A program made the position numbers and the translations under genes. Under the pieces are notes generated by a model. The model was not told the DNA's origin. It worked only from the letters and a program-made list of their open reading frames with translations, and did no database searches. Source: an uncultured Christensenellaceae bacterium (GTDB taxonomy: Bacteria; Bacillota; Clostridia; Christensenellales; UBA3700). Taken from it: a stretch of 64,000 bases of DNA. The stretch covers positions 1 to 64,000 of the forward strand of contig CALWBV010000002.1 of NCBI GenBank assembly GCA_944376205.1. Direction: 5' to 3'. Of this stretch, positions 1 to 64,000 are shown piece after piece. How positions within the stretch are numbered: the stretch's first letter is position 1; every line of letters starts with the position of its first letter.

Positions 1-77
1 ATTGCGAGTTGAATCCGTCTCAATAAAAAACCTGCTATCTTACGATAACAGGTTTTTGGCAGGGGAGACGCGATTCG
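1..77. repeat. Upstream copy of the tRNA-Trp 3' end plus terminator (direct repeat)
   Basis: Positions 1-77 are identical to 139-215. The copy holds the last ~20 nt of the tRNA-Trp gene (CCA, acceptor strand and part of the T arm, read on the minus strand), its downstream terminator hairpin and a further segment resembling a tRNA T arm on the plus strand. The repeat may extend beyond the window edge. It cannot make a tRNA because the 5' part is missing. The pattern resembles a scar left by an element inserting at a tRNA 3' end, or a local tandem duplication. Confidence 0.85.
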
Positions 78-159
78 CAAGGAGCTTGCGACGGAATAGT
101 GAGTGTGCGAACGTCACACGGAACTGCTACGAAGTAGCATTGCGAGTTGAATCCGTCTC
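65..159. repeat. Cluster of three short hairpins inside an imperfect inverted repeat
   Basis: Three stem-loops follow each other: CGCAAG-GAG-CTTGCG (76-90), GTGTG...CACAC (103-119) and TGCTAC-GAA-GTAGCA (125-139). The outer ends (65-80 and 140-159) form an imperfect inverted repeat that starts with GAGACG and ends with CGTCTC. No convincing protein is encoded. It could be a small palindromic repetitive element; copy number elsewhere in the genome is unknown. Confidence 0.5.
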
Positions 160-192
160 AATAAAAAACCTGCTATCTTACGATAACAGGTT
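159..192 (-). terminator. Terminator of tRNA-Trp
   Basis: The stem AACCTG...CAGGTT (about 167-192), extended by TATC/GATA with one mismatch, is followed on the minus strand by a U-run. It lies directly after the tRNA-Trp CCA end. An identical hairpin is in the upstream repeat copy (29-54). Confidence 0.7.
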
Positions 193-194
193 TT

Positions 195-269
195 TGGCAG
201 GGGAGACGCGATTCGAACACGCAACCAATGGTTTTGGAGACCACTACTCTACCGTTGAGCCACTCCCCT
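195..269 (-). tRNA. tRNA-Trp (CCA anticodon)
   Basis: On the minus strand the acceptor stem pairs AGGGGAG with CTCCCCT, the D stem is GCTC/GAGT, the anticodon loop CTCCAAA gives anticodon CCA, and the T loop is TTCGAAT. The discriminator is G and the CCA tail is encoded. The cloverleaf is complete. Confidence 0.95.
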
Positions 270-350
270 AAATGAATTCAAACTTCTTAAATATTATATA
301 TAATCTTTTAAGAAGTGTCAACAAATTAATAATATTTTTGGAGCGTTTTT

Positions 351-1136
351 ATGAATTATAAATACAAACTAGGTTTTATAGGTTGCGGCAACATGGCAAA
401 GGCAATCATCAATGGTATCATAGATGCCAAATTTTTGAGTTCAAAAGACTTGTTTATCTCAACTCCTCATATAAGTGAAAACTATCTCGGCATAGATTTT
501 ACAAATAATAACAAGGAAATATTGGATAATTGCGAATATGTTGTCATTGCTGTAAAACCCCAAATATACAGATCAATCGAGAGCGAATTTTCCAATGCCA
601 AAGCAAAGTGTCTTATATCCATTATGGCCGGCGTAAATACGGCCACAATTCAAAAAGCGAGCGGATGCAGGGAAATTATAAGAATAATGCCAAACACTCC
701 TTGTTCGATAAAAGAGGGCGTCAGCGCAATGACATCGGCAGGAGCAAGTAAGGAGAGTTTTGAATTTATAGAGAATGTGTTCAAAACCATATCTTCAACT
801 GTTGTCGTAGACGAATCATATTTCGATGCAGTTACTTCTGTAAGCGGAAGCGGACCTGCTTATGTATATTATTTCATAAAATCAGTAATCGACGCGGGTA
901 TCGAAGGCGGATTGAGCTATGAGCAAAGCAAAGAGCTTACGTTAAAGACATTCATCGGTGCCAGCAAAATGGTAGAAAAGAGTACAGATTCGCTTGATAC
1001 CCTTATTGATAAGGTATGTTCAAAAGGCGGCACGACAATTCAGGCTATTGACACATTCAGGCAGACAAATATATACGAAAATATTAAACTCGGTGTGGAA
1101 AAATGCCGCAAAAGAAGCGAGGAGTTAAGCAAATAA
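351..1136 (+). CDS. proC: Pyrroline-5-carboxylate reductase
   Basis: Catalyses the last step of proline synthesis, reducing 1-pyrroline-5-carboxylate with NAD(P)H in the cytosol. The 261 aa protein has the N-terminal Rossmann motif GCGNMAKAI, the RIMPNTP motif in the middle, and the C-terminal dimerisation signature SGSGPAYVYYF followed by SKGGTT. Length is typical. A GGAG ribosome binding site lies just before the ATG. The stop codon overlaps the start of rnhA (TAATG), so the two genes are probably translated from one mRNA. Confidence 0.95.
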   Translation: MNYKYKLGFIGCGNMAKAIINGIIDAKFLSSKDLFISTPHISENYLGIDFTNNNKEILDNCEYVVIAVKPQIYRSIESEFSNAKAKCLISIMAGVNTATIQKASGCREIIRIMPNTPCSIKEGVSAMTSAGASKESFEFIENVFKTISSTVVVDESYFDAVTSVSGSGPAYVYYFIKSVIDAGIEGGLSYEQSKELTLKTFIGASKMVEKSTDSLDTLIDKVCSKGGTTIQAIDTFRQTNIYENIKLGVEKCRKRSEELSK

Positions 1137-1585
1137 TGAAAAAAGTAATACTTTACACTGACGGGGCATGTTCGGGAAATCCGGGTGTCGGCGGATGGGC
1201 GGCGATTCTGATGTACAACGGACATGAAAAAGAACTTGTCGGTTATAATAAAGACACTACCAACAACCGTATGGAAATGTTTGCCATCATACAAGGATTG
1301 TCTGCGCTCAAAGAATCCTGTGAAGTCGATGTTTACAGCGATTCAGCGTATGTTTGCAACGCTTTTCTTGAAGGTTGGGTAGAAGAATGGAGCAAAAATA
1401 ACTGGAAAACAGCCGGCAAAAGTCCCGTCAAAAACGACGATTTGTGGAAATTGATGATTATTCAGATAAAAAAACACAAAGTTACTTTTCATAAAGTTAA
1501 GGGGCATGCCGACAACGAATACAACAATAGATGCGACAAACTTGCTACCGACGAAATAAAACGCGTAAAAAAGAATATGCTTTGA
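1136..1585 (+). CDS. rnhA: Ribonuclease HI
   Basis: Degrades the RNA strand of RNA-DNA hybrids (primers, R-loops). In this 149 aa protein the catalytic carboxylates are visible: D9 in YTDGACSGNPG, E47 in RMEM, D69 in YSDSAYV and D134 after HADNEYNNRC, with H124. The start chosen overlaps the proC stop by one base and follows a GAGGAG site inside proC. An upstream in-frame ATG at 1103 would add eleven residues that do not belong to the family. Confidence 0.95.
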   Translation: MKKVILYTDGACSGNPGVGGWAAILMYNGHEKELVGYNKDTTNNRMEMFAIIQGLSALKESCEVDVYSDSAYVCNAFLEGWVEEWSKNNWKTAGKSPVKNDDLWKLMIIQIKKHKVTFHKVKGHADNEYNNRCDKLATDEIKRVKKNML

Positions 1586-1653
1586 TAAAAGGAAGAAATC
1601 TCGCTTTTTTGTAAGTAATTTTTTTATATAGGATTGCTTATACTATTTGTGAG

Positions 1654-2658
1654 ATGACGGCGAAATCAAGGGTAGTATCAGCAATAATAATAATTCTGTC
1701 TTTGACGGTGTACAATACGGTATTGTTGTATACCGACATATTATTTGACGTCAATTTTTATGTAAAGCTTATTGCCTATATTTTGAACATTCCTATTATC
1801 GTAGCAAGTTCTATAGGATTATGGGGTAATTACCGAAGACTTGTGCGCTGGATGCTGTGTTTTGCGGTATTTTTTGCAATAAGCGGTATATTATATTACA
1901 TTATAGTAAAATATAAACTTATTTCCCGATTCAATAGTGCCGAAAAAATTCAAGCCTTTTTGTCAAAATACGGCATATATGCAGGACTGATTTATATTCT
2001 GATACAGTTTTTACAAGTCACTTTTATACCTATACCCGCAGCGATTACAACAATGGCGGGAGTAGCTTTATTCGGCGTATGGAAGACCTTTTTTTACAGC
2101 GTTGTCGGAATTATACTTGGATCTATGCTTGCATTTTATTTAGGCAGAAAATACGGAACAAAATTGTTCGTATGGCTTATGGGAGAAAAAACATATACAA
2201 AATATCTGAAGATGACAAAAGGTAAGGATAAAATCGTCCTGACAATGATGTTTTTGTTTCCGCTTTTTCCCGACGACTTACTTTGCATTGCGGCAGGGCT
2301 TACCAATATGACTTATTTTCAATTTTTTATGATAATGCTGATAGCACGTCCTCTCAATATACTTGCTATGGAAGGTACCTTCAAAGGCATAAGCGCAATT
2401 CCTCTCACAGGATACGGAATTCCTATATGGATAGCATTAATATCCATAACGCTCCTTGTCGTTATACTTGCATTCAAGTACAGTAGCAAACTCGAAGCGG
2501 CTTTTATGAAAATCTTTGATAAAATATCTCTTAAACTACGAAAAGACAAAAAGACTGAAAAGGAAAGCCGAAAAATTTACGCCCCGTCGGTATATGATTG
2601 CAAAAGACTGACTTCAGAAATCGACACTAAAGAAAAATCTAATAATTTGACTCATTAG
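1654..2658 (+). CDS. TVP38/TMEM64 (DedA/VTT-type) membrane protein
   Basis: A 334 aa polytopic membrane protein. Two hydrophobic helices at the N-terminus precede a VTT/SNARE-associated domain (about residues 100-260) with the family's re-entrant pattern, FIPIPAAITTMAGVALFG and FPLFPDDLLCIAAGLTNM. A basic cytoplasmic tail follows. DedA/TVP38 proteins are linked to lipid scrambling or membrane homeostasis; the substrate is not known here. No good ribosome binding site is seen; a TATACT box sits 9 nt before the ATG, so its leader would be very short. Confidence 0.8.
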   Translation: MTAKSRVVSAIIIILSLTVYNTVLLYTDILFDVNFYVKLIAYILNIPIIVASSIGLWGNYRRLVRWMLCFAVFFAISGILYYIIVKYKLISRFNSAEKIQAFLSKYGIYAGLIYILIQFLQVTFIPIPAAITTMAGVALFGVWKTFFYSVVGIILGSMLAFYLGRKYGTKLFVWLMGEKTYTKYLKMTKGKDKIVLTMMFLFPLFPDDLLCIAAGLTNMTYFQFFMIMLIARPLNILAMEGTFKGISAIPLTGYGIPIWIALISITLLVVILAFKYSSKLEAAFMKIFDKISLKLRKDKKTEKESRKIYAPSVYDCKRLTSEIDTKEKSNNLTH

Positions 2659-2698
2659 ACAATAAGATTTTCACCTGATATTAATTGTATTTTAATAA

Positions 2699-2725
2699 AA
2701 AAGGAAGACATAAAGTCTTCCTTTT
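2699..2725. terminator. Bidirectional terminator
   Basis: The hairpin AAGGAAGAC-ATAAA-GTCTTCCTTT is flanked by A-rich and T-rich tracts and lies between the convergent TVP38 and PadR genes. Confidence 0.8.
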
Positions 2726-2745
2726 GCTTTGAATCTCTATATTGA

Positions 2746-4539
2746 TTAATTTATATGATACTTATTCGTGCAATACTTAAGCGCAAATACAAAGAAATAA
2801 AAAGGTATATTGAACAAAAGCACGCAGGGAAGTATAATCGTTCGCTCCATAGAAGAATAGTCATTGATATTCGCACCGAATTGTACAAATCCAAGCAGTG
2901 CTATCACTATAGGGAGAGTAATTACCGGTAAAAGCGAAATCAACAGTGTTGTTTTTGGGTTAAAATTCGCCAAAGATTTTTTGTTTGGTTCAATAGCGTA
3001 CATCACGCCTCGGATTATCGGATATACCGCTACAAACAAGATAGAAAACAACCAATAATTACTGATCGGATTGGTACGGTTGCAAATAAAATGCGAAACA
3101 ACTAATTCCAAAGCGATTATAAAGAACATGATCAGTGCAGTGTGAAAATGCAGTTTGTTGGAATAATAATATCTGTTGACATAAAATTCCATTGTATTTT
3201 TCTTGTTATAGGGTTTAATCGCAATACCTTTTGCCTGAAATTTGAAGACCATCTCATTCATACTCATGAAATCGTATTCGGGAGCGGCTTGGACAGGCTG
3301 TTCGTCTTCGACTTTGAACAAATCGGCAAACGAAGAAACGTAATTCACCTCATTATTTTCATCGAAATAATTATTTGACTGATAAAGAGGAGAGGGTTTC
3401 TCTTGCGATTGCACTTCTTGTTGATAATTGATATTTGCGTATTGATAATTATCAGTATTATTATATACAGGCTGTTGATTGTTTTGTACGGGTTGATTGA
3501 TAGGATAATTATTTACGATATTATCCTGCGAGTATGACTGCACGGTGCCGTTCGGCAAAGACGATTCTTTTTGTTCAACATTTGATTGAGTATTTGTGTC
3601 CGTATCAGTATAAGAAGGCTTCTCATATGTTTGTTGTGGTGCAGAATACTGCGAATCGGCGCCATTCGACAATTCACCGTTTACGTCAATAAACGTACTT
3701 TGAACATATTCTTCGGGCTCTTCGACGATATCTTGATGAAGTGCTTCTTGAGATTGATTTTGAGCAATCACGTTATCTGAACTTTGTATATTTTCTTCAG
3801 AATTACGTTCAGAAATCAAATCGTTTTGAATATTATTTCCTTCGACGTCATTGATTTGAGCGTTTTGCTGAATATCAGCCTGATTTGTCGAATTATCGTT
3901 TGCATAATTTTGAACAGGGGAATTTGAAGAAGCAAAAGAAGTCTGGTTTGCCTCAACTATTTCAGGGGATTGTACTTCTCTCAAAATAGCTCCGTCTTCG
4001 ACGGGTTTATCACTCAAAACATATTGTTGAGAAGAATTCATATTCTGACGTTGTTGCATTTCCTCGGGAGTACGAACAACTTCGATATATTTTATAATGA
4101 CTTCCTTTTCTTTTTCCTGTTCGGGCTTATTTCTTCTTGTAAGAGGTCTGAATTCGGTAGGATCGAACGGTTTTTCTTCTGTTTCGGGGTCGAATTTCGT
4201 ATCGGAAACAAGATTTGACATAAGGAAATTGCAAAATTCCCAATACGATTTATCGTCATTGAGATGTTTACGTCCTTCATCGGTCAATCCGTAATAAACT
4301 CTCTTTGCGCCGTTGGATACATCTCCGTCGTATGATGTAACATAGCCGCTTTTTTCCAGTCGTTTAAGGCTGTTATAAAGAGTAGCTTGTTTTAAGGTAT
4401 AAGTACCTTTACTTCTTTCTTGGATAGTATTAAGAATTTCAAGTCCGTATTTGTCTTTATCGGCAAGAGCAGACAAAACTATAATATCTGCCTGACCGCG
4501 CACAAAATCGACATTAGCATTGAAATTATCTTTTTCCAA
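2746..4539 (-). CDS. Membrane-anchored PadR-family regulator with long disordered linker
   Basis: A 597 aa protein of unusual build. Residues ~10-95 are a PadR winged helix: an N-terminal helix, the segment LKQATLYNSLKRLEKSGYV and the wing KRVYYGLTDEGRKHL. A Q/N/S/E-rich, probably disordered region of some 300 residues follows, and the C-terminus carries about four hydrophobic helices. Typical PadR proteins are ~100-200 aa and soluble. The start is TTG, with GGAGG eight bases upstream; the nearby ATG is out of frame. Upstream lies a LexA-type box (4666-4677), so the gene may respond to DNA damage. Target genes and signal are unknown. Confidence 0.7.
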   Translation of the reverse strand: MEKDNFNANVDFVRGQADIIVLSALADKDKYGLEILNTIQERSKGTYTLKQATLYNSLKRLEKSGYVTSYDGDVSNGAKRVYYGLTDEGRKHLNDDKSYWEFCNFLMSNLVSDTKFDPETEEKPFDPTEFRPLTRRNKPEQEKEKEVIIKYIEVVRTPEEMQQRQNMNSSQQYVLSDKPVEDGAILREVQSPEIVEANQTSFASSNSPVQNYANDNSTNQADIQQNAQINDVEGNNIQNDLISERNSEENIQSSDNVIAQNQSQEALHQDIVEEPEEYVQSTFIDVNGELSNGADSQYSAPQQTYEKPSYTDTDTNTQSNVEQKESSLPNGTVQSYSQDNIVNNYPINQPVQNNQQPVYNNTDNYQYANINYQQEVQSQEKPSPLYQSNNYFDENNEVNYVSSFADLFKVEDEQPVQAAPEYDFMSMNEMVFKFQAKGIAIKPYNKKNTMEFYVNRYYYSNKLHFHTALIMFFIIALELVVSHFICNRTNPISNYWLFSILFVAVYPIIRGVMYAIEPNKKSLANFNPKTTLLISLLPVITLPIVIALLGFVQFGANINDYSSMERTIILPCVLLFNIPFYFFVFALKYCTNKYHIN

Positions 4540-4627
4540 AATTGCATCCTCCGATTAAACAATTATATTTTACAATATTAATATAAAAAAAGCAAGAAAT
4601 ACTTCTCAAAAATTACATTATATAAAA

Positions 4628-4647
4628 CTATCTGACCGATCAGATAG
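4628..4647. promoter_or_regulatory. Perfect inverted repeat in the PadR gene leader
   Basis: CTATCTGA-CCGA-TCAGATAG has perfect 8-bp arms with a 4-nt centre. It would lie in the 5' untranslated region if transcription begins at the LexA-box promoter. It could be an autoregulatory operator or an RNA hairpin. Confidence 0.4.
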
Positions 4648-4657
4648 GAAAAATAGG

Positions 4658-4686
4658 GAAGTGTAGAACATCTGTTCATATTTTTA
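4658..4686 (-). promoter_or_regulatory. LexA (SOS) box upstream of the PadR membrane protein
   Basis: GAACATCTGTTC at 4666-4677 matches the Firmicutes LexA/DinR core GAAC-N4-GTTC exactly. Read on the minus strand, ATGAACAGATGTTCTACACT aligns with the box and -10 region of the lexA promoter at 7355-7374. The -10 would be TACACT (4663-4658). The -35 is weak. Confidence 0.55.
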
Positions 4687-4889
4687 CATAAAACTGAACA
4701 CCTAATTTTTTAATTGATTTACGATAAATTTTATAATTTTTTTAACCGTAAACCGTATCTGCAGTAAACTTGAAAACCCAATCGTATAAAATGAATAAGC
4801 TTAAAAGTTGATGTGATTATGCTTAATACATATTGGTTATTTATTTGATTAGATAATTCATCAAGCCGGATATAGAGCATAATATACTG

Positions 4890-4960
4890 TCAATTCAAGA
4901 GATTTTCTTGTGGTAAGATCGATTTCCTTATCAGCCTCATCCTTATTAGACTTGAATTGA
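4890..4960. repeat. rpsA-derived fragment flanked by 10-bp inverted repeats
   Basis: Positions 4897-4955 match 40548-40606, inside the ispH-rpsA gene, with a single mismatch (A at 4948, G at 40599) in 59 positions. The copy is bounded by a perfect inverted repeat, TCAATTCAAG (4890-4899) and CTTGAATTGA (4951-4960). The repeat arms are only partly present in rpsA itself. A plus-strand transcript would be antisense to rpsA mRNA. A TATACT hexamer lies at 4883-4888, but no -35 is evident. The origin is unknown. Confidence 0.9.
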
Positions 4961-4978
4961 TTTGACAATTAGAGACAA

Positions 4979-5191
4979 TTAAATAAGCTTTTTACTATTT
5001 TGCCGATTGCTTTTCCATACATGCTGATTAATAATCAGAATTAGATTTGATGATATGATATTCTTAACTTTTAAATTGAAGAATAAATTCAGTTGATCTT
5101 CCAAAAAGGCAGCTAAATTTCCTCTATTCAGAAGCGGAGCACACATATATTTATCACTTCGCAAAACGATAGCTTTGCGAATAGTTACCAT
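4979..5191 (-). other. Weak 70-codon reading frame, possibly a decayed gene
   Basis: The reading frame begins MVTIRKAIVLRSDKY and its first ~35 residues have a protein-like composition, while the rest is low-complexity and K/N/I-rich. There is no clear ribosome binding site and no family is recognised. It may be a remnant of a gene or chance. Confidence 0.15.
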
Positions 5192-5685
5192 GCAAATAGA
5201 ATATATAGTTCTTGAATAGTTCTGTTTTTTGACTTTTTTTATAAATATCTTAAAATTTCAATTTTTTAGGCATTTCGAACTTAAGATTAAAAATTATTCA
5301 TTTTTGCATCTATTTTATTTCACTCGATAAAATCCTAAAAATCTTGTCATCGAAATACCATGGCTGATTTATGCATCGGTCAACTTTTATCGCATAATGC
5401 TTAAATTTAGTTTTTTGCTGCAATATATTATATTCTCATTACTATTTTGTTGGATATAAAATATAAAAATATAAATATAACCCGCATTTAATACCGTGTT
5501 TAATCCATGATTTCATTTTCTATCATTCGCATTATTATAATATACATCGATACCATACTGCTATCAAATCAATTGTATAACCTAAAGAGATTTTACCTTA
5601 GTACATCTTTTTATTTAAGATTTTTTCAATTTATGTATAAAGTTTTATTTGAGCGTCAATAATTATATAATTGACTTATTGTTTA

Positions 5686-5721
5686 TTGTCTTTTTTCGGC
5701 AAATATGATATAATTAATATA
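5686..5721 (+). promoter_or_regulatory. Promoter of the xerS-like gene (leaderless)
   Basis: TTGTCT (5686-5691), 17 nt, TATAAT (5709-5714). The -10 ends six bases before the ATG, so transcription should begin at or next to the start codon. No Shine-Dalgarno is present. Confidence 0.7.
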
Positions 5722-6782
5722 TGGCTGATAAGACGTATTTTGAGCAACGTAATTACGATAATACCTTAAAATTGAGACAATTACTTAAGGAATTGCCCTA
5801 CATTTGCAACGACTATTTTATGGGCATCGAAAATCGTACTTCCATATTGACAAGGCTCGGATATGCGCAAGACCTAAAGATATTCTTTAATTTTCTTGTG
5901 ACTCAATGTGCCGAATTCGTAAATATCAAGGATATACGTCAATTCGGATACGAACAGCTTGAAAAGGTTGAGACTTTTCATATCGAAATGTTCCTGACAT
6001 ATCTTACGGCATTTGAGCATGACGGTATCGAATATACAAATACCGAAAAAACAAAAGCTCGAAAACTTGCCACAGTCAAATCATTTTTTAAGTACAACTA
6101 CAATAAGAACAGAATCTCGGCTGATCCTGCTTCAAAGGTGTTAAGCCTTAAATTGCATGACAAAGCCATAATCAGACTCGAAGTTGACGAAGTAAGCAAA
6201 CTTTTGGACAACGTCGAAAGCGGCGAAGGATTATCTCCCAAGCAACTTGCGCTTCAGAAGAAGACTCGAAAGCGTGATATTGCCATACTTACGCTTTTTT
6301 TGGGAACTGGCATAAGAATAAGCGAACTTGTCGGTATAGATCTGGACGATATAGATTTCAATATAAACGGCTTCAAAATTACGAGAAAAGGCGGAAATCA
6401 GACAATATTATATTTTTCGCAAGAAGTTGCCGACACATTGCAGGACTATATATTTGAGCGTAATTCTAACGAAAAACTTGCAAAAGAACCTGCTCTTTTC
6501 GTATCCTTGCAAGATAAACGTATAACTGTACGTGCGGTTCAAAACCTTGTAAAAAAATACGCAAGTATTACAACACCTCTGAAGCATATCACGCCGCACA
6601 AATTAAGGAGTACCTACGGCACTAATTTATATAAAGAAACAAATGATATATACGTAGTTGCTGAAGTTTTAGGTCATAAAGACATCAATACTACCAAGAA
6701 GCACTATGCGGCAATAAGCGACGAAATCAAGCGAAATGCGGCTACAAAAGTGGTACTTCGCAATCATGACGAAAACAATTGA
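5721..6782 (+). CDS. Tyrosine recombinase, XerS-like
   Basis: A 353 aa site-specific recombinase with an N-terminal SAM-like core-binding domain (about 30-135) and a C-terminal catalytic domain. All catalytic residues are visible: R199 in GTGIRISEL, K223 in RKGGN, H293 and R296 in HKLRST, H319 in LGHKD and the nucleophile Y329 in KKHYAAI. The length and the RKGG and PHKLR contexts resemble the single-recombinase XerS of streptococci (~356 aa) more than XerC/XerD (~300 aa), suggesting chromosome dimer resolution; a role in a mobile element cannot be excluded. It appears to be leaderless and ends in its own terminator. Confidence 0.8.
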   Translation: MADKTYFEQRNYDNTLKLRQLLKELPYICNDYFMGIENRTSILTRLGYAQDLKIFFNFLVTQCAEFVNIKDIRQFGYEQLEKVETFHIEMFLTYLTAFEHDGIEYTNTEKTKARKLATVKSFFKYNYNKNRISADPASKVLSLKLHDKAIIRLEVDEVSKLLDNVESGEGLSPKQLALQKKTRKRDIAILTLFLGTGIRISELVGIDLDDIDFNINGFKITRKGGNQTILYFSQEVADTLQDYIFERNSNEKLAKEPALFVSLQDKRITVRAVQNLVKKYASITTPLKHITPHKLRSTYGTNLYKETNDIYVVAEVLGHKDINTTKKHYAAISDEIKRNAATKVVLRNHDENN

Positions 6783-6815
6783 TTAATCGGCATATATAAA
6801 TATTGATAAATTTCC

Positions 6816-6848
6816 ATACGCCTTTCATATTGAAACGGCGTATTTTTA
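6816..6848 (+). terminator. Terminator after the xerS-like gene
   Basis: ATACGCC...GGCGTAT forms a hairpin, helped by inner TTC/GAA pairing, followed by a T-run. Confidence 0.75.
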
Positions 6849-7345
6849 ATAAGCAAATAATAAAAGATTTTGAATATAACCGATATATCAGCAAACGCTT
6901 TTCAAACATATGTTTTTTATAGATTTTGCTTTAATACTAAAACGGTTTAATATGCTTGCGTCGTAACTATTTATATTAAAATCATTCAAAACAATCAAAT
7001 CTATACTATAAATATGACATAAACCTTAAAATTTATAAACCGATATATAAGGAAAATTACTCAATATTGACAATAAGTAATTGATACAAAATGTCAAGTA
7101 TTTTTATGTAAAATGCAATCTCTTAAGTTTATAGTCGCACATCTAATTAAGAGGTATAATTATATTTATCAATTAGGTCTTTAGATAGGATTTATCAAAT
7201 AGGAGCAAGAATAATTATACAAAAATATGTTTATATTTTCAATTTTTTTTGAAAATTGTTTGATATAAGATGCTTATTCAATGTGAGTTTTTGTATAAAT
7301 TTGTAAAAAAATATAAACAAATATTCAAATTTTATTAAAAATCAG
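6849..7345. other. AT-rich intergenic gap
   Basis: No gene is supported. A TATAAT hexamer sits near 7155, and a TTTTCAA-T6-TTGAAAA hairpin lies near 7236-7256, which could bound a short RNA, but there is no U-run and no convincing -35. TTGACA and TGTCAA form a spaced inverted repeat near 7068-7097. Confidence 0.4.
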
Positions 7346-7374
7346 TTGCAATATATGAACATTTGTGCTAAAAT
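7346..7374 (+). promoter_or_regulatory. lexA promoter with LexA box in the spacer
   Basis: TTGCAA (7346-7351), a 17-nt spacer, TAAAAT (7369-7374). The spacer carries GAACATTTGTGC (7357-7368), which matches 10 of 12 positions of the GAACATATGTTC consensus. Binding there would block the promoter, as expected for autoregulation. Confidence 0.75.
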
Positions 7375-7412
7375 TTGTTTGTAAATCAAATTATAATTTT
7401 GAGGAAAATCTT

Positions 7413-8105
7413 ATGGCAAAAAGCAAAACTATCGAAAAAACCGCCGAAAAATGTGCGATTACTCTTAAATTTATCAAAAAATTTGTCGACGACAACGGAT
7501 ATCCCCCTACAGTCAGAGAAATTTGCAGTCAGGTAGGCTTCAAATCCACTGCATCGGCAAAATATTATCTTGACAAACTCGAGGAGCAAGGCGCAATAAA
7601 GAAAGGCGGAAATAAAAACCGAGCCATCGAAGTCGTGGAAAAATCCGAAAATCTCTCCCCTTCGCTCAAATCAGATAATATCAAAGACGTTAAATCGATA
7701 TTTGGCGATAATCTAATAAACGTCCCCATGTTGGGAAACGTAGCAGCCGGCGCCCCTCTCTATGCCGATGTAGAAAATGATTCAAGTTATACTATCCCCG
7801 GCGACTATTTTAACTGTAAAGGTCAGATGTTTTTGCTCAACGTCAAAGGCGAAAGCATGAAGAATATCGGCATTCTCAACGGAGATATGGTGCTTGTACG
7901 TCAACAGGAAGTTGCAAGAGACGGTGACGTAATAGTTGCACAAATCGACAACAACGAAGTTACTCTCAAAAGATTTTATAATTGCGGCACATACATAAGA
8001 CTTCGCCCCGAAAATGACGATATGAGCGATATTATCGTTACATCCGACCGTGAATTCAGAATATTAGGTGTTGCGGCAGGTCTTATGCGAAACAAGATTT
8101 TCTGA
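7413..8105 (+). CDS. lexA: LexA repressor
   Basis: Represses SOS genes until RecA filaments trigger its self-cleavage. The 230 aa protein has an N-terminal winged helix (residues ~15-75, with GYPPTVREICSQVGFKS), a cleavage site at A112-G113 (NVAAGAP), and the catalytic dyad S148 (KGESMK) and K186 (VTLKRF). The start at 7413 follows a GAGGA site; an in-frame ATG 16 codons upstream would lie next to the promoter and adds a non-family extension. A rho-independent terminator follows. Confidence 0.95.
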   Translation: MAKSKTIEKTAEKCAITLKFIKKFVDDNGYPPTVREICSQVGFKSTASAKYYLDKLEEQGAIKKGGNKNRAIEVVEKSENLSPSLKSDNIKDVKSIFGDNLINVPMLGNVAAGAPLYADVENDSSYTIPGDYFNCKGQMFLLNVKGESMKNIGILNGDMVLVRQQEVARDGDVIVAQIDNNEVTLKRFYNCGTYIRLRPENDDMSDIIVTSDREFRILGVAAGLMRNKIF

Positions 8106-8136
8106 TAGTTGGCTATCATAATAAACATTATTAACT

Positions 8137-8163
8137 AAAAGACGGCTCAAAAAGCCGTCTTTT
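8137..8163. terminator. Bidirectional terminator after lexA
   Basis: AAAAGACGGCT-CAAAA-AGCCGTCTTTT is a perfect hairpin with A/T tracts on both sides, between convergent genes. Confidence 0.85.
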
Positions 8164-8222
8164 ATAATTTCGTTGTTAATCAATTGCGATTATTAAAAGA
8201 TAATACCCTATTTCAGATATTT

Positions 8223-9458
8223 TCAGTTATTGAGCACAAGTTTTTCTACGCAATACATACAAGCGATTTTTACGTGCTCATATGTAAGACCGCCCTGCAT
8301 ATACGCAATATAAGGCTCTCTTATAGGAGCATCCGCTGACAGCTCGATAGATGCGCCTGCGACAAACGTGCCGGCTGCCATTATAACCTGATCTTCATAT
8401 CCCGGCATATCCCAAGGGAAAGGTACGACATTGCTGTCGATAGGAGAAGCTTGCTGAATTGCTCTGCAAAAATCAATAAGCTGTTCTTTTGTATCGAATT
8501 TTACCGATCTTATTATATCTCTGCACTTTTCTCCGGGTAAAGGCATTGTTTCGAATCCTAAATCGTGGAAAACCTGTCCCAGAAGCATCGAGCCTTTGAC
8601 CGCATTAGACACAATATGCGGCGCCATGAACAATCCTTGATAGAAATCTTTGTATCCGTAAGCGTATGAACCTACTTCCATACCTATAGAAGGAGAAGTC
8701 AGTCTTCCTGCCACAAGATCTGTATATTTCTTTTTTCCGAGAATATATCCGCCCGTAGGAGCAAGTCCGCCACCCGGATTTTTTATTAGAGACCCGGCCA
8801 TCAAATCGGCGCCTACTTCGGTTGGCTCCATATAGTCCATAAATTCGCCGTAACAATTGTCTATCATTATACAGACGTCGTTTTTAATCGCCCTGACCGC
8901 TTTTATAGCTTCGCCTATTTCTTCAACAGACAAAGCGTCTCTCCATTCATAACCTCTCGATCTTCCTATAAAAACAAGCTTGGTTTTTGATTTGATATTG
9001 TCTTTAAGACTCTGTATATCGATTTTGCCGTTTTTCAACTCCTGCTGTCTGTAACTCACACGAAAATCTTTAAGAGAACCGTTACCTTCTCCCGTTATTA
9101 CTTCTTTAAGGGTATCGTAAGGGCTTCCCGTTATGGCAAGCATTTCGTCATCGGGACGCAAAACTCCGTATAATGCCAAAGTCAACGCATGCGTACCGCT
9201 GACTATCAAAGGAGATACGATAGCGCTTTCACACTTGAACACGTCTGCAAATATTTTGCAAAGAGTGTCTCTTCCGATATCGTCATAGCCGTAGCCATTT
9301 GTTTGAGACAAATGTCTCAATCCGACATTATTATTCTGAAAAGCGTTGAGAACTTTTAACTGATTGAATGTAGCTATTTCTTCGACTTCGGCGAATTGTT
9401 CCTTGAGCTTATCCTGCGCCGCATTTATTATATCTTTTGTCTTCTGACTAAATTCCAT
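8223..9458 (-). CDS. PLP-dependent Cys/Met metabolism enzyme (methionine gamma-lyase/aluminium-resistance family)
   Basis: A 411 aa fold-type I PLP enzyme of the YnbB group, often annotated 'methionine gamma-lyase family' or 'aluminium resistance protein'. The PLP lysine is visible in SLIKNPGGGLAPTGGY, and the substrate region holds SGTHALTLALYG. The true substrate of this group is not established. The start was placed at the ATG after AAGGAG (9458); the frame is open further upstream but would overlap miaA. It overlaps or directly follows miaA, suggesting the operon mutS-mutL-miaA-this gene. Confidence 0.8.
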   Translation of the reverse strand: MEFSQKTKDIINAAQDKLKEQFAEVEEIATFNQLKVLNAFQNNNVGLRHLSQTNGYGYDDIGRDTLCKIFADVFKCESAIVSPLIVSGTHALTLALYGVLRPDDEMLAITGSPYDTLKEVITGEGNGSLKDFRVSYRQQELKNGKIDIQSLKDNIKSKTKLVFIGRSRGYEWRDALSVEEIGEAIKAVRAIKNDVCIMIDNCYGEFMDYMEPTEVGADLMAGSLIKNPGGGLAPTGGYILGKKKYTDLVAGRLTSPSIGMEVGSYAYGYKDFYQGLFMAPHIVSNAVKGSMLLGQVFHDLGFETMPLPGEKCRDIIRSVKFDTKEQLIDFCRAIQQASPIDSNVVPFPWDMPGYEDQVIMAAGTFVAGASIELSADAPIREPYIAYMQGGLTYEHVKIACMYCVEKLVLNN

Positions 9459-9460
9459 TT

Positions 9461-10375
9461 CTAACTCCTTCTTATACTGTCTGAAACATAATCTATACAA
9501 CTCTGCCTTTCTGTCAAAGGGTCAAACCACTTGGCAAAATTATATTTTTTAAGCCAAGTAATCTGTCTTTTTGCATAGTTACGTGAATTTTGTTTTATCT
9601 TTTCTTTTAATTGTTCCAACGTTATCAAACCGTCAAAATATTCAGAAAATTCTTTATATCCGATAGCCTGCATGCTTTGACAGTCAAATCCGACTCCGTT
9701 TTGCACAAGCGTTTTAACTTCTTTCTCAAGTCCTTCGGTAAACATTTTATCTACTCTCGAGTTTATTCTTTGATAAAGAATTTCCCTCGGAGGATTGAGC
9801 ACAACCATACAAGGGTCATATCTCAATTGTCTTTCTTTTGATACCAAATCGCTTTTAATTTCTCCTGTCGAATAGTAAATCTCCAGTGCCCTCAAAACTC
9901 TTTTTGTATTGTTAGGATGTATTTTTGCGGCATCGACAGGATCTATGGCTTTCAGTTTGTTATACATATGCTCTTTCCCGAACTTTTCAAGTTCGTCAAA
10001 AAGATCCTTACGCAGTTTTTCGTCTCTTTCTCCGCCGAAACTCATAGGATAAAGTATTGCGTCAAGATAAAGTCCCGTACCGCCGACCAATACGGGAATC
10101 TTTCCTTTTGTAAGTATTTCAGATATCTTCTCATCGGCTTCTTTTGCAAATTCTCCGACGCTGTATTCGCAGTTAGGTTCGACTACGTCAATCATATAAT
10201 GTTTTATTCCGTGACTTTCTTCTGCCGTAACTTTAGCCGTACCTATGTCCATGTGTCTGTAAATCTGCATGCTGTCGCAGGATATTATTTCGCTATCCAG
10301 CATTTTTGCAATTTCTACACCCAATGACGTCTTACCGCTTGCAGTCGCACCGCCGATTATTACGATTTTATTCAT
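9461..10375 (-). CDS. miaA: tRNA dimethylallyltransferase
   Basis: Transfers a dimethylallyl group to A37 of tRNAs reading UNN codons; the product is the substrate of MiaB. The 304 aa protein has the P-loop GATASGKTS, the substrate motif DSMQIYRHMDIGTAK and the VGGTGLYLDA motif. Its ATG overlaps the mutL stop (ATGA), indicating translational coupling. Confidence 0.95.
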   Translation of the reverse strand: MNKIVIIGGATASGKTSLGVEIAKMLDSEIISCDSMQIYRHMDIGTAKVTAEESHGIKHYMIDVVEPNCEYSVGEFAKEADEKISEILTKGKIPVLVGGTGLYLDAILYPMSFGGERDEKLRKDLFDELEKFGKEHMYNKLKAIDPVDAAKIHPNNTKRVLRALEIYYSTGEIKSDLVSKERQLRYDPCMVVLNPPREILYQRINSRVDKMFTEGLEKEVKTLVQNGVGFDCQSMQAIGYKEFSEYFDGLITLEQLKEKIKQNSRNYAKRQITWLKKYNFAKWFDPLTERQSCIDYVSDSIRRS

Positions 10376-12378
10376 ACTATCCTTTTGAAAAGCTTGTCAA
10401 AGTCTTTTCTCGTATATTTTAGTACTGCAGGTCTGCCGTGAGGACATTGCAAAGGAATACCGCCTTTCATCGAATCGAGAAGCTGTCTTATCTGCTTGTC
10501 GTCAAGTTTTGCTCCAGCTTTAATTGCAGATTTACATGCTTTTTGTGCAAGTTTATCTTTGATAATATCGCTGTTTTTAAGTGCCTGTACCGATTGTCTT
10601 TCTTCGAAAAGATTAGCGAAAAAGACTCCGAGATTTATGTCTCTCAATACATACGGTACGCTGTTTATCTTAAAGCTCAAATCACCGAATTCTTCTATAT
10701 CGAATCCCAGTTGCCTTAAATTGTCTGACATCTGCAACATGAATTCGTACTGATTGTTATTGCACTCCACTATATAAGGAATCAGCATATATTGAGTATC
10801 AACCGATTTTGCATTGACCTGCTCTAAAAGAGTGTCATAAATATATCTTTCATGACAAGCGTGCTGATCGATAAAATATACAATGCCGTCACTCTCAACA
10901 ATTAGATAAGTATCGAAAATCTGACCGATTACTCTGTAAGAAGTCTCAAGTTGACTGTCAATCATTTCCAAAAGACTTGATTGAACTTTTTCTTTACCGT
11001 CTTTTGAAAAGTCGTATTTCATATCACCGTTTTTGGGAATTTGCTTTTGTTCGGGAGCAATCGGCAAAATTTTCAATCCGTCCTCAACGGTAGCGAATTT
11101 AGATTTCGGCAGATCCTTTTCGTATTTCATCTCCTCGATGACTTTTCTTTGTTTTTCTATGAGCTTTTCATAGTCGGTATTCTCTTTTTCTTCAAACAAT
11201 TTATCAAAAATACTGCTATTTTCAGTTTTTTCAGATTTTTTTGACAAAGAGATATTTTCTTCTTTATTATCTACAGCGACAGTTTTCGATTTATCGTCTT
11301 CTTTATTAATAATTTGAGAATTTTGAGCCTCTGAAGCAATTCCGTTGTTATTTGATTTGTCTGATTGGGCGGCTTTACCGAATACGATATTATGTTCGTT
11401 CTCCGCTAATGCCGAAGATATTGCCTTATATACACAAGAAAAGACTTTGTGAGTATCTTCGAATCGGACATCTGTCTTTGTCGGATGAACGTTCACGTCA
11501 ACTTGGTCGAACGGCATAATAATATTGAGCACAAACACGGGAAAAGTTCTGGTCATAAGTCTGTTACCGTATGCCTGCGCTACAGCGGTAGAAATAGTGG
11601 CGTTTGTGATAATTCTTCCGTTGATAATGATCGTCTGGTAATTTCTGTTATGTTTGGATACGGCAGGCGTCCCTGTATAGCCGTATACTCTGTAATTATC
11701 AAAAGTGTAATCGAAAGGAATCAAACCGTTTGCAAGATCGTTGGGATATATCGAATAAATAGCTTCCTCAAATCCGCCGTTTGTCTGAAATACCGTTTTG
11801 CAATCCACTACATACTTAAATTTAATATCGGGATTTGCCAATGCCAGTTGCATCATGACTTGCGTCACGGTGGCTTCTTCTTGTTTAGGCTTTTTGAGAA
11901 ACTTTTTTCTGACGGGCGTATTAAAAAACAGATTATCAACTACGATAGAAGTGCTTTGAGCAATAGCTTTTTTACCCTCGTCTATTATTTTACCGGCATG
12001 CAGCACGATATAATTGCCCACGTCCTCTTGACAAGTTTTACTTGTCATGGTAACTTGCGCCACTGCCGCTACCGAAGCAAGCGCCTCTCCTCTGAAACCT
12101 AATGTTGCAATGTTATCGAGGTCTTCGGATTTAGAAAGTTTTGAAGTAGCATGCGGCAAGAATGCAAGCCTCATATTTTCTTTATCTATACCCGAACCGT
12201 CGTCTGTAACGGATATCGACGATATTCCGCCCTCTTTAATTTCTACGGCAATAGAAGTAGCTCCTGCGTCGATACTGTTTTCGACGAGTTCTTTGACTAC
12301 AGAAGCGGGACGTTCTACCACCTCTCCTGCGGATATAAGATTGAATATACTTGAATCGAGTACATTGATTTTTGCCAT
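10372..12378 (-). CDS. mutL: DNA mismatch repair protein MutL
   Basis: GHKL ATPase that links MutS to strand incision. The 668 aa protein has ATP-binding motifs (ELVENSIDAG, DDGSGI, TLGFRGEAL), a low-complexity linker (~340-430) and a C-terminal endonuclease domain. The metal-binding motif reads DQHACHERYIYD, with the usual final Glu replaced by Asp; CPHGRP near the end is intact. This nicking type of MutL is normal in bacteria without MutH. It starts two bases after the mutS stop. Confidence 0.95.
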   Translation of the reverse strand: MAKINVLDSSIFNLISAGEVVERPASVVKELVENSIDAGATSIAVEIKEGGISSISVTDDGSGIDKENMRLAFLPHATSKLSKSEDLDNIATLGFRGEALASVAAVAQVTMTSKTCQEDVGNYIVLHAGKIIDEGKKAIAQSTSIVVDNLFFNTPVRKKFLKKPKQEEATVTQVMMQLALANPDIKFKYVVDCKTVFQTNGGFEEAIYSIYPNDLANGLIPFDYTFDNYRVYGYTGTPAVSKHNRNYQTIIINGRIITNATISTAVAQAYGNRLMTRTFPVFVLNIIMPFDQVDVNVHPTKTDVRFEDTHKVFSCVYKAISSALAENEHNIVFGKAAQSDKSNNNGIASEAQNSQIINKEDDKSKTVAVDNKEENISLSKKSEKTENSSIFDKLFEEKENTDYEKLIEKQRKVIEEMKYEKDLPKSKFATVEDGLKILPIAPEQKQIPKNGDMKYDFSKDGKEKVQSSLLEMIDSQLETSYRVIGQIFDTYLIVESDGIVYFIDQHACHERYIYDTLLEQVNAKSVDTQYMLIPYIVECNNNQYEFMLQMSDNLRQLGFDIEEFGDLSFKINSVPYVLRDINLGVFFANLFEERQSVQALKNSDIIKDKLAQKACKSAIKAGAKLDDKQIRQLLDSMKGGIPLQCPHGRPAVLKYTRKDFDKLFKRIV

Positions 12379-12379
12379 A

Positions 12380-14965
12380 TCAGTTCCTCTTTGCGATTTC
12401 TATAAGTTCTGCAAGCTTACCTATTGCCTGCATTGGAGTGATATTTTCTATATCTATCTTGGATATGACGTCTTTCAGTTCGGCGTCTTTGCTCATTTCA
12501 AAAAGATTATTATCGTCAATTTGCGTCTTTTTCTGCGTAGTCAAAGGATTGCTTTCAAGAAGTTTGCTGATTTCTTTTGCTCTTTTTATGACGTTTTGGG
12601 GAATACCCGCATACTTTGCAACTTCGATACCGAAACTCTTATTTGTTCCGCCTCGTGCAATTTTATGTAAAAATACCACGCCCTTATCCACTTCGCTTGC
12701 TAGTATTTTGAAGTTCTTGACTCCGTCAAGGCAATCTTCCATTTCCGTAAGTTCGTGATAATGCGTAGAAAACAAAGTTTTGCATCTGATTCTGTTGTTT
12801 ACGTCTTCGAGAACGGCCCTTGCAATCGACATACCGTCAAACGTTGAAGTTCCTCTGCCTATTTCGTCAAGGATAAGAAGACTTCTGAAAGTGGCATTTT
12901 GCAAAATCGTCGCAACTTCCACCATCTCAACCATAAACGTACTTTGTCCGTATGCTAAATCGTCGCTTGCCCCTATTCTAGTAAATATTCTGTCTGTAAT
13001 AGAAATACTTGCGCTTTTTGCAGGAACAAAGCTGCCGACATGCGCCATAAGAGTGATAAGCGCAACCTGACGCATATAGGTGCTTTTACCGCTCATATTG
13101 GGACCTGTAATAATCATAGTACGGTTCTGGCAACAGTCAAGTTCGGTATCGTTGGGAACAAACTCGTTGTTTTTCATAAGACTCTCAACAACGGGATGTC
13201 TTCCCGACTTGATGGTAATGCCTTCTATCGTATCGTTTATTGTGGGCTTGACGTAATTATTGGATATAGCCACAACAGCTAATGACAACAAGCTGTCGCA
13301 ATACGCTATGGCTTTGGATGTAGACTGAAGCTGTGCGATAACCTTGAGAAGATCGAGTTTCAACTCTTCGAATATTCGGCTTTCTATCTCAAGTGCGTTT
13401 TCTTTTGCGCCGAGAAGCTTTTCTTCGATTTCTTTAAGCTCTTGCGTAATATAACGCTCACCCGTCGTCAATGTCTGTTTGCGTTGATAACGGTAAGGCA
13501 CTTTATCTACATTGGTTTTGCTTACTTCGATATAATATCCGAATACTTTGTTATATCCGACTTTTAAGTTTTTGATTCCCGTAGATTCTTTTTCCTGCGT
13601 CTCGAGATTGGCAAGCCACTGTTTACCGAGAGAACCGGCATGACGCAATTCGTCAAGTTCTTTACAATACCCTTCTTTTATGTAACCTCCGTCCTTCATA
13701 AGCGCAGGCGGATTGTCGTCAATTGCGTCTACAAGTTTTTGCGCCGTATCTTCGAGAAGATAGATATTGTCTCGAATTTCGCACAACATACTACTCTTTG
13801 CGTTGGATAAAAGCTGTTTGACGGGAGGTAAAGCCTTAAGAGACAGTCCAAGCGCAAGCAAATCTTTCGGAGTGGGATTGCCGTAAGCGACTTTTGACGT
13901 AAGTCTTTCTATATCCCTTATGTCCGCAAGCATCTCGTAAAGATTAGTGCGCATACGTGTATTGCCGACAAGTTCCTCCACGCTGTCAAGACGTGCATTG
14001 ATTGCTTTCGAATCACGCAGAGGCTGCTCCAGCCAACGTCTCAAATTACGTGCGCCCATATTCGTGCGGGTTTTGTCAAGTACCCATAAAAGCGTAGCTT
14101 TCTTGGAAGAATCACGTGTATTCTCGCAGATTTCGAGATTTCTGCGGCAATTGTTGTCCATTATAAGATATTTGTTGTTTTGAACGTATCTTATCGAAGA
14201 TATATGCGCCAGCGATCTCTTTTGCGTATCGTTGACATAATTCATAAGCGCACCTGCGGCGCATACTGCATATTTTTTGTCTTCAAATTCGAATTTAGAT
14301 AAAGTGGTCAATCCGAATTGCTTTAACAAAGCATTTCGTGCAGTGTCGTAATCAAAAGCCCACTCGTAATATTTCTGAAATTTAGGCAGTCTTCCCACTC
14401 TAATGGAAGACAAATCTTTTGCCTGCTCCGATGCATACTCGTTTGCAATGATCTCCCTAGGCGAAAAAGTTGCAAGCACGTCTTCTATAGACGAAAAATC
14501 GCTGTATTCGGATTGAAAAGTATTGAATTCTCCCGTAGATACGTCAATCCACGAAAGCGCATAACATTTATCGCACGCAAATATGCACGCAAGATAGTTA
14601 TTCTTTTTATCATCAAGAATATTATCTTCAATTACGGTACCGGGAGTCACTACTCTGACGACGTCACGTTCGACGAGTTTACCTTGTTCGGGTTCTGTAA
14701 GCTGTTCGCATATAGCGACTTTATATCCTTTCTGAACGAGTTTTGCGATATAGCCGTCTGCGGCGTGAAAAGGGACTCCGCACATAGGCGCTCTTTCTTC
14801 GAGTCCGCAGTCTCTGCCCGTAAGCGTAAGATCAAGTTCTTTACTTGCGATTTTAGCGTCTTCGAAAAACATCTCGTAAAAATCGCCCAATCTGAAAAAT
14901 AACAACGCATCGCTGTATTTTTCTTTAAGCGTAAGATAAAATTTCATCATTGGTGAAAGTGCCAT
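12380..14965 (-). CDS. mutS: DNA mismatch recognition protein MutS
   Basis: An 861 aa MutS1. Residues near the N-terminus, RLGDFYEMF, carry the Phe-X-Glu mismatch wedge; the ATPase domain has Walker A GPNMSGKST, Walker B LLILDEIGRGTSTFDG and the signature STFMVEM region. A GGAGGAA site precedes the ATG. Together with mutL, two bases downstream, it forms the standard repair operon. Confidence 0.97.
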   Translation of the reverse strand: MALSPMMKFYLTLKEKYSDALLFFRLGDFYEMFFEDAKIASKELDLTLTGRDCGLEERAPMCGVPFHAADGYIAKLVQKGYKVAICEQLTEPEQGKLVERDVVRVVTPGTVIEDNILDDKKNNYLACIFACDKCYALSWIDVSTGEFNTFQSEYSDFSSIEDVLATFSPREIIANEYASEQAKDLSSIRVGRLPKFQKYYEWAFDYDTARNALLKQFGLTTLSKFEFEDKKYAVCAAGALMNYVNDTQKRSLAHISSIRYVQNNKYLIMDNNCRRNLEICENTRDSSKKATLLWVLDKTRTNMGARNLRRWLEQPLRDSKAINARLDSVEELVGNTRMRTNLYEMLADIRDIERLTSKVAYGNPTPKDLLALGLSLKALPPVKQLLSNAKSSMLCEIRDNIYLLEDTAQKLVDAIDDNPPALMKDGGYIKEGYCKELDELRHAGSLGKQWLANLETQEKESTGIKNLKVGYNKVFGYYIEVSKTNVDKVPYRYQRKQTLTTGERYITQELKEIEEKLLGAKENALEIESRIFEELKLDLLKVIAQLQSTSKAIAYCDSLLSLAVVAISNNYVKPTINDTIEGITIKSGRHPVVESLMKNNEFVPNDTELDCCQNRTMIITGPNMSGKSTYMRQVALITLMAHVGSFVPAKSASISITDRIFTRIGASDDLAYGQSTFMVEMVEVATILQNATFRSLLILDEIGRGTSTFDGMSIARAVLEDVNNRIRCKTLFSTHYHELTEMEDCLDGVKNFKILASEVDKGVVFLHKIARGGTNKSFGIEVAKYAGIPQNVIKRAKEISKLLESNPLTTQKKTQIDDNNLFEMSKDAELKDVISKIDIENITPMQAIGKLAELIEIAKRN

Positions 14966-14967
14966 AA

Positions 14968-16290
14968 CTATTCCTCCGCTATATCGCCGAATAACGACGC
15001 TGACTGCGATTTATTGATCTTCACATTGACAAACGAACCGATAAGACTTTCGTCTCCCTTGAAAGTAACTAATCTGCCGCTATCCGTTCGTCCGCAAACG
15101 AAGCCTTCCTTTTTAGGCGCTTTGTCTTCGCACAAAACTTCGAATATTTTGCCTTCATAGGTCTTTGAGAGTTCTTTTGTTATCTTATTTTGTTCTGCTA
15201 TAAGTCTTGTAATCCTGTCTTTGGAAACTTCGGGCGGAATTTGCGGCATCAAAGCAGCTTTCGTACCTCTTCTGACCGAATAAACAAAAGTAAAGGCACT
15301 TGAATATTTGACTTTACGCACAATATCGAGCGTATCTTCAAAATCTTCCTCTGTCTCATAGGGGAAACCTACCATAAGGTCTGTGGTAATACCGCAATCG
15401 GGAATTTTTGATTTGATTGCGTCAATAGTATCAAGATAATATTCTCTGGTGTAATGCCTGTTCATCAGCTGCAAAATCTTGTTGGAACCTGACTGTATCG
15501 GCAAATGTATATTATTGCAGATAGTCGGACTTTGAGCAATGATGTCAATCACTTCTCTGTTGAGGTCTTTCGGATGCGAAGTCATAAAACGCACTCTGTG
15601 TTTGCCCTCGATTTTTGCTATTTCTTCCAAAAGTTTTGCAAAACTGCTTCCGTCGGCAAGGTCGTGTCCGTACGAATTGACGTTTTGACCCAAAAGCGTA
15701 ATTTCCTTATAGCCCTCGTCCAGCAATCTCTTGAATTCATCGAGAATGTTGACCATTTTTCTGCTTCGCTCACGTCCGCGCACATAAGGAACAATACAAT
15801 ACGTACAGAAGTTATTGCATCCGTACATGATATTGAGCCAAGCGTTCGTACCGCTTGTACGGTAAACTTTTTCGCCCTCTCTGACTTCGGGACGTTCGTT
15901 AGGATCTATCAGAACGCTCTTCTTTTTACTGTTTCTCAATTTATTGATACAGTTTTCGAGTTCGAAAAGATTGTTTGTACCCAATACTATATCGACATAC
16001 GGATATTTCTGTCTCAAAGTAAGGCCTGCGTCTTCCTGTTGAGTCATGCAACCCACGACGGCAAGTATCAATTGAGGATTTATTTTTTTGAGATGTTTAA
16101 CAGCGCCGATATTGCCTAAAGCACGTTTTTCGGCGTTGTCTCTGATACAACAAGTGTTGAAAACTATAATATCGGCTTGACTTTCATCGGCGCATTCGCT
16201 GTATCCCATATCTTCGAGAATACCGGCAATCTTCTCCGATTCGTGAATATTCATTTGGCAGCCGTATGTAATAATTTTATATTTTTGCAT
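14968..16290 (-). CDS. miaB: tRNA-2-methylthio-N6-dimethylallyladenosine synthase
   Basis: Radical SAM methylthiotransferase that completes ms2i6A37 in tRNA. The 440 aa protein has an N-terminal UPF0004 domain with cysteines in YGCQMN, NTCCIRD and VVGCMTQ, the radical SAM motif CNNFCTYC, and a C-terminal TRAM domain. The start at 16290 was chosen because a strong promoter lies directly before it; there is no ribosome binding site, so the mRNA is predicted to be leaderless. It ends two bases before mutS. Confidence 0.93.
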   Translation of the reverse strand: MQKYKIITYGCQMNIHESEKIAGILEDMGYSECADESQADIIVFNTCCIRDNAEKRALGNIGAVKHLKKINPQLILAVVGCMTQQEDAGLTLRQKYPYVDIVLGTNNLFELENCINKLRNSKKKSVLIDPNERPEVREGEKVYRTSGTNAWLNIMYGCNNFCTYCIVPYVRGRERSRKMVNILDEFKRLLDEGYKEITLLGQNVNSYGHDLADGSSFAKLLEEIAKIEGKHRVRFMTSHPKDLNREVIDIIAQSPTICNNIHLPIQSGSNKILQLMNRHYTREYYLDTIDAIKSKIPDCGITTDLMVGFPYETEEDFEDTLDIVRKVKYSSAFTFVYSVRRGTKAALMPQIPPEVSKDRITRLIAEQNKITKELSKTYEGKIFEVLCEDKAPKKEGFVCGRTDSGRLVTFKGDESLIGSFVNVKINKSQSASLFGDIAEE

Positions 16291-16325
16291 ATAACAATTA
16301 TAACGAAAAACCCTAAAAAAGACAA
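16290..16325 (-). promoter_or_regulatory. miaB promoter (leaderless)
   Basis: On the minus strand TTGTCT (16325-16320), 17 nt, TATAAT (16302-16297), then six bases to the ATG. It closely resembles the xerS-like promoter. Confidence 0.7.
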
Positions 16326-16339
16326 GCAATAATATTATA

Positions 16340-18607
16340 ATGAAAAAAAATAATAAACCTAAAAAATCTTTATCAAAACTTACCTGCGCATTTCTCGCAT
16401 TTACTCTGACTTTAGTATTACTCGTCAGCGTAGGTACGTTATGTTTTTTCGGAGTTCTCTATCTGGGCGGAGAAAATCCTGACATTGATATTTTAGAGAA
16501 TTCGACTTCTATCATCGGATTTTATGACGAAGAGGACAAACCTGTCGGAAATAGCGATGAAAACGATTATGCCGAAATATCGCAAATTCCTTCTCTTTTG
16601 CGCAACGCTTTTGTTGCAGTAGAAGACAAAAGGTTTTATTCGCATCACGGCATAGACTATAAAAGAATATTCGGCGCCGTATGGAACAATATGAAAGGCA
16701 ACCGAACTCAAGGCGCATCGACCATCACTCAACAACTTGTAAAAAACGTTTATCTTTCCAGCGAACAGACTTTTGACAGAAAGTTAAAAGAAATGCAACT
16801 TGCCATAAAACTCGAGAAGCAATTATCCAAAGAAGAGATATTGGAAAAATACCTCAATATGCTTTATTTCGGCAGCGGTGAATACGGCGTTAAAAACGCA
16901 AGCAAAAGATTTTTCGACAAACAACTCAATGCTCTGAATCCCTTGGAATGCGCTATGCTCGCAGGCATTGTAAAGAGTCCGACAAAATATAATCCAATAA
17001 ATTATTATGACAATTCAATCGAAAGGGCAAAGCTTGTTCTTCGACTAATGTATGAACAAGGATACGTTAGCGAAGAAGACTATTTTAAGTACAAAAATCA
17101 AGATATTACTATAAAAAACGCTTTAATTGAGAATAATATAGAAGATATTTATCTAAAAAATGCTATTCACGAAGCATGCAATATTCTCGGTTGCGATGAA
17201 GTTTCAATACGGAAAAGCGGAAATAAAATATTTACTTTTTATTCTCCGTCAGCTCAAAAAGCTCTCTGCTCCACAGTTTCAGACAGCGCATATTATCAAG
17301 ACGACAACATCAATTCACTTGCAATTGTTTGCGACAATTATTCAAGAGGTATCCGAGCCTTGTCTTGCAGATTCGATATAGATATATACGATTATAACAG
17401 ACAAGTTGGCTCAACGATAAAACCTCTCGCTTGTTATGCACCCGCACTCGATCAGGGATTGATTTCTCCTCTGTCAAAGACGCTGGACGAACCCGCATCT
17501 TTCGGAGAATATTCTCCTTCAAATTATAAAGATATATATTACGGATGGACAAGCATGCAAGACGCCGTGGCAAAATCTCTGAATATTCCCGCTGTCAAAG
17601 TAATGCAGGATCTGTCGGTATCGACGGCAAGAGACTATCTTGCGAAAATGGGAATAAATACTTCTGACGATGACAATCTTGCACTCGCATTGGGCGGAAC
17701 GACATACGGCATAAAAATGATAGACCTTTTAGGCGGATACACTACTCTGTCAAATTACGGAGCATATCGACGTCCCGGTTTTATAAGAAAGATTACCGAT
17801 GCCGAAGGAAATGTTTTATATGATTATAACACGGAAGTTCCCACAAGAGTTTTTGACGAACAAAGCGCATACCTCATGACAACTATGCTTCAGGAATGCG
17901 CCCGTACGGGAACGGGCAAAAAACTTGCCGACTGCAAATACGATATAGCATGCAAAACAGGCACCGTATCTATGAGCGATAAAAATTTCAACAGCGATAT
18001 CTACACAATGAGCTACACTTCGTCTGACACTTTCCTGTTCTGGCAAGGAGGCTCTAGTATGAGTGCCGACAATACAGGCGGCGGAGTGACTGCACTTATG
18101 ACAAAAAACTTCCTCGGCAAATATTATGCCGACATAACGCCTATTGATTTCGCTATTCCTCAAGGAATATCCAGAATATCCATCGATAAATATTCATACG
18201 ATAATCTCAATGAAATCGTATTGGCAAGCAATAATGCACCCGACTATGCGGTAATAAAAACTTACGCTTCCGACAAGTGCATGCCTAAATCAAAAGACTT
18301 GACATACGACAGAATTACGATAGACAATCTGGAGATTAAAGAAAATAGCGGAGATGTATCCATAACTTTTGAATACAATCCCCGACTTAATTACAAAATA
18401 TATAAAAGGACTTTCTCCGAAGGAGAACATCTTTTGTATGATTTGCACGATAAAACAGGTCAAGCTTCTTTTACCGTCAAAACCGATTCTTTATTAGGCA
18501 CTAAAATCACACTGTTGCCGTACTACGTCGATGACGACGGCAAAGAAATAATAGGCACTCCTAGCAAATATTACAGCGGATTTTTAGCGCGAAAAATCTT
18601 GCAATAA
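16340..18607 (+). CDS. Class A penicillin-binding protein
   Basis: Bifunctional peptidoglycan synthase of 755 aa. An N-terminal membrane anchor (~15-42) precedes a GT51 glycosyltransferase domain (EDKRFYSHHGID, GASTITQQLVKN), then a transpeptidase domain with the SxxK serine in GSTIKPL, SLN as the second motif and KTGT as the third. A C-terminal domain of ~130 residues follows. No Shine-Dalgarno is visible. It is transcribed divergently from miaB, and its stop lies two bases from that of thiI, with no terminator between. Confidence 0.9.
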   Translation: MKKNNKPKKSLSKLTCAFLAFTLTLVLLVSVGTLCFFGVLYLGGENPDIDILENSTSIIGFYDEEDKPVGNSDENDYAEISQIPSLLRNAFVAVEDKRFYSHHGIDYKRIFGAVWNNMKGNRTQGASTITQQLVKNVYLSSEQTFDRKLKEMQLAIKLEKQLSKEEILEKYLNMLYFGSGEYGVKNASKRFFDKQLNALNPLECAMLAGIVKSPTKYNPINYYDNSIERAKLVLRLMYEQGYVSEEDYFKYKNQDITIKNALIENNIEDIYLKNAIHEACNILGCDEVSIRKSGNKIFTFYSPSAQKALCSTVSDSAYYQDDNINSLAIVCDNYSRGIRALSCRFDIDIYDYNRQVGSTIKPLACYAPALDQGLISPLSKTLDEPASFGEYSPSNYKDIYYGWTSMQDAVAKSLNIPAVKVMQDLSVSTARDYLAKMGINTSDDDNLALALGGTTYGIKMIDLLGGYTTLSNYGAYRRPGFIRKITDAEGNVLYDYNTEVPTRVFDEQSAYLMTTMLQECARTGTGKKLADCKYDIACKTGTVSMSDKNFNSDIYTMSYTSSDTFLFWQGGSSMSADNTGGGVTALMTKNFLGKYYADITPIDFAIPQGISRISIDKYSYDNLNEIVLASNNAPDYAVIKTYASDKCMPKSKDLTYDRITIDNLEIKENSGDVSITFEYNPRLNYKIYKRTFSEGEHLLYDLHDKTGQASFTVKTDSLLGTKITLLPYYVDDDGKEIIGTPSKYYSGFLARKILQ

Positions 18608-18608
18608 A

Positions 18609-19784
18609 TCAAGCTTCGGGAGTAATTGTCATTACTTCCACGCTATCAACGGCCTCTTCGATCATTTTTTCGAGATTGACTATTTTTGCCTGCTCCTTCT
18701 TTGCAACCTCGAGAGAAGGTTTGATTACAGGATTTTTAGGCAAGAATACAGTACAGCAATCCTCATAAGGCAATTGCGATATATCGTAAGTATCTATTGC
18801 AGTTGCCGTATCCATAATTTCATATTTATCCATTCCGATAAGCGGACGGAAAACAGGCAAAAGTTTTACGGCTTCGTTGGTTACCGTTATGCTCTGCGTT
18901 GTCTGACTAGCGACTTGTCCGAGGCTTTCTCCTGTTATCAATGCGACGCAACCGTTTTTGTTGGCGAGTTTTTCTGCAATCTCAACCATTATTCTTCTCA
19001 TAATGGTGATCATAAAATCTTCTCTGCAATATTCGTGAATCGCCTGCTGAATTTCTGTGAATCTCACTATAAAAAGTTTGATATTTCCGCAGTATTCCGT
19101 CAGTTTTCCTGCCAAATCTATGACTTTTTGCTGCGCCAACTCGCTTGTATGAGGATAACTGTGGAAATGTACGGCATAAATCTCCATACCTCGTCTTGCC
19201 ATTCTGTATCCTGCCACAGGACTGTCGAAGCCTCCGCTCAACAAAAGCAATCCTCTTCCTGCGCTACCGACAGGCATACCTTGCGCACAATCGATTTTAT
19301 CTCTGAAAAGATACGAATAACCGCTTTCTCTTATGTCCACGAAAATTTCACTTTGAGGATAATACAAATCAACGCTCAAAGCCTTATTTTTGGACAATAT
19401 ATATCCTCCCAACATTGCACCGATCTGCGGACTTGTCATATCGAGACTCTTATCCGCTCTTTTTACGCTGACTCTGAACGTTCCTTCGGAAGGCATATAT
19501 CCAAGTATTGCTTTTTTGAGATTCTCATAGTCGGTTTTGACTTTCGTTGCCACGGACAGCGAATGAAGGCCGAATACCTTTGTAAGTCTTTCTATTATCC
19601 CGTCCTGCAATATCTCATCGTAATCTTCGATATAATATCTGTTTTGTGTACGGATAAATTTATATTCAAATCCCGTAAGAGCCGTTTTGATATTGTCAAT
19701 AAGACGTCTTTCGAAAATGTTTTTATTTTTTCCTTTAAGGAAAATTTCGCCGTATCTCAATAAAATTACTTTCTTTTCTTCCAT
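18609..19784 (-). CDS. thiI: tRNA 4-thiouridine synthase
   Basis: Uses ATP and persulfide sulfur to make s4U8 in tRNA and contributes sulfur to thiamine. The 391 aa protein has an N-terminal ferredoxin-like/THUMP region and the PP-loop LLSGGFDSPVAGYRM. It lacks the C-terminal rhodanese domain, as usual in Firmicutes, where a dedicated cysteine desulfurase is encoded next door; here that gene ends eleven bases upstream. GAGGT precedes the ATG. Confidence 0.93.
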   Translation of the reverse strand: MEEKKVILLRYGEIFLKGKNKNIFERRLIDNIKTALTGFEYKFIRTQNRYYIEDYDEILQDGIIERLTKVFGLHSLSVATKVKTDYENLKKAILGYMPSEGTFRVSVKRADKSLDMTSPQIGAMLGGYILSKNKALSVDLYYPQSEIFVDIRESGYSYLFRDKIDCAQGMPVGSAGRGLLLLSGGFDSPVAGYRMARRGMEIYAVHFHSYPHTSELAQQKVIDLAGKLTEYCGNIKLFIVRFTEIQQAIHEYCREDFMITIMRRIMVEIAEKLANKNGCVALITGESLGQVASQTTQSITVTNEAVKLLPVFRPLIGMDKYEIMDTATAIDTYDISQLPYEDCCTVFLPKNPVIKPSLEVAKKEQAKIVNLEKMIEEAVDSVEVMTITPEA

Positions 19785-19795
19785 ACCTACCTCGT

Positions 19796-20977
19796 TTATC
19801 TCAATTTAAGACGCGATAATATACAATCGTTTTTATCAGACTTATTCTGATATTTTATCAGTTCGCTCACACTGTCTTTAAGCGCAGTTATAAAACAATC
19901 AACATCCTCTTTTGTATTTTTCTCGTTGAAACTTACTCTTATCATACCCTGTGCATAATCGTCATTTATTCCCAACGCCGCAGGTATGCGTTTTGTAGAT
20001 TTTTGAGAGTTACAAGCCGATCCGGTACCGACAATTACGCATTTGTCTTCAAGACAATGAACAAGCACTTCACCTCTTACGCTGTTGAGTGCAAAAGAAA
20101 AGACGTATGGTGAAGAATTTTTGAGATCGGTATTGATTTTTATATTCTCAAAAGCACTATTCAGCGAATCGTAGAGGTAATCTCTCAATTCTTTTACTTT
20201 TGTATAATTTGCGGCAATATTGGCAAAGTTCTTTTCCACCACATAGCCCAAAGCCATAATCGAAGGCAAATTTTCCGTAGCCGAACGGACATTGTTTTCC
20301 TGACCGCCTCCGAATATAAAGGTCTTAAGATACAAGCCGCTCCTGCAATAAAGTGCACCTATTCCCTTGGGGGCGTGTATTTTATGTCCGCTTATACTGT
20401 ATAAATCAACCTCGAGAGACTTAAGATTAACGGGAATTTTGCCGTATGCCTGTACTCCGTCGGAATGGAAAACCGCCCTCGGAGCTTTTGCTTTAACCAT
20501 TTTTGAAATGGCAGCCAAATCGTTAAGCGCACCCGTTTCGTTGCAAACATGCATGATTGACACCAAAACAACCGTATTGTCAAGGAGTTTTTCAAGTTGA
20601 GTCAAATCAGTCCTGCCGCAAGAATCGCAAGGCGCAAAAACCACGTCATATCCTCTCACTTTCAATTCAAGCGCAGTATTGTAAATTGCACTGTGTTCGC
20701 TCGATCCTACTATGATTTTACCGTTTTTTGCTCTTATCGAACACATTAAGGCAATATTGTCAGCCTCGCTTCCCGAAGCCGTAAAAATAATCTCTTCGCC
20801 TTTTACTCCGAGAGATTTCGCTATGACGTTTCGTGCGCGTTTTATAGAATTAGCGCTTTCCATAGCCTTTCTGTATAATGCCGACGGATTGTAAAACTTG
20901 TCGATATTATACTCCTTTATTATGTCAAAACATTTTTCGTCAAGTGCAGTGGTTGCCGCATTGTCAAGATAAATCAT
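19796..20977 (-). CDS. Cysteine desulfurase partner of ThiI
   Basis: A 393 aa PLP enzyme of the NifS/IscS family that removes sulfur from cysteine. The PLP lysine is in SGHKIHAPKGIGALY and the persulfide cysteine in GTGSACNSQKS. Position directly before thiI points to a NifZ-type donor for tRNA thiolation rather than general Fe-S assembly. Its ATG overlaps the stop of the upstream membrane protein by four bases. Confidence 0.9.
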   Translation of the reverse strand: MIYLDNAATTALDEKCFDIIKEYNIDKFYNPSALYRKAMESANSIKRARNVIAKSLGVKGEEIIFTASGSEADNIALMCSIRAKNGKIIVGSSEHSAIYNTALELKVRGYDVVFAPCDSCGRTDLTQLEKLLDNTVVLVSIMHVCNETGALNDLAAISKMVKAKAPRAVFHSDGVQAYGKIPVNLKSLEVDLYSISGHKIHAPKGIGALYCRSGLYLKTFIFGGGQENNVRSATENLPSIMALGYVVEKNFANIAANYTKVKELRDYLYDSLNSAFENIKINTDLKNSSPYVFSFALNSVRGEVLVHCLEDKCVIVGTGSACNSQKSTKRIPAALGINDDYAQGMIRVSFNEKNTKEDVDCFITALKDSVSELIKYQNKSDKNDCILSRLKLR

Positions 20978-21453
20978 CGCTTTTCCTCTGTTTTTGCGTA
21001 CAGATAATCATCAAGATTAATCAGATATTTTTTACCCGATAATTCTAGCACATATATCGCATACGGGCAAGTATTAACGCATAATGTAACGGTATTTTTA
21101 TCCGCAGATAAAGTTTTCATCTCGCTTGAGTTGCCTTCAAAAGCTTTTAGCGAAACTCCTCCTGCATTCGTTTTTACTATTTCGCATTTTTTAAGCGGAT
21201 AAATCTTATAAATTGAAAAGTTATCGTCATCAATTTGATATTTTATTTTATAAGTCAAAAAAGTTGCACCGCATTGAACAGCCAAAACAGCCAGCATTAT
21301 TACCGCACAGATTGCAATATCGGCATATCTTTTCGATGACAGCGCTCCGACTATTCCGGCAATAGCTACTAAATCCGCTATAAGACATAATGCAAGAACG
21401 ATTATCTTAAGCACACCGTATTTATTCTGACTTACTTCTATAGAATATCTCAT
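20974..21453 (-). CDS. Small membrane protein with two helices
   Basis: A 159 aa protein with two hydrophobic helices (~15-40 and 46-68) followed by a soluble beta-rich domain reminiscent of bacterial PH-like domains. Several cysteines occur in CVNTCPYAIY. No family is recognised with certainty. It lies between mutS2 and the cysteine desulfurase and is coupled to the latter by an ATGA overlap. Confidence 0.7.
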   Translation of the reverse strand: MRYSIEVSQNKYGVLKIIVLALCLIADLVAIAGIVGALSSKRYADIAICAVIMLAVLAVQCGATFLTYKIKYQIDDDNFSIYKIYPLKKCEIVKTNAGGVSLKAFEGNSSEMKTLSADKNTVTLCVNTCPYAIYVLELSGKKYLINLDDYLYAKTEEKR

Positions 21454-21459
21454 ATTTGC

Positions 21460-23829
21460 CTACTTAAGCGTAACTATTGTTACGCCGCTTTCGCCCTCTC
21501 CGTATTTTCCCTGTCTGAAAGAATCGACGTAAGGACTTTGTTTAAGATAATTCTGTACGGCTTTTCGCAATATCCCCGTACCTTTTCCGTGAACTACCCT
21601 TATTTCCGTACAATTATGCAAAAGCGCCTCGCTCATGTAATTGTCGAGATTATAAAGCGCCTCATCCACTCTCTGACCGATGAGATTGATTTCAAAGGAA
21701 AAAGGTTTGTTTGAAAACTCCTTTGTTACGGTAACTTTCGCTTGTTCTTTAGGTTTTTCGCAAAGAATACGTTTGCAGTCTTTGAGTTTTATGTTGGACG
21801 TCATAATTCCGACTCTGACCTGACATTCTTGCTTCTTTTCGTTTACAGATACAACTTCGCCTATACAATCCAACGACTGAATATATACGTTGTCTCCTTT
21901 GCATATCTTTCCTGCAATTTCTTTGTGCGAACTTGCAGGCTTATCGGCAAAAATTTCGATATCCTTTAGTTTACTCTTGAGTTTTCTAGCCTCGAAAAGC
22001 GCTTGTTCGTCACCTTTTTTTACAAGTTCTTTCAACTCATCGACTATCTCTTCCGCTTCGTCTATATAATCTCCCAGCAATTCTTTTGCCGATTTTCTCA
22101 TTTTTTCTTCAAGTTTTTGTTTTTGAATATTGAGTTCGTTTTGAGTTTTTTTGACTTCGTCAAGCGCATTTTTCGCCTCTAAATAGTCGGCTTTAGTTAA
22201 TTCTTCGTATTCTTTTGCTTGTCTTCTCGCTCTTTCTGCACCTTTGATGATATTGTCAAAAGCGACCTTTTCCTGCGAAAGTCTTCCTCTGGCGTCTTCG
22301 ACTATCTCCTTCTTAAGCCCCAATACAGTGGCGATTTCCAATGCGTTTGACGACGACGTGTGCCCCATAATGAGTTTATAAGTCGGCGCAAATGTAATAG
22401 GATCGAAATCCATACCCGCCGTAGCTATATCGTTATGCACGAACGAATATTCTTTGAGTTCGTTGTAGTGCGTACTTGTAACAGTCTTACACCCCTTACT
22501 CTTAAAGTATTCGATAAGACTTATTGCGAGAGCGCTGCCTTCGGCAGGATCTGTTCCTCCGCCAAGCTCATCGAGAAGCAAGAGACAATTTTTGCTTACG
22601 TGATTGCATATATAAATCAAATTGGTCATATGCGAAGAAAAAGTCGACAGACTCTGTTCGATATTCTGTTCGTCTCCTATATCGCAAAATACATTGTCAA
22701 AAACCGCAATTTCGCTTTCAGGATCGCAAGGCGGGAAAATACCGCTCGCCGCCATAAGGGAAAGAATGCCTACAAGCTTAAGACAAACCGTTTTACCGCC
22801 CGTATTAGGTCCCGTAATCAGCAAAGTATTATAGTCGCCTCCTACGCTAATTGACACGGGTACGACTTTTTGCTTATCTATAAGCGGATGTCTTCCTGCG
22901 ATTATGTTTACATAACCGTCTTTGTTTACTTTTACTTTCGCACCTTTGATCTCCTGCGCATATCTTGCTTTTGCAAAAATGCCGTCAAGTTTTGCTACGG
23001 TATCGTATGATTCTTTGAGCCTATCGCATTCGTAAGCTATTTTTTGAGAGAAAAACGTAAGAATACGTTCGATTTCATTATTTTCTTCTGCCACAAGCGT
23101 ACGTAATTCGTTGTTCATCTCTACGATTGCCATAGGCTCGACGTAAACCGTTGCACCGGAAGCGGACTGATCGTGAACAAGTCCTTTAATTTGACGGGAA
23201 TATTCGCTTTTCAGAGGAATAACATATCTGTTATTACGCATTGTGATGAGCGAATCCTGCAAATAATTGCTGTAATCAGATGAAGTAATATAAGACATGA
23301 GCTTCTGTCTTATTCTGTCATTACAGTTTTTTATGCTTTGTCTGACAGATCTTAACGCAGGCGAAGCGTTATCGCTTATTTCATTTTCGCCTAAAATACT
23401 TTCGTAAATGTTTTTTTCAAGTTCTGTGTCGATAAAAAGCGTAGAAGCCAGCGCTTTAATATCACCGAGATTATCGTCGTTTACCTCATTGATATTGTTG
23501 TATATTACCCTTGCTGTCTTCAGAATCCTTCCGATTTTGAGGATATCTCCCGCCGAAAGAACGGCATGTTTTTCAGCCGCAGCAAGTATATCTTCAACCT
23601 CGTCTACCGAAAATGACGGCGATACGCAAAATTCAAACATTATTCTGTATGCCTGATGAGTAAGATCTAGAAGATATTGCGTTTCACCTAAATCGAGAGA
23701 AGGTCTCAATTCCGTAATATATTCTCTGGCATGACTAGACGAAGCATAGTTTGCGACTGCTCCTAGTATTTTGTCGTATTCGAGAACCTTCAAGCTCTTT
23801 CTGTTTATAAAGTTATATTTATTTGCCAT
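21460..23829 (-). CDS. mutS2: MutS2 (ribosome rescue / recombination suppressor)
   Basis: A 789 aa MutS2. It lacks the mismatch-binding domain, has the ATPase core (Walker A GPNTGGKT, Walker B LLLLDELGGGTDPAEG), a coiled coil (~510-630) and a C-terminal Smr domain with VVHGKGTGILR. Family members act on stalled or collided ribosomes, or on recombination intermediates. No strong ribosome binding site precedes the ATG. Confidence 0.95.
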   Translation of the reverse strand: MANKYNFINRKSLKVLEYDKILGAVANYASSSHAREYITELRPSLDLGETQYLLDLTHQAYRIMFEFCVSPSFSVDEVEDILAAAEKHAVLSAGDILKIGRILKTARVIYNNINEVNDDNLGDIKALASTLFIDTELEKNIYESILGENEISDNASPALRSVRQSIKNCNDRIRQKLMSYITSSDYSNYLQDSLITMRNNRYVIPLKSEYSRQIKGLVHDQSASGATVYVEPMAIVEMNNELRTLVAEENNEIERILTFFSQKIAYECDRLKESYDTVAKLDGIFAKARYAQEIKGAKVKVNKDGYVNIIAGRHPLIDKQKVVPVSISVGGDYNTLLITGPNTGGKTVCLKLVGILSLMAASGIFPPCDPESEIAVFDNVFCDIGDEQNIEQSLSTFSSHMTNLIYICNHVSKNCLLLLDELGGGTDPAEGSALAISLIEYFKSKGCKTVTSTHYNELKEYSFVHNDIATAGMDFDPITFAPTYKLIMGHTSSSNALEIATVLGLKKEIVEDARGRLSQEKVAFDNIIKGAERARRQAKEYEELTKADYLEAKNALDEVKKTQNELNIQKQKLEEKMRKSAKELLGDYIDEAEEIVDELKELVKKGDEQALFEARKLKSKLKDIEIFADKPASSHKEIAGKICKGDNVYIQSLDCIGEVVSVNEKKQECQVRVGIMTSNIKLKDCKRILCEKPKEQAKVTVTKEFSNKPFSFEINLIGQRVDEALYNLDNYMSEALLHNCTEIRVVHGKGTGILRKAVQNYLKQSPYVDSFRQGKYGEGESGVTIVTLK

Positions 23830-23884
23830 ATTTCACATATCCGTATCGAAAATTCATATTTTTTCAGATAATCTGTATCGAAAT

Positions 23885-26179
23885 TTATTTTACACCTCTG
23901 AACAGATGTCCGTATGTACTGTTCTCTTCGCTTGTTCCTGTTTTGTTTGAATATTTTGCTACGACTTCAGATACCTTATCTTTGTCACAATCTGTAAGAT
24001 TGAGATAAACATGATAATCCCAACCGCTTGTTTTGCCGATAATATCGAGCTTCTGCTGATTATAAAGGCTGAATTGGCAATAGTTGAGTTTTAGTCTCTT
24101 TATCAAATATTTACCTCTTCTATCGTAATAATAGAAATCTCCGTCATACCTGCAATCGGCACAGCTGCAACCTGTATTTACTTGCACGGGACAATGCAAA
24201 AGAGTCATGACGGGAAGCAACCCGTAAGCGTAAATTATACCGCCTTTCAACAACTCTTTTGAATTGAGTTCAACCGACATAATGTGCTCATCAAGCCCCA
24301 AAACATTTTGAATGTTGTCGTTGTAAATATTAAGACCTATTCCGCCCACAAATTTCAAACCGTATTTACGTGCAAGATATACTCCGTAAAGATTATCCGC
24401 AACAATTCCTTTATATTTTTTTGATGATTTTGACAGATAATCGTCAATATCGTCATAATCTTTACCTCTTGCTACACGTGGCAATTTTAGATAAATATCT
24501 TCTACTTTATTCTGAATTAAGTCGTTTTTTAGAATTATTTCTATAAATTGACCTATTTTAGAAGAATAATTAATCACAAGATTTATTTTATTTCCCAATT
24601 TATCGAGACAATCAAAGTTTTGAGATCCACTATCTATTTCGCACCATATCCCGCATTTCGATTTTAGTGTATCGTGAGCATAAAAGCATTCTTTTGCGGC
24701 TTTATACTCTACCCTTTGCATACGCTTTTCGTACTGCAAAAGCATATCGGATTCGAGCTTCCGGGCAAGCTCTCTTCTCAATAAATTAAGCGTAGACGAA
24801 GGTATAAAAATATCGTTTGAATCATCAATATCTATACTGCAATTTTTAATTTCAAAATTGCTTTCGCCAAATCTCAAAAGCTGCTTTTTTACACCGTCTT
24901 CGGCAGCGGCATATTTTTGAGACGACTCGACAATATCGCCTTCAACCCGAGTAACAACCTCCCCACAATAAGCCGTGAGTTTCAATCTTTCCCCCAATTT
25001 AGCTGTAAGAGATATATCAATTGTTATTTTCGGACGAATATCCGCAAATTTATCTATCTGCGTTTTATCGGACGTAACGCATATCTCGCTACCTATCGGA
25101 TATTGATTCGTCACAGCCAAATTCGCAGTATCGCCTTTAATATTAATATTATTTATACTGAATCCGCCGATTTCTTCACCGTCATAAATAACTTTAACTC
25201 CGTCACCACGATTTATACGACCATTCAGTTTTACGGTTATTTCGCCTTTTCGCACCGATATTATTTTTCCCACGCTTTCGCCGATAGTACCGTTGACTTT
25301 ATCGTACATTATACCCTTTGTGGTATCAAAATTATATCCACGAGTAAAATTACCTCTGTTATACGCACGTTTTAATGCAGATTTATCGGCTTTGAAGGTT
25401 TTATCTGCATAGAAAGCGTCAACAGCTTGCCTGTATTGCCCCACAACCTCTCCGACATAATGAGGCTGTTTGAGTCTGCCCTCTATTTTCAAGCTATCCA
25501 CTCCGACAGAAAGCAATTTCGCCAAATCCGCAATAAAACATTGATCTTTAGGAGATAAAAGGTATTTCACCTTGCGACTAAAAGACGACGAATACTTGAG
25601 TCTGCACGGCTGATTGCATCTTCCCCTGTTTCCGCTGTCTCCGCTCATCATGCTGGACATCAGACACGCGCCTGAAAAACTTACACATAAAGCTCCATGC
25701 ACGAAATACTCTATTTCCAAGGAAGTATTTTGCCTTATTTTCTTTATATCGTCAAACAGCGTCTCTCTTGCGAGCACAACTCTTGTAAATCCCAATTCTT
25801 CAAGAACTTTTGCTCCGGCAAGATTATGCACTCCTATCTGCGTACTGCCATGCAAAGGAACATTGTATTTTTTCAGTATATCAAGACAACCCAAATCCGT
25901 TACGATAAACGCATCGACTCCTGCTTTTGCAGCAATATCGACATATTGCTCAAATTCCTGTTTTTCGCCCTGTTTTACCGAAGTATTAAAAGCAACATAG
26001 ACTTTTACGCCAAACAAATGGCAATAATCAGTCCATTCTTTAATATTGTCTTTATTAAAATTATCGGCTTTTATGCGGGCATTAAACAAATCCAGTCCGA
26101 GATAGACTGCGTCGGCGCCGGAATATATCGCCGCTTTAAGTGCTTGTATTGAACCAACAGGTGCCAAAACTTCAACCAT
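23885..26179 (-). CDS. U32 family peptidase (RlhA-like)
   Basis: A 764 aa protein with an N-terminal U32 domain (LAPVGSIQALKAAIYSGAD, the signature near GNRGRCNQPCR) and a long C-terminal part resembling the DUF3656 collagenase-like extension, with a cysteine cluster GCSCADC near the end. Related proteins (RlhA) hydroxylate 23S rRNA at C2501; protease activity is unproven. The start at 26179 was chosen because an extended -10 promoter lies just upstream and no ribosome binding site exists, so it is predicted to be leaderless. Confidence 0.85.
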   Translation of the reverse strand: MVEVLAPVGSIQALKAAIYSGADAVYLGLDLFNARIKADNFNKDNIKEWTDYCHLFGVKVYVAFNTSVKQGEKQEFEQYVDIAAKAGVDAFIVTDLGCLDILKKYNVPLHGSTQIGVHNLAGAKVLEELGFTRVVLARETLFDDIKKIRQNTSLEIEYFVHGALCVSFSGACLMSSMMSGDSGNRGRCNQPCRLKYSSSFSRKVKYLLSPKDQCFIADLAKLLSVGVDSLKIEGRLKQPHYVGEVVGQYRQAVDAFYADKTFKADKSALKRAYNRGNFTRGYNFDTTKGIMYDKVNGTIGESVGKIISVRKGEITVKLNGRINRGDGVKVIYDGEEIGGFSINNINIKGDTANLAVTNQYPIGSEICVTSDKTQIDKFADIRPKITIDISLTAKLGERLKLTAYCGEVVTRVEGDIVESSQKYAAAEDGVKKQLLRFGESNFEIKNCSIDIDDSNDIFIPSSTLNLLRRELARKLESDMLLQYEKRMQRVEYKAAKECFYAHDTLKSKCGIWCEIDSGSQNFDCLDKLGNKINLVINYSSKIGQFIEIILKNDLIQNKVEDIYLKLPRVARGKDYDDIDDYLSKSSKKYKGIVADNLYGVYLARKYGLKFVGGIGLNIYNDNIQNVLGLDEHIMSVELNSKELLKGGIIYAYGLLPVMTLLHCPVQVNTGCSCADCRYDGDFYYYDRRGKYLIKRLKLNYCQFSLYNQQKLDIIGKTSGWDYHVYLNLTDCDKDKVSEVVAKYSNKTGTSEENSTYGHLFRGVK

Positions 26180-26194
26180 AGTCTTATTATAGCA
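26179..26194 (-). promoter_or_regulatory. U32 gene promoter (extended -10, leaderless)
   Basis: On the minus strand TGC-TATAAT (26194-26186), then six bases to the ATG. The TG motif compensates for a weak -35. Confidence 0.65.
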
Positions 26195-26258
26195 CATAAC
26201 GAAATTGTTTTGTAGTGTTTTGCATAACAAATTACGCCGCATAAGAATACGGTAATTT

Positions 26259-27407
26259 TCAATATGCCAAATAATTCAAAAGTGACATAAATCCTGTCAA
26301 TATAATAAGGAATGCAAAATTGAACAACGAAAACAGCAAAACGTAATATTTACCTTTTCCGGGATTAAGCTTCACATATTCTCTGAAAGTAATAAGACTT
26401 GCCAAAGACGATATAAGCGTGCCTACTCCGCCGATATTTACGCCCACGAGCAAATCTCTGTAATTACCCGTAAACTGCGAAAGAAGTATTGCAGAAGGCA
26501 CATTGCTTATTATCTGACACGATAAAACGCTTACAAGCAAGGTATTTTTCTCCAATAACCCCGAAAATACTTCTCTTACTGCGTCTATCCTGGCCATATT
26601 ACCGGCAAATATAAAGAAAAATACAAATGTGAGCAACAACGAATAATCGACCATCAGCAATGCTTTTCTATCAACGATAAGAAGCACTACAGGTATAATA
26701 ATCAAGCCTATCCAATAAGGAATTACTCTGAATACAATGATTATGGACAATGCAAACAGTATAAGATATAATACCGTACACTTGGGATCGAGTTTAACGT
26801 CGTCCTTTTGAAGCTCCAAAGGTTCAGGCTTGACAAAAATTATGCAACAAATCGTTATGAGCAATATCGACAATATAAAAGGCGGAGCCATTATCGACAT
26901 AAACTCAAGCGTTGGAATTTCGAATTTGGTATAAAGATAAATGTTTTGCGGATTTCCGAAAGGCGTAAGCATACCGCCAAGATTCGCCGCAATATTTTGC
27001 AAAATGAAAGTTACCGCCATATATTTTCTCTTACCTGTAGTAGTAAGGACAAGATATCCGAGCGGTAAAAATGTCAAAAGCGCCATATCGTTGGCTATCA
27101 ACATCGATCCGATAAACGTTATATATACCAACGCCAACACACTGATACGGGCATTTTTGAATATCTGAACGATTTTCAAAGCGAGAATATAAAAAAACTT
27201 TATGTTTTTAAGAGCGCAAACCACGGCAAGCACACAAAACAGACAAGTCAATGTCTTAAAATCGAAATATCCTATATACTCTTTGTCAGGAGGAACTATA
27301 CAACTGGTAACTATGGCCGCAAGCAACGCAATAAGCATAACTATGTTTTGTTTTACAAACGCCCATACTTTTGACATAAACCGATTAAACTTTTCTTTTG
27401 CCGTCAT
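26259..27407 (-). CDS. ArsB/NhaD-superfamily (SLC13-like) permease
   Basis: A 382 aa membrane protein with about ten hydrophobic helices. The motif NIAANLGGMLTPFGNPQNI (~139-157) and the repeat GGVGTLISSLASLITF mark the two hairpin-containing halves of the ion transporter superfamily. The substrate (arsenite, citrate-like dicarboxylates or Na+/H+) cannot be told. The gene has its own promoter and a GAGG site. Confidence 0.8.
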   Translation of the reverse strand: MTAKEKFNRFMSKVWAFVKQNIVMLIALLAAIVTSCIVPPDKEYIGYFDFKTLTCLFCVLAVVCALKNIKFFYILALKIVQIFKNARISVLALVYITFIGSMLIANDMALLTFLPLGYLVLTTTGKRKYMAVTFILQNIAANLGGMLTPFGNPQNIYLYTKFEIPTLEFMSIMAPPFILSILLITICCIIFVKPEPLELQKDDVKLDPKCTVLYLILFALSIIIVFRVIPYWIGLIIIPVVLLIVDRKALLMVDYSLLLTFVFFFIFAGNMARIDAVREVFSGLLEKNTLLVSVLSCQIISNVPSAILLSQFTGNYRDLLVGVNIGGVGTLISSLASLITFREYVKLNPGKGKYYVLLFSLFNFAFLIILTGFMSLLNYLAY

Positions 27408-27476
27408 ACGTGCCTCGATGCTTCAGCGCATTGTGCAAACGCACTGAAAAATCTACATTTTTCGATATTCTATAAT

Positions 27477-27505
27477 AATATATTTTATGCGTGCGTGTTT
27501 GTCAA
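27477..27505 (-). promoter_or_regulatory. Promoter of the ArsB/NhaD-type permease
   Basis: On the minus strand TTGACA (27505-27500), 17 nt, TATATT (27482-27477). The ~70-nt leader holds a hairpin TTCAGTGC...GCGCTGAA (about 27421-27447) just before the ribosome binding site. Confidence 0.7.
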
Positions 27506-27564
27506 GTTGATTGAAGCAATATCGGCATAATATTTTTGATTCTCAAAGCATTGCGACACAAATC

Positions 27565-27588
27565 TTTATATTAGTATACTAATATAAA
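27565..27588. repeat. Perfect 24-bp palindrome
   Basis: TTTATATTAGTA followed directly by TACTAATATAAA; no mismatch and no spacer. It lies between the pheT terminator and the permease promoter, 60 bp upstream of the latter's -35. A regulator-binding site or cruciform is possible. Confidence 0.6.
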
Positions 27589-27621
27589 ACTTCTTCAACT
27601 CGATACCTACATCGATTAAAA

Positions 27622-27650
27622 AGGAAAACGGCACCTTATAGGTGCCGTAT
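27622..27650 (-). terminator. Terminator of pheST
   Basis: ACGGCACC-TATAA-GGTGCCGT on the minus strand, followed by TTTTCC and TTTTT tracts. Confidence 0.85.
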
Positions 27651-27659
27651 CGCTTTTAT

Positions 27660-30062
27660 TTATCTTTGAACTGCTCCGAATTCACTTGTAAGTTTTGCGA
27701 GTATTCTGTTCATTTTGGCATTGACCTCGTCATCGGTCAACGTTCTGTCATTAAGTCTGAACACAAGATTTATAGCCACGCTCTTTTTATCCTTTCCAAG
27801 AACGTCCTTATTGCGATAAATATCGAATATCGAAGCTTCAGTCAAGAGATTACCGCCGCCCTTTCTTACGCATGCAAGCAAGTCGCCGGCTGCAACGCTT
27901 TCGTCAACAACAACCGCAATATCTCTCTCCATGGGAGGATATTTTGCTATAGCCACAAATGTATAGCTGTAATCGGCAAGGGAATTGAGCATATCCACAT
28001 TGATTTCTGCAATATACATTCTTTCACCGACGTCAAAAGAATCGGCAACCTGGGGATGAACCTCTCCGAAATAGCCAAGCACTTGTTTTCCAACATTGAT
28101 TTGCGCACTTCTGCCCTTATGCAAATAGCTTACATCAGCCCTTGTATAATCGGCTTTGATTCCGAATTTTTTGAGAAGCACTTCGATTGCACCCTTCATC
28201 GTATAAAAATCGATACCGGGTCCGTACATACCCATAGCAAGCATATTGACTTCTTCAGGCAATTCTTTCATATCCTTGTCTTTAGGCAAATAAACTTTTG
28301 CAACTTCAAAGAGTTTAGCCGTTTTATTACTCTTGATAAAATTACTTGCCAACATAGAAATCATGCTGTATGCAAGCGTAGTACGCATGACCGACAAATC
28401 TTCACCGAGAGGCTTGAGAAGTTTTACGCAATTTCTTCTTGAATCATCTTCGCTCATACGAAGTATATCGAAACATTTAGGCGTAGTAAAAGAATACGTA
28501 AGAGTTTCGCTCATACCCTGGCTTACGCAGATTTCTTTGATAATATCGGTATTTTGTTGTTCGCGAGTCTTGCCGCCGAGAGTTTGATGCGCCTTATCGA
28601 GAAGCGTACATTCGATCTTGTCATAGCCGTAAAGTCTTATAACTTCTTCTGCAAGATCGTTTGCATTTTCTATATCGTCTCTGAATGCAGGACATTTGCA
28701 AGTCAATACTCCGTCTTTAAGCACGCTTTCAATCTGCAGACTGTTGAGTATGTCGAGAATTGTCTTTTCGGGCACCCGAATACCGAGAATGCCGTTTATT
28801 TCCTCTACACTCGTAACAACGACCTTTTGAGTCAAATCACCGCTCAATCTGTCGATAATGCCGTCTGCGATTTTACCCCAACCGTATTTGTCGATTAAAG
28901 TAAGCGCACGCATGATACCGAGTCTCTGGCTGTCAAAATCTATACCTCTTTCATATCTGAAAGAAGAATCAGAACGCAAATTGAGTTTTCTCGACGTTCT
29001 TCTGATATTATCTCTCAAGAATTTTGCCGACTCAAAGATTATGGTATTCGTATTGTCGTTTATACCGCTGTTGAGTCCGCCCATAACGCCACCCACAGCA
29101 CAGGGCTTTTCTGCGTCGCAGATAACTATCATGCTGTCGTCGAGCGTATATTTCTTTTCGTCGAGGCATACGATTTTTTCGCCGTTTTTAGCACGTCTGG
29201 GAACAATTTTTCCGCCGCCGAGATTATTTTTATCGAACGCATGCATAGGCTGGCCGATTTCAACCAACACATAGTTTGTAATATCGACGATATTGTTGAT
29301 TGGTCTCAAACCTACCGACTTGAGTCTTTTTTGAATTATTTCGGGGCTCTTCGTTATCTTGATATCTTTTACTGCGGCAGCCATGTATCTGGGACACAAG
29401 TCGGGAGCCTGAACGTCTACATCGACAAAATCTTCTACTTTTATACTCTTATCGGTCTTAAATGAGATTTCGGGCATTTTAAGCGGTTTTTTAAGTACTG
29501 TGGCAATTTCTCTTGCAATTCCGAGAACGCTGTTGCAATCGGGTCTGTTTGCCGTAACCGCAACATCGAGGATTACTTCATCGTTGCCGAGAATAACGTT
29601 CATGTCAGTACCTAAAGGATACTTTTCTTTGTTCATTATAAGTATGCCGTAAACGCTAGCGCCTTGATAATCGTCTTCGGTGAGTTTCAATTCCTCACCC
29701 GAACAAAGCATACCGTTGGAAGCAACTCCTCTCAACTTTCCCTTTTTAATCTCCTGACCTGTGGGCAAAAGCGAATTATCCAAAGCAACAGGAACGAAAT
29801 CTCCTTCTTTGACATTTTGCGCACCCGTGACTATTTGTACGAGATCGCTCTTGCCTACATCTATCTGACATATCTGCAATTTATCTGCGTCGGGATGCTT
29901 TTCGAGTTTTACTATCTTGCCGAGCACAACGTTTTTCATGTTAGCAGCAGAGTCGATAATTTCTTCAACTTCAAATCCTGCGCTGACAAGCTTGTCCGCA
30001 AGAGTATTTACGTCTACGTCTATATCTACAAAATCTTTTAACCAACTTAACGAAACTTTCAT
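27660..30062 (-). CDS. pheT: Phenylalanyl-tRNA synthetase beta subunit
   Basis: An 800 aa beta chain with an N-terminal tRNA-binding (EMAP-like) domain (~40-150), B3/B4 editing domain, B5 domain and C-terminal FDX anticodon-binding domain ending in LTSEFGAVQR. Pairs with PheS as an alpha2beta2 enzyme that charges tRNA-Phe. AAGGAGG precedes the ATG, twelve bases after pheS. Confidence 0.96.
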   Translation of the reverse strand: MKVSLSWLKDFVDIDVDVNTLADKLVSAGFEVEEIIDSAANMKNVVLGKIVKLEKHPDADKLQICQIDVGKSDLVQIVTGAQNVKEGDFVPVALDNSLLPTGQEIKKGKLRGVASNGMLCSGEELKLTEDDYQGASVYGILIMNKEKYPLGTDMNVILGNDEVILDVAVTANRPDCNSVLGIAREIATVLKKPLKMPEISFKTDKSIKVEDFVDVDVQAPDLCPRYMAAAVKDIKITKSPEIIQKRLKSVGLRPINNIVDITNYVLVEIGQPMHAFDKNNLGGGKIVPRRAKNGEKIVCLDEKKYTLDDSMIVICDAEKPCAVGGVMGGLNSGINDNTNTIIFESAKFLRDNIRRTSRKLNLRSDSSFRYERGIDFDSQRLGIMRALTLIDKYGWGKIADGIIDRLSGDLTQKVVVTSVEEINGILGIRVPEKTILDILNSLQIESVLKDGVLTCKCPAFRDDIENANDLAEEVIRLYGYDKIECTLLDKAHQTLGGKTREQQNTDIIKEICVSQGMSETLTYSFTTPKCFDILRMSEDDSRRNCVKLLKPLGEDLSVMRTTLAYSMISMLASNFIKSNKTAKLFEVAKVYLPKDKDMKELPEEVNMLAMGMYGPGIDFYTMKGAIEVLLKKFGIKADYTRADVSYLHKGRSAQINVGKQVLGYFGEVHPQVADSFDVGERMYIAEINVDMLNSLADYSYTFVAIAKYPPMERDIAVVVDESVAAGDLLACVRKGGGNLLTEASIFDIYRNKDVLGKDKKSVAINLVFRLNDRTLTDDEVNAKMNRILAKLTSEFGAVQR

Positions 30063-30074
30063 TTTCTTTCCTCC

Positions 30075-31094
30075 TTATTTGAATTCCTTCAAAAATCTTA
30101 CGTCATTTTCAAAGAGAATTCTCATATCGGGAATACCGTATTTAATCATTGCGATTCTCTCTACACCGAGACCGAATGCCAAACCTTTATATTTTTTGCT
30201 GTCGATACCGCAATTATCGAAAACTTTAGGATTAACGACTCCTGCGCCGAGAATTTCTATCCAACCTGTACCTTTACAAATTCTGCAGCCCTTTCCGTGG
30301 CATACCGAACATGTTACGTCAACTTCTACGCTAGGCTCTGTAAACGGGAAGAACGAAGGTCTGAATCTGACTTTTGTTCTTTCGTCGAATAGTCTCTTTG
30401 CAAACGTTTCCAAAAGTCCTTTGAGATCGCAAAGCGTTACGTTCTCGTCTACGACGAGACCTTCGATTTGCTGGAACATAGGCGAATGCGTAGCATCGTC
30501 ATCAGGTCTGTAAACCTTACCGGGACACACGATTCTGATCGGCGGTTTCGTATTTATCATAGTACGTGCCTGTACGGACGATGTCTGTGTTCTCAAAAGA
30601 ATGTCGTCGGTAATATAGAAAGTATCCTGCATATCTCTTGCCGGATGGTCCATAGGAATATTGAGCATCTGGAAACAGAATTTATCGAGTTCGATTTCTG
30701 GACCGTCTCCGAGAGTAAAGCCCAAAGATTTGAAAATATCTACGATTTCGTCGGTAACGAGCGTGCAAGGATGGAGACTACCCCTTTCAGTCTTTTTACC
30801 GTCAAGAGTAACATCCACGCTTTCGGCAAGCATTTTATTATCCATTTCAGCCTGTGCGAGAACTTTTGTTTTGTTTTCGGTAAGATCTGTGATCACGTCT
30901 CTGGCTTCGTTGACATATTTACCTACAAGAGGTCTCTCCTCCTGCGGCAAATCTTTCATACCTCTCAAAAGCTGGGTCAATTCGCCGCTTTTTCCAAGGT
31001 ATTTTACTTTTACGTTATTGATAGCTGCAAGAGAATCGCTTTTTTCGATAGCGTTTTTTGCTTCTTCAATAAGTTTTGCAATTTTTTCTTTCAT
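30075..31094 (-). CDS. pheS: Phenylalanyl-tRNA synthetase alpha subunit
   Basis: A 339 aa class II catalytic subunit. An N-terminal coiled coil (~1-85) precedes motif 2 around FHQIEG-type sequence (MFQQIEGLVVD) and motif 3 GLAFGLGVERIAMIKYG. A zinc-like cluster CSVCHGKGCRICKGTGW lies at ~250. Expression is controlled by the T-box leader immediately upstream. Confidence 0.96.
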   Translation of the reverse strand: MKEKIAKLIEEAKNAIEKSDSLAAINNVKVKYLGKSGELTQLLRGMKDLPQEERPLVGKYVNEARDVITDLTENKTKVLAQAEMDNKMLAESVDVTLDGKKTERGSLHPCTLVTDEIVDIFKSLGFTLGDGPEIELDKFCFQMLNIPMDHPARDMQDTFYITDDILLRTQTSSVQARTMINTKPPIRIVCPGKVYRPDDDATHSPMFQQIEGLVVDENVTLCDLKGLLETFAKRLFDERTKVRFRPSFFPFTEPSVEVDVTCSVCHGKGCRICKGTGWIEILGAGVVNPKVFDNCGIDSKKYKGLAFGLGVERIAMIKYGIPDMRILFENDVRFLKEFK

Positions 31095-31114
31095 AATTAC
31101 CTCTCTGTGTATTT

Positions 31115-31357
31115 ATAAAAAAATACGCCCTAATTCAATAGGGCGTATTAACGCTGTACCACCTAAATTCGTCAATCGATTAAATTAATTGCAATTGACC
31201 TCGTTGAGTTATAACGTAACAAACGGTTTTGCCTACTTATGTTCAACAAAACGGCTCCAAGGCGAATTCTCCCAAACTCACAAATTACCCTTTCAGCCCA
31301 CCGAGGTAAAATCTCTGTCGCAAGTCATTGCGGGATACGTTCCTTTTCAACGCTTAT
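31115..31357 (-). ncRNA. T-box leader (tRNA-Phe responsive)
   Basis: The minus strand reads AATTTAGGTGGTACAGCG at about 31172-31155, the T-box sequence that pairs with the uncharged tRNA acceptor end. It is followed by a terminator hairpin AATACGCCC...GGGCGTATT (31149-31122) and a T-run, then the pheS ribosome binding site. A possible specifier codon UUC (Phe) is at 31266-31264. Uncharged tRNA-Phe would stabilise the antiterminator and raise pheST expression. Confidence 0.9.
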
Positions 31358-31363
31358 GGTATT

Positions 31364-31392
31364 ATATTATCATTGTTGGAATTATTTTGCAA
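31364..31392 (-). promoter_or_regulatory. pheST promoter
   Basis: On the minus strand TTGCAA (31392-31387), 17 nt, TAATAT (31369-31364), with an extended -10 TG. Confidence 0.7.
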
Positions 31393-31436
31393 GTATTTTA
31401 AGACATAAAGCTTAAATATAAAATGGCGCTTATTGT

Positions 31437-32090
31437 TTATCCTATCAAATCCAACCCGTTTCCCGAATCGAAATAAAAATCAGGGACTTTACCGACTATG
31501 AGATTCTGATATACCACCATGGAATTTTGAACCTCGATATTCTTAACGTAAAGCGGAAGCATAACGCTTATATCGACATACAAATCGATATACATACACA
31601 TAAGAGTCTGATTGACTCCTGCCGATTGAAAAGTTGTTCGGTAATTGCATTGAATATTGCCCAAAAGTTCGAGATTAAAGGTATATTTACCGCCATAGTT
31701 TGCCAGCAGCGAACTTCCGAAAACAGACGAATACGGAACCTGAACGTCTTCTTTTTTGCACATCTGATTGACGTTTGTCTGCGAATACGCCGCAACATCT
31801 CGCATAAGTGCGTTAATAACTACCATATCTGCGCTTATGAGCGTAACGTTTCCTTCGTTATCGTATCTTATTTCATAAAAATTGGATTTATCCTGAAACC
31901 ATTCACCCTCTAGCGCCTGCGTAGTCGAATTATTGAGGACGTCGACAACTCTTGTCGTAATAAGACCGGCTGCATATTTATTCGTATACTCTATAAGATT
32001 TTTGCGTACGTAAACGAAACCTGCGGTAAATATTACAGCTATTACCGCAAGAATGACAAAAGCCTTGAATTTTCTCCTCTTTCTCCGCAT
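31437..32090 (-). CDS. yunB: Sporulation protein YunB
   Basis: A 217 aa protein with a basic N-terminus, one membrane helix (~10-30) and an extracytoplasmic domain matching YunB (ITTRVVDVLNNSTTQAL). In Bacillus subtilis yunB is a mother-cell (sigma-E) gene of uncertain role. There is no Shine-Dalgarno; a CATATAAT box ends five bases before the ATG, so a leaderless mRNA is possible. Confidence 0.8.
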   Translation of the reverse strand: MRRKRRKFKAFVILAVIAVIFTAGFVYVRKNLIEYTNKYAAGLITTRVVDVLNNSTTQALEGEWFQDKSNFYEIRYDNEGNVTLISADMVVINALMRDVAAYSQTNVNQMCKKEDVQVPYSSVFGSSLLANYGGKYTFNLELLGNIQCNYRTTFQSAGVNQTLMCMYIDLYVDISVMLPLYVKNIEVQNSMVVYQNLIVGKVPDFYFDSGNGLDLIG

Positions 32091-32188
32091 ATTATATTAT
32101 ATGCATCAGTATTTAGGAGTTTGACAATATTCAAATCCGACTCGCAACATGCAAATTCAAAGAAACAATACGAGAAAGTATTTCTTTT

Positions 32189-32557
32189 TCAGGCTTTTTT
32201 GGAATGAGACTTGAATATCAGCGCAAAAAAGAAACCAAAGAAGATTGCCGCAGTTAATCCGCCTGCCATATTTTTGAATCCGTACGTAACAGCTTCCAAC
32301 AGACCGATTTTAGCGCCTTCTTTAGCACCCTTTATCAGTACGCTTCCAAAACCTGTAATCGGTACCGTAATTCCGGCTCCGGCAAACTTTTGTATATATC
32401 CGAAAACGCCGATTCCTTCCAGAAAAATACCTATAAGCAAAAACAATACAAGTATTCTTGCTGATGACATTTTTGTACGATTGATCAATATTTGTGCTAT
32501 TGCGCAAACGAGTCCTCCGACTGCAAAAGCTTTTAGATAATCCAAAAATATACTCAT
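32189..32557 (-). CDS. spoVAE: Stage V sporulation protein AE
   Basis: A 122 aa membrane protein with about four helices, part of the SpoVA channel that moves calcium-dipicolinate into the forespore and out at germination. The segment ITGFGSVLIKGAKEGAK is typical. The start at 32557 follows AAGGAGTAAT and lies one base after the spoVAD stop. Confidence 0.9.
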   Translation of the reverse strand: MSIFLDYLKAFAVGGLVCAIAQILINRTKMSSARILVLFLLIGIFLEGIGVFGYIQKFAGAGITVPITGFGSVLIKGAKEGAKIGLLEAVTYGFKNMAGGLTAAIFFGFFFALIFKSHSKKA

Positions 32558-32558
32558 A

Positions 32559-33557
32559 TTACTCCTTCTCCACAACTATTGCATGCGCAATACCCGGTAT
32601 GCTTTCGCCTTGAAGTGCCGAATCTTTTGAAAGCATAGCCCCGGTAGGCACAAACAAAACTTTTTTAAGAGAGCCTTCCAGCATTTTTTTGTATATATAC
32701 GAAGTGAACACCAGCGAACAACAGCCTGCACCAGAACCGCCTTGACCCGCTTTTTGTTTTTCGCTGTAAATCATACTTCCGCAATCGTTAAGGTTGTCGA
32801 GGTTATATCCTTCCTTTTTGCATAAATAATGCAAAGTATCTCTACCGAATCTTCCCAAATCACCCGTAATAATCAAATCGTAATAATCGGGACTTCTTCC
32901 TGTATCCTTAAAATGCGTAACAATCGTCTTTGCTGCCGCAGGAGCCATTGCTCCGCCCATATTGTTAGCGTCGCATAAACCGAAGTCTATAACCTCACCT
33001 ACGGTGAACCCTTTTATTTTAGGTGCGTCACATTTTTTCTTGCTCAACATTACAGCGCCGCAACCCGTAACAGTCCATTGAGATTCGGGGGTAGGTTGTG
33101 TCCCCAATTCCAAAGGAAATCTGTACTGTCTTTCTGCCGTAGCATAGTGTGAACTCGTACAACACACTACTCTTTCAAAGTCTCCGCCGACTAAAGAGGA
33201 GCCGATTGCCAAAGCTTCGCCGAATGTTGCACAGGCATTATAAAGCCCCATAAACGGCGTATTGAAATCTCTCGCCGAAAAGGATGTCGGCACTATCTGA
33301 TTGAGCAAATCTCCGCCAAGAATAAGGTCGCAATCCATAGGATTGACTTTAGCTCTGTCGAGACATTCCGCTATCGTGAATCTCTGCATCTCTATCTCAG
33401 TCAGTTCGTGAGATTTACACTTCCATTCGTCGTCTTCCATAACAGTATCGAAATATTCTCTGAAAGCCCCCTTTGACTCGTAAGGTCCTGCCAAAGAGTA
33501 CGCCGAAGCAATATAGATGTCTTTGTCTGAAAGATATGTTTGTTTGCCGACTTTCAT
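32559..33557 (-). CDS. spoVAD: Stage V sporulation protein AD
   Basis: A 332 aa soluble, thiolase-fold protein that binds dipicolinic acid in the SpoVA complex. Recognisable segments are YNACATFGEAL, VCCTSSHYATAERQYRFP and GQGGSGAGCCS. GAGGTAATA precedes the ATG, two bases after spoVAC. Confidence 0.95.
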   Translation of the reverse strand: MKVGKQTYLSDKDIYIASAYSLAGPYESKGAFREYFDTVMEDDEWKCKSHELTEIEMQRFTIAECLDRAKVNPMDCDLILGGDLLNQIVPTSFSARDFNTPFMGLYNACATFGEALAIGSSLVGGDFERVVCCTSSHYATAERQYRFPLELGTQPTPESQWTVTGCGAVMLSKKKCDAPKIKGFTVGEVIDFGLCDANNMGGAMAPAAAKTIVTHFKDTGRSPDYYDLIITGDLGRFGRDTLHYLCKKEGYNLDNLNDCGSMIYSEKQKAGQGGSGAGCCSLVFTSYIYKKMLEGSLKKVLFVPTGAMLSKDSALQGESIPGIAHAIVVEKE

Positions 33558-33559
33558 TA

Positions 33560-34006
33560 TTACCTCGCCACTTCTATAATTCTGTAAATTATACCGAATA
33601 CGACTGACGCCACTGTTCCGGTAACTATTATCGGTCCTGCAATGACGAACATTTTTGCCATCATTCCGAGAACGATTCCCTCTTTATTAAATTCCATTGC
33701 AGGAGACACTACGGAGTTTGCAAATCCTGTAATAGGTACAATCGAACCTCCTCCCGCTTTTATACCTATCTTATCATATACGCCTATCGCCGTAAGAAAC
33801 GCTCCTAAAAAAATAAGGGTCATACTAGTGAGCATGGCAATTCTGTCATCAGCCCAATCTGAAAGAAGATATTTATACAAATCTCCTATCGCCTGTCCTA
33901 TACAGCAAATCAATCCTCCTACGCAAAATGCCCACAAAAGAGTAACGAATTCATTGCTTTTTTGCGCATGTGCATGCACATACTCCTGATATTCCTTATC
34001 TTCCAT
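33560..34006 (-). CDS. spoVAC: Stage V sporulation protein AC
   Basis: A 148 aa membrane protein with four helices and the motif VPITGFANSVVSPAMEF. SpoVAC is the mechanosensitive channel of the SpoVA complex. A GGAGGT site lies inside the preceding small ORF, whose end overlaps this start by eleven bases. Confidence 0.93.
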   Translation of the reverse strand: MEDKEYQEYVHAHAQKSNEFVTLLWAFCVGGLICCIGQAIGDLYKYLLSDWADDRIAMLTSMTLIFLGAFLTAIGVYDKIGIKAGGGSIVPITGFANSVVSPAMEFNKEGIVLGMMAKMFVIAGPIIVTGTVASVVFGIIYRIIEVAR

Positions 34007-34121
34007 TATTACCTCCGCATTTATCGGCCGAATTACGGTTTACCACAAGAAACAATTCTTCGGGTTGTTTGAATCTTATTTCATTGTCTTCGACATTATC
34101 TTTGAATATCTGATTTTTCAT
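33996..34121 (-). CDS. Small ORF coupled to spoVAC (41 aa)
   Basis: On the minus strand a 41-codon frame starts MKNQIFKDNVEDNEIRF and ends CGGNNGR, overlapping the start of spoVAC by eleven bases. A GGGGG-rich ribosome binding site precedes its ATG. The peptide is charged with no membrane segment and no family is recognised. It fills the space between sigF and spoVAC and may couple translation of spoVAC to upstream ribosomes, or be a functional sporulation peptide. Confidence 0.5.
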   Translation of the reverse strand: MKNQIFKDNVEDNEIRFKQPEELFLVVNRNSADKCGGNNGR

Positions 34122-34129
34122 AAAAATTA

Positions 34130-34158
34130 CCCCCAATCGGAGTTTAACCAATCGGGGG
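34130..34158 (-). promoter_or_regulatory. Imperfect hairpin between sigF and spoVAC
   Basis: CCCCC (34130-34134) pairs with GGGGG (34154-34158), and inner AT and GG pairs extend the stem with mismatches; CCAATCGG is also a direct repeat. On the minus strand it is followed by TAATTTTT. It may be a weak terminator after sigF, or a structure that hides the ribosome binding site of the small ORF. Confidence 0.45.
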
Positions 34159-34185
34159 ATTATTATACTTCAACATTTATTTCTT

Positions 34186-34899
34186 TTATGCAAGCGCTTG
34201 TTTGAGCGCACTTATAACTTTACTTTCGATTCTGGAAATCTGCACCTGCGAAACTCCAAGCATTTGCGCAATTTCGCTTTGAGTTTTATCTCTGTAATAC
34301 CTCAATATTATTACTTTTCTTTCACGTTCGGGCAAAGCATTGATATAATCTTTGAGAAGAATTTTATCGATCAGATCGTCGTTATTTTCTCCTGAAGGCA
34401 GTTTGTCCAATACGCATTGATTATTATCGTCATCAAATTTTTCAAACAACGATACAGGATATTTGTTGCTGTCCATGGCAAACACAACTTCCTGCTCGTC
34501 TATCCCGAAATGCTCCGCAATCTCTTTAATACTCGGAGATTTATCTTCGAGAGTACAATCATTGATATATGTCTGAATTTTATTGCATAGACTTTTCATC
34601 GCGCGGGATACTTTGATTGCGCCGTCGTCTCTGATAAATCTTTTGATTTCACCGGCAATCATCGGCACCGCATATGTTGAAAACTTTACATTGAAATTCA
34701 AGTCAAAATTATTGATAGCCTTAACAAGTCCAAGCGCTCCCAATTGCAACAAATCGTCGTACTCTACCTGCTTGTTACGATAACGTTTTGCAATGCTCTT
34801 TATAAGAGGCATATTGTTGGTGATCAGAAGCCCTTTTGCTTCCTCGCTTCCCTCTTTGGCTTTTTTCAACAACTCTACCGTCGTCTGATAATCAAGCAT
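34186..34899 (-). CDS. sigF: RNA polymerase sigma-F factor
   Basis: The first forespore-specific sigma factor (237 aa). Region 2 (YRNKQVEYDDLLQLGALGL, FSTYAVPMI), region 3 and region 4 (YYRDKTQSEIAQMLGVSQVQ) are all present. It is held inactive by SpoIIAB, encoded two bases upstream. In this genome the spoVA genes, which are forespore genes in Bacillus, follow directly. Confidence 0.95.
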   Translation of the reverse strand: MLDYQTTVELLKKAKEGSEEAKGLLITNNMPLIKSIAKRYRNKQVEYDDLLQLGALGLVKAINNFDLNFNVKFSTYAVPMIAGEIKRFIRDDGAIKVSRAMKSLCNKIQTYINDCTLEDKSPSIKEIAEHFGIDEQEVVFAMDSNKYPVSLFEKFDDDNNQCVLDKLPSGENNDDLIDKILLKDYINALPERERKVIILRYYRDKTQSEIAQMLGVSQVQISRIESKVISALKQALA

Positions 34900-34900
34900 A

Positions 34901-35323
34901 TCAATCCTTCTTAATAATTTTTTGCATAACGACTTTGGTACCTTTGCCTTTTTGAGAGGTTACTTCCACACTGTCCATAAAAGTTTGCATCAACGTAAAT
35001 CCCATACCGCTTCGCTCTTGTTCGGGCTTTGTTGTATAGAATGGCTGCTTTGCTTTTTCTACGTCGTCTATACCGCAACCGTTATCCTCTATAATTATTT
35101 CCACCTTGCGCTCGTCCAAACTGACTATTATGTCGATAAATTTGTCATTTTGTCCGTTATAGGCGTGTACTATGCAGTTTGTTACTGCTTCGGATACTGC
35201 GGTTTTGATATCGTTTATCTGTTCGACTGAAGGCTCGAGTTCTACGCAAAAAGCCGAGATACAACTTCTTGCAAAACCTTCGTTACCCAATTTTGATAAA
35301 AGTTTCATACTGAATTTATTCAT
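34901..35323 (-). CDS. spoIIAB: Anti-sigma-F factor
   Basis: A 140 aa GHKL-type serine kinase that binds sigma-F and phosphorylates SpoIIAA. The N box AVSEAVTNCIVHAY, the DNGCGI motif and the C-terminal RSGMGFTLMQTFMD are visible. GAGGT precedes the ATG. Confidence 0.95.
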   Translation of the reverse strand: MNKFSMKLLSKLGNEGFARSCISAFCVELEPSVEQINDIKTAVSEAVTNCIVHAYNGQNDKFIDIIVSLDERKVEIIIEDNGCGIDDVEKAKQPFYTTKPEQERSGMGFTLMQTFMDSVEVTSQKGKGTKVVMQKIIKKD

Positions 35324-35335
35324 AAATACCTCTTT

Positions 35336-35644
35336 TTAACTGATTTTCTGCATTATGGTATAAATACCTGCCGTGTTAAGGATAAAATCCACATGTCCGC
35401 TGGCTTTTGCAATATATACGGGAACATTTTTTTGTTTGAGTTTTTTATATCTTCCAAGCAACATTCCTATACCCGTACTATCCATAAACGAAAGCCTTGA
35501 AAAATCGAAAACAAATTGCAAAATATTGTTTGAATCTATAAATGTGTCTATTTTTTTTCTGATTTCACTTACACATCCCTCGTCGAGTTCGCCTTCGAGT
35601 TTTGCCACGCCGCAATTTGAATTATTGTAAAGTTCTAATCGCAT
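35336..35644 (-). CDS. spoIIAA: Anti-sigma-F factor antagonist
   Basis: A 102 aa STAS-domain protein. The phosphorylated serine is S56 in LSFMDSTGIGML. Unphosphorylated protein releases sigma-F from SpoIIAB. A very strong AAGGAGGAG site precedes the ATG. It is the first gene of the spoIIA operon; no clear sigma-H promoter was identified. Confidence 0.95.
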   Translation of the reverse strand: MRLELYNNSNCGVAKLEGELDEGCVSEIRKKIDTFIDSNNILQFVFDFSRLSFMDSTGIGMLLGRYKKLKQKNVPVYIAKASGHVDFILNTAGIYTIMQKIS

Positions 35645-35748
35645 AAACTCCTCCTTGTATCTTTTACACCTAATTTTAACATCGTACTGATAGCTAAAAG
35701 AGAGAATAATCGTCGTTTTTTGAAAGATTAAGACGAAAATAAAATATA

Positions 35749-35777
35749 AAAAAACGACGCCTTTCGACGTCGTTTTT
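35749..35777. terminator. Terminator after rubrerythrin
   Basis: AAACGACG...CGTCGTTT hairpin with A/T tracts on both sides. Confidence 0.75.
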
Positions 35778-35798
35778 ATTTATTGTTCAAAAATATTA

Positions 35799-36338
35799 TC
35801 AGTAATTTACTTTCTTTACCTCAAAATATGCCTTGGGATGAGCGCATACAGGGCAAATTTCAGGAGCTTTTGTGCCAACAACGATGTGTCCGCAGTTTCT
35901 GCATTCCCAGATCTTTACTTCGCTCTTCTCGAATACCTGATTTGTTTCTACGTTTTTGAGAAGCGCTCTGTATCTTTCTTCGTGCTCTTTTTCGATTGCA
36001 GCAACAGCTCTGAATTTAATTGCCAACTCTTTGAAGCCCTCTTCTTCTGCGGTCTTCGCAAAGCTTTCGTACATATCAGTCCACTCGTAGTTTTCGCCAT
36101 TAGCAGCTTCTTCGAGATTTTGCGCAGTATTGCCTATTCCGTTAAGCTCTTTGAACCAAATCTTTGCGTGTTCTTTTTCATTGTCAGCCGTCTTTGTAAA
36201 CAATTCGCTTATTTGCTCATAACCTTCTTTTTTAGCTACACTTGCAAAATAAGTATATTTGTTTCTTGCCTGTGATTCTCCTGCAAAAGCCGCAAGCAAG
36301 TTCTGCTCTGTCTTTGTTCCGCTGTATTTGTTTGCCAT
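35799..36338 (-). CDS. rbr: Rubrerythrin
   Basis: A 179 aa peroxide-reducing protein of anaerobes. The N-terminal ferritin-like domain carries the diiron Glu residues ([27 protein letters not shown]); the C-terminal rubredoxin domain has CRNC and CPVC. GGAGGTA precedes the ATG. A promoter and a 32-bp perfect palindrome lie upstream, suggesting repressor control, for instance by a peroxide sensor. Confidence 0.96.
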
Positions 36339-36377
36339 ATTAATACCTCCAAAGTAATTAAAATTTATATCGTAGAT

Positions 36378-36407
36378 ATTATACCATTTTAATTATAGTA
36401 AAATCAA
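36378..36407 (-). promoter_or_regulatory. Rubrerythrin promoter
   Basis: On the minus strand TTGATT (36407-36402), 18 nt, TATAAT (36383-36378), about 40 bases before the ATG. Confidence 0.65.
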
Positions 36408-36420
36408 TAGTCAAATTACA

Positions 36421-36452
36421 ATTTACAAAGAATTTATAAATTCTTTGTAAAT
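36421..36452. repeat. Perfect 32-bp palindrome upstream of rubrerythrin
   Basis: ATTTACAAAGAATTTA followed directly by TAAATTCTTTGTAAAT. It lies 13 bp upstream of the rubrerythrin -35. On the minus strand no U-run follows, so a simple terminator is unlikely; an operator is plausible. Confidence 0.6.
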
Positions 36453-36463
36453 GCCATTAATAT

Positions 36464-36831
36464 TTAGATATGCAAAGGTATATTTTTCAAATAACTTTTC
36501 TTTACTTTAGCAATTTTTACTCCGTATTTAATCATTTCATTCCATGATTTATCTTTTTTTAAGCGGCAACTCAAAATACTCACCTTTAAGCACCACAATA
36601 AGAGAAGATTCGTTAAATGCATGAATATACCACGTCTCTTTGACTGTATTTTTTTAATATATCAGCAACTTCAATAATCTTTTTATCATCGATATGATAT
36701 TCGCAAATATGCCAATGCGGACATTCATCGTCTTCTACATACTTTTCTCTCTGCGAAAATATATATGGACGCAGTTTTTCAAGAACATCTTTATCACTAA
36801 TACTTTCTTGTATGATACCCAGTCTAAACAT
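36464..36831 (-). pseudogene. Small conserved-looking gene with two frameshifts
   Basis: The intact first frame gives 72 aa starting MFRLGIIQESISDKD with HWHICEYHI. Coding character then continues in a second frame (WYIHAFNESSLIVVLKGEYF, from about 36643) and, after an A7 run on the minus strand (36554-36560), in a third frame (KSWNEMIKYGVKIAK...) to a stop at 36464. Removing one base near 36643 and one A from the run restores about 122 residues. It has a strong leaderless promoter, so decay seems recent, or the sequence has errors. Function unknown. Confidence 0.6.
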
Positions 36832-36866
36832 GGAATCATCTTAACATAAGCCATTATAATTGTCAA
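36831..36866 (-). promoter_or_regulatory. Promoter of the frameshifted small gene (leaderless)
   Basis: On the minus strand TTGACA (36866-36861), 17 nt, TAAGAT (36843-36838), then six bases to the ATG. No Shine-Dalgarno. Confidence 0.7.
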
Positions 36867-36910
36867 TATTTCTTATTTTTGATAAGTAAACTATAATATT
36901 TTTTTAATTG

Positions 36911-36958
36911 TTGACAATTAAATATATGCAGTAGTATAATATAGAAAATTATCTATAT
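36911..36958 (+). promoter_or_regulatory. arsR promoter and operator
   Basis: TTGACA (36911-36916), 18 nt, TATAAT (36935-36940). An inverted repeat ATATAGA-N6-TCTATAT (36939-36958) overlaps the -10 and the start point, where an ArsR dimer could bind to repress its own operon. Confidence 0.65.
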
Positions 36959-36972
36959 GACAGGAACGTTAA

Positions 36973-37242
36973 ATGGATTCTGAACAAATAACCAAATGCA
37001 TGAAAGCTTTATGCGACCCCAAAAGAATGGAAATTTTCAGGATGCTTGCAAACGGCAAATTATGCGCATGCAAAATATTAGAAAAATTCGATATGACACA
37101 GCCTACTCTGTCATATCATATGAAATTACTCTCTGATGCAAAACTTATAGTCGTCGAAAAAGACTGGAAATGGAGCTATTACAGTATAGACAAAAACACC
37201 TTCGATTCAATGATACAATACTTTCAAGACTTCAACTTTTAA
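36973..37242 (+). CDS. ArsR-family transcriptional repressor
   Basis: An 89 aa winged-helix regulator. The cysteine pair C31/C33 in LCACKIL at the start of the metal-binding helix matches the As(III)/Sb(III)-sensing pattern of ArsR, and TQPTLSYHMKLLSDA is the recognition helix. It precedes the DUF5714 gene and probably controls it. Confidence 0.85.
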   Translation: MDSEQITKCMKALCDPKRMEIFRMLANGKLCACKILEKFDMTQPTLSYHMKLLSDAKLIVVEKDWKWSYYSIDKNTFDSMIQYFQDFNF

Positions 37243-37245
37243 TAT

Positions 37246-37818
37246 ATGATGCCTATGACTTACTCTTTAGACGAAAAATACGAATTTATCAAAAACAGCG
37301 TTATCAATAGCACTTCCACCAATCCTGTAGAAATAGCAAAATCTCTAATGAATACCGATTATATTAATATACACGGACCGGAGCATCATTTTCTCGACGG
37401 CGCCGCTTTTCTCACTGCGTATAAAAACGCAGGCGGAAATATTGATTTGCCTCTATGTCTAGACGAATTGGCAAAAAGGGCTTTGACAATGCCCGGAGCA
37501 ATGTGCGGATATTGGGGAGTATGCGGGTCTGTCGCATCCGTAGGAGCGGCACTTTCGATTATTCACAACACAGGACCTTTAAGCACAGACAATCACTATA
37601 AAGAGCATATGGAATATACCTCTGAAGTTATTCAAGCAATGAGCAAAATAGGAGGCGCAAGATGTTGTAAGCGCAATGCTTTTCTCTCCCTTTTAATTGC
37701 AGCAAACTTTGTAAAGAAAAAATACGGAATTAATATGGATACCGATAAAATATCGTGTGATTTTTCTAATAAAAACGCTCAATGTCTTAAATACAAATGT
37801 CCCTTTCACGTAGAATGA
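37246..37818 (+). CDS. DUF5714-like cysteine-rich protein
   Basis: A 190 aa protein with conserved-looking HGPEHHFLDGAAFL, MCGYWGVCGS, GGARCCKRNAF and a C-terminal CLKYKCPFH cluster, resembling DUF5714. The cysteines and histidines suggest metal or cluster binding. It starts four bases after arsR, so it likely responds to the same metal or thiol signal. Function unknown; a hairpin terminator follows. Confidence 0.7.
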   Translation: MMPMTYSLDEKYEFIKNSVINSTSTNPVEIAKSLMNTDYINIHGPEHHFLDGAAFLTAYKNAGGNIDLPLCLDELAKRALTMPGAMCGYWGVCGSVASVGAALSIIHNTGPLSTDNHYKEHMEYTSEVIQAMSKIGGARCCKRNAFLSLLIAANFVKKKYGINMDTDKISCDFSNKNAQCLKYKCPFHVE

Positions 37819-37821
37819 AAC

Positions 37822-37850
37822 AAAAAAAGCCGCAATAAAGCGGCTTTTTT
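37822..37850 (+). terminator. Terminator of the arsR operon
   Basis: AAAAAAGCCGC-AATAAA-GCGGCTTTTTT. Confidence 0.85.
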
Positions 37851-37892
37851 ATCAATTACAAATTAATATTTATTAATTTGTAAGTAATCTTC

Positions 37893-38621
37893 CTACTGTG
37901 AAATTTGCCAATAAATACTGCAATTTATCGATAAGGTATAAGACATATCTCCCTGGTTAGGAAGGCTTAAAGGTATATCCAAGTAAACTTGACTAGGTAT
38001 AACCGTTACCAATTCGTCACCCTCTTCATACATGATACTAATTAAGAATTCAGGTACTTCTACATAATAGCCTTCTGACGTAAGAATGTATGAAGGACAA
38101 GATATTGTTCCGATTTGATTTTCATAAACTTTTTCGCTTCCTTCATGGTAGATATTCAATTGATTATAAGGATAATTTTCCGATTCAATTCCTTCATAAT
38201 CAAAAGTTTGATCATTGTAGGTAATCTTTTTACTTTCCTTATCTCCAACTACTACTTCACCTAAAGATGAAAGATTATTCGACAATTTCATATTTATCTC
38301 TTCTTTAAGCGCTCTATACATAGTCGGCTTCTCAATACCTAAAGCCTCGTAGTTTATATAATCATTCTCAAAACATAACACAAGAAAATCATTATAAGTC
38401 ATACTGCTCGGCAAAGTTATGTCAACAGCTGAAGCATAAGCGTCAGTATAAATTAAAGCGGAATAGGCACTATCCGTATCTATTCTTTTTACGGTAAATG
38501 TTGTATTGCTTAAGTCCGCTTTAATGCCTATTCCTTTGGGATTGTCACAAGCCGAAAATGCAAAAACTGTTGTGATAATAATCAATAAAGTTGTAATAAA
38601 TATAGTCAATCTTTTCTTCAT
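37893..38621 (-). CDS. Hypothetical lipoprotein
   Basis: A 242 aa exported protein. The signal peptide ends in the lipobox AFSAC with the lipidated cysteine at C25. The mature part is soluble and of unknown family. GGGGGGA precedes the ATG. No neighbour suggests a function. Confidence 0.75.
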   Translation of the reverse strand: MKKRLTIFITTLLIIITTVFAFSACDNPKGIGIKADLSNTTFTVKRIDTDSAYSALIYTDAYASAVDITLPSSMTYNDFLVLCFENDYINYEALGIEKPTMYRALKEEINMKLSNNLSSLGEVVVGDKESKKITYNDQTFDYEGIESENYPYNQLNIYHEGSEKVYENQIGTISCPSYILTSEGYYVEVPEFLISIMYEEGDELVTVIPSQVYLDIPLSLPNQGDMSYTLSINCSIYWQISQ

Positions 38622-38639
38622 TTTTATATCCCCCCGTTT

Positions 38640-39052
38640 GAATATTATAATAAGTTTTATAACCTATCTACAAATTTATAATAACACAAAATTTATAATT
38701 ATACAATATTAAAATTTATTTATTACCGCAACTATCGTGTAAATCCTACAAAATTACATCTTATACCTCGTATAAAATTTACTAGAATTAGGAAAAATAC
38801 TACTATTCTTAAACACACTAAAATTATAAAGTGCAGAAGGATTGCTATAACAATAGATATATCTGTATTTTACATATTTGTATTAGAAATGAAAATCAAT
38901 CGGTAATTATTTGTTAATAAAAAAATACTCGCCCCTTTGACGAACATATAATATCTTATCAAATAGTACCTACAACGGATTATATCTTTGATATATACAC
39001 GTTCGTTTGGTCGGTATAGCGAGCGACTGACAACTAAAGTTGAGTATTTTAC
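38640..39052. other. AT-rich gap with a duplicated terminator arm
   Basis: No gene is supported. CAAAGGGGCGAGTATTTTTT at 38940-38919 (minus strand) nearly repeats the 3' arm of the tRNA-Tyr terminator (39075-39053). A GAGTATTTT...AAAATACTC hairpin spans 39042-39064. Confidence 0.5.
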
Positions 39053-39088
39053 AAAAAAAATACTCGCTCCCTTTGTCAGAAAGCGAGC
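39053..39088 (-). terminator. Terminator of the tRNA cluster
   Basis: On the minus strand GCTCGCT...AGCGAGT followed by ATTTTTTTT, directly after tRNA-Tyr. Confidence 0.8.
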
Positions 39089-39173
<85 letters not shown>

Positions 39174-39185
39174 ATATTTTTGTTG

Positions 39186-39261
39186 TGGAGCTGGTGATCG
39201 GAATCGAACCAACAACCTGCTGATTACAAATCAGCTGCTCTGCCTATTGAGCTACACCAGC
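39186..39261 (-). tRNA. tRNA-Thr (TGT)
   Basis: Acceptor GCTGGTG/CACCAGC, anticodon TGT in loop TTTGTAA, T loop TTCGATT, encoded CCA. Confidence 0.95.
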
Positions 39262-39286
39262 GCGATATAACGTCACCATTTTTATA

Positions 39287-39362
39287 TGGTGCCTCGGGGC
39301 GGAATCGAACCACCGACACGGGGATTTTCAGTCCCCTGCTCTACCGACTGAGCTACCGAGGC
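39287..39362 (-). tRNA. tRNA-Phe (GAA)
   Basis: Acceptor GCCTCGG/CCGAGGC, anticodon GAA (ACTGAAAAT), T loop TTCGATT, encoded CCA. A likely effector of the pheST T-box in this window. Confidence 0.95.
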
Positions 39363-39370
39363 ATAAATTT

Positions 39371-39390
39371 GGAGATTTATACAAATCTCC
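39371..39390. other. Hairpin between tRNA-Asp and tRNA-Phe
   Basis: GGAGATTT-ATAC-AAATCTCC has no following U-run; probably a processing spacer in the tRNA precursor. Confidence 0.5.
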
Positions 39391-39405
39391 GAAACTTCTA
39401 TAAAT

Positions 39406-39482
39406 TGGCGACTCGGAAGGGATTCGAACCCTCGACCTCTAGCGTGACAGGCTAGCGTTCTAACCAACTGAACTACCGAGCC
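39406..39482 (-). tRNA. tRNA-Asp (GTC)
   Basis: Acceptor GGCTCGG/CCGAGTC with one G-U pair, anticodon GTC (CCTGTCACG), T loop TTCGAAT, encoded CCA. Confidence 0.95.
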
Positions 39483-39496
39483 AAATGTATTTTATG

Positions 39497-39573
39497 TGGT
39501 GGGCCATCAAGGACTCGAACCTTGGACCGACCGGTTATGAGCCGGTTGCTCTAACCAACTGAGCTAATGGCCC
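39497..39573 (-). tRNA. tRNA with CAT anticodon (Met elongator or Ile2)
   Basis: Acceptor GGGCCAT/ATGGCCC, anticodon CAT (GCTCATAAC), encoded CCA. The paired first base and the anticodon stem without GGG/CCC exclude the initiator. The body resembles lysidine-modified tRNA-Ile2 as much as tRNA-Met; the two cannot be separated by eye. Confidence 0.9.
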
Positions 39574-39713
39574 ACATTGAACACAGATAATAAAAAAAAC
39601 TGATATTTAATTTATCTTTTGTTATCGTATCCTGCCACTCTTGCGACTACTCAAATATACTATATATAAAGCGATTTGTCAAGAGTTTTTCTTATATTTT
39701 GCGATATTTTTTT

Positions 39714-39734
39714 CGGGGCTTTTATCAAGCCCCG
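39714..39734. other. GC-rich hairpin after rpsA without U-run
   Basis: CGGGGCTT-TTATC-AAGCCCCG. For the minus-strand rpsA mRNA the hairpin is followed by A residues rather than U, so it is either a 3' stabiliser or an atypical terminator. Confidence 0.5.
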
Positions 39735-39755
39735 AAAGGTCTTAACAAGTTATTA

Positions 39756-41954
39756 TCAGTCCTTAATATCGAGCTTAAGTCCCTTGAAGAGATCTGCCAT
39801 AGTTGCAGTAGCGTTTTCATCGCTGGTCCAAGAAGAAATTTCTTCTTCCTCTTCCTTTTTAGCAACTCTGGTCTTCTTAACGGGAGCGGCAGTAACAGCG
39901 CTTGCGTCAAACTTTTTAGCGTTCTTTTTAGCGCGTTTCTCTTTAGCTTCCTGATAATCGTCTTCGCTTACAACAGTATCGTCAACAGGCTTTTCTTCTT
40001 TGGGGATAAGAGCCTTCATGGACAATGTGATTCTGTTGTCTTCAAATCTGATAATCTGTGCGGTAACCTGATCGCCGACTTTGAGTACGTCAGCGGGATT
40101 CTTGGTATAGCTGTGAGAAATTTCGGATACAGGAACAAGTCCGTCGATGTTGTCTTCGATAAGAACAAATGCGCCGTAATCCTTAACATCTCTTACAGTA
40201 CCTGTAATTACGCTGCCAACAGGATATTTTTCAAAAGCGATTTCATAAGGTTTTTTCTGAAGTTGCTTATATCCGAGTTTAACCTTGTTGTTTTCTCTGC
40301 TTACATAACGAACGATAAATTCGTATGTCTTACCGATTTCGAAAACTTCGCTTGCAGGAGTATTCTTGTTGTAAGAAGCATCGCTGTTGTGTACGAGGCA
40401 ATCAAAGCCGTTAACGCTTACGAAAGCACCGAATTCAGCAAATCTCTTTACTTTACCCTTTACGATTTTGTCCTTTTCAAAGAAAGCCCACATTTCGTCT
40501 TCTCTCTTCTTCTGTTCTTCTTCGAGAATAACTTTTTGAGAAGCAATAAGAGATTTTCTTGTGGTAAGATCGATTTCCTTATCAGCCTCATCCTTATTGG
40601 ACTTGATAAGACGAAGTCTCAAAGTTTTGCCGACATATTTGGGTAAATCAGCTTCTGTAACATAAGCAATCTTAATTTGGGATGCAGGAACGAAAATCGT
40701 ATAGCCGCCGTAGTAGCCCTTAAGACCATTCTTAACGCATTCCTTCATTTCCAACTTGAATTCGGGTTGAGAGAGCATTTCGATAGCGTCACTCTTCTCT
40801 TTGTTGAATCTGTCGATTTCTTTCTTCGAGAAATATATATACTCCTTAGGCAAGGATTTATTGGAATTCTTATCAACAACCTTAGCTTTGAATACGTCGC
40901 CCATCTTGTAGTTTTCGGGATTGTACTCTACGCCGTCCATTTCTGCATCGTCTTTGCAAACAAAACCGTCTTTCTTACCCTGGAAGTCTACCGTGATACC
41001 GTCTTCGTTAGCGGAAATAACCTTACACTCAACAGTCATACCGGGCTTCAGGTTCATAGCCTTGGTGTTTTGTGCAGCAAGAAGCTCGCCGAAAGTCTCC
41101 TCCTTTGCAGTTTCGTTCTCAATTTTTACATTTTCTTGAGATTCATTCATTAGATTTTTTACCTCCTCAATCAACTCCGGCGGAGTTGATGCACCGGCTA
41201 CTATGCCGATTTTTGTATTTTTTGCTACTTTTACCGATTGTAAATCGGATATTGTCTCTATAAGATGCGTATTCGGGCAATTCTTAATACTGATATCAAA
41301 AAGTTTTGAAGTATTAGAGCTATTTTTGCTACCCAAAACAAGCATTAAATCGCAGTTTTTACTGAGGGAATCGCACTCCTCTTGTCTGCATAGTGTAGTA
41401 TAGCATATTGTATTATTTCTATCAAGCATTTTTATATTATTTTGTAAAAAATTGATAAATTGCTCGACTTTGTTATGGTCATAAGTTGTCTGAACTACCA
41501 AGCAATAATGTTTTTGTTGATCAAAGACCATATTTGTCTCACCGTTATATATTAATGCGGTATTTTCACACCAACCGTTTATACCTTTTACTTCGGGATG
41601 ATTGGGATTTCCAATTATAATAATTTGTTTGCCCTGTTTGTAGTTTTCATATACGATATCGTGTATTTTCTTTACAAAAACACATGTACAGTCTATATAT
41701 TCGATACCGTTTGAATCAAGATAATCATATACATCTTTACCTACGCCGTGCGAACGTATGATAAGTTTTCTTTTGCCGACATCTTTCAGATCGTCAATAT
41801 AATCTATGCCCTTTTCCTTAAGTTTTTCCAGCACGCTTTCGTTGTGAATGAGTTTTCCGTAAACCACAGCAGGCTCATTCATGTTCATGGCAACGTTTAC
41901 CGCCTTTTTAACTCCCTGACAAAAGCCGCTGCTTTTGGCTACCGTTACGCTCAT
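39756..41954 (-). CDS. ispH-rpsA: IspH-ribosomal protein S1 fusion
   Basis: A 732 aa fusion known from Clostridia. Residues 1-~275 are IspH, the 4Fe-4S enzyme making IPP and DMAPP: cluster cysteines C12 (GFCQGV), C91 (DCTCVFV) and C184 (NTICYTT), plus HPEVKG and VVQTT. The usual Pro after C91 is Val. Residues ~300-690 hold about four S1 RNA-binding repeats, followed by a basic tail. The segment 40548-40606 is copied in the gap at 4.9 kb. AAGGAG precedes the ATG, next to the cmk-plsC stop. Confidence 0.95.
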   Translation of the reverse strand: MSVTVAKSSGFCQGVKKAVNVAMNMNEPAVVYGKLIHNESVLEKLKEKGIDYIDDLKDVGKRKLIIRSHGVGKDVYDYLDSNGIEYIDCTCVFVKKIHDIVYENYKQGKQIIIIGNPNHPEVKGINGWCENTALIYNGETNMVFDQQKHYCLVVQTTYDHNKVEQFINFLQNNIKMLDRNNTICYTTLCRQEECDSLSKNCDLMLVLGSKNSSNTSKLFDISIKNCPNTHLIETISDLQSVKVAKNTKIGIVAGASTPPELIEEVKNLMNESQENVKIENETAKEETFGELLAAQNTKAMNLKPGMTVECKVISANEDGITVDFQGKKDGFVCKDDAEMDGVEYNPENYKMGDVFKAKVVDKNSNKSLPKEYIYFSKKEIDRFNKEKSDAIEMLSQPEFKLEMKECVKNGLKGYYGGYTIFVPASQIKIAYVTEADLPKYVGKTLRLRLIKSNKDEADKEIDLTTRKSLIASQKVILEEEQKKREDEMWAFFEKDKIVKGKVKRFAEFGAFVSVNGFDCLVHNSDASYNKNTPASEVFEIGKTYEFIVRYVSRENNKVKLGYKQLQKKPYEIAFEKYPVGSVITGTVRDVKDYGAFVLIEDNIDGLVPVSEISHSYTKNPADVLKVGDQVTAQIIRFEDNRITLSMKALIPKEEKPVDDTVVSEDDYQEAKEKRAKKNAKKFDASAVTAAPVKKTRVAKKEEEEEISSWTSDENATATMADLFKGLKLDIKD

Positions 41955-41955
41955 T

Positions 41956-43404
41956 TTACATCAGCTCCTTGCTGTGTTCTTTGACATATTTGAAATATTT
42001 CTTCTTGTTTCCTCTGCATTTTTCCACAAGAATATCGAGTTCTGCCCTCAATTGTTTCATCTTATCTTCAATGAGTTGAGTGGCTTCTTCTTTTACAGAA
42101 TTTGCTTTCTTGTCATAGAATTCATCCAGATAAAAAGGTGCACCGACTATTAATTTATTACGTTTGAAAGGTCCTGTTTTTTTGTAATACAAGAGTGGAA
42201 CGATAGGAGCTTTTGCTTTTATGGCGAATGTGGCTACACCTTGTTTTAAGGGCAACATTTCCTTACTGCCGCTTCTGTTTCTCGTACCTTCGGGGAAAAT
42301 CAAAACGGGTTGATTTTTAGACAAAGCCGAAAGAATATTCTTAACTGCCGCGATATCGGCTTCCCCTCTTTTTACGGGAATACAACCGAGTTCAGTAGCA
42401 ACTTTTGCGACCACTGGATTTTTCATTATTTCGTCTTTCATCAATACTTTGCCGTTTTTACCGAGAAGTTTAGAAATAATTACGCAAGGATCAAGCGCCG
42501 TATAGTGATTGCACACAACGATTGCTTTGGTATTTTGAGGAAAATTATCCTTAAAATAGATTTTTGTAGGCCATATAATACCCATAACCTTTCTTACAAA
42601 AGCTGCTAAAAATCTATAAAAACCGCCCTTCTTTTTTGTTTTTTTCTTAATTTCTTTGTTGGCGTCGATGTTCAATTCTTTCGCTTCTTTTCTCAATACT
42701 TGCAAGGAAGCGTTTTTCGTATCCGGCAATTTATCTCGATTGTTAATACTGTCTATATATGACATTATGGTGTCCGCAACCTCTTCGAGAGACATTTTTG
42801 TACTGTCTATTTCCACGGAATCAGGAGTTTTTACTAGAGGAGAAACTTTACGGTTCATATCGTTGTAATCTCTGTCTTTTATATCCGTAAGTATTTTTTC
42901 ATATTCTACCTGTTGTCCTTTCTGAACAAGTTCAGAATATCTTCTTTTTGCCCTTTCTTCGGGAGATGCGGTGAGATAAAACTTGTATTTTGTATCAGGC
43001 AAAACGTGACTCGTAATGTCTCTACCGTCAAGCACGACGTCGTTATTTTTTGCGATTTCACGTTGTTTTTCCACTAAAAAAGCTCTGACTTCGGGAATTT
43101 TGGAAACTTCTGAAGCGTATTTTGATATTTCATGATGACGAATGTCTTCCGAAACGTCTTTTCCGTTGAGACATATACGATTGTCGTCGCCGACCTTTAT
43201 ATAGCTGATTTGAATTTCTTTCAAAAGCGGCACAACGTCTTCTTCCGAAGAAGGATTTTTCCCTTGATTGACAACATACAAAGCAACGGTACGGTACATT
43301 GCACCCGTATCCAGATAAGTAATCCCCATTTTTTTAGCAATTATTTTTGCAATTGTGCTTTTGCCGGCACCTGAAGGTCCGTCTATCGCTATATTTATCA
43401 TCAT
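41956..43404 (-). CDS. cmk-plsC: Cytidylate kinase-acyltransferase fusion
   Basis: A 482 aa fusion. Residues 1-~220 are cytidylate kinase (P-loop GPSGAGKST, LDTGAMYRTVA, DGRDITSHVLP), which phosphorylates CMP. Residues ~265-480 are 1-acyl-glycerol-3-phosphate acyltransferase with NHYTALDP (H-X4-D) and FPEGTRNRSG. In many Clostridia these are separate genes in front of ispH-rpsA. GAGAGG precedes tandem ATG codons. Confidence 0.95.
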   Translation of the reverse strand: MMINIAIDGPSGAGKSTIAKIIAKKMGITYLDTGAMYRTVALYVVNQGKNPSSEEDVVPLLKEIQISYIKVGDDNRICLNGKDVSEDIRHHEISKYASEVSKIPEVRAFLVEKQREIAKNNDVVLDGRDITSHVLPDTKYKFYLTASPEERAKRRYSELVQKGQQVEYEKILTDIKDRDYNDMNRKVSPLVKTPDSVEIDSTKMSLEEVADTIMSYIDSINNRDKLPDTKNASLQVLRKEAKELNIDANKEIKKKTKKKGGFYRFLAAFVRKVMGIIWPTKIYFKDNFPQNTKAIVVCNHYTALDPCVIISKLLGKNGKVLMKDEIMKNPVVAKVATELGCIPVKRGEADIAAVKNILSALSKNQPVLIFPEGTRNRSGSKEMLPLKQGVATFAIKAKAPIVPLLYYKKTGPFKRNKLIVGAPFYLDEFYDKKANSVKEEATQLIEDKMKQLRAELDILVEKCRGNKKKYFKYVKEHSKELM

Positions 43405-43428
43405 AACCTCTCAAACAATTATCAATAT

Positions 43429-43457
43429 TTTATCCTATATTTATAAATTTTGCAATC
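43429..43457 (-). promoter_or_regulatory. cmk-plsC promoter
   Basis: On the minus strand TTGCAA, 17 nt, TAAAAT, about 25-50 bases upstream of the ATG at 43404; it lies between cmk-plsC and the flavoprotein gene. Confidence 0.6.
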
Positions 43458-43470
43458 TATTAAACAAAAT

Positions 43471-44709
43471 TTATAATCGCATAATTGCCGAACTTGTCTG
43501 GTGAGCCGTGCAAAATGCGATTTGAAGATTGAATCCGCCTGTCAAAGCATCCACATCTAGCACCTCTCCGATAAAATATAGATTTTTAACAAGCTTACTT
43601 GACATATCTTTAGGGTTGATTTGTTTGCAATCTACTCCGCCGCTGGTGATAATTCCCGCATTAAGGTTTTCCAATCCTGTAATATCGAAGGAAAGATTCT
43701 TTATTGCTTTTATAAGTTTTTCCCTTTGTTCTTTAGTAATACTGTTGGCAACTTGCGACATTTTGATTTGAGCCGCCTGAAGCACAGGCTGAATTAGCGC
43801 TTTGGGCATCAACTCTGGCAAAATATTTTTAATTTCGCAATTTATATGTTGCGAAAATTCTCTCAATAATCTGTTTTGAAGAACTTCACTCGTCAAAGCC
43901 GGCTTCAAATCGATTGAAAGGATGTATTTTCCGTCAAACGTCTTTCCGTCATAATATTTATTGATAAGACTCGACAGAGAAAGAATAATAGGACCGCTTA
44001 CGCCGTTGTGAGTAAAAAGCATTTCGCCAAACTGCGAAAATAAAACTTTTCCGTCTCTTACGATACTTGCCGTTACGTTTTTAAGACTTAAGCCCTGAAG
44101 TTCAAAATTGTTTTTCAACAGAATAGGTACAAGCGCAGGACGAGGTTTTACGATATTGTGTCCCGACTCTCTCGCCCACTTGTATCCGTCGCCGGTGCTG
44201 CCTGTAGACGAATAGGACATTCCACCCGTGGCGATCACAACATTGTCACCCAAAATTTTCTCACCCGTGTTTGTTATCACACCTTTAGCCTGTCCGTCCT
44301 CGATAATTATATCTTTAATAGCTGTATTGAGACGCACCTCTGCATTGTTTCTTTTGATTACGTTTTCAAGACATTTAATTACGTCGCTGGACTTATCGCT
44401 TTGAGGAAATACTCTGTTTCCTCTCTCTACCTTCAATCTTAAAGAATTGTCCTCAAAAAACTTCATTGTATCCTGCGGAGTAAAGCCGTGAATCGCAGAC
44501 ATTACGAATTTAGAATTCACAACAACGTTTGACAAAAAATCTTCAACCGAGCAGTCGTTTGTAAGATTACATCTTCCTTTTCCTGTAATAAACAGTTTTT
44601 TGCCAAGCTTCTCATTTTTTTCTATAAGTACAACTTCCTGACCTTGTCCGGAAAGTAAAGCTGCACACATCATTCCGCTTGCTCCGCCGCCGACTATAAG
44701 AGTCCTCAT
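43471..44709 (-). CDS. HI0933-family NAD(P)/FAD-dependent oxidoreductase
   Basis: A 412 aa flavoprotein of the HI0933/YhiN family. The N-terminal FAD motif GGGASGMMCAALL, the segment FITGKGRCNLTND and the C-terminal DALTGGFNLQIAFCTAHQT are characteristic. The physiological substrate is not established. The ATG overlaps the surE stop (ATGA). Confidence 0.9.
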   Translation of the reverse strand: MRTLIVGGGASGMMCAALLSGQGQEVVLIEKNEKLGKKLFITGKGRCNLTNDCSVEDFLSNVVVNSKFVMSAIHGFTPQDTMKFFEDNSLRLKVERGNRVFPQSDKSSDVIKCLENVIKRNNAEVRLNTAIKDIIIEDGQAKGVITNTGEKILGDNVVIATGGMSYSSTGSTGDGYKWARESGHNIVKPRPALVPILLKNNFELQGLSLKNVTASIVRDGKVLFSQFGEMLFTHNGVSGPIILSLSSLINKYYDGKTFDGKYILSIDLKPALTSEVLQNRLLREFSQHINCEIKNILPELMPKALIQPVLQAAQIKMSQVANSITKEQREKLIKAIKNLSFDITGLENLNAGIITSGGVDCKQINPKDMSSKLVKNLYFIGEVLDVDALTGGFNLQIAFCTAHQTSSAIMRL

Positions 44710-45455
44710 ATCTTAAACTCCTCTTTTTTTATAGTCGTATAGATTTTCTGATCGTTCCAATCGTTTTTGACGGGAGATATCGTAATATATCCGTTGTCAT
44801 AGAGCCACACGTCGTCCTCGTCTGTCGTGTTGTCGGCAAGCGTAGTACGACAATGCGCCCTGAAACCGAGATTTTCTTCAAAAGCGTAATTTTCCTTGAA
44901 CAACTTTCTGCCGATTTTTGCGATTTTAACGCCTTTAATGGTATTAACGTCGTCAGAAGGAATGTTTATATTGAGAACAGTTTGCGCATCATCAGGCAAA
45001 AGAGAAAAGAGTTTTTGCAAATTTTTCACAACAAACTCCGATGAAAATTCAAAATCTTTTATACCGTATTCTTGCGATACTGCAATAGCCTTTATGCCAT
45101 GCACTGCTCCTTCGAGCGCACTGTTGACTGTGCCCGAATAAACTATATCCGTACCTAGATTGAATCCCTTGTTTATTCCGCTGATAATCAAATCGGGCTT
45201 TTCTGTCAATATCAAGTTTACGGCGACTTTCACGCAATCGGCAGGCGTACCGCTAACGATATAACACTCTATCCCGTTGAGAATATTGATTTTGCTAAAA
45301 TTAACATAGCCGTACAGAGTCATAGAATGACCTGTACCCGACATCTGATTTTGCGGTGCAACGACGGTCACGTTATGCATTTTTGCCAATTTTTCGGCAA
45401 GTCGCAAAATACCGTTGCTATATATTCCGTCATCGTTTACAAGTAAAATATTCAT
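44706..45455 (-). CDS. surE: 5'-nucleotidase SurE
   Basis: A 249 aa metal-dependent phosphatase acting on nucleoside monophosphates. The N-terminal VNDDGIYSNGI carries the metal-binding Asp pair, with APQNQMSGTGHSMT and SGINKGFNLGTD further on. No Shine-Dalgarno; the promoter places the start point at the ATG. Confidence 0.95.
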   Translation of the reverse strand: MNILLVNDDGIYSNGILRLAEKLAKMHNVTVVAPQNQMSGTGHSMTLYGYVNFSKINILNGIECYIVSGTPADCVKVAVNLILTEKPDLIISGINKGFNLGTDIVYSGTVNSALEGAVHGIKAIAVSQEYGIKDFEFSSEFVVKNLQKLFSLLPDDAQTVLNINIPSDDVNTIKGVKIAKIGRKLFKENYAFEENLGFRAHCRTTLADNTTDEDDVWLYDNGYITISPVKNDWNDQKIYTTIKKEEFKI

Positions 45456-45490
45456 ACAATTATCTTATCAAATATTTTTGTAAATGTAAA
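45455..45490 (-). promoter_or_regulatory. surE promoter (leaderless)
   Basis: On the minus strand TTTACA (45490-45485), 17 nt, TAAGAT (45467-45462), then six bases to the ATG. Confidence 0.65.
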
Positions 45491-45629
45491 TTGTTATTTT
45501 ATATATGCTATAATATCATAAAGTCTTAAAGATTTATTATATAAAACCTATCCGCTTTAACACTTGTCATTAATAAAATATCCGATAACGTAATTTAGCG
45601 ATTTTTTTAATATAATTTTATTTAGCAAT

Positions 45630-45660
45630 AAAAAACGGCAACCTTTCGGCTGCCGTTTTA
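45630..45660 (-). terminator. Terminator of the decarboxylase operon
   Basis: AAACGGCA...TGCCGTTT hairpin followed on the minus strand by TTTTTATTG. Confidence 0.85.
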
Positions 45661-45672
45661 CTTTTTCGTTAA

Positions 45673-47070
45673 TTATACGGGTTGAATTCCCTTTGTCGTA
45701 TCTCCGACTTCTCTGTCGACATGCTTCTGATGAGCCTGACGATATTTGAAGAAGTTGAGTGCAACCTGAGGGAACAAAGCGTAAGACAATACGTCTTCGG
45801 GCTGTTGGATATACTCTTTGATTTCCTCGCGGTATTTATCGAGTTCGGGCTTGAGCAAATCTGCAGGTCTGCAAGTAATTCTCTTTTCGTTACCCAAAAC
45901 CTTCTTGACGATAGCGGGATCGGGTTCTGCGGGCAATTTACCGTATTCGCCTCTCAATACACCCTTTGTTTCTGCAGATACCATCTTGTATCTCTCTCCT
46001 GCAAGTACGTTAAATACTGCCTGCGTACCGACTATCTGGCTGGTAGGAGTTACAAGAGGAGGATATCCGAGGTCCTTTCTTACGTTGGGCACTTCTGCAA
46101 GAACCTGATCGTATTTATCGAGAGCGTTAGCCTTTTTGAGCTGACCTACGAGGTTGGAAAGCATACCGCCGGGAACTTGATAAATAAGAGCGTTTACGTC
46201 GGTTGCGAGAGACTTCTCTGTCAACCAGCCGTCAGCCTTAAGTCTTGCTGCAACAGTCTTGAAGTAGTTGGAAATCTCGTTGAGATAAGCAACGTCAAGA
46301 CCTGTATCGTATTGCGTACCTTTAAGAATAGCGACCATAGGTTCTGTCGCAGGTTGCGAAGTACCGTTACCCAAAGCACTGAGTGCGCAGTCGATAATGT
46401 CGACGCCTGCTTCGATAGCTTTAAGATATGTCTGGTTACCTGTACCTGCAGTCTGGTGAGTATGCAAGTGAATCAAAGTCTTGGGTTTCAAAACTTTCTT
46501 CATACCCTTGACGAGATCGTATGCCGTATAAGGAAGGAGAATACCTGCCATATCCTTAATACAGATATTGTCTGCACCCATATCCTCGAGTTGTTTAGCA
46601 AGTTTGATAAAATATTCGTTTGTATGAACAGGGCTGGTCGTATAGGATATAGTAGCTTCACATATACCGCCGTACTTCTTACAAGAATTAATTGCCTGCT
46701 CCATATTTCTGGGGTCATTGAGCGCATCGAAGATACGGAGAATATTGCAACCGTTGTCTATAGTCTTGTGAACGAATTCGTCTACTACGTCATCGGCATA
46801 GTGCTTGTATCCGAGAATATTCTGTCCTCTGAAAAGCATCTGGAGCGGAGTTTTAGGCATAGCCTTTTTCAAAGCTCTGAGTCTCTCCCAAGGATCTTCG
46901 TTGAGGAATCTGAGACATGCGTCGAAAGTAGCGCCGCCCCAACATTCTATTGAATAATAACCTGCGTTGTCGAGCTGTTCGCACATAGGCAACATTTCGT
47001 CGAGTCTCATACGAGTAGCTGCCTGCGATTGGTGAGCGTCACGCAAAATAGTTTCTGTAATCTTAACCAT
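45673..47070 (-). CDS. Pyruvate/oxaloacetate carboxyltransferase subunit (OadA/PycB-like)
   Basis: A 465 aa biotin-dependent carboxyltransferase. The HMGL-like TIM barrel (ETILRDAHQSQAATRM, LFRGQNILGYKHYADD, HLHTHQTAGTG) is followed by the conserved PYC/OADA domain. The biotinyl domain is missing and encoded separately upstream, as in the 5S subunit of transcarboxylase. It transfers CO2 between carboxybiotin and pyruvate/oxaloacetate. Last gene of the operon; GAGGTAA precedes the ATG. Confidence 0.9.
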   Translation of the reverse strand: MVKITETILRDAHQSQAATRMRLDEMLPMCEQLDNAGYYSIECWGGATFDACLRFLNEDPWERLRALKKAMPKTPLQMLFRGQNILGYKHYADDVVDEFVHKTIDNGCNILRIFDALNDPRNMEQAINSCKKYGGICEATISYTTSPVHTNEYFIKLAKQLEDMGADNICIKDMAGILLPYTAYDLVKGMKKVLKPKTLIHLHTHQTAGTGNQTYLKAIEAGVDIIDCALSALGNGTSQPATEPMVAILKGTQYDTGLDVAYLNEISNYFKTVAARLKADGWLTEKSLATDVNALIYQVPGGMLSNLVGQLKKANALDKYDQVLAEVPNVRKDLGYPPLVTPTSQIVGTQAVFNVLAGERYKMVSAETKGVLRGEYGKLPAEPDPAIVKKVLGNEKRITCRPADLLKPELDKYREEIKEYIQQPEDVLSYALFPQVALNFFKYRQAHQKHVDREVGDTTKGIQPV

Positions 47071-47101
47071 AATTTACCTCTTTTAATGATATTGTCTTTG
47101 A

Positions 47102-48499
47102 TTATGCACCGAAAATAGCCAGCAAAACGCCTGCTGCGACTGCCGAGCCGATAACGCCGGCAACGTTAGGTCCCATAGCGTGCATGAGCAGATAGTTTCC
47201 GGGATTTTCTTCCTGACCTAGGTTGTGAGAAATTCTCGCAGCCATAGGTACTGCGGAAACGCCTGCCGAGCCGATAAGAGGATTGATCTTGCCTTTTGAA
47301 AGTGCACACATAACCTTACCGATAAGCAATCCGCCTGCGGTACCGAATGCGAATGCAAATACACCGATGATGATAATCAACAAAGTATCCGTGTTAAGGA
47401 ATACGTCGGCAGTTGCTTTCGAACCAACGATAACACCGAGCAAAATAGTAATTATATTGATAAGTTCGTTTTTAGCCGTATTGGTAAGTCTGGGAACGAC
47501 TTCGGATTCTTTCATGAGGTTTCCGAGCATGAGCATACCGAGAAGAGGTATAGCCGAAGGAAGTACGAGACCTACGATGCCCGTAACAGCAATAGGGAAA
47601 ACGACTTTCTCTGCTTTGGATACGGGACGGAGCTGTTCCATTATGATACCTCTCTCCTTCTTTGTGGTGAGAAGTCTCATAATAGGCGGCTGAATAAGTT
47701 TTATCAGAGCCATATACGAATAAGCCGCTACGGAAATTGCAGGAAGCAAGTGAGCCGCAAGTTTTACGGTAACGTAAATTGCAGTAGGACCGTCCGCACC
47801 GCCGATAATACCGATAGCGGAAGCTTCCTCACCCGTAAAGCCTATATTGATAGCAATAATAAACGTTACGAAAATACCGAGCTGTGCCGCAGCACCCATG
47901 ATCAATGACTTGGGGTTTGCGATTAGCGGACCGAAGTCGGTCATTGCACCTATTCCGAGGAATATCAACGGAGGATAAATTACCCATTCAACACCCTTGT
48001 AGAGATAGAAGAAAAGACCTTGGTCAGCAACTACCTCGTGAGTAATTTGCAAATCCGTTACGTTGGGATAAAGACTTCTTACGGCATTTTCGACAGCGGC
48101 AGTCTTGTCAAGAAGACTCATTGACGAATCTATATTGAAGATTTGAGTAAGTTCTTTGATGGTTTTGCCTGCAAGCTGAACGAGTTCACCGTTATAAGTT
48201 GCGGTCAGCACCTGCATAGTGCCGTCGATCGTACCCTCAATCGTATATCCGTATGTTCCGTACAAAATGTTATATGCACCCGGAATATTGATAATAAACA
48301 TACCGAATCCGATAGCAAGAAGAAGGTTAGGCTCAAACTCTTTTACAACTGCAAGGTAAATAAGCACACAAGCAATTGCCATCATGACGAAGTTTTGCCA
48401 AAGCGGCGTAAGCGACGTCATAAATCCGGTACTGAGCCACAAATTCTTGAGTGATTCTACTATCGAAAAGGATTGTAGAGTTGTAACTAAGTTAAACAT
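47102..48499 (-). CDS. oadB: Sodium-translocating decarboxylase beta subunit
   Basis: A 465 aa integral membrane protein with about nine to eleven helices that couples carboxybiotin decarboxylation to Na+ export. GGADGPTAIYVTVKLA is the conserved functional motif. It is longer than typical subunits because of an insert at ~80-150. GGAGG precedes the ATG. Confidence 0.93.
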   Translation of the reverse strand: MFNLVTTLQSFSIVESLKNLWLSTGFMTSLTPLWQNFVMMAIACVLIYLAVVKEFEPNLLLAIGFGMFIINIPGAYNILYGTYGYTIEGTIDGTMQVLTATYNGELVQLAGKTIKELTQIFNIDSSMSLLDKTAAVENAVRSLYPNVTDLQITHEVVADQGLFFYLYKGVEWVIYPPLIFLGIGAMTDFGPLIANPKSLIMGAAAQLGIFVTFIIAINIGFTGEEASAIGIIGGADGPTAIYVTVKLAAHLLPAISVAAYSYMALIKLIQPPIMRLLTTKKERGIIMEQLRPVSKAEKVVFPIAVTGIVGLVLPSAIPLLGMLMLGNLMKESEVVPRLTNTAKNELINIITILLGVIVGSKATADVFLNTDTLLIIIIGVFAFAFGTAGGLLIGKVMCALSKGKINPLIGSAGVSAVPMAARISHNLGQEENPGNYLLMHAMGPNVAGVIGSAVAAGVLLAIFGA

Positions 48500-48521
48500 T
48501 TTGCCTCCAATTCAAATGAGA

Positions 48522-48905
48522 TTATGCAATAGTGCAAAGTACGGCACCGGTATCTACGTTAGCACCGGCAGAAGTAGAATAAGTGATTACACCGGAAGCA
48601 GGAGCAGATATAGGTGTATCCATTTTCATAGCTTCGAGAATAATGATTGTGTCTCCCTCTTTAACGGTATCGCCGTTTGCAAAACAAAGCTTCTTTACAA
48701 GACCGGGCATGGGGGAATTTACAGGCTTACCTGCACCTTGAGGAGCTGCAGCAGGTGCAGCAACGGGAGCTGCAGCAGGTGCAGCAACGGGAGCTGCAGC
48801 CACAGGAACGCTTTTTACGGGAACAGAAGCAACGGCATCTCCGCCGATTTCTTCTACTTCAACTGCATAAGATTTTCCGTTTACATTGATATTGAATTTA
48901 CGCAT
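48522..48905 (-). CDS. Biotin carboxyl carrier protein with Ala/Pro linker
   Basis: A 127 aa carrier. The biotinylated lysine is K94 in EAMKMDTP. An Ala-Pro-Val linker (~35-56) is encoded by an imperfect 24-bp tandem repeat (48742-48800). It shuttles CO2 between the carboxyltransferases and OadB. Confidence 0.92.
   Translation of the reverse strand: MRKFNINVNGKSYAVEVEEIGGDAVASVPVKSVPVAAAPVAAPAAAPVAAPAAAPQGAGKPVNSPMPGLVKKLCFANGDTVKEGDTIIILEAMKMDTPISAPASGVITYSTSAGANVDTGAVLCTIA
48742..48800 (-). repeat. 24-bp tandem repeat in the carrier linker
   Basis: Two identical 24-bp units (48742-48765, 48766-48789) and a partial third code for an AAPVAAPA-type octapeptide repeat. Such repeats can change in number. 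Confidence 0.8.
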
Positions 48906-48932
48906 AATTATTTCTCCTAACTTGTTAGTTTG

Positions 48933-49397
48933 TTAAATTTCCTTGATTGAACGAACTCTGAACTTGAGATTTGACATATAAACAGGTTCTTGAGTTTCGT
49001 AATATGCTGCGATTGCCGCTGTTATTGCCGCAACAACTTCTTCCTCCGTATCGCCTTCGATCTGTAAAACGGTTTCGGGGGCAGGCAATTTGGTAACTTT
49101 CTTTTCAGCCTTATTTTCGCTCATCTTTTTGATACTTTCCATGAGATAACGCAAGATATTTACAAAGAGGATAAGGATAATCAGCATTATAAATACCGTA
49201 CCCATACCGAGGAGGGCTACCAGTAATCCTATCCACAATCTTCCGCCGAAACTGTTGTTGGCAATACCGAGTTTATCGGGAGAGCCGTAAGACTGATCTG
49301 TTACCATCAGATAAATAAGTCCGGCAAGCAATGCAAGCGCGATTACCAAAAAGATGACAAGCTTTACGACTTTTTTCTTTGACATAGGTTGTTTCAT
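48933..49397 (-). CDS. Decarboxylase gamma subunit (OadG-like)
   Basis: A 154 aa protein with two membrane helices (~10-32 and 53-83), the second with LLGMGTVFIMLIILILF typical of OadG, and a charged C-terminal domain that may bind the carboxyltransferase. It sits between the MmdA-like and carrier genes. GAGGTGAG precedes the ATG. Confidence 0.85.
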   Translation of the reverse strand: MKQPMSKKKVVKLVIFLVIALALLAGLIYLMVTDQSYGSPDKLGIANNSFGGRLWIGLLVALLGMGTVFIMLIILILFVNILRYLMESIKKMSENKAEKKVTKLPAPETVLQIEGDTEEEVVAAITAAIAAYYETQEPVYMSNLKFRVRSIKEI

Positions 49398-49410
49398 TTC
49401 TCACCTCACG

Positions 49411-50889
49411 TCAGATACCGAGAACCATCAACAATGCAGATGCGAGATAAGGTCTGATGTTTGTAGCTTCGATAACATTGTCGATATAACCGTCTTTTGC
49501 AGCAAGCAAAGGATTGGTCTGCATTTCTGCATAGACTTCTTCTTTCGTTTTGCCTTTAACTTCAAGACCTTCTTCGACTTTCTTGAGATAAGCAAGTGCT
49601 TTCTCGAGAGCGTTTGCGTCTATACCTTCTTTAGCGGCAAGTTCTTTAGCTGTCTTTTTAGCTTCCTTGAGCTGATCGGTAGCAATGATCTTCGTAACGT
49701 CCATACCTACGGGAGCAACAACTGCACCTGCGGTAGCCAAAGTATAATCGAATCCGATAGCCTTGCTCATAAGTGCGCTGTATGCATAACCTACTGCATT
49801 ACCTACAGCAACACCGATCTTTGCGATAGTGCTTGTAGCGATAGTCTTCATAAGAGCGCTTGTCTTCTTTGCAAAACCGCCGATTTCCTGTTGAAGATCA
49901 GCATTTGCACCGAGAGAATCTACAAGAGTAATCAAAGGAATATTGTATGCTTCGAGTTTTTGAATAAATCCGTTTGCTTTATCCAATCCCTTTTCGGTCA
50001 TATAATCGCCTTGTGTAGCGACTACGCCTACGGAAAGTCCGTTGAGTTTTGCGAGTGCGCATACTACATCGCCGGCATATGCGGGACAGTATTCAACAAC
50101 ACTCTTTTTATCGCAAATGCTTTCGATTCTTTGAATAGCGGTAAGCTTCTTTTCGAGTTTGGGGTCTACTCTGTTGGGATCGTCTTCGCCTTCAGATTCG
50201 TCTGTGAGCAAAGTGCTCATAAGAGCCTGCAACTTCTGCTGCAAATCCTTATCGTTGTTATATACGAACTGTGCCATATCGCTGTTTTCGCTGTAAGCTG
50301 CATATCCCAGTTTAGCCTTGTAGTCTACAGGGAAAGACTTTGCTTCGGATACGAGATACATAGGCGAATTGACGGACATAACTGCGTCTTTTGACATAAA
50401 TACGAAATCCGCACCTGCAACGAAAGTAGCCATCATACCGACAGCAACGCCTTTAACGATACAGATATGAGGAACTTCGTCAGCAAGTTCAAAGCCGCCG
50501 GCTATAATCTTTGCATAACCTTCCATAACGCTTGCGCCTTCACCGACTCTTGCGCCGCAACTGTCAATAACAGAAATCAGCGGAGTACCGGCTTTTACGG
50601 CTCTTTGCATGCATTTGTAAATCTTATTCGCATGAGCTTCGCTGAGGCTGCCCTTAAGAACGTCTGCATTTTGAGCAAAAATATGGACGGGATTACCATT
50701 TATCGTAGCATATCCGGTAACCACGCCCTCACCCAACGCTTCGGTAGCACTGTCAAAGCTCTTGCCAGTAAGAAAAACATCAGTCTCGACAAAACTTTCG
50801 CAATCAACGATAATTTCCAAAAACGACTTCGTGCCAGAAGTAGCTTTGTCAATTGCTTTAACGTTAGCCAAGAGTTTATTGTTCTCCAT
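49411..50889 (-). CDS. Acyl-CoA-type carboxyltransferase (MmdA-like)
   Basis: A 492 aa divergent member of the carboxyltransferase family with two crotonase-fold halves (VIDSCGARVGEGASVMEGY; LITLVDSLGANADLQQEIGG). Such proteins transfer CO2 between acyl-CoA and carboxybiotin, as in methylmalonyl-CoA decarboxylase or the 12S subunit of transcarboxylase. The start at 50889 follows GGAGG; earlier in-frame codons lack a site. First gene of the five-gene operon. Confidence 0.8.
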   Translation of the reverse strand: MENNKLLANVKAIDKATSGTKSFLEIIVDCESFVETDVFLTGKSFDSATEALGEGVVTGYATINGNPVHIFAQNADVLKGSLSEAHANKIYKCMQRAVKAGTPLISVIDSCGARVGEGASVMEGYAKIIAGGFELADEVPHICIVKGVAVGMMATFVAGADFVFMSKDAVMSVNSPMYLVSEAKSFPVDYKAKLGYAAYSENSDMAQFVYNNDKDLQQKLQALMSTLLTDESEGEDDPNRVDPKLEKKLTAIQRIESICDKKSVVEYCPAYAGDVVCALAKLNGLSVGVVATQGDYMTEKGLDKANGFIQKLEAYNIPLITLVDSLGANADLQQEIGGFAKKTSALMKTIATSTIAKIGVAVGNAVGYAYSALMSKAIGFDYTLATAGAVVAPVGMDVTKIIATDQLKEAKKTAKELAAKEGIDANALEKALAYLKKVEEGLEVKGKTKEEVYAEMQTNPLLAAKDGYIDNVIEATNIRPYLASALLMVLGI

Positions 50890-50971
50890 AAAAACCTCCA
50901 AAATGTTGTATATATAATTGAATTTATAACAATATATTACGATTGCATAATTAGATACTTTTTTAACAATC

Positions 50972-51006
50972 ATTATAATTATATTGGTTATTGCAATTTT
51001 TTGCAA
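50972..51006 (-). promoter_or_regulatory. Promoter of the decarboxylase operon
   Basis: On the minus strand TTGCAA (51006-51001), 17 nt, TATAAT (50983-50978). The leader is about 80 nt. Confidence 0.7.
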
Positions 51007-51304
51007 GCAATTTACGCACAAAATTACAATTAATTTGATAAAAATTATAACTATTATAATATTTTAGACAATACAACATATTATCAAAACAAAAACACTC
51101 TTTTAGCGCTTAAAATTCATAAATCAAAGATTGCAAAACGTTTCGATGTTATCCAAGTATTAATTAATGCAAAAGTATTAAATAAGGACCCGAGTTTTCT
51201 CAAGTCCTTTATTTTTAATTAATCAATATTATATACAGTGTATTCAATACATCTCTTAAAATTTGAATGCTTTAACAAAAGCCCTATCCGGTCGGCTATA
51301 ATTA
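51007..51304. other. AT-rich gap with rluB terminator candidate
   Basis: AAGGAC...GTCCTT with inner GAG/CTC pairs (51184-51208) may end rluB. No other gene is seen. Confidence 0.5.
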
Positions 51305-52018
51305 TCAAAGCCTTTTGAGATATTCAACTTCAAAGTCATTGAGAAATCTGTATCCGCCTCTTGCCAAACCGCCCAATCTCAAATCGCCTATAGCAATACG
51401 TTTCAAGAACAAAACTTCCTTTTCTACCGCTTCGATCATTTTTCTTATCTGACGGTTTTTACCTTCGGTAATCGTGATTTGAAGTTTTGATATCCCGTCC
51501 TTAAATTCAACGAGTTTTACACGGGCTCTTTTTGTCTTTTCTCCGTCCACAAGCACGCCTTTTCTTAATTGCGCAAGCTTATGTTCGGGCATTTCTCCGT
51601 CTACCTTAACGACATACGTCTTGGGAACCTCATAGCTAGGGTGTGTGAGTTTGTAAGCCAAATCCCCGTCATTGGTCATTAAAAGCAAACCTTCGGTATC
51701 GTAGTCCAATCTGCCTACAGGGATAAGATGAGGAATATTTACGTCTTCGAGATAATCGTATATGGTTTTTCTTCCCTTCTCGTCGCTTACAGTAGTAATA
51801 CAGCCTTTAGGCTTGTAAAACATAATATAGCTGAATTTGTTTTCAGGCTTTACGACTATATCATCTACGCTTACGGTGTCATTCCCCTCATTTACCATTG
51901 TACCTAATTCGGTAACGACTTTGCCGTTTATCTTTACCTTACCTTCGGTAATCAGTTTATCCGCACCTCTTCTCGAGGCAATTCCCGTTGACGCTAAATA
52001 TTTGTTTAATCTCTCCAT
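51305..52018 (-). CDS. rluB: 23S rRNA pseudouridine synthase B
   Basis: A 237 aa RluB/RsuA-type enzyme. An S4 RNA-binding domain (RLNKYLASTGIASRRGADK) precedes the catalytic domain with VGRLDYDTEGLLLMTNDG (catalytic Asp) and ITEGKNRQIRKM. The chosen start matches the family, but it overlaps the end of the upstream carboxypeptidase gene by 62 bases and has no obvious ribosome binding site. Confidence 0.9.
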   Translation of the reverse strand: MERLNKYLASTGIASRRGADKLITEGKVKINGKVVTELGTMVNEGNDTVSVDDIVVKPENKFSYIMFYKPKGCITTVSDEKGRKTIYDYLEDVNIPHLIPVGRLDYDTEGLLLMTNDGDLAYKLTHPSYEVPKTYVVKVDGEMPEHKLAQLRKGVLVDGEKTKRARVKLVEFKDGISKLQITITEGKNRQIRKMIEAVEKEVLFLKRIAIGDLRLGGLARGGYRFLNDFEVEYLKRL

Positions 52019-53270
52019 CGGTATAACTTGCGTTCCAATTGCCGACAAGGTCTTTGAGGACACGCAACACTCCTGCATCGTTAATTTCTTCTATATTAAC
52101 AATATTTACGCCAAAAAGCAAACGATTATCGTCATAAAAGCGGATTTTACCCACCGTACTGCCCTTTTTTACAGGCAATTCGAGAGATTCGTCTATATCG
52201 ATATATCCTACGCAATTCAAATTATCCGATTTCTTTAACGGAACGGTAAGATCGTTTTGCAAAGCAAGCGAATAATTTCTTCCGTTTATCTCAATATTAG
52301 CCGCTACATCTCCTTTTTTACCGATATTTACGGGAGTATATTTAGCAAAAGCCTTATCCATATAATTTGCGCATGCGTTCCACATATCGTAACAATTAAG
52401 AACAACGCATACCAATTGCATTCCGTCGCGACGTGCCGCCGAAACAAGGCATCTGCCCGAAGCCGTAGTATATCCCGTCTTAATTCCGTTGGCACCTTCA
52501 TATGTTGACAGCATTTTATTTTTGTTGACGAAATACTGCTTGTCCAAAGTTTCGTTTCCTTCTACGACATATGACTTCGAAGATACTATTTTGAGAAAAT
52601 CTTCGTTTTGCATTGCGTAAGCCGATATTACCGCAAAATCGTACGCCGAAGTATAATGACTTTCAGAATGCAAGCCGTGCGGATTATCAAAATGAGTATT
52701 GAGCAAATTAAGCTGCTGCGCCTTTTCGTTCATCATGTCGACAAAAGCGTCAACGCTACCTGCACAAGCAATTGCCAGCGCTACCGCAGAGTCGTTGCCG
52801 CTTCTCAACATAAGACCGTACAACAAGTCCCGAATTGTCCATATTTGATTTTCCTTAAGATAAATTGACGATCCTTCTATCCCCAACGCTTCATGAGGAA
52901 TTTTGAACTTCTTATCCAAATCGCAGTTTTCCAGCACGACAAGAGCAGTCATTATTTTTGTAGTGCTCGCCATCTCCATTTTTACGTCTTTATTTCCGCT
53001 ATCGAGTACACGCAACGTAGTCGCTTCAAGCACGGCATAAGACGATGTTTTATTTGCAGAAAAGACATCGTCATCGCTCTCAACTATATCTCCGTCAACA
53101 TATGAATTTTGATCGCTGTTTTCCTTTTGAGTAAAGAATTCATCGATTTTAGTAGTCATCTCAAAAACAGCACTTGAAGCTTGAAAAATGACAATATTTA
53201 GAATTATAACGGCTATTAAGAATAGTATAATTTTATTAATTGTCTTAATTGAGAAGTATTTACCCATCAT
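51957..53270 (-). CDS. D-alanyl-D-alanine carboxypeptidase (membrane-anchored N-terminus)
   Basis: A 437 aa S11-family enzyme trimming peptidoglycan pentapeptides. The catalytic SxxK is in ASTTKIMTAL, SGN in RSGNDSAVAL and KTG in GIKTGYTTASGR. An N-terminal helix (~12-33) anchors it. Position next to ytfJ and the scp genes resembles the DacB/DacF context of sporulating Firmicutes. ATG overlaps the ytfJ stop (ATGA). Confidence 0.9.
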   Translation of the reverse strand: MMGKYFSIKTINKIILFLIAVIILNIVIFQASSAVFEMTTKIDEFFTQKENSDQNSYVDGDIVESDDDVFSANKTSSYAVLEATTLRVLDSGNKDVKMEMASTTKIMTALVVLENCDLDKKFKIPHEALGIEGSSIYLKENQIWTIRDLLYGLMLRSGNDSAVALAIACAGSVDAFVDMMNEKAQQLNLLNTHFDNPHGLHSESHYTSAYDFAVISAYAMQNEDFLKIVSSKSYVVEGNETLDKQYFVNKNKMLSTYEGANGIKTGYTTASGRCLVSAARRDGMQLVCVVLNCYDMWNACANYMDKAFAKYTPVNIGKKGDVAANIEINGRNYSLALQNDLTVPLKKSDNLNCVGYIDIDESLELPVKKGSTVGKIRFYDDNRLLFGVNIVNIEEINDAGVLRVLKDLVGNWNASYTDGEIKQIFSVNGNCLEKRCG

Positions 53271-53635
53271 TTTTTATCCTTAACAAGATTAAGCGTAGCG
53301 GTGATCAAATCTTTCCACTTCTCGCCTGTGGACTTTTCGTCCATTCTGATAAGCATCGGCTTATTGTTGCTGACTATGAGAAATCCGAGAGGAGAAATAG
53401 AAATTCCCCCGCCGCCTCCGCCCGCATAAGGCTCCATAGAAGATTTGCTTTCTTTTATATTTTTAATCTCTCCCCCGCCGCCTCCGCTGACGAATCCTAC
53501 CGAAACTTTTGAAAGCGGTATTGCCATTGTGCTGTTATCTATATATATCGGTTTGAAAATCATATCTTCGCTTTGGACTATTCCTTTAAGATTGTCCAAA
53601 GTATTATTCATTATTTCTTGCAACGAATTGTCCAT
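53267..53635 (-). CDS. ytfJ: Sporulation protein YtfJ (GerW family)
   Basis: A 122 aa protein with the GerW signature: two glycine-rich stretches (SGGGGGEIKN, AGGGGGGISISPLGFL). In Bacillus GerW is needed for germination with some nutrients. The start at 53635 follows CAGGAG and skips eight upstream codons. Confidence 0.93.
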   Translation of the reverse strand: MDNSLQEIMNNTLDNLKGIVQSEDMIFKPIYIDNSTMAIPLSKVSVGFVSGGGGGEIKNIKESKSSMEPYAGGGGGGISISPLGFLIVSNNKPMLIRMDEKSTGEKWKDLITATLNLVKDKK

Positions 53636-53651
53636 ATATTTTTCTCCTGTT

Positions 53652-54263
53652 TTAAGCATAATTTTCTATCGTATATTTCTTTTTCAAAGCTATTATATGC
53701 AATAAATAAAAAAGTATTTTAATTAAATCTAATCCTATAACCGCTTCAGCTATCACCCCTACAAAAGGATTTTTTACCGATATGTCTTTATTAATAATTC
53801 TGTCGACTTTTATCTTATTCCCCAACAAGCTTCTGATGATATTTTCAAGCATGACAAGTCCTCCTCCGAATACGGACTTTACCATCTCGTCATCACCTGC
53901 ATTGTATTGAATATATATTTCCTTTAACCTTATATTTGGCATATCGTCTAAAATTTGCCCGGCTAAAGCAAAATAATTCACTTTACGCATATCTGACTTG
54001 TCTTTACGCTTATTTGCATTTTTAGAGCCTTTGGGCGCCTTTATCTGATTTATTTCTTTTCTATTGAACGAATAATAAAATTGCCCCTGCCATTCAAACA
54101 TCTTAAACGACATCACTTCTATCCAATCAAGTATATATACACGTATACAAACGCTTAAATTGTTGTAATCCATACGAATCTGCAACTTTATGCCGTATGC
54201 CGTTATTACACACGCTGCGTATATTACCAATAATACAGAATATAAAAAATAAATGCACCACAT
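53652..54263 (-). CDS. DUF2953-like membrane protein
   Basis: A 203 aa protein with a hydrophobic N-terminal helix, a soluble middle and a C-terminal hydrophobic segment (EAVIGLDLIKILFYLL). It matches the length and context of DUF2953 proteins that accompany ytfJ and scpAB in Clostridia. Function unknown. Confidence 0.65.
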   Translation of the reverse strand: MWCIYFLYSVLLVIYAACVITAYGIKLQIRMDYNNLSVCIRVYILDWIEVMSFKMFEWQGQFYYSFNRKEINQIKAPKGSKNANKRKDKSDMRKVNYFALAGQILDDMPNIRLKEIYIQYNAGDDEMVKSVFGGGLVMLENIIRSLLGNKIKVDRIINKDISVKNPFVGVIAEAVIGLDLIKILFYLLHIIALKKKYTIENYA

Positions 54264-54374
54264 ATCGCTATGTTGTGCATTTTTACAATTAATATAATAT
54301 ATTCTCTCTTTAATTAATACAATAAATACATATTAACATTGTTTTACAGCCTTTATTTGAATTGCCAGTTATTT

Positions 54375-55151
54375 TCAGATAGGCAATTCTCCCCCGTCCT
54401 CTTCGTCGTCAGTTTGCTCGGGGATTATGTCGCTTGCCACTTCCCTTTCTATGTAGCCTTCACCGTCGCCCTCGACTCTTTGAACGTCTTCTCCCTTAAG
54501 GAATTCGGGAATCTCTTCCATATCCATCATTTTATCGAGTTCTTGCGAAGTCTGTTCGTCATCGAACGTTGCGCTTATAGTTCTTTCTCTGTAAAGACCT
54601 TCAGTCTGAACATTGTAGTTACTGTACTCGACAAGTCTTCTCATAATCTCGTCATAATCAGGCAATTCGTCTATACTCTTAAGTTCGAATTTCTTAAGAA
54701 AATCGTCTGTCGTGCCATACAATAACGGTTTACCGGGAGCGTCTTTGTATCCGCATGTCTTGATCATATTGATCTTAAGAAGCACACTCAACGCATAATC
54801 TGCGCTTGCACCTCTCGAATCCTCAATTTCTCCTCTCGTAATAGGCTGTCTGTATGCTATAAGAGACAATACCTCGAGAAGTATTTTAGAAAGCTCTTTT
54901 TCTCTTACGGGACGCAACATATCGCTGACTATTTCGCCGTATTTGCTGTTGGAAGCAAATTGAACCTTATCATTAAAAACGTCCAAAATTATGCCGCTGT
55001 CGCCGCTGTACTTCTTTGCAAGCTTATCGATAACGTCATTAAGTTGTTTTCTGCTTACGTCTTCAGGCAAGCTATTGAGAATATCGCTTCTTTTAAGCGG
55101 AATACCCGCCGCAAAGATTATAGCTTCAACCGTCTCAAGCAACTTTTCCAT
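54375..55151 (-). CDS. scpB: Segregation and condensation protein B
   Basis: A 258 aa winged-helix partner of the SMC-ScpA condensin. The segment LSKILLEVLSLIAYRQPITRGEIEDSRG is diagnostic. It has an acidic C-terminal tail of ~80 residues that is longer than usual. Preceded by GGAGGAG, one base after the scpA stop. Confidence 0.95.
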   Translation of the reverse strand: MEKLLETVEAIIFAAGIPLKRSDILNSLPEDVSRKQLNDVIDKLAKKYSGDSGIILDVFNDKVQFASNSKYGEIVSDMLRPVREKELSKILLEVLSLIAYRQPITRGEIEDSRGASADYALSVLLKINMIKTCGYKDAPGKPLLYGTTDDFLKKFELKSIDELPDYDEIMRRLVEYSNYNVQTEGLYRERTISATFDDEQTSQELDKMMDMEEIPEFLKGEDVQRVEGDGEGYIEREVASDIIPEQTDDEEDGGELPI

Positions 55152-55152
55152 A

Positions 55153-55959
55153 TCAATAATTCTCCTCCGTCTTTTTCAATTCCTGAATATCGACTTTTTC
55201 CTGATCAAGTTCTTCGTTGACGGATATGTAAATATCGTCCGCAAAGTCTTTTTGAACGGCTTTGACAATCTGTTTTTTCATAAGTTCCAAAAGCGCCTGG
55301 AAAGTCGTAATGACTTCGCTTTTTGTAATATCTTCCTCAAAGAGCTTACTAAAAGCCACACTTTTGTTTTCCATGATATATTTTGATATATATTCTATCT
55401 TGTCGGCTACCGTAAATCTGTCTTTTTGTATCTTTTTGGCAACCATTCGCTGCTCTTTTTCAATTACTCGCAACAAAAGTTTTCCGTATGCTTCGATAAG
55501 CTTATCAAAGGAAAAATCATTTACCACAATTACGGCATCGGCATTAGTAAATTTAGGTTTGCGATAAAATTTATTGAGAGTTTCAAGATCCTTGAGCTTG
55601 AGTGCCTGTTCCTGACACAGTTGAAACATAAGGATCTTTCTTCTGAGTTCCTCTTCGGGATCGTCTCCTTCATCGAAGAATTCTTCCTCTTCCTCGACTC
55701 TGGGAAGACATGCTCGTGCTTTTATCTCCAACAGCGTTGCTGCGATTTTTATATATTCACTAGCTTCTTCCATATCCAACTTACCGATCTGCTCCATATG
55801 AGCCATATACTGACTCGTAATCTGCGCAAGAGGAAAAGTTCGGATATCGTATTTACCCTCAACGACGATAAGCTGATATAACAGCTCGATAGGGCCGTCA
55901 AAATCGCTTATATTGAGTATAACGTTTTCAGTAGCGTGTTTCTCAAAAAAGTTACTCAT
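55153..55959 (-). CDS. scpA: Segregation and condensation protein A
   Basis: A 268 aa kleisin linking SMC heads. The N-terminal FDGPIELLYQLIVVEGKYDI and the C-terminal winged helix (AFSKLFEEDITKSEVITTFQALLELMK) are typical. An acidic stretch at ~95-110 lies in the middle. Confidence 0.95.
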   Translation of the reverse strand: MSNFFEKHATENVILNISDFDGPIELLYQLIVVEGKYDIRTFPLAQITSQYMAHMEQIGKLDMEEASEYIKIAATLLEIKARACLPRVEEEEEFFDEGDDPEEELRRKILMFQLCQEQALKLKDLETLNKFYRKPKFTNADAVIVVNDFSFDKLIEAYGKLLLRVIEKEQRMVAKKIQKDRFTVADKIEYISKYIMENKSVAFSKLFEEDITKSEVITTFQALLELMKKQIVKAVQKDFADDIYISVNEELDQEKVDIQELKKTEENY

Positions 55960-55971
55960 TTTCCACCTTAA

Positions 55972-56718
55972 TCACAACCAGCCGAAGGCTCCGAACGTCA
56001 AGCCGAACACCTTATCGAACAGCCAAGTAATAATTTTTTGTACCCACACAATGTAATTTGTGAGAATATCCAACTGCGGAATTATCCTTCCCAACGTAAA
56101 ACTTATCAACAAAAGTCCCAACATAACATAACTACCGTACTTATACATAAAGTTGACATATGCATTATCGGGCTTTGTGAGCGTCTCTATCACTCTGAAT
56201 CCGTCAAGAGGATAGATAGGCAAAAGATTGAACGCCATAAGCGTAAGATTGAACGTAATGGAAAGTTGCAAAAGCAAACTGATAAACATCAGGAAGCAAT
56301 ACAACGCATTCGGTTCTGTAAATGTAAGATTCTGCGTAGCTTTAGTAAAGATTGCGTATAACAACGAACTAATGAAGGCTACAAGGAAATTAAACGTAAC
56401 GCCTGCAAGAGAGGTCATTACCATTCCTTTTTTGTAATTCTTGAAATTTCTGGGATCAATAGGAACGGGTTTAGCCCAACCGAAACCGACTAAAAGCATC
56501 AGTCCGAATCCTATCAAATCAAAATGCTTTACGGGATTAAGAGTTAATCTACCCAAAAATTTTGCCGTCATATCGCCGTTTTTATATGCAATAAAACCGT
56601 GCGCAAGTTCGTGACCGACAATTGCGACCACGAGAGCGATTATATATGCGAGAATGCCCAATACCACTACGGCAAACGTAGCATTCTGATTAACCAGACT
56701 GTATATAAAATTAAACAT
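55972..56718 (-). CDS. Site-2 (M50) family metalloprotease
   Basis: A 248 aa membrane protein with the zinc motif HELAH and NLLPIYPLDGFRV, close to the short FtsH-independent M50B group often encoded before scpA. The substrate is unknown. Confidence 0.9.
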   Translation of the reverse strand: MFNFIYSLVNQNATFAVVVLGILAYIIALVVAIVGHELAHGFIAYKNGDMTAKFLGRLTLNPVKHFDLIGFGLMLLVGFGWAKPVPIDPRNFKNYKKGMVMTSLAGVTFNFLVAFISSLLYAIFTKATQNLTFTEPNALYCFLMFISLLLQLSITFNLTLMAFNLLPIYPLDGFRVIETLTKPDNAYVNFMYKYGSYVMLGLLLISFTLGRIIPQLDILTNYIVWVQKIITWLFDKVFGLTFGAFGWL

Positions 56719-56868
56719 ATAGCACTTTACCTTTATAATTATATTATAATTTAACCGTTTAAGTCAACGATATACCGAATTTAATACTGCACGCAATACC
56801 TTTTACGTATTTTTTCTTTATAATATACTCCCATTTTACAATAATAATATTCAATATACAACAAAATA

Positions 56869-56893
56869 CAAAGACAGATGAGCTGCCTTTGTA
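56869..56893 (-). terminator. Terminator candidate after the carboxypeptidase
   Basis: ACAAAGGCAG...CTGTCTTTGT on the minus strand (one mismatch) followed by ATTTTGTT. Confidence 0.6.
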
Positions 56894-56948
56894 TCTTGTA
56901 TCTTCCGTCTTTTAGACAAAACCGTCTGAAAACCCCTATATTTTTATT

Positions 56949-58127
56949 TTACCACTTTGACGATATTCCCTTCAGAATATCCCAAAAACTGCTTTTCTTT
57001 GCATCCTGAAGCGCTATAAGCTCTACTTCATATTCCCTTCCGTCAAAAGAATACGTCGCTTTTCCTATGACGTCGCCTTTCTTTACGGGAGCTTTTATCT
57101 CTCCGGGAAGCTTAAGCTCTATATCTTTTTGCTCGCTGCCTGTCTTGGACAAAAAGGCAATATCGTCTTTTATCGCAACTTCTATCTGTTTTACGGGAGA
57201 TTTTTTTACCGCAACGGTTCCGACATTATCGCCCTTGTGATAGTATATCTTATTGACATAGTTTGCAAATGCATAGTCAAACATACTTCTTACTTGAGAA
57301 AATCTCGATTTACTGTCAGTTCCGCCGACTATCGTCGCTACAACCTTCAAATCGTTTCTTTGGGCACATGCAGAAAGACAATGTCCTGCTTTATCGGTGT
57401 ACCCCGTCTTACCGCCTATACAGCCGCTGTACTGCTTGAGAAGTTTGTTGGTATTGACAAGTTGAGTTACTCTGCCGGACGGATGCGTATAATCTTCCAT
57501 CCATATGCTTGCATATTCAAAGTATTCGGGGTGAGACATAAGTTGTCTTGTCATTATATTGACGTCTTTTGCACAACTGTATTGTTCTTTATCAGTAGGA
57601 AGTCCCGTACAGTTTGCAAACAACGTATTTTGCATACCGAGCTCTTTTGCTTTGTCATTCATCATCTTCACAAAAGCATCTACGCTTCCCGCTATTCTTT
57701 CTGCCATTGCATAGGACGCATCGTTTGCAGATACTACGATAATTCCTTTGATAAGATCTCTGACGGGATATTGAGCTCCGCTATCCAAAAACATCTGACT
57801 TCCGCCCATTGCTGCCGCTTCAGGTGAAATCGTTATCTTTTCATCAAAAGTAAGATTGCCTTTGTCTACGGCTTCGAAAATTAAATTTGCCGTCATAATT
57901 TTTACCATACTGGCAATTTCGTGCTTTGCCTCTGCATTATAAGAATATAAAACTTTGCCGCTATTGTATTCAGTAAGATATTCGCCAAATCCGTTTGCTT
58001 TTATAGGAGCGCTTTCATTTTGAATCGTTTCGGCAAACGCTACTGTACCGTTTTGAAACGCAAGCGGGATCATAGCCGCAGCCAGCAAACAAACGAATAT
58101 CGCAAATATAAAAATTCTCTTTTTCAT
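56949..58127 (-). CDS. dacF: D-alanyl-D-alanine carboxypeptidase (DacF-like)
   Basis: A 392 aa secreted S11 enzyme. A signal peptide (~1-30, ending near VAFAE) is followed by the SxxK motif in IASMVKIMTA, SAN in VSANDASYAMA and KTG in GGKTGYTDKAGH, and a C-terminal beta domain. The start at 58127 follows AAAGGAGAG. It is a second carboxypeptidase distinct from that at 52-53 kb. Confidence 0.93.
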   Translation of the reverse strand: MKKRIFIFAIFVCLLAAAMIPLAFQNGTVAFAETIQNESAPIKANGFGEYLTEYNSGKVLYSYNAEAKHEIASMVKIMTANLIFEAVDKGNLTFDEKITISPEAAAMGGSQMFLDSGAQYPVRDLIKGIIVVSANDASYAMAERIAGSVDAFVKMMNDKAKELGMQNTLFANCTGLPTDKEQYSCAKDVNIMTRQLMSHPEYFEYASIWMEDYTHPSGRVTQLVNTNKLLKQYSGCIGGKTGYTDKAGHCLSACAQRNDLKVVATIVGGTDSKSRFSQVRSMFDYAFANYVNKIYYHKGDNVGTVAVKKSPVKQIEVAIKDDIAFLSKTGSEQKDIELKLPGEIKAPVKKGDVIGKATYSFDGREYEVELIALQDAKKSSFWDILKGISSKW

Positions 58128-58253
58128 ATTCTCTCCTTTGTTTTCTTGTAGTGTGTATATATCGCTCAAAAATATTCTGCATACATCCCAAAAACTGCGA
58201 ATATAATACAATTAAAGTCATATTAAGCGTTGTAAATAGGATAAAATATAGCC

Positions 58254-58595
58254 ATGGAAAGATTAATTTACGAATACATGCTTGCAATAGGGCTAAAGCC
58301 TCAAAGTTTGGGATACAAATATATTTACGAACTAATTGATATGTATCTCAACGGAACGAGTATTCTGCCCCTAAAACAACGGGGATATCGCAACCTCAGC
58401 GAAAAATATCATAAAACTCAATGGAGCATAGATAAAAACATCCAAAACTGTATCTCTAAAGCATGGCTCGACGGAGACATCGACGTGCTGTATAAAGAAT
58501 TCGGCAATACGATTGACATGAATAAGGGAAAGCCTACCGCAAAACAACTTATTCTGCATATATGCGATAAGATCCTTCTCAAACTGATCGAATAG
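58254..58595 (+). CDS. Orphan Spo0A C-terminal DNA-binding domain
   Basis: A 113 aa protein that corresponds to the Spo0A effector domain alone: LSEKYHKTQWSIDKNIQN matches the recognition helices and KAWLDGDIDVLYKEFG the following region. The receiver domain is absent. It could bind Spo0A boxes without phosphorylation control, or act as a competitor. A TAAAAT box ends six bases before the ATG, so a leaderless mRNA is possible, though the -35 is weak. Confidence 0.85.
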   Translation: MERLIYEYMLAIGLKPQSLGYKYIYELIDMYLNGTSILPLKQRGYRNLSEKYHKTQWSIDKNIQNCISKAWLDGDIDVLYKEFGNTIDMNKGKPTAKQLILHICDKILLKLIE

Positions 58596-58685
58596 CTTAA
58601 ATATTAATTCTTAAATCGGCTCGACATGTCATATTTTGTCTTTTTATGTAATAGTCTTTATTACAAGGAAAAGCAAGGAATAGCC

Positions 58686-59309
58686 ATGTTGAGAGAAAAA
58701 TTTCACAACCTTAAACGGGCGCGATTTTGCAGTCGCGATATATTCGGATATCTCAAAAATTACTGTTCGTCAAACAAACTGTTTTTATTGACGTATTATT
58801 TGCTTTACCTTACTATATTTGCGATATCGCTTTTTATTGTGTTGAATTATGACAACAATATCACGCATGACAACTATTATCAATTGCTTATGCAGGGCGA
58901 ATACGAATACGTAAAGGTATCATTAAAATACTCGTTATACAATCTTCTTATTGCGCTGGCGGCAATGCTTACATATCGCAAGAAGTACACTTTTGCCTGC
59001 CTGTATTTTCTCGTTACGTTTATAGCGTACAGATTAGCCGTAAACATTGTAGGAGGCTGGCAATATTCACTCATTGTCAACTTATTGAATACCCTACTTT
59101 TCTATTTCCCTATTTTTACCGTATATATTACGGTGATAGTGACTGCCGTATGTTATATCAATTCTAATTATCTGTATTGCAACGACCATTGTCCGATAAC
59201 TCTCAAAAAAATGCTCTTGTTTACGCTTGCGCAGGTTTTAATAACGACAGCGATAATTCTTATACATACTCTGCTTTATCCTTATATAACGGCTAAAATA
59301 CTCTTCTAA
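58686..59309 (+). CDS. Unknown membrane protein
   Basis: A 207 aa protein with about five hydrophobic helices. No family is recognised. AAGGAA precedes the chosen ATG at 58686. It follows the orphan Spo0A domain by 90 bases in the same direction and may be co-transcribed. Confidence 0.6.
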   Translation: MLREKFHNLKRARFCSRDIFGYLKNYCSSNKLFLLTYYLLYLTIFAISLFIVLNYDNNITHDNYYQLLMQGEYEYVKVSLKYSLYNLLIALAAMLTYRKKYTFACLYFLVTFIAYRLAVNIVGGWQYSLIVNLLNTLLFYFPIFTVYITVIVTAVCYINSNYLYCNDHCPITLKKMLLFTLAQVLITTAIILIHTLLYPYITAKILF

Positions 59310-59394
59310 CAACAAATTGGCAGTAAAGCTATCCTGTATAAAGCCGCCTATTTCAGTCAAATACCTCCAAGATAATATAAAAACCAAAGAAAAA

Positions 59395-59417
59395 AGGAGT
59401 ACCCATAGGGTACTCCT
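59395..59417 (-). terminator. Terminator of rny
   Basis: AGGAGTACCC-TAT-GGGTACTCCT followed on the minus strand by TTTTTC. Confidence 0.85.
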
Positions 59418-59435
59418 GAAACAATTATTGCAAAT

Positions 59436-61049
59436 TTACTTTGCATACTCGACCTGTCTGACCTCTCTGATAACATTGACTTTGATCTGACCGGGATATT
59501 CGAGTTCTGCCTCGATTTTCTTTGCGATATCTTTTGCCATGAACGTAGTAGCTTCGTCGTCAACGATTTCAGGCTTAACGATAACACGTATTTCTCTGCC
59601 TGCCTGAATTGCATAGGACTGTTCTACACCTTCAAAAGAATTAGCCACTCCTTCGAGTTTTTCGAGTCTCTTGACGTAATTCTCAAGTGACTCTCTTCTT
59701 GCGCCGGGTCTAGCGCCGGATATAGCGTCTGCCGCTTGTACGATAATAGCCTCTAAAGTTGTGGGTTCGACATCGCCGTGATGCGCTTCGATTGCGTGTA
59801 TGACAGCACGTTGTTCCTTAAACTTCTTTGCTATTTCCACACCGATACTAACGTGAGTTCCTTCAACTTCGTGGTCAACAGCCTTACCTATATCGTGCAA
59901 CAAACCTGCTCTTTTTGCCACCTTTACGTCTGCACCCAATTCAGCCGCCATCATTCCTGCAAGATAACTTACTTCAAGCGAGTGATTGAGTACGTTTTGT
60001 CCGTAGCTGGTACGATATTTAAGTCTGCCCAAAAGCTTGATGATTTCGGGATGCAGACCGTAAACACTTGCATCGAAAGCCGCATTCTCGCCGGCTTCTT
60101 TCATCTGCTGTTCGATTTCTCTTTTAACTTTTTCAACCGTTTCTTCGATTTTTGCAGGATGGATTCTACCGTCTGCAACCAATCTTTCGATTGTAAGTTT
60201 GGCTATTTCTCTTCTTACGGGATCAAATCCTGATACAGTAACGATATCCGGAGTATCGTCGATAATCAAATCGACACCCGTAGAATTTTCTATCGCACGT
60301 ATATTTCGTCCTACACGTCCTATCAATCTGCCCTTCATATCTTCGTTGGGCAACTGTACGACGGATACGGCTATTTCAGAAGCGTGATCTGCCGCACATC
60401 TCTGTATAGCAAGTCCGATAATGTTTTTGGCTTTTTTCTCTGCTTCGTCTTTTGCTTTTTGTTCGATTTCTTTTGCAGTGACCGCAGCACTCTTTTTGAC
60501 GTCGTCGATAAGTTCGTTCATAAGAATGTCTTTTGCTTCATCCTGCGTAAGTTTGGCTACTTTTTCGAGTTCCTCAAGCATCTTGGAATGCGCATTTTGC
60601 AATTCCTGTTCGATATTGTCGAGTTCTTTTTCTTTGTCTTCTAATTGTTTTTTCTTTTCGTCCACGGCATCAGACTTTTTGTCAATAGCCAATTCTCTCT
60701 TGACCAGCTGGTCTTCTCTTTGAGCAACACGTTGCTCGTTTCTGGCTATTTCTGCCTTTTGCTCCTTGGACTCTTTTTCAAACTCCTTGCGAAGTCTGTG
60801 TTGTTCTTCTTTTGCTTCGATTTTTGCTTCCTTGAGATAAGTCTTAGATTCTTCGCGAGCTTCTTTTTTCATTCTCTCGCATTCTTCTTTTACTCCACCG
60901 ACTGTTTTTTTCGTATAAGCCTTGTATATCAAAATGCCTATTCCGATACCGCCGCCAATTCCTGCAATAGCAAACAGTACCGATATCAGCACTACAATAC
61001 CTGCATCTACCCCAAGGAGAAAATTCAAGCAATTCATATTGAATTCCAT
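59436..61049 (-). CDS. rny: Ribonuclease Y
   Basis: A 537 aa membrane-anchored endoribonuclease that starts mRNA decay. An N-terminal helix (~12-38), a long coiled coil (~40-210), a KH domain ([11 protein letters not shown]), and an HD domain with [10 protein letters not shown] are visible. AGGGAGG precedes the ATG. Confidence 0.97.
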
Positions 61050-61109
61050 TTTTACCTCCCTAATATTAAATTGTAAAGTTGCGACATAAAAAAATATTTA
61101 TGCACTTAA

Positions 61110-61139
61110 ATTATAGACTATAATATATAAAAAAGTCAA
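61110..61139 (-). promoter_or_regulatory. rny promoter
   Basis: On the minus strand TTGACT (61139-61134), 18 nt, TATAAT (61115-61110), with a leader of about 55 nt. Confidence 0.7.
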
Positions 61140-61432
61140 TAGTAATTATATTAATAATTATTATAAATACATAGTAATTGTATAACCCGTATTATAAAGC
61201 CACTACATTTTGTAAATACTGCTTTTGTCGCAAATCACATATTTCGGTTTAATCTCGTTGTCAAAAAGTGTCTGTTTTCGATTCGTAAGACATGATAAAT
61301 TCAATATAATTAAGCCATCAACACATTTTTAATTCTTTTATATTACATAAATCACGATATGCGCTCATACAAATTTATTAATGAATACTTATTCAAATTC
61401 AATGTATAAATATAAAAATCTAAAATACTTAA
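61140..61432. other. AT-rich gap between recA and rny
   Basis: No gene, RNA or repeat is supported in this stretch. Confidence 0.5.
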
Positions 61433-61455
61433 AAGGGAGCCTTGCGGCTCCCCGA
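61433..61455 (-). terminator. Terminator of recA
   Basis: GGGAGCC-TTGC-GGCTCCC hairpin followed by TTTTAAGT on the minus strand. Confidence 0.8.
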
Positions 61456-61466
61456 AAAATTTAAAA

Positions 61467-62477
61467 TTATTCTTCGCTGGCTTTTTGAAGAATTTTATTT
61501 TTGATTTCTTCTGCAACTTCGGGGTTATCCTCGAGATATTGCACGGTTTTGTCTCTGCCTTGACCGATTTTTTCGTCGTTGTAACTAATCCATGAACCGC
61601 TCTTTTTGAGAATATCCATAGCTACGCCGAGATCAACGAGACAACCGTTGTTGTTGATACCTTTTCCGAAAACGATATCGAATTCTGCCGTCTTGAAAGG
61701 AGGTGCGACTTTATTTTTGACTACCTTTGCTTTTGCTCTGTTGCCGACTATCTCGCTGCCATCTTTGAGGCTGTCTCCTTTTCTTACTTCTATTCTTATG
61801 CTTGAATAGAATTTAAGCGCTTTACCGCCGGGAGTTACTTCAGGATTGCCGAACATAACGCCAACCTTTTCTCTCAACTGATTTATAAAGATAACGCATG
61901 TCTTTGTCTTGTTGATAATCGCAGTAAGTTTTCTCGCTGCCTGCGACATAAGTCTTGCCTGAAGTCCGACCACGCTTTGTCCCATTTCGCCTTCGATTTC
62001 CGCTCTGGGAGTCAATGCCGCAACAGAGTCAACGACTATGATGTCCATAGCATTGCTTCTTACGAGAGTTTCAAGTATATCGAGTGCCTGCTCTCCGCTG
62101 TCAGGTTGGCTTACATACAAGTCCTTTACGTTTACGCCCAGCTTTTCGGCATAAATAGGATCGAGAGCGTGTTCTGCGTCTATGAATGCCGCCATACCGC
62201 CGTTTGCCTGGCAAGAAGCGATCGCATGCAATGCAACCGTCGTTTTACCCGAAGATTCGGGGCCGTAAATCTCTATAATTCTGCCCTTGGGCAAACCGCC
62301 TACGCCGAGCGCCATATCGAGAGTAAGACATCCTGTACTGATTACGTCGATTTGTTCTATCTCTTTATCTCCAAGTCTGATTATCGAACCTTTACCGTAT
62401 TGTTTTTCGATTTTGGCAATCGCATCGGCTACAAGTTCAGCCTTTTCGTTGTCGAGACTCTTCTTTTCCTTTTCCAT
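61467..62477 (-). CDS. recA: Recombinase RecA
   Basis: A 336 aa recombinase that promotes strand exchange and LexA self-cleavage. Walker [10 protein letters not shown], the Walker B region [12 protein letters not shown], loop 2 region [16 protein letters not shown]. The C-terminal acidic tail is short. GAGGTG precedes the ATG, 27 bases after cinA. No LexA box lies directly upstream, so SOS control must act from further up the operon, outside this window. Confidence 0.97.
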
Positions 62478-62504
62478 ATTTACACCTCACGAGTATATTG
62501 TATT

Positions 62505-63212
62505 TTATATTTGGTTTATATTTTTAAGCGCAAGATAAAGCGCCGTATTAGTAACGCATTTTCTTATTTCGTTTCTTTCTTTATCAAAGAAAGTATCGTA
62601 AACGTTTATTACGTCTCTGCTGCCTATACCTATATAGGAGAGACCTATCGGAGTATCGTATTCGTCACTCGACGGTCCCGCACAACCTGTCGTAGCTATG
62701 GCAAAATCTATTTCGTTATTGGACAGAAGTCCCTGTATCATTTCTCTGCAAACTTCTTCGCTTACGACTCCGTTTTCCTGTATAGTAGAAAGTTTGACGT
62801 GGAGACGACGCACTTTTGCCGATGCGTCATAAGTAACAAAGCCTTCATAAAGCACCGAACTGCTTCCGGGGACGTTTACGAGTCTTGCACAAATCATTCC
62901 GCCCGTAAGAGACTCGGCAACAGCTATCTTCATACCTCTCTGACGAGCGTTTTCGATAACGCATTGTTCCAAAGTCGTATCGTAATTTGCATACAGATTA
63001 TCGCTTAAAATTTCCAGAATGTCGTCAAGAATTTTCTGAAAAACAATATCGCTGGCACTCTTATTGATAAGAGTCAGTTTGCAGTCGAGATACTTTTGGA
63101 AAAATTCCAAAGATACTCCTTCCACATTGGCGAGGGATTTACACTTATTGACTATATCGGTATCGATGTCAAAAGCCTTAAGAATACAGCAATTTTTGCA
63201 AGTTTCTATCAT
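62505..63212 (-). CDS. cinA: CinA-family protein (short form)
   Basis: A 235 aa protein. The C-terminal ~155 residues are the CinA nicotinamide-nucleotide amidase domain (AVAESLTGGMICARLVNVPG, GCAGPSSDEYDTPIG). The N-terminal ~75 residues begin with a cysteine-rich MIETCKNCC and resemble only the linker domain of full CinA; the MoaB/MogA-like COG1058 domain is absent. It could still hydrolyse NMN. Located between rimO and recA, the classical cinA-recA context. Confidence 0.85.
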   Translation of the reverse strand: MIETCKNCCILKAFDIDTDIVNKCKSLANVEGVSLEFFQKYLDCKLTLINKSASDIVFQKILDDILEILSDNLYANYDTTLEQCVIENARQRGMKIAVAESLTGGMICARLVNVPGSSSVLYEGFVTYDASAKVRRLHVKLSTIQENGVVSEEVCREMIQGLLSNNEIDFAIATTGCAGPSSDEYDTPIGLSYIGIGSRDVINVYDTFFDKERNEIRKCVTNTALYLALKNINQI

Positions 63213-63241
63213 AATTTTCCTTTTCTCCTCTAACCTGTATT

Positions 63242-64000
63242 TTAATCCACGACTCTGCCGAAGTAATCTTCTCCGTCAAGTTCTTCGAGTTTGACCTTAT
63301 ATATTTTTCCTATTTCAAGAGGTTTATCCGCTACAAAATAGACTTTAGTGTCTATCTCGGGAGCGTCATATTGACTTCTGCCGTAAAACGCCTGCAAGTC
63401 ATAGTCTATGCCCTCGTATATAACGTCAACCGTGCTTCCTACACGCTTTGCAAGATTCTCGAGCATATTTTTTTCCTGCACTGCATAGAGTTCTTCCTGG
63501 CGCTTGAGTTTTACGCCCTCGTCGATTTGTCCGTCAAGTCGGCTTGCGGGAGTATTGTCCTCGCAAGAATATGCAAAGAATCCGCATCTGTCAAGTTTAG
63601 CTTCCCGTATAAACTCTTTGAGTTCCTCAAAATCCTCCTCCGTTTCTCTGGGAAATCCGACGATAAATGTAGATCTTATAGTAAAATCTCCGTATTTCCT
63701 AACGGTGCGGAAAAGATTTTCTATCTGTTCTCGCTTAACTCGTCTGTTCATGAGTTTGAGAATTTTGTCGCTTATATGTTGACAAGGTATATCGAGATAG
63801 TTGCAAACCTTGGGATTTTCAGCGATATACTTTATCAAATCTTCACTCACCAATTCGGGATACAGATACAGAAGTCTTATCCACTGCACATCGAGTTTCG
63901 ACAATTCCTCGAGCAAATCTATGAGTCTAATTCTACCGTATAGATCGAGACCGTATCTCGACACGTCTTGCGCCACGATAATAAGTTCCTTGGTGCCGTA
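63242..64000 (-). CDS. rimO: Ribosomal protein S12 methylthiotransferase, C-terminal part
   Basis: The frame runs off the window end; the 5' part, with the radical SAM cysteines, is not seen. The visible ~252 residues cover the end of the radical SAM barrel (QHISDKILKLMNRR, STFIVGFPRETEEDF) and a TRAM domain with GRSQYDAPEID, typical of RimO rather than MiaB. Confidence 0.92.
   Translation of the reverse strand, partial: YGTKELIIVAQDVSRYGLDLYGRIRLIDLLEELSKLDVQWIRLLYLYPELVSEDLIKYIAENPKVCNYLDIPCQHISDKILKLMNRRVKREQIENLFRTVRKYGDFTIRSTFIVGFPRETEEDFEELKEFIREAKLDRCGFFAYSCEDNTPASRLDGQIDEGVKLKRQEELYAVQEKNMLENLAKRVGSTVDVIYEGIDYDLQAFYGRSQYDAPEIDTKVYFVADKPLEIGKIYKVKLEELDGEDYFGRVVD

Follow-up and report, generated by a model that had tools for sequence, protein, structure and literature searches.

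We have identified a 59-bp copy of an internal segment of ispH-rpsA in the intergenic gap between a PadR-domain protein gene and a tyrosine recombinase gene of a Christensenellaceae bacterium. The patch is probably the product of one recent event, in which a strand being synthesized at a small hairpin switched to rpsA as the wrong template, and would now be neutral. The gap itself matters more than the patch, as it also holds a conserved dif-like site and has the setting of a replication terminus.

A recent copy of an rpsA segment

The window, i.e. the whole stretch of 64,000 nucleotides analyzed here, was compared with itself. Of the 59 bases at 4897-4955, 58 were identical to those at 40548-40606, read in the same orientation (98.3% identity; E about 1e-23), the sole mismatch being A at 4948 against G at 40599. 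A 59-bp block matching ispH-rpsA with one mismatch had been reported in an earlier note on this DNA, and its coordinates proved exact. The source segment is internal to ispH-rpsA (open reading frame 39756-41954, minus strand) and is still in place, intact, 35.6 kb from the copy, providing the identifiable template that marks a templated insertion; the plus-strand reading of the patch is antisense to the rpsA message. Searching the whole genome with 4700-5200 returned no third copy. The gap (4540-5720; 25.6% G+C) is flanked on one side by the PadR-domain protein gene (2746-4539, minus strand), which was used as a synteny anchor, and on the other by the gene for a 353-residue tyrosine recombinase (5721-6782, plus strand). 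The latter starts 761 bp downstream of the inverted repeat that bounds the patch, in agreement with the distance of about 760 bp given previously.

Besides the present genome (G000), 98 relatives were searched, and five, all of the same genus, matched the patch once each. These five matches are rpsA itself, since the aligned sequences run on as rpsA past the ends of the patch. In order to compare the locus directly, the sequence separating the PadR-domain and recombinase genes was extracted from relatives, nine of which were compared. Both gap ends and a stretch around 5140-5244 matched in the nine, and 4890-4960 had no match in any of their equivalent gaps. The middle of the gap in G000 gave no convincing alignment with any relative, nor was a patch-free ancestral sequence found among them. 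The rpsA genes of the nearest relatives are only 82% identical to the patch, versus 58 of 59 bases for the genome's own rpsA, so the patch was copied after the split from these relatives. At the differing position the rpsA of relatives keeps G (shown directly by the G014 alignment, and by those of G008 and G011 as its complement), and the A at 4948 is therefore the derived base.

The relatives within the genus are mostly metagenome bins, so G000 is probably one as well, and an artefact of assembling a metagenome-derived genome has to be weighed. We regard this as improbable: gene order on both flanks agrees with that of relatives, which speaks against a mis-join, and the copy carries a substitution of its own.

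The junction-spanning repeat and the origin of the patch

A perfect 10-bp inverted repeat with 51 bases between its arms straddles both junctions of the patch. The last three bases (AAG) of the left arm (TCAATTCAAG, 4890-4899, plus strand) and the first five (CTTGA) of the right arm (CTTGAATTGA as read on the plus strand; 4951-4960, minus-strand feature) belong to the rpsA match, and the remainders, TCAATTC and ATTGA, fall outside it, confirming that the arms are not both present in rpsA, as had been claimed. AAG and CTTGA are possible shared bases at the junctions, to be read with the caveat that the pre-insertion site was not recovered from the alignments of relatives. The arm pair was found once in the genome (on both strands, as a single palindromic pattern), with no second copy of the pair elsewhere in it.

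When the gap was shuffled in 60-base blocks, 0.42 such 10-bp repeats were expected per gap; in sequence this AT-rich, the repeat is therefore unremarkable by itself. Its position is another matter. Random 59-base pieces of the rpsA region were placed at random sites in the gap, and a repeat of at least 10 bp spanning both junctions arose in a fraction of only 0.0003 of 20,000 trials. On this test, which was post hoc, the repeat and the insertion are probably linked.

We hypothesize that, as the replication terminus was being copied, synthesis of a new strand came to a halt at a small hairpin between the PadR-domain and recombinase genes. Via a few bases in common (AAG on one side), the stalled strand would have jumped to the rpsA locus, been extended there by about 51 to 59 bases and returned at a second shared sequence (CTTGA). 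The arms might derive from a hairpin that was already present and had its loop replaced, or might have been perfected later by template switching between them. Afterwards, the patch would have drifted without function, gaining one substitution. The presence of the hairpin before the insertion is conjecture, because the middle of the gap aligns with no relative. Known bacterial template switches mostly take place within one hairpin, and a 35.6-kb jump with a return would be unusual, which counts against this origin. We nevertheless favor a template switch as probable, and of the three ideas in the earlier note (an antisense RNA, a mini-element that captures host sequence, and repair by template switching), the last fits best.

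Also counting against the template switch is that joining of double-strand break ends, with a stray fragment of rpsA DNA as filler, would leave much the same trace. We consider this main rival unlikely, although less so than any other alternative. The possible short shared bases at the junctions would suit it equally, and the terminus may be a plausible site of breaks; however, end joining alone leaves the perfect junction-spanning repeat unexplained. An origin from rpsA mRNA, by reverse transcription of a piece and its insertion, is the least probable of those considered. Although rpsA is a highly expressed gene, which speaks for such an event, a search for reverse-transcriptase domains in the genome, which is 95% complete, found no match, and retro-insertion was rejected.

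The favored template switch has precedents in other organisms. In E. coli, imperfect inverted repeats are documented sites of template switching (PMC7202029), and in yeast such switching has been found to render the arms identical (PMC8604942). As in the quasipalindrome mutations described for E. coli, a short inverted repeat is present at the site and its arms may have been equalized by copying; unlike in those mutations (PMC7202029), the template of the new sequence was a gene at a distance of 35.6 kb and not the other arm. The patch likewise resembles insertions templated by switching in humans (for instance PMC5120786): it is a copy of a remote locus and may share a few bases at each junction. 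It differs from them in its bacterial host, its very small size and the inverted repeat that bounds it. As a mutation, it is a recent and clean-cut case of templated insertion in the terminus region of a bacterium, and is mainly a data point.

Function, recurrence and other repeats

The patch shows no sign of function. It was suggested earlier that it might encode an antisense RNA against the S1 message, which would be a small RNA directed at the ispH-rpsA transcript with its antisense stretch looped out on a hairpin stem. For 59 bases the plus strand does run antisense to rpsA, and the predicted fold has the arms paired, but the idea gained no support and we consider it very unlikely. No promoter-like site on the plus strand, as such an RNA would need, was found in 4500-5170. 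Folds of 86 bases gave z-scores of -0.95 and -1.71 for the two strands relative to shuffled sequences, neither clearly better than the shuffles, and folds of 131 bases gave positive z-scores. Rfam returned no match above threshold; sub-threshold matches to microRNA families were taken as chance. Furthermore, the patch is found in no relative and carries its own substitution.

A hairpin-bounded mini-element that captures host sequence, the other idea raised previously, is just as unlikely. The ends of the repeat coincide with the ends of the captured piece, as would suit such an element, but a mobile element with inverted-repeat ends, in multiple copies or with other cargo, was not found: there is a single arm pair in the genome, and when the gaps of G011 and G006 were compared with their own genomes, only self-matches were returned, so the proposed check for other gene fragments in relatives came back empty for these two. 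Within a 636-kb sample of the genome (contig C2 whole and parts of C1, C3 and C4), no intergenic sequence other than the patch copied a coding segment with at least 95% identity, and the remaining mixed coding/intergenic matches were a dispersed repeat family, a spurious open reading frame and a 40-bp match at 90%. A search of a phage collection gave no match, and a pattern scan of viral contigs gave nothing. A broader reading, in which the terminus gap is a recurrent landing place where hairpins acquire, through long-range template switching, host-gene fragments that differ between strains, is likewise highly improbable. If strains did carry different fragments, this would be an unexpected source of new intergenic sequence.

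Several other repeats were observed. At the contig end, a 77-bp perfect direct repeat occupies window positions 1-77 and 139-215, and its second copy enters the 3' part of a tRNA-Trp gene (195-269, minus strand), pointing to a duplicated attachment site or to an element truncated where the contig stops. On C2, a 435-bp non-coding unit is present at 95740-96720 in 2.3 tandem copies of 97% identity, directly after an apparent tRNA 3' end; part of it (56 bp, 86% identity) recurs at window 38961-39016, beside a tRNA cluster. Dispersed intergenic repeats that are richer in G+C, with units of approximately 100-130 bp and 85-92% identity, are located on C1 (72 kb), C3 (6 kb) and C4 (19.7 kb). A 40-bp match (90%) on C1 pairs the start region of an asd-like gene with the spacer after a dapB-like gene (97688-97727 and 100626-100665), and may be either a shared regulatory site or a second small fragment. 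Finally, a 45-bp intergenic block with inverted arms AATTTATACAATTTA / TAAATTGTATAAATT occurs twice on C4 (62254-62298 and 94740-94784) and is possibly an operator.

A dif-like site beside the recombinase gene

The gap also contains a dif-like Xer site of 11+6+11 bp that the earlier note had overlooked. Positions 5156-5183 read ACTTCGCAAAA-CGATAG-CTTTGCGAATA, a sequence found once in the genome when up to three mismatches are allowed. The site is conserved across the genus and into related genera: it is identical in G006, G008 and G011, differs at two to four positions in another seven loci of the genus, and at more distant loci keeps the arms TATTCGCAAAA / TTTTGCGAATA with varied centres. In shuffled versions of the window, zero matches to the consensus TATTCGCAAAA-N6-TTTTGCGAATA are expected. 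Near 4-8 kb of the window, GC skew turns from positive to negative, and in G006 the site lies at 99,259 of its contig, with the cumulative skew peaking in the bin that ends at 100,000. Because a strongly conserved dif-like site thus lies beside an XerS-like recombinase gene at a switch in GC skew, the gap is very probably the replication terminus.

A LexA-type box (GAACATCTGTTC, 4666-4677) lies between the PadR-domain gene and the patch, where a LexA box had indeed been noted. Of 100 shuffled windows, 53 contained at least one LexA-type match; the evidence for the box is therefore not the match itself but its degenerate counterparts, which four relatives carry at the corresponding end of the gap. 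The possibility that the LexA box is the dif-like site was rejected, as the pattern search gave a separate, real LexA-type match.

The closest NCBIfam model to the recombinase is XerS, the best among the models listed, although the protein scores 180 bits against a cut-off of 267. A single-recombinase system would be expected to lack a separate XerC/XerD pair, and three other integrase-family genes are present in the genome. The one on C16 adjoins a gene resembling a plasmid-type replication protein and is probably mobile; there may be a second Xer protein in the genome. XerS and XerH are single recombinases linked to their sites, according to reviews (PMC5357621). Like XerS/difSL of streptococci and XerH/difH of epsilonproteobacteria (PMC5357621), the present system combines a recombinase of about 350 residues with a site beside its gene, at the terminus. 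It differs from XerS/difSL in that the recombinase falls below the XerS cut-off and in that the site, which is nearly perfectly symmetrical, has a 6-bp centre, whereas difSL has an 11-bp centre. A light literature search found no description of the 5156-5183 site and recombinase system. Together, the dif-like site and the recombinase probably form a module that resolves chromosome dimers, perhaps with a single recombinase. The site with its linked recombinase is of wider use than the patch, as a possible single-recombinase dimer-resolution module in Christensenellaceae-like Clostridia.
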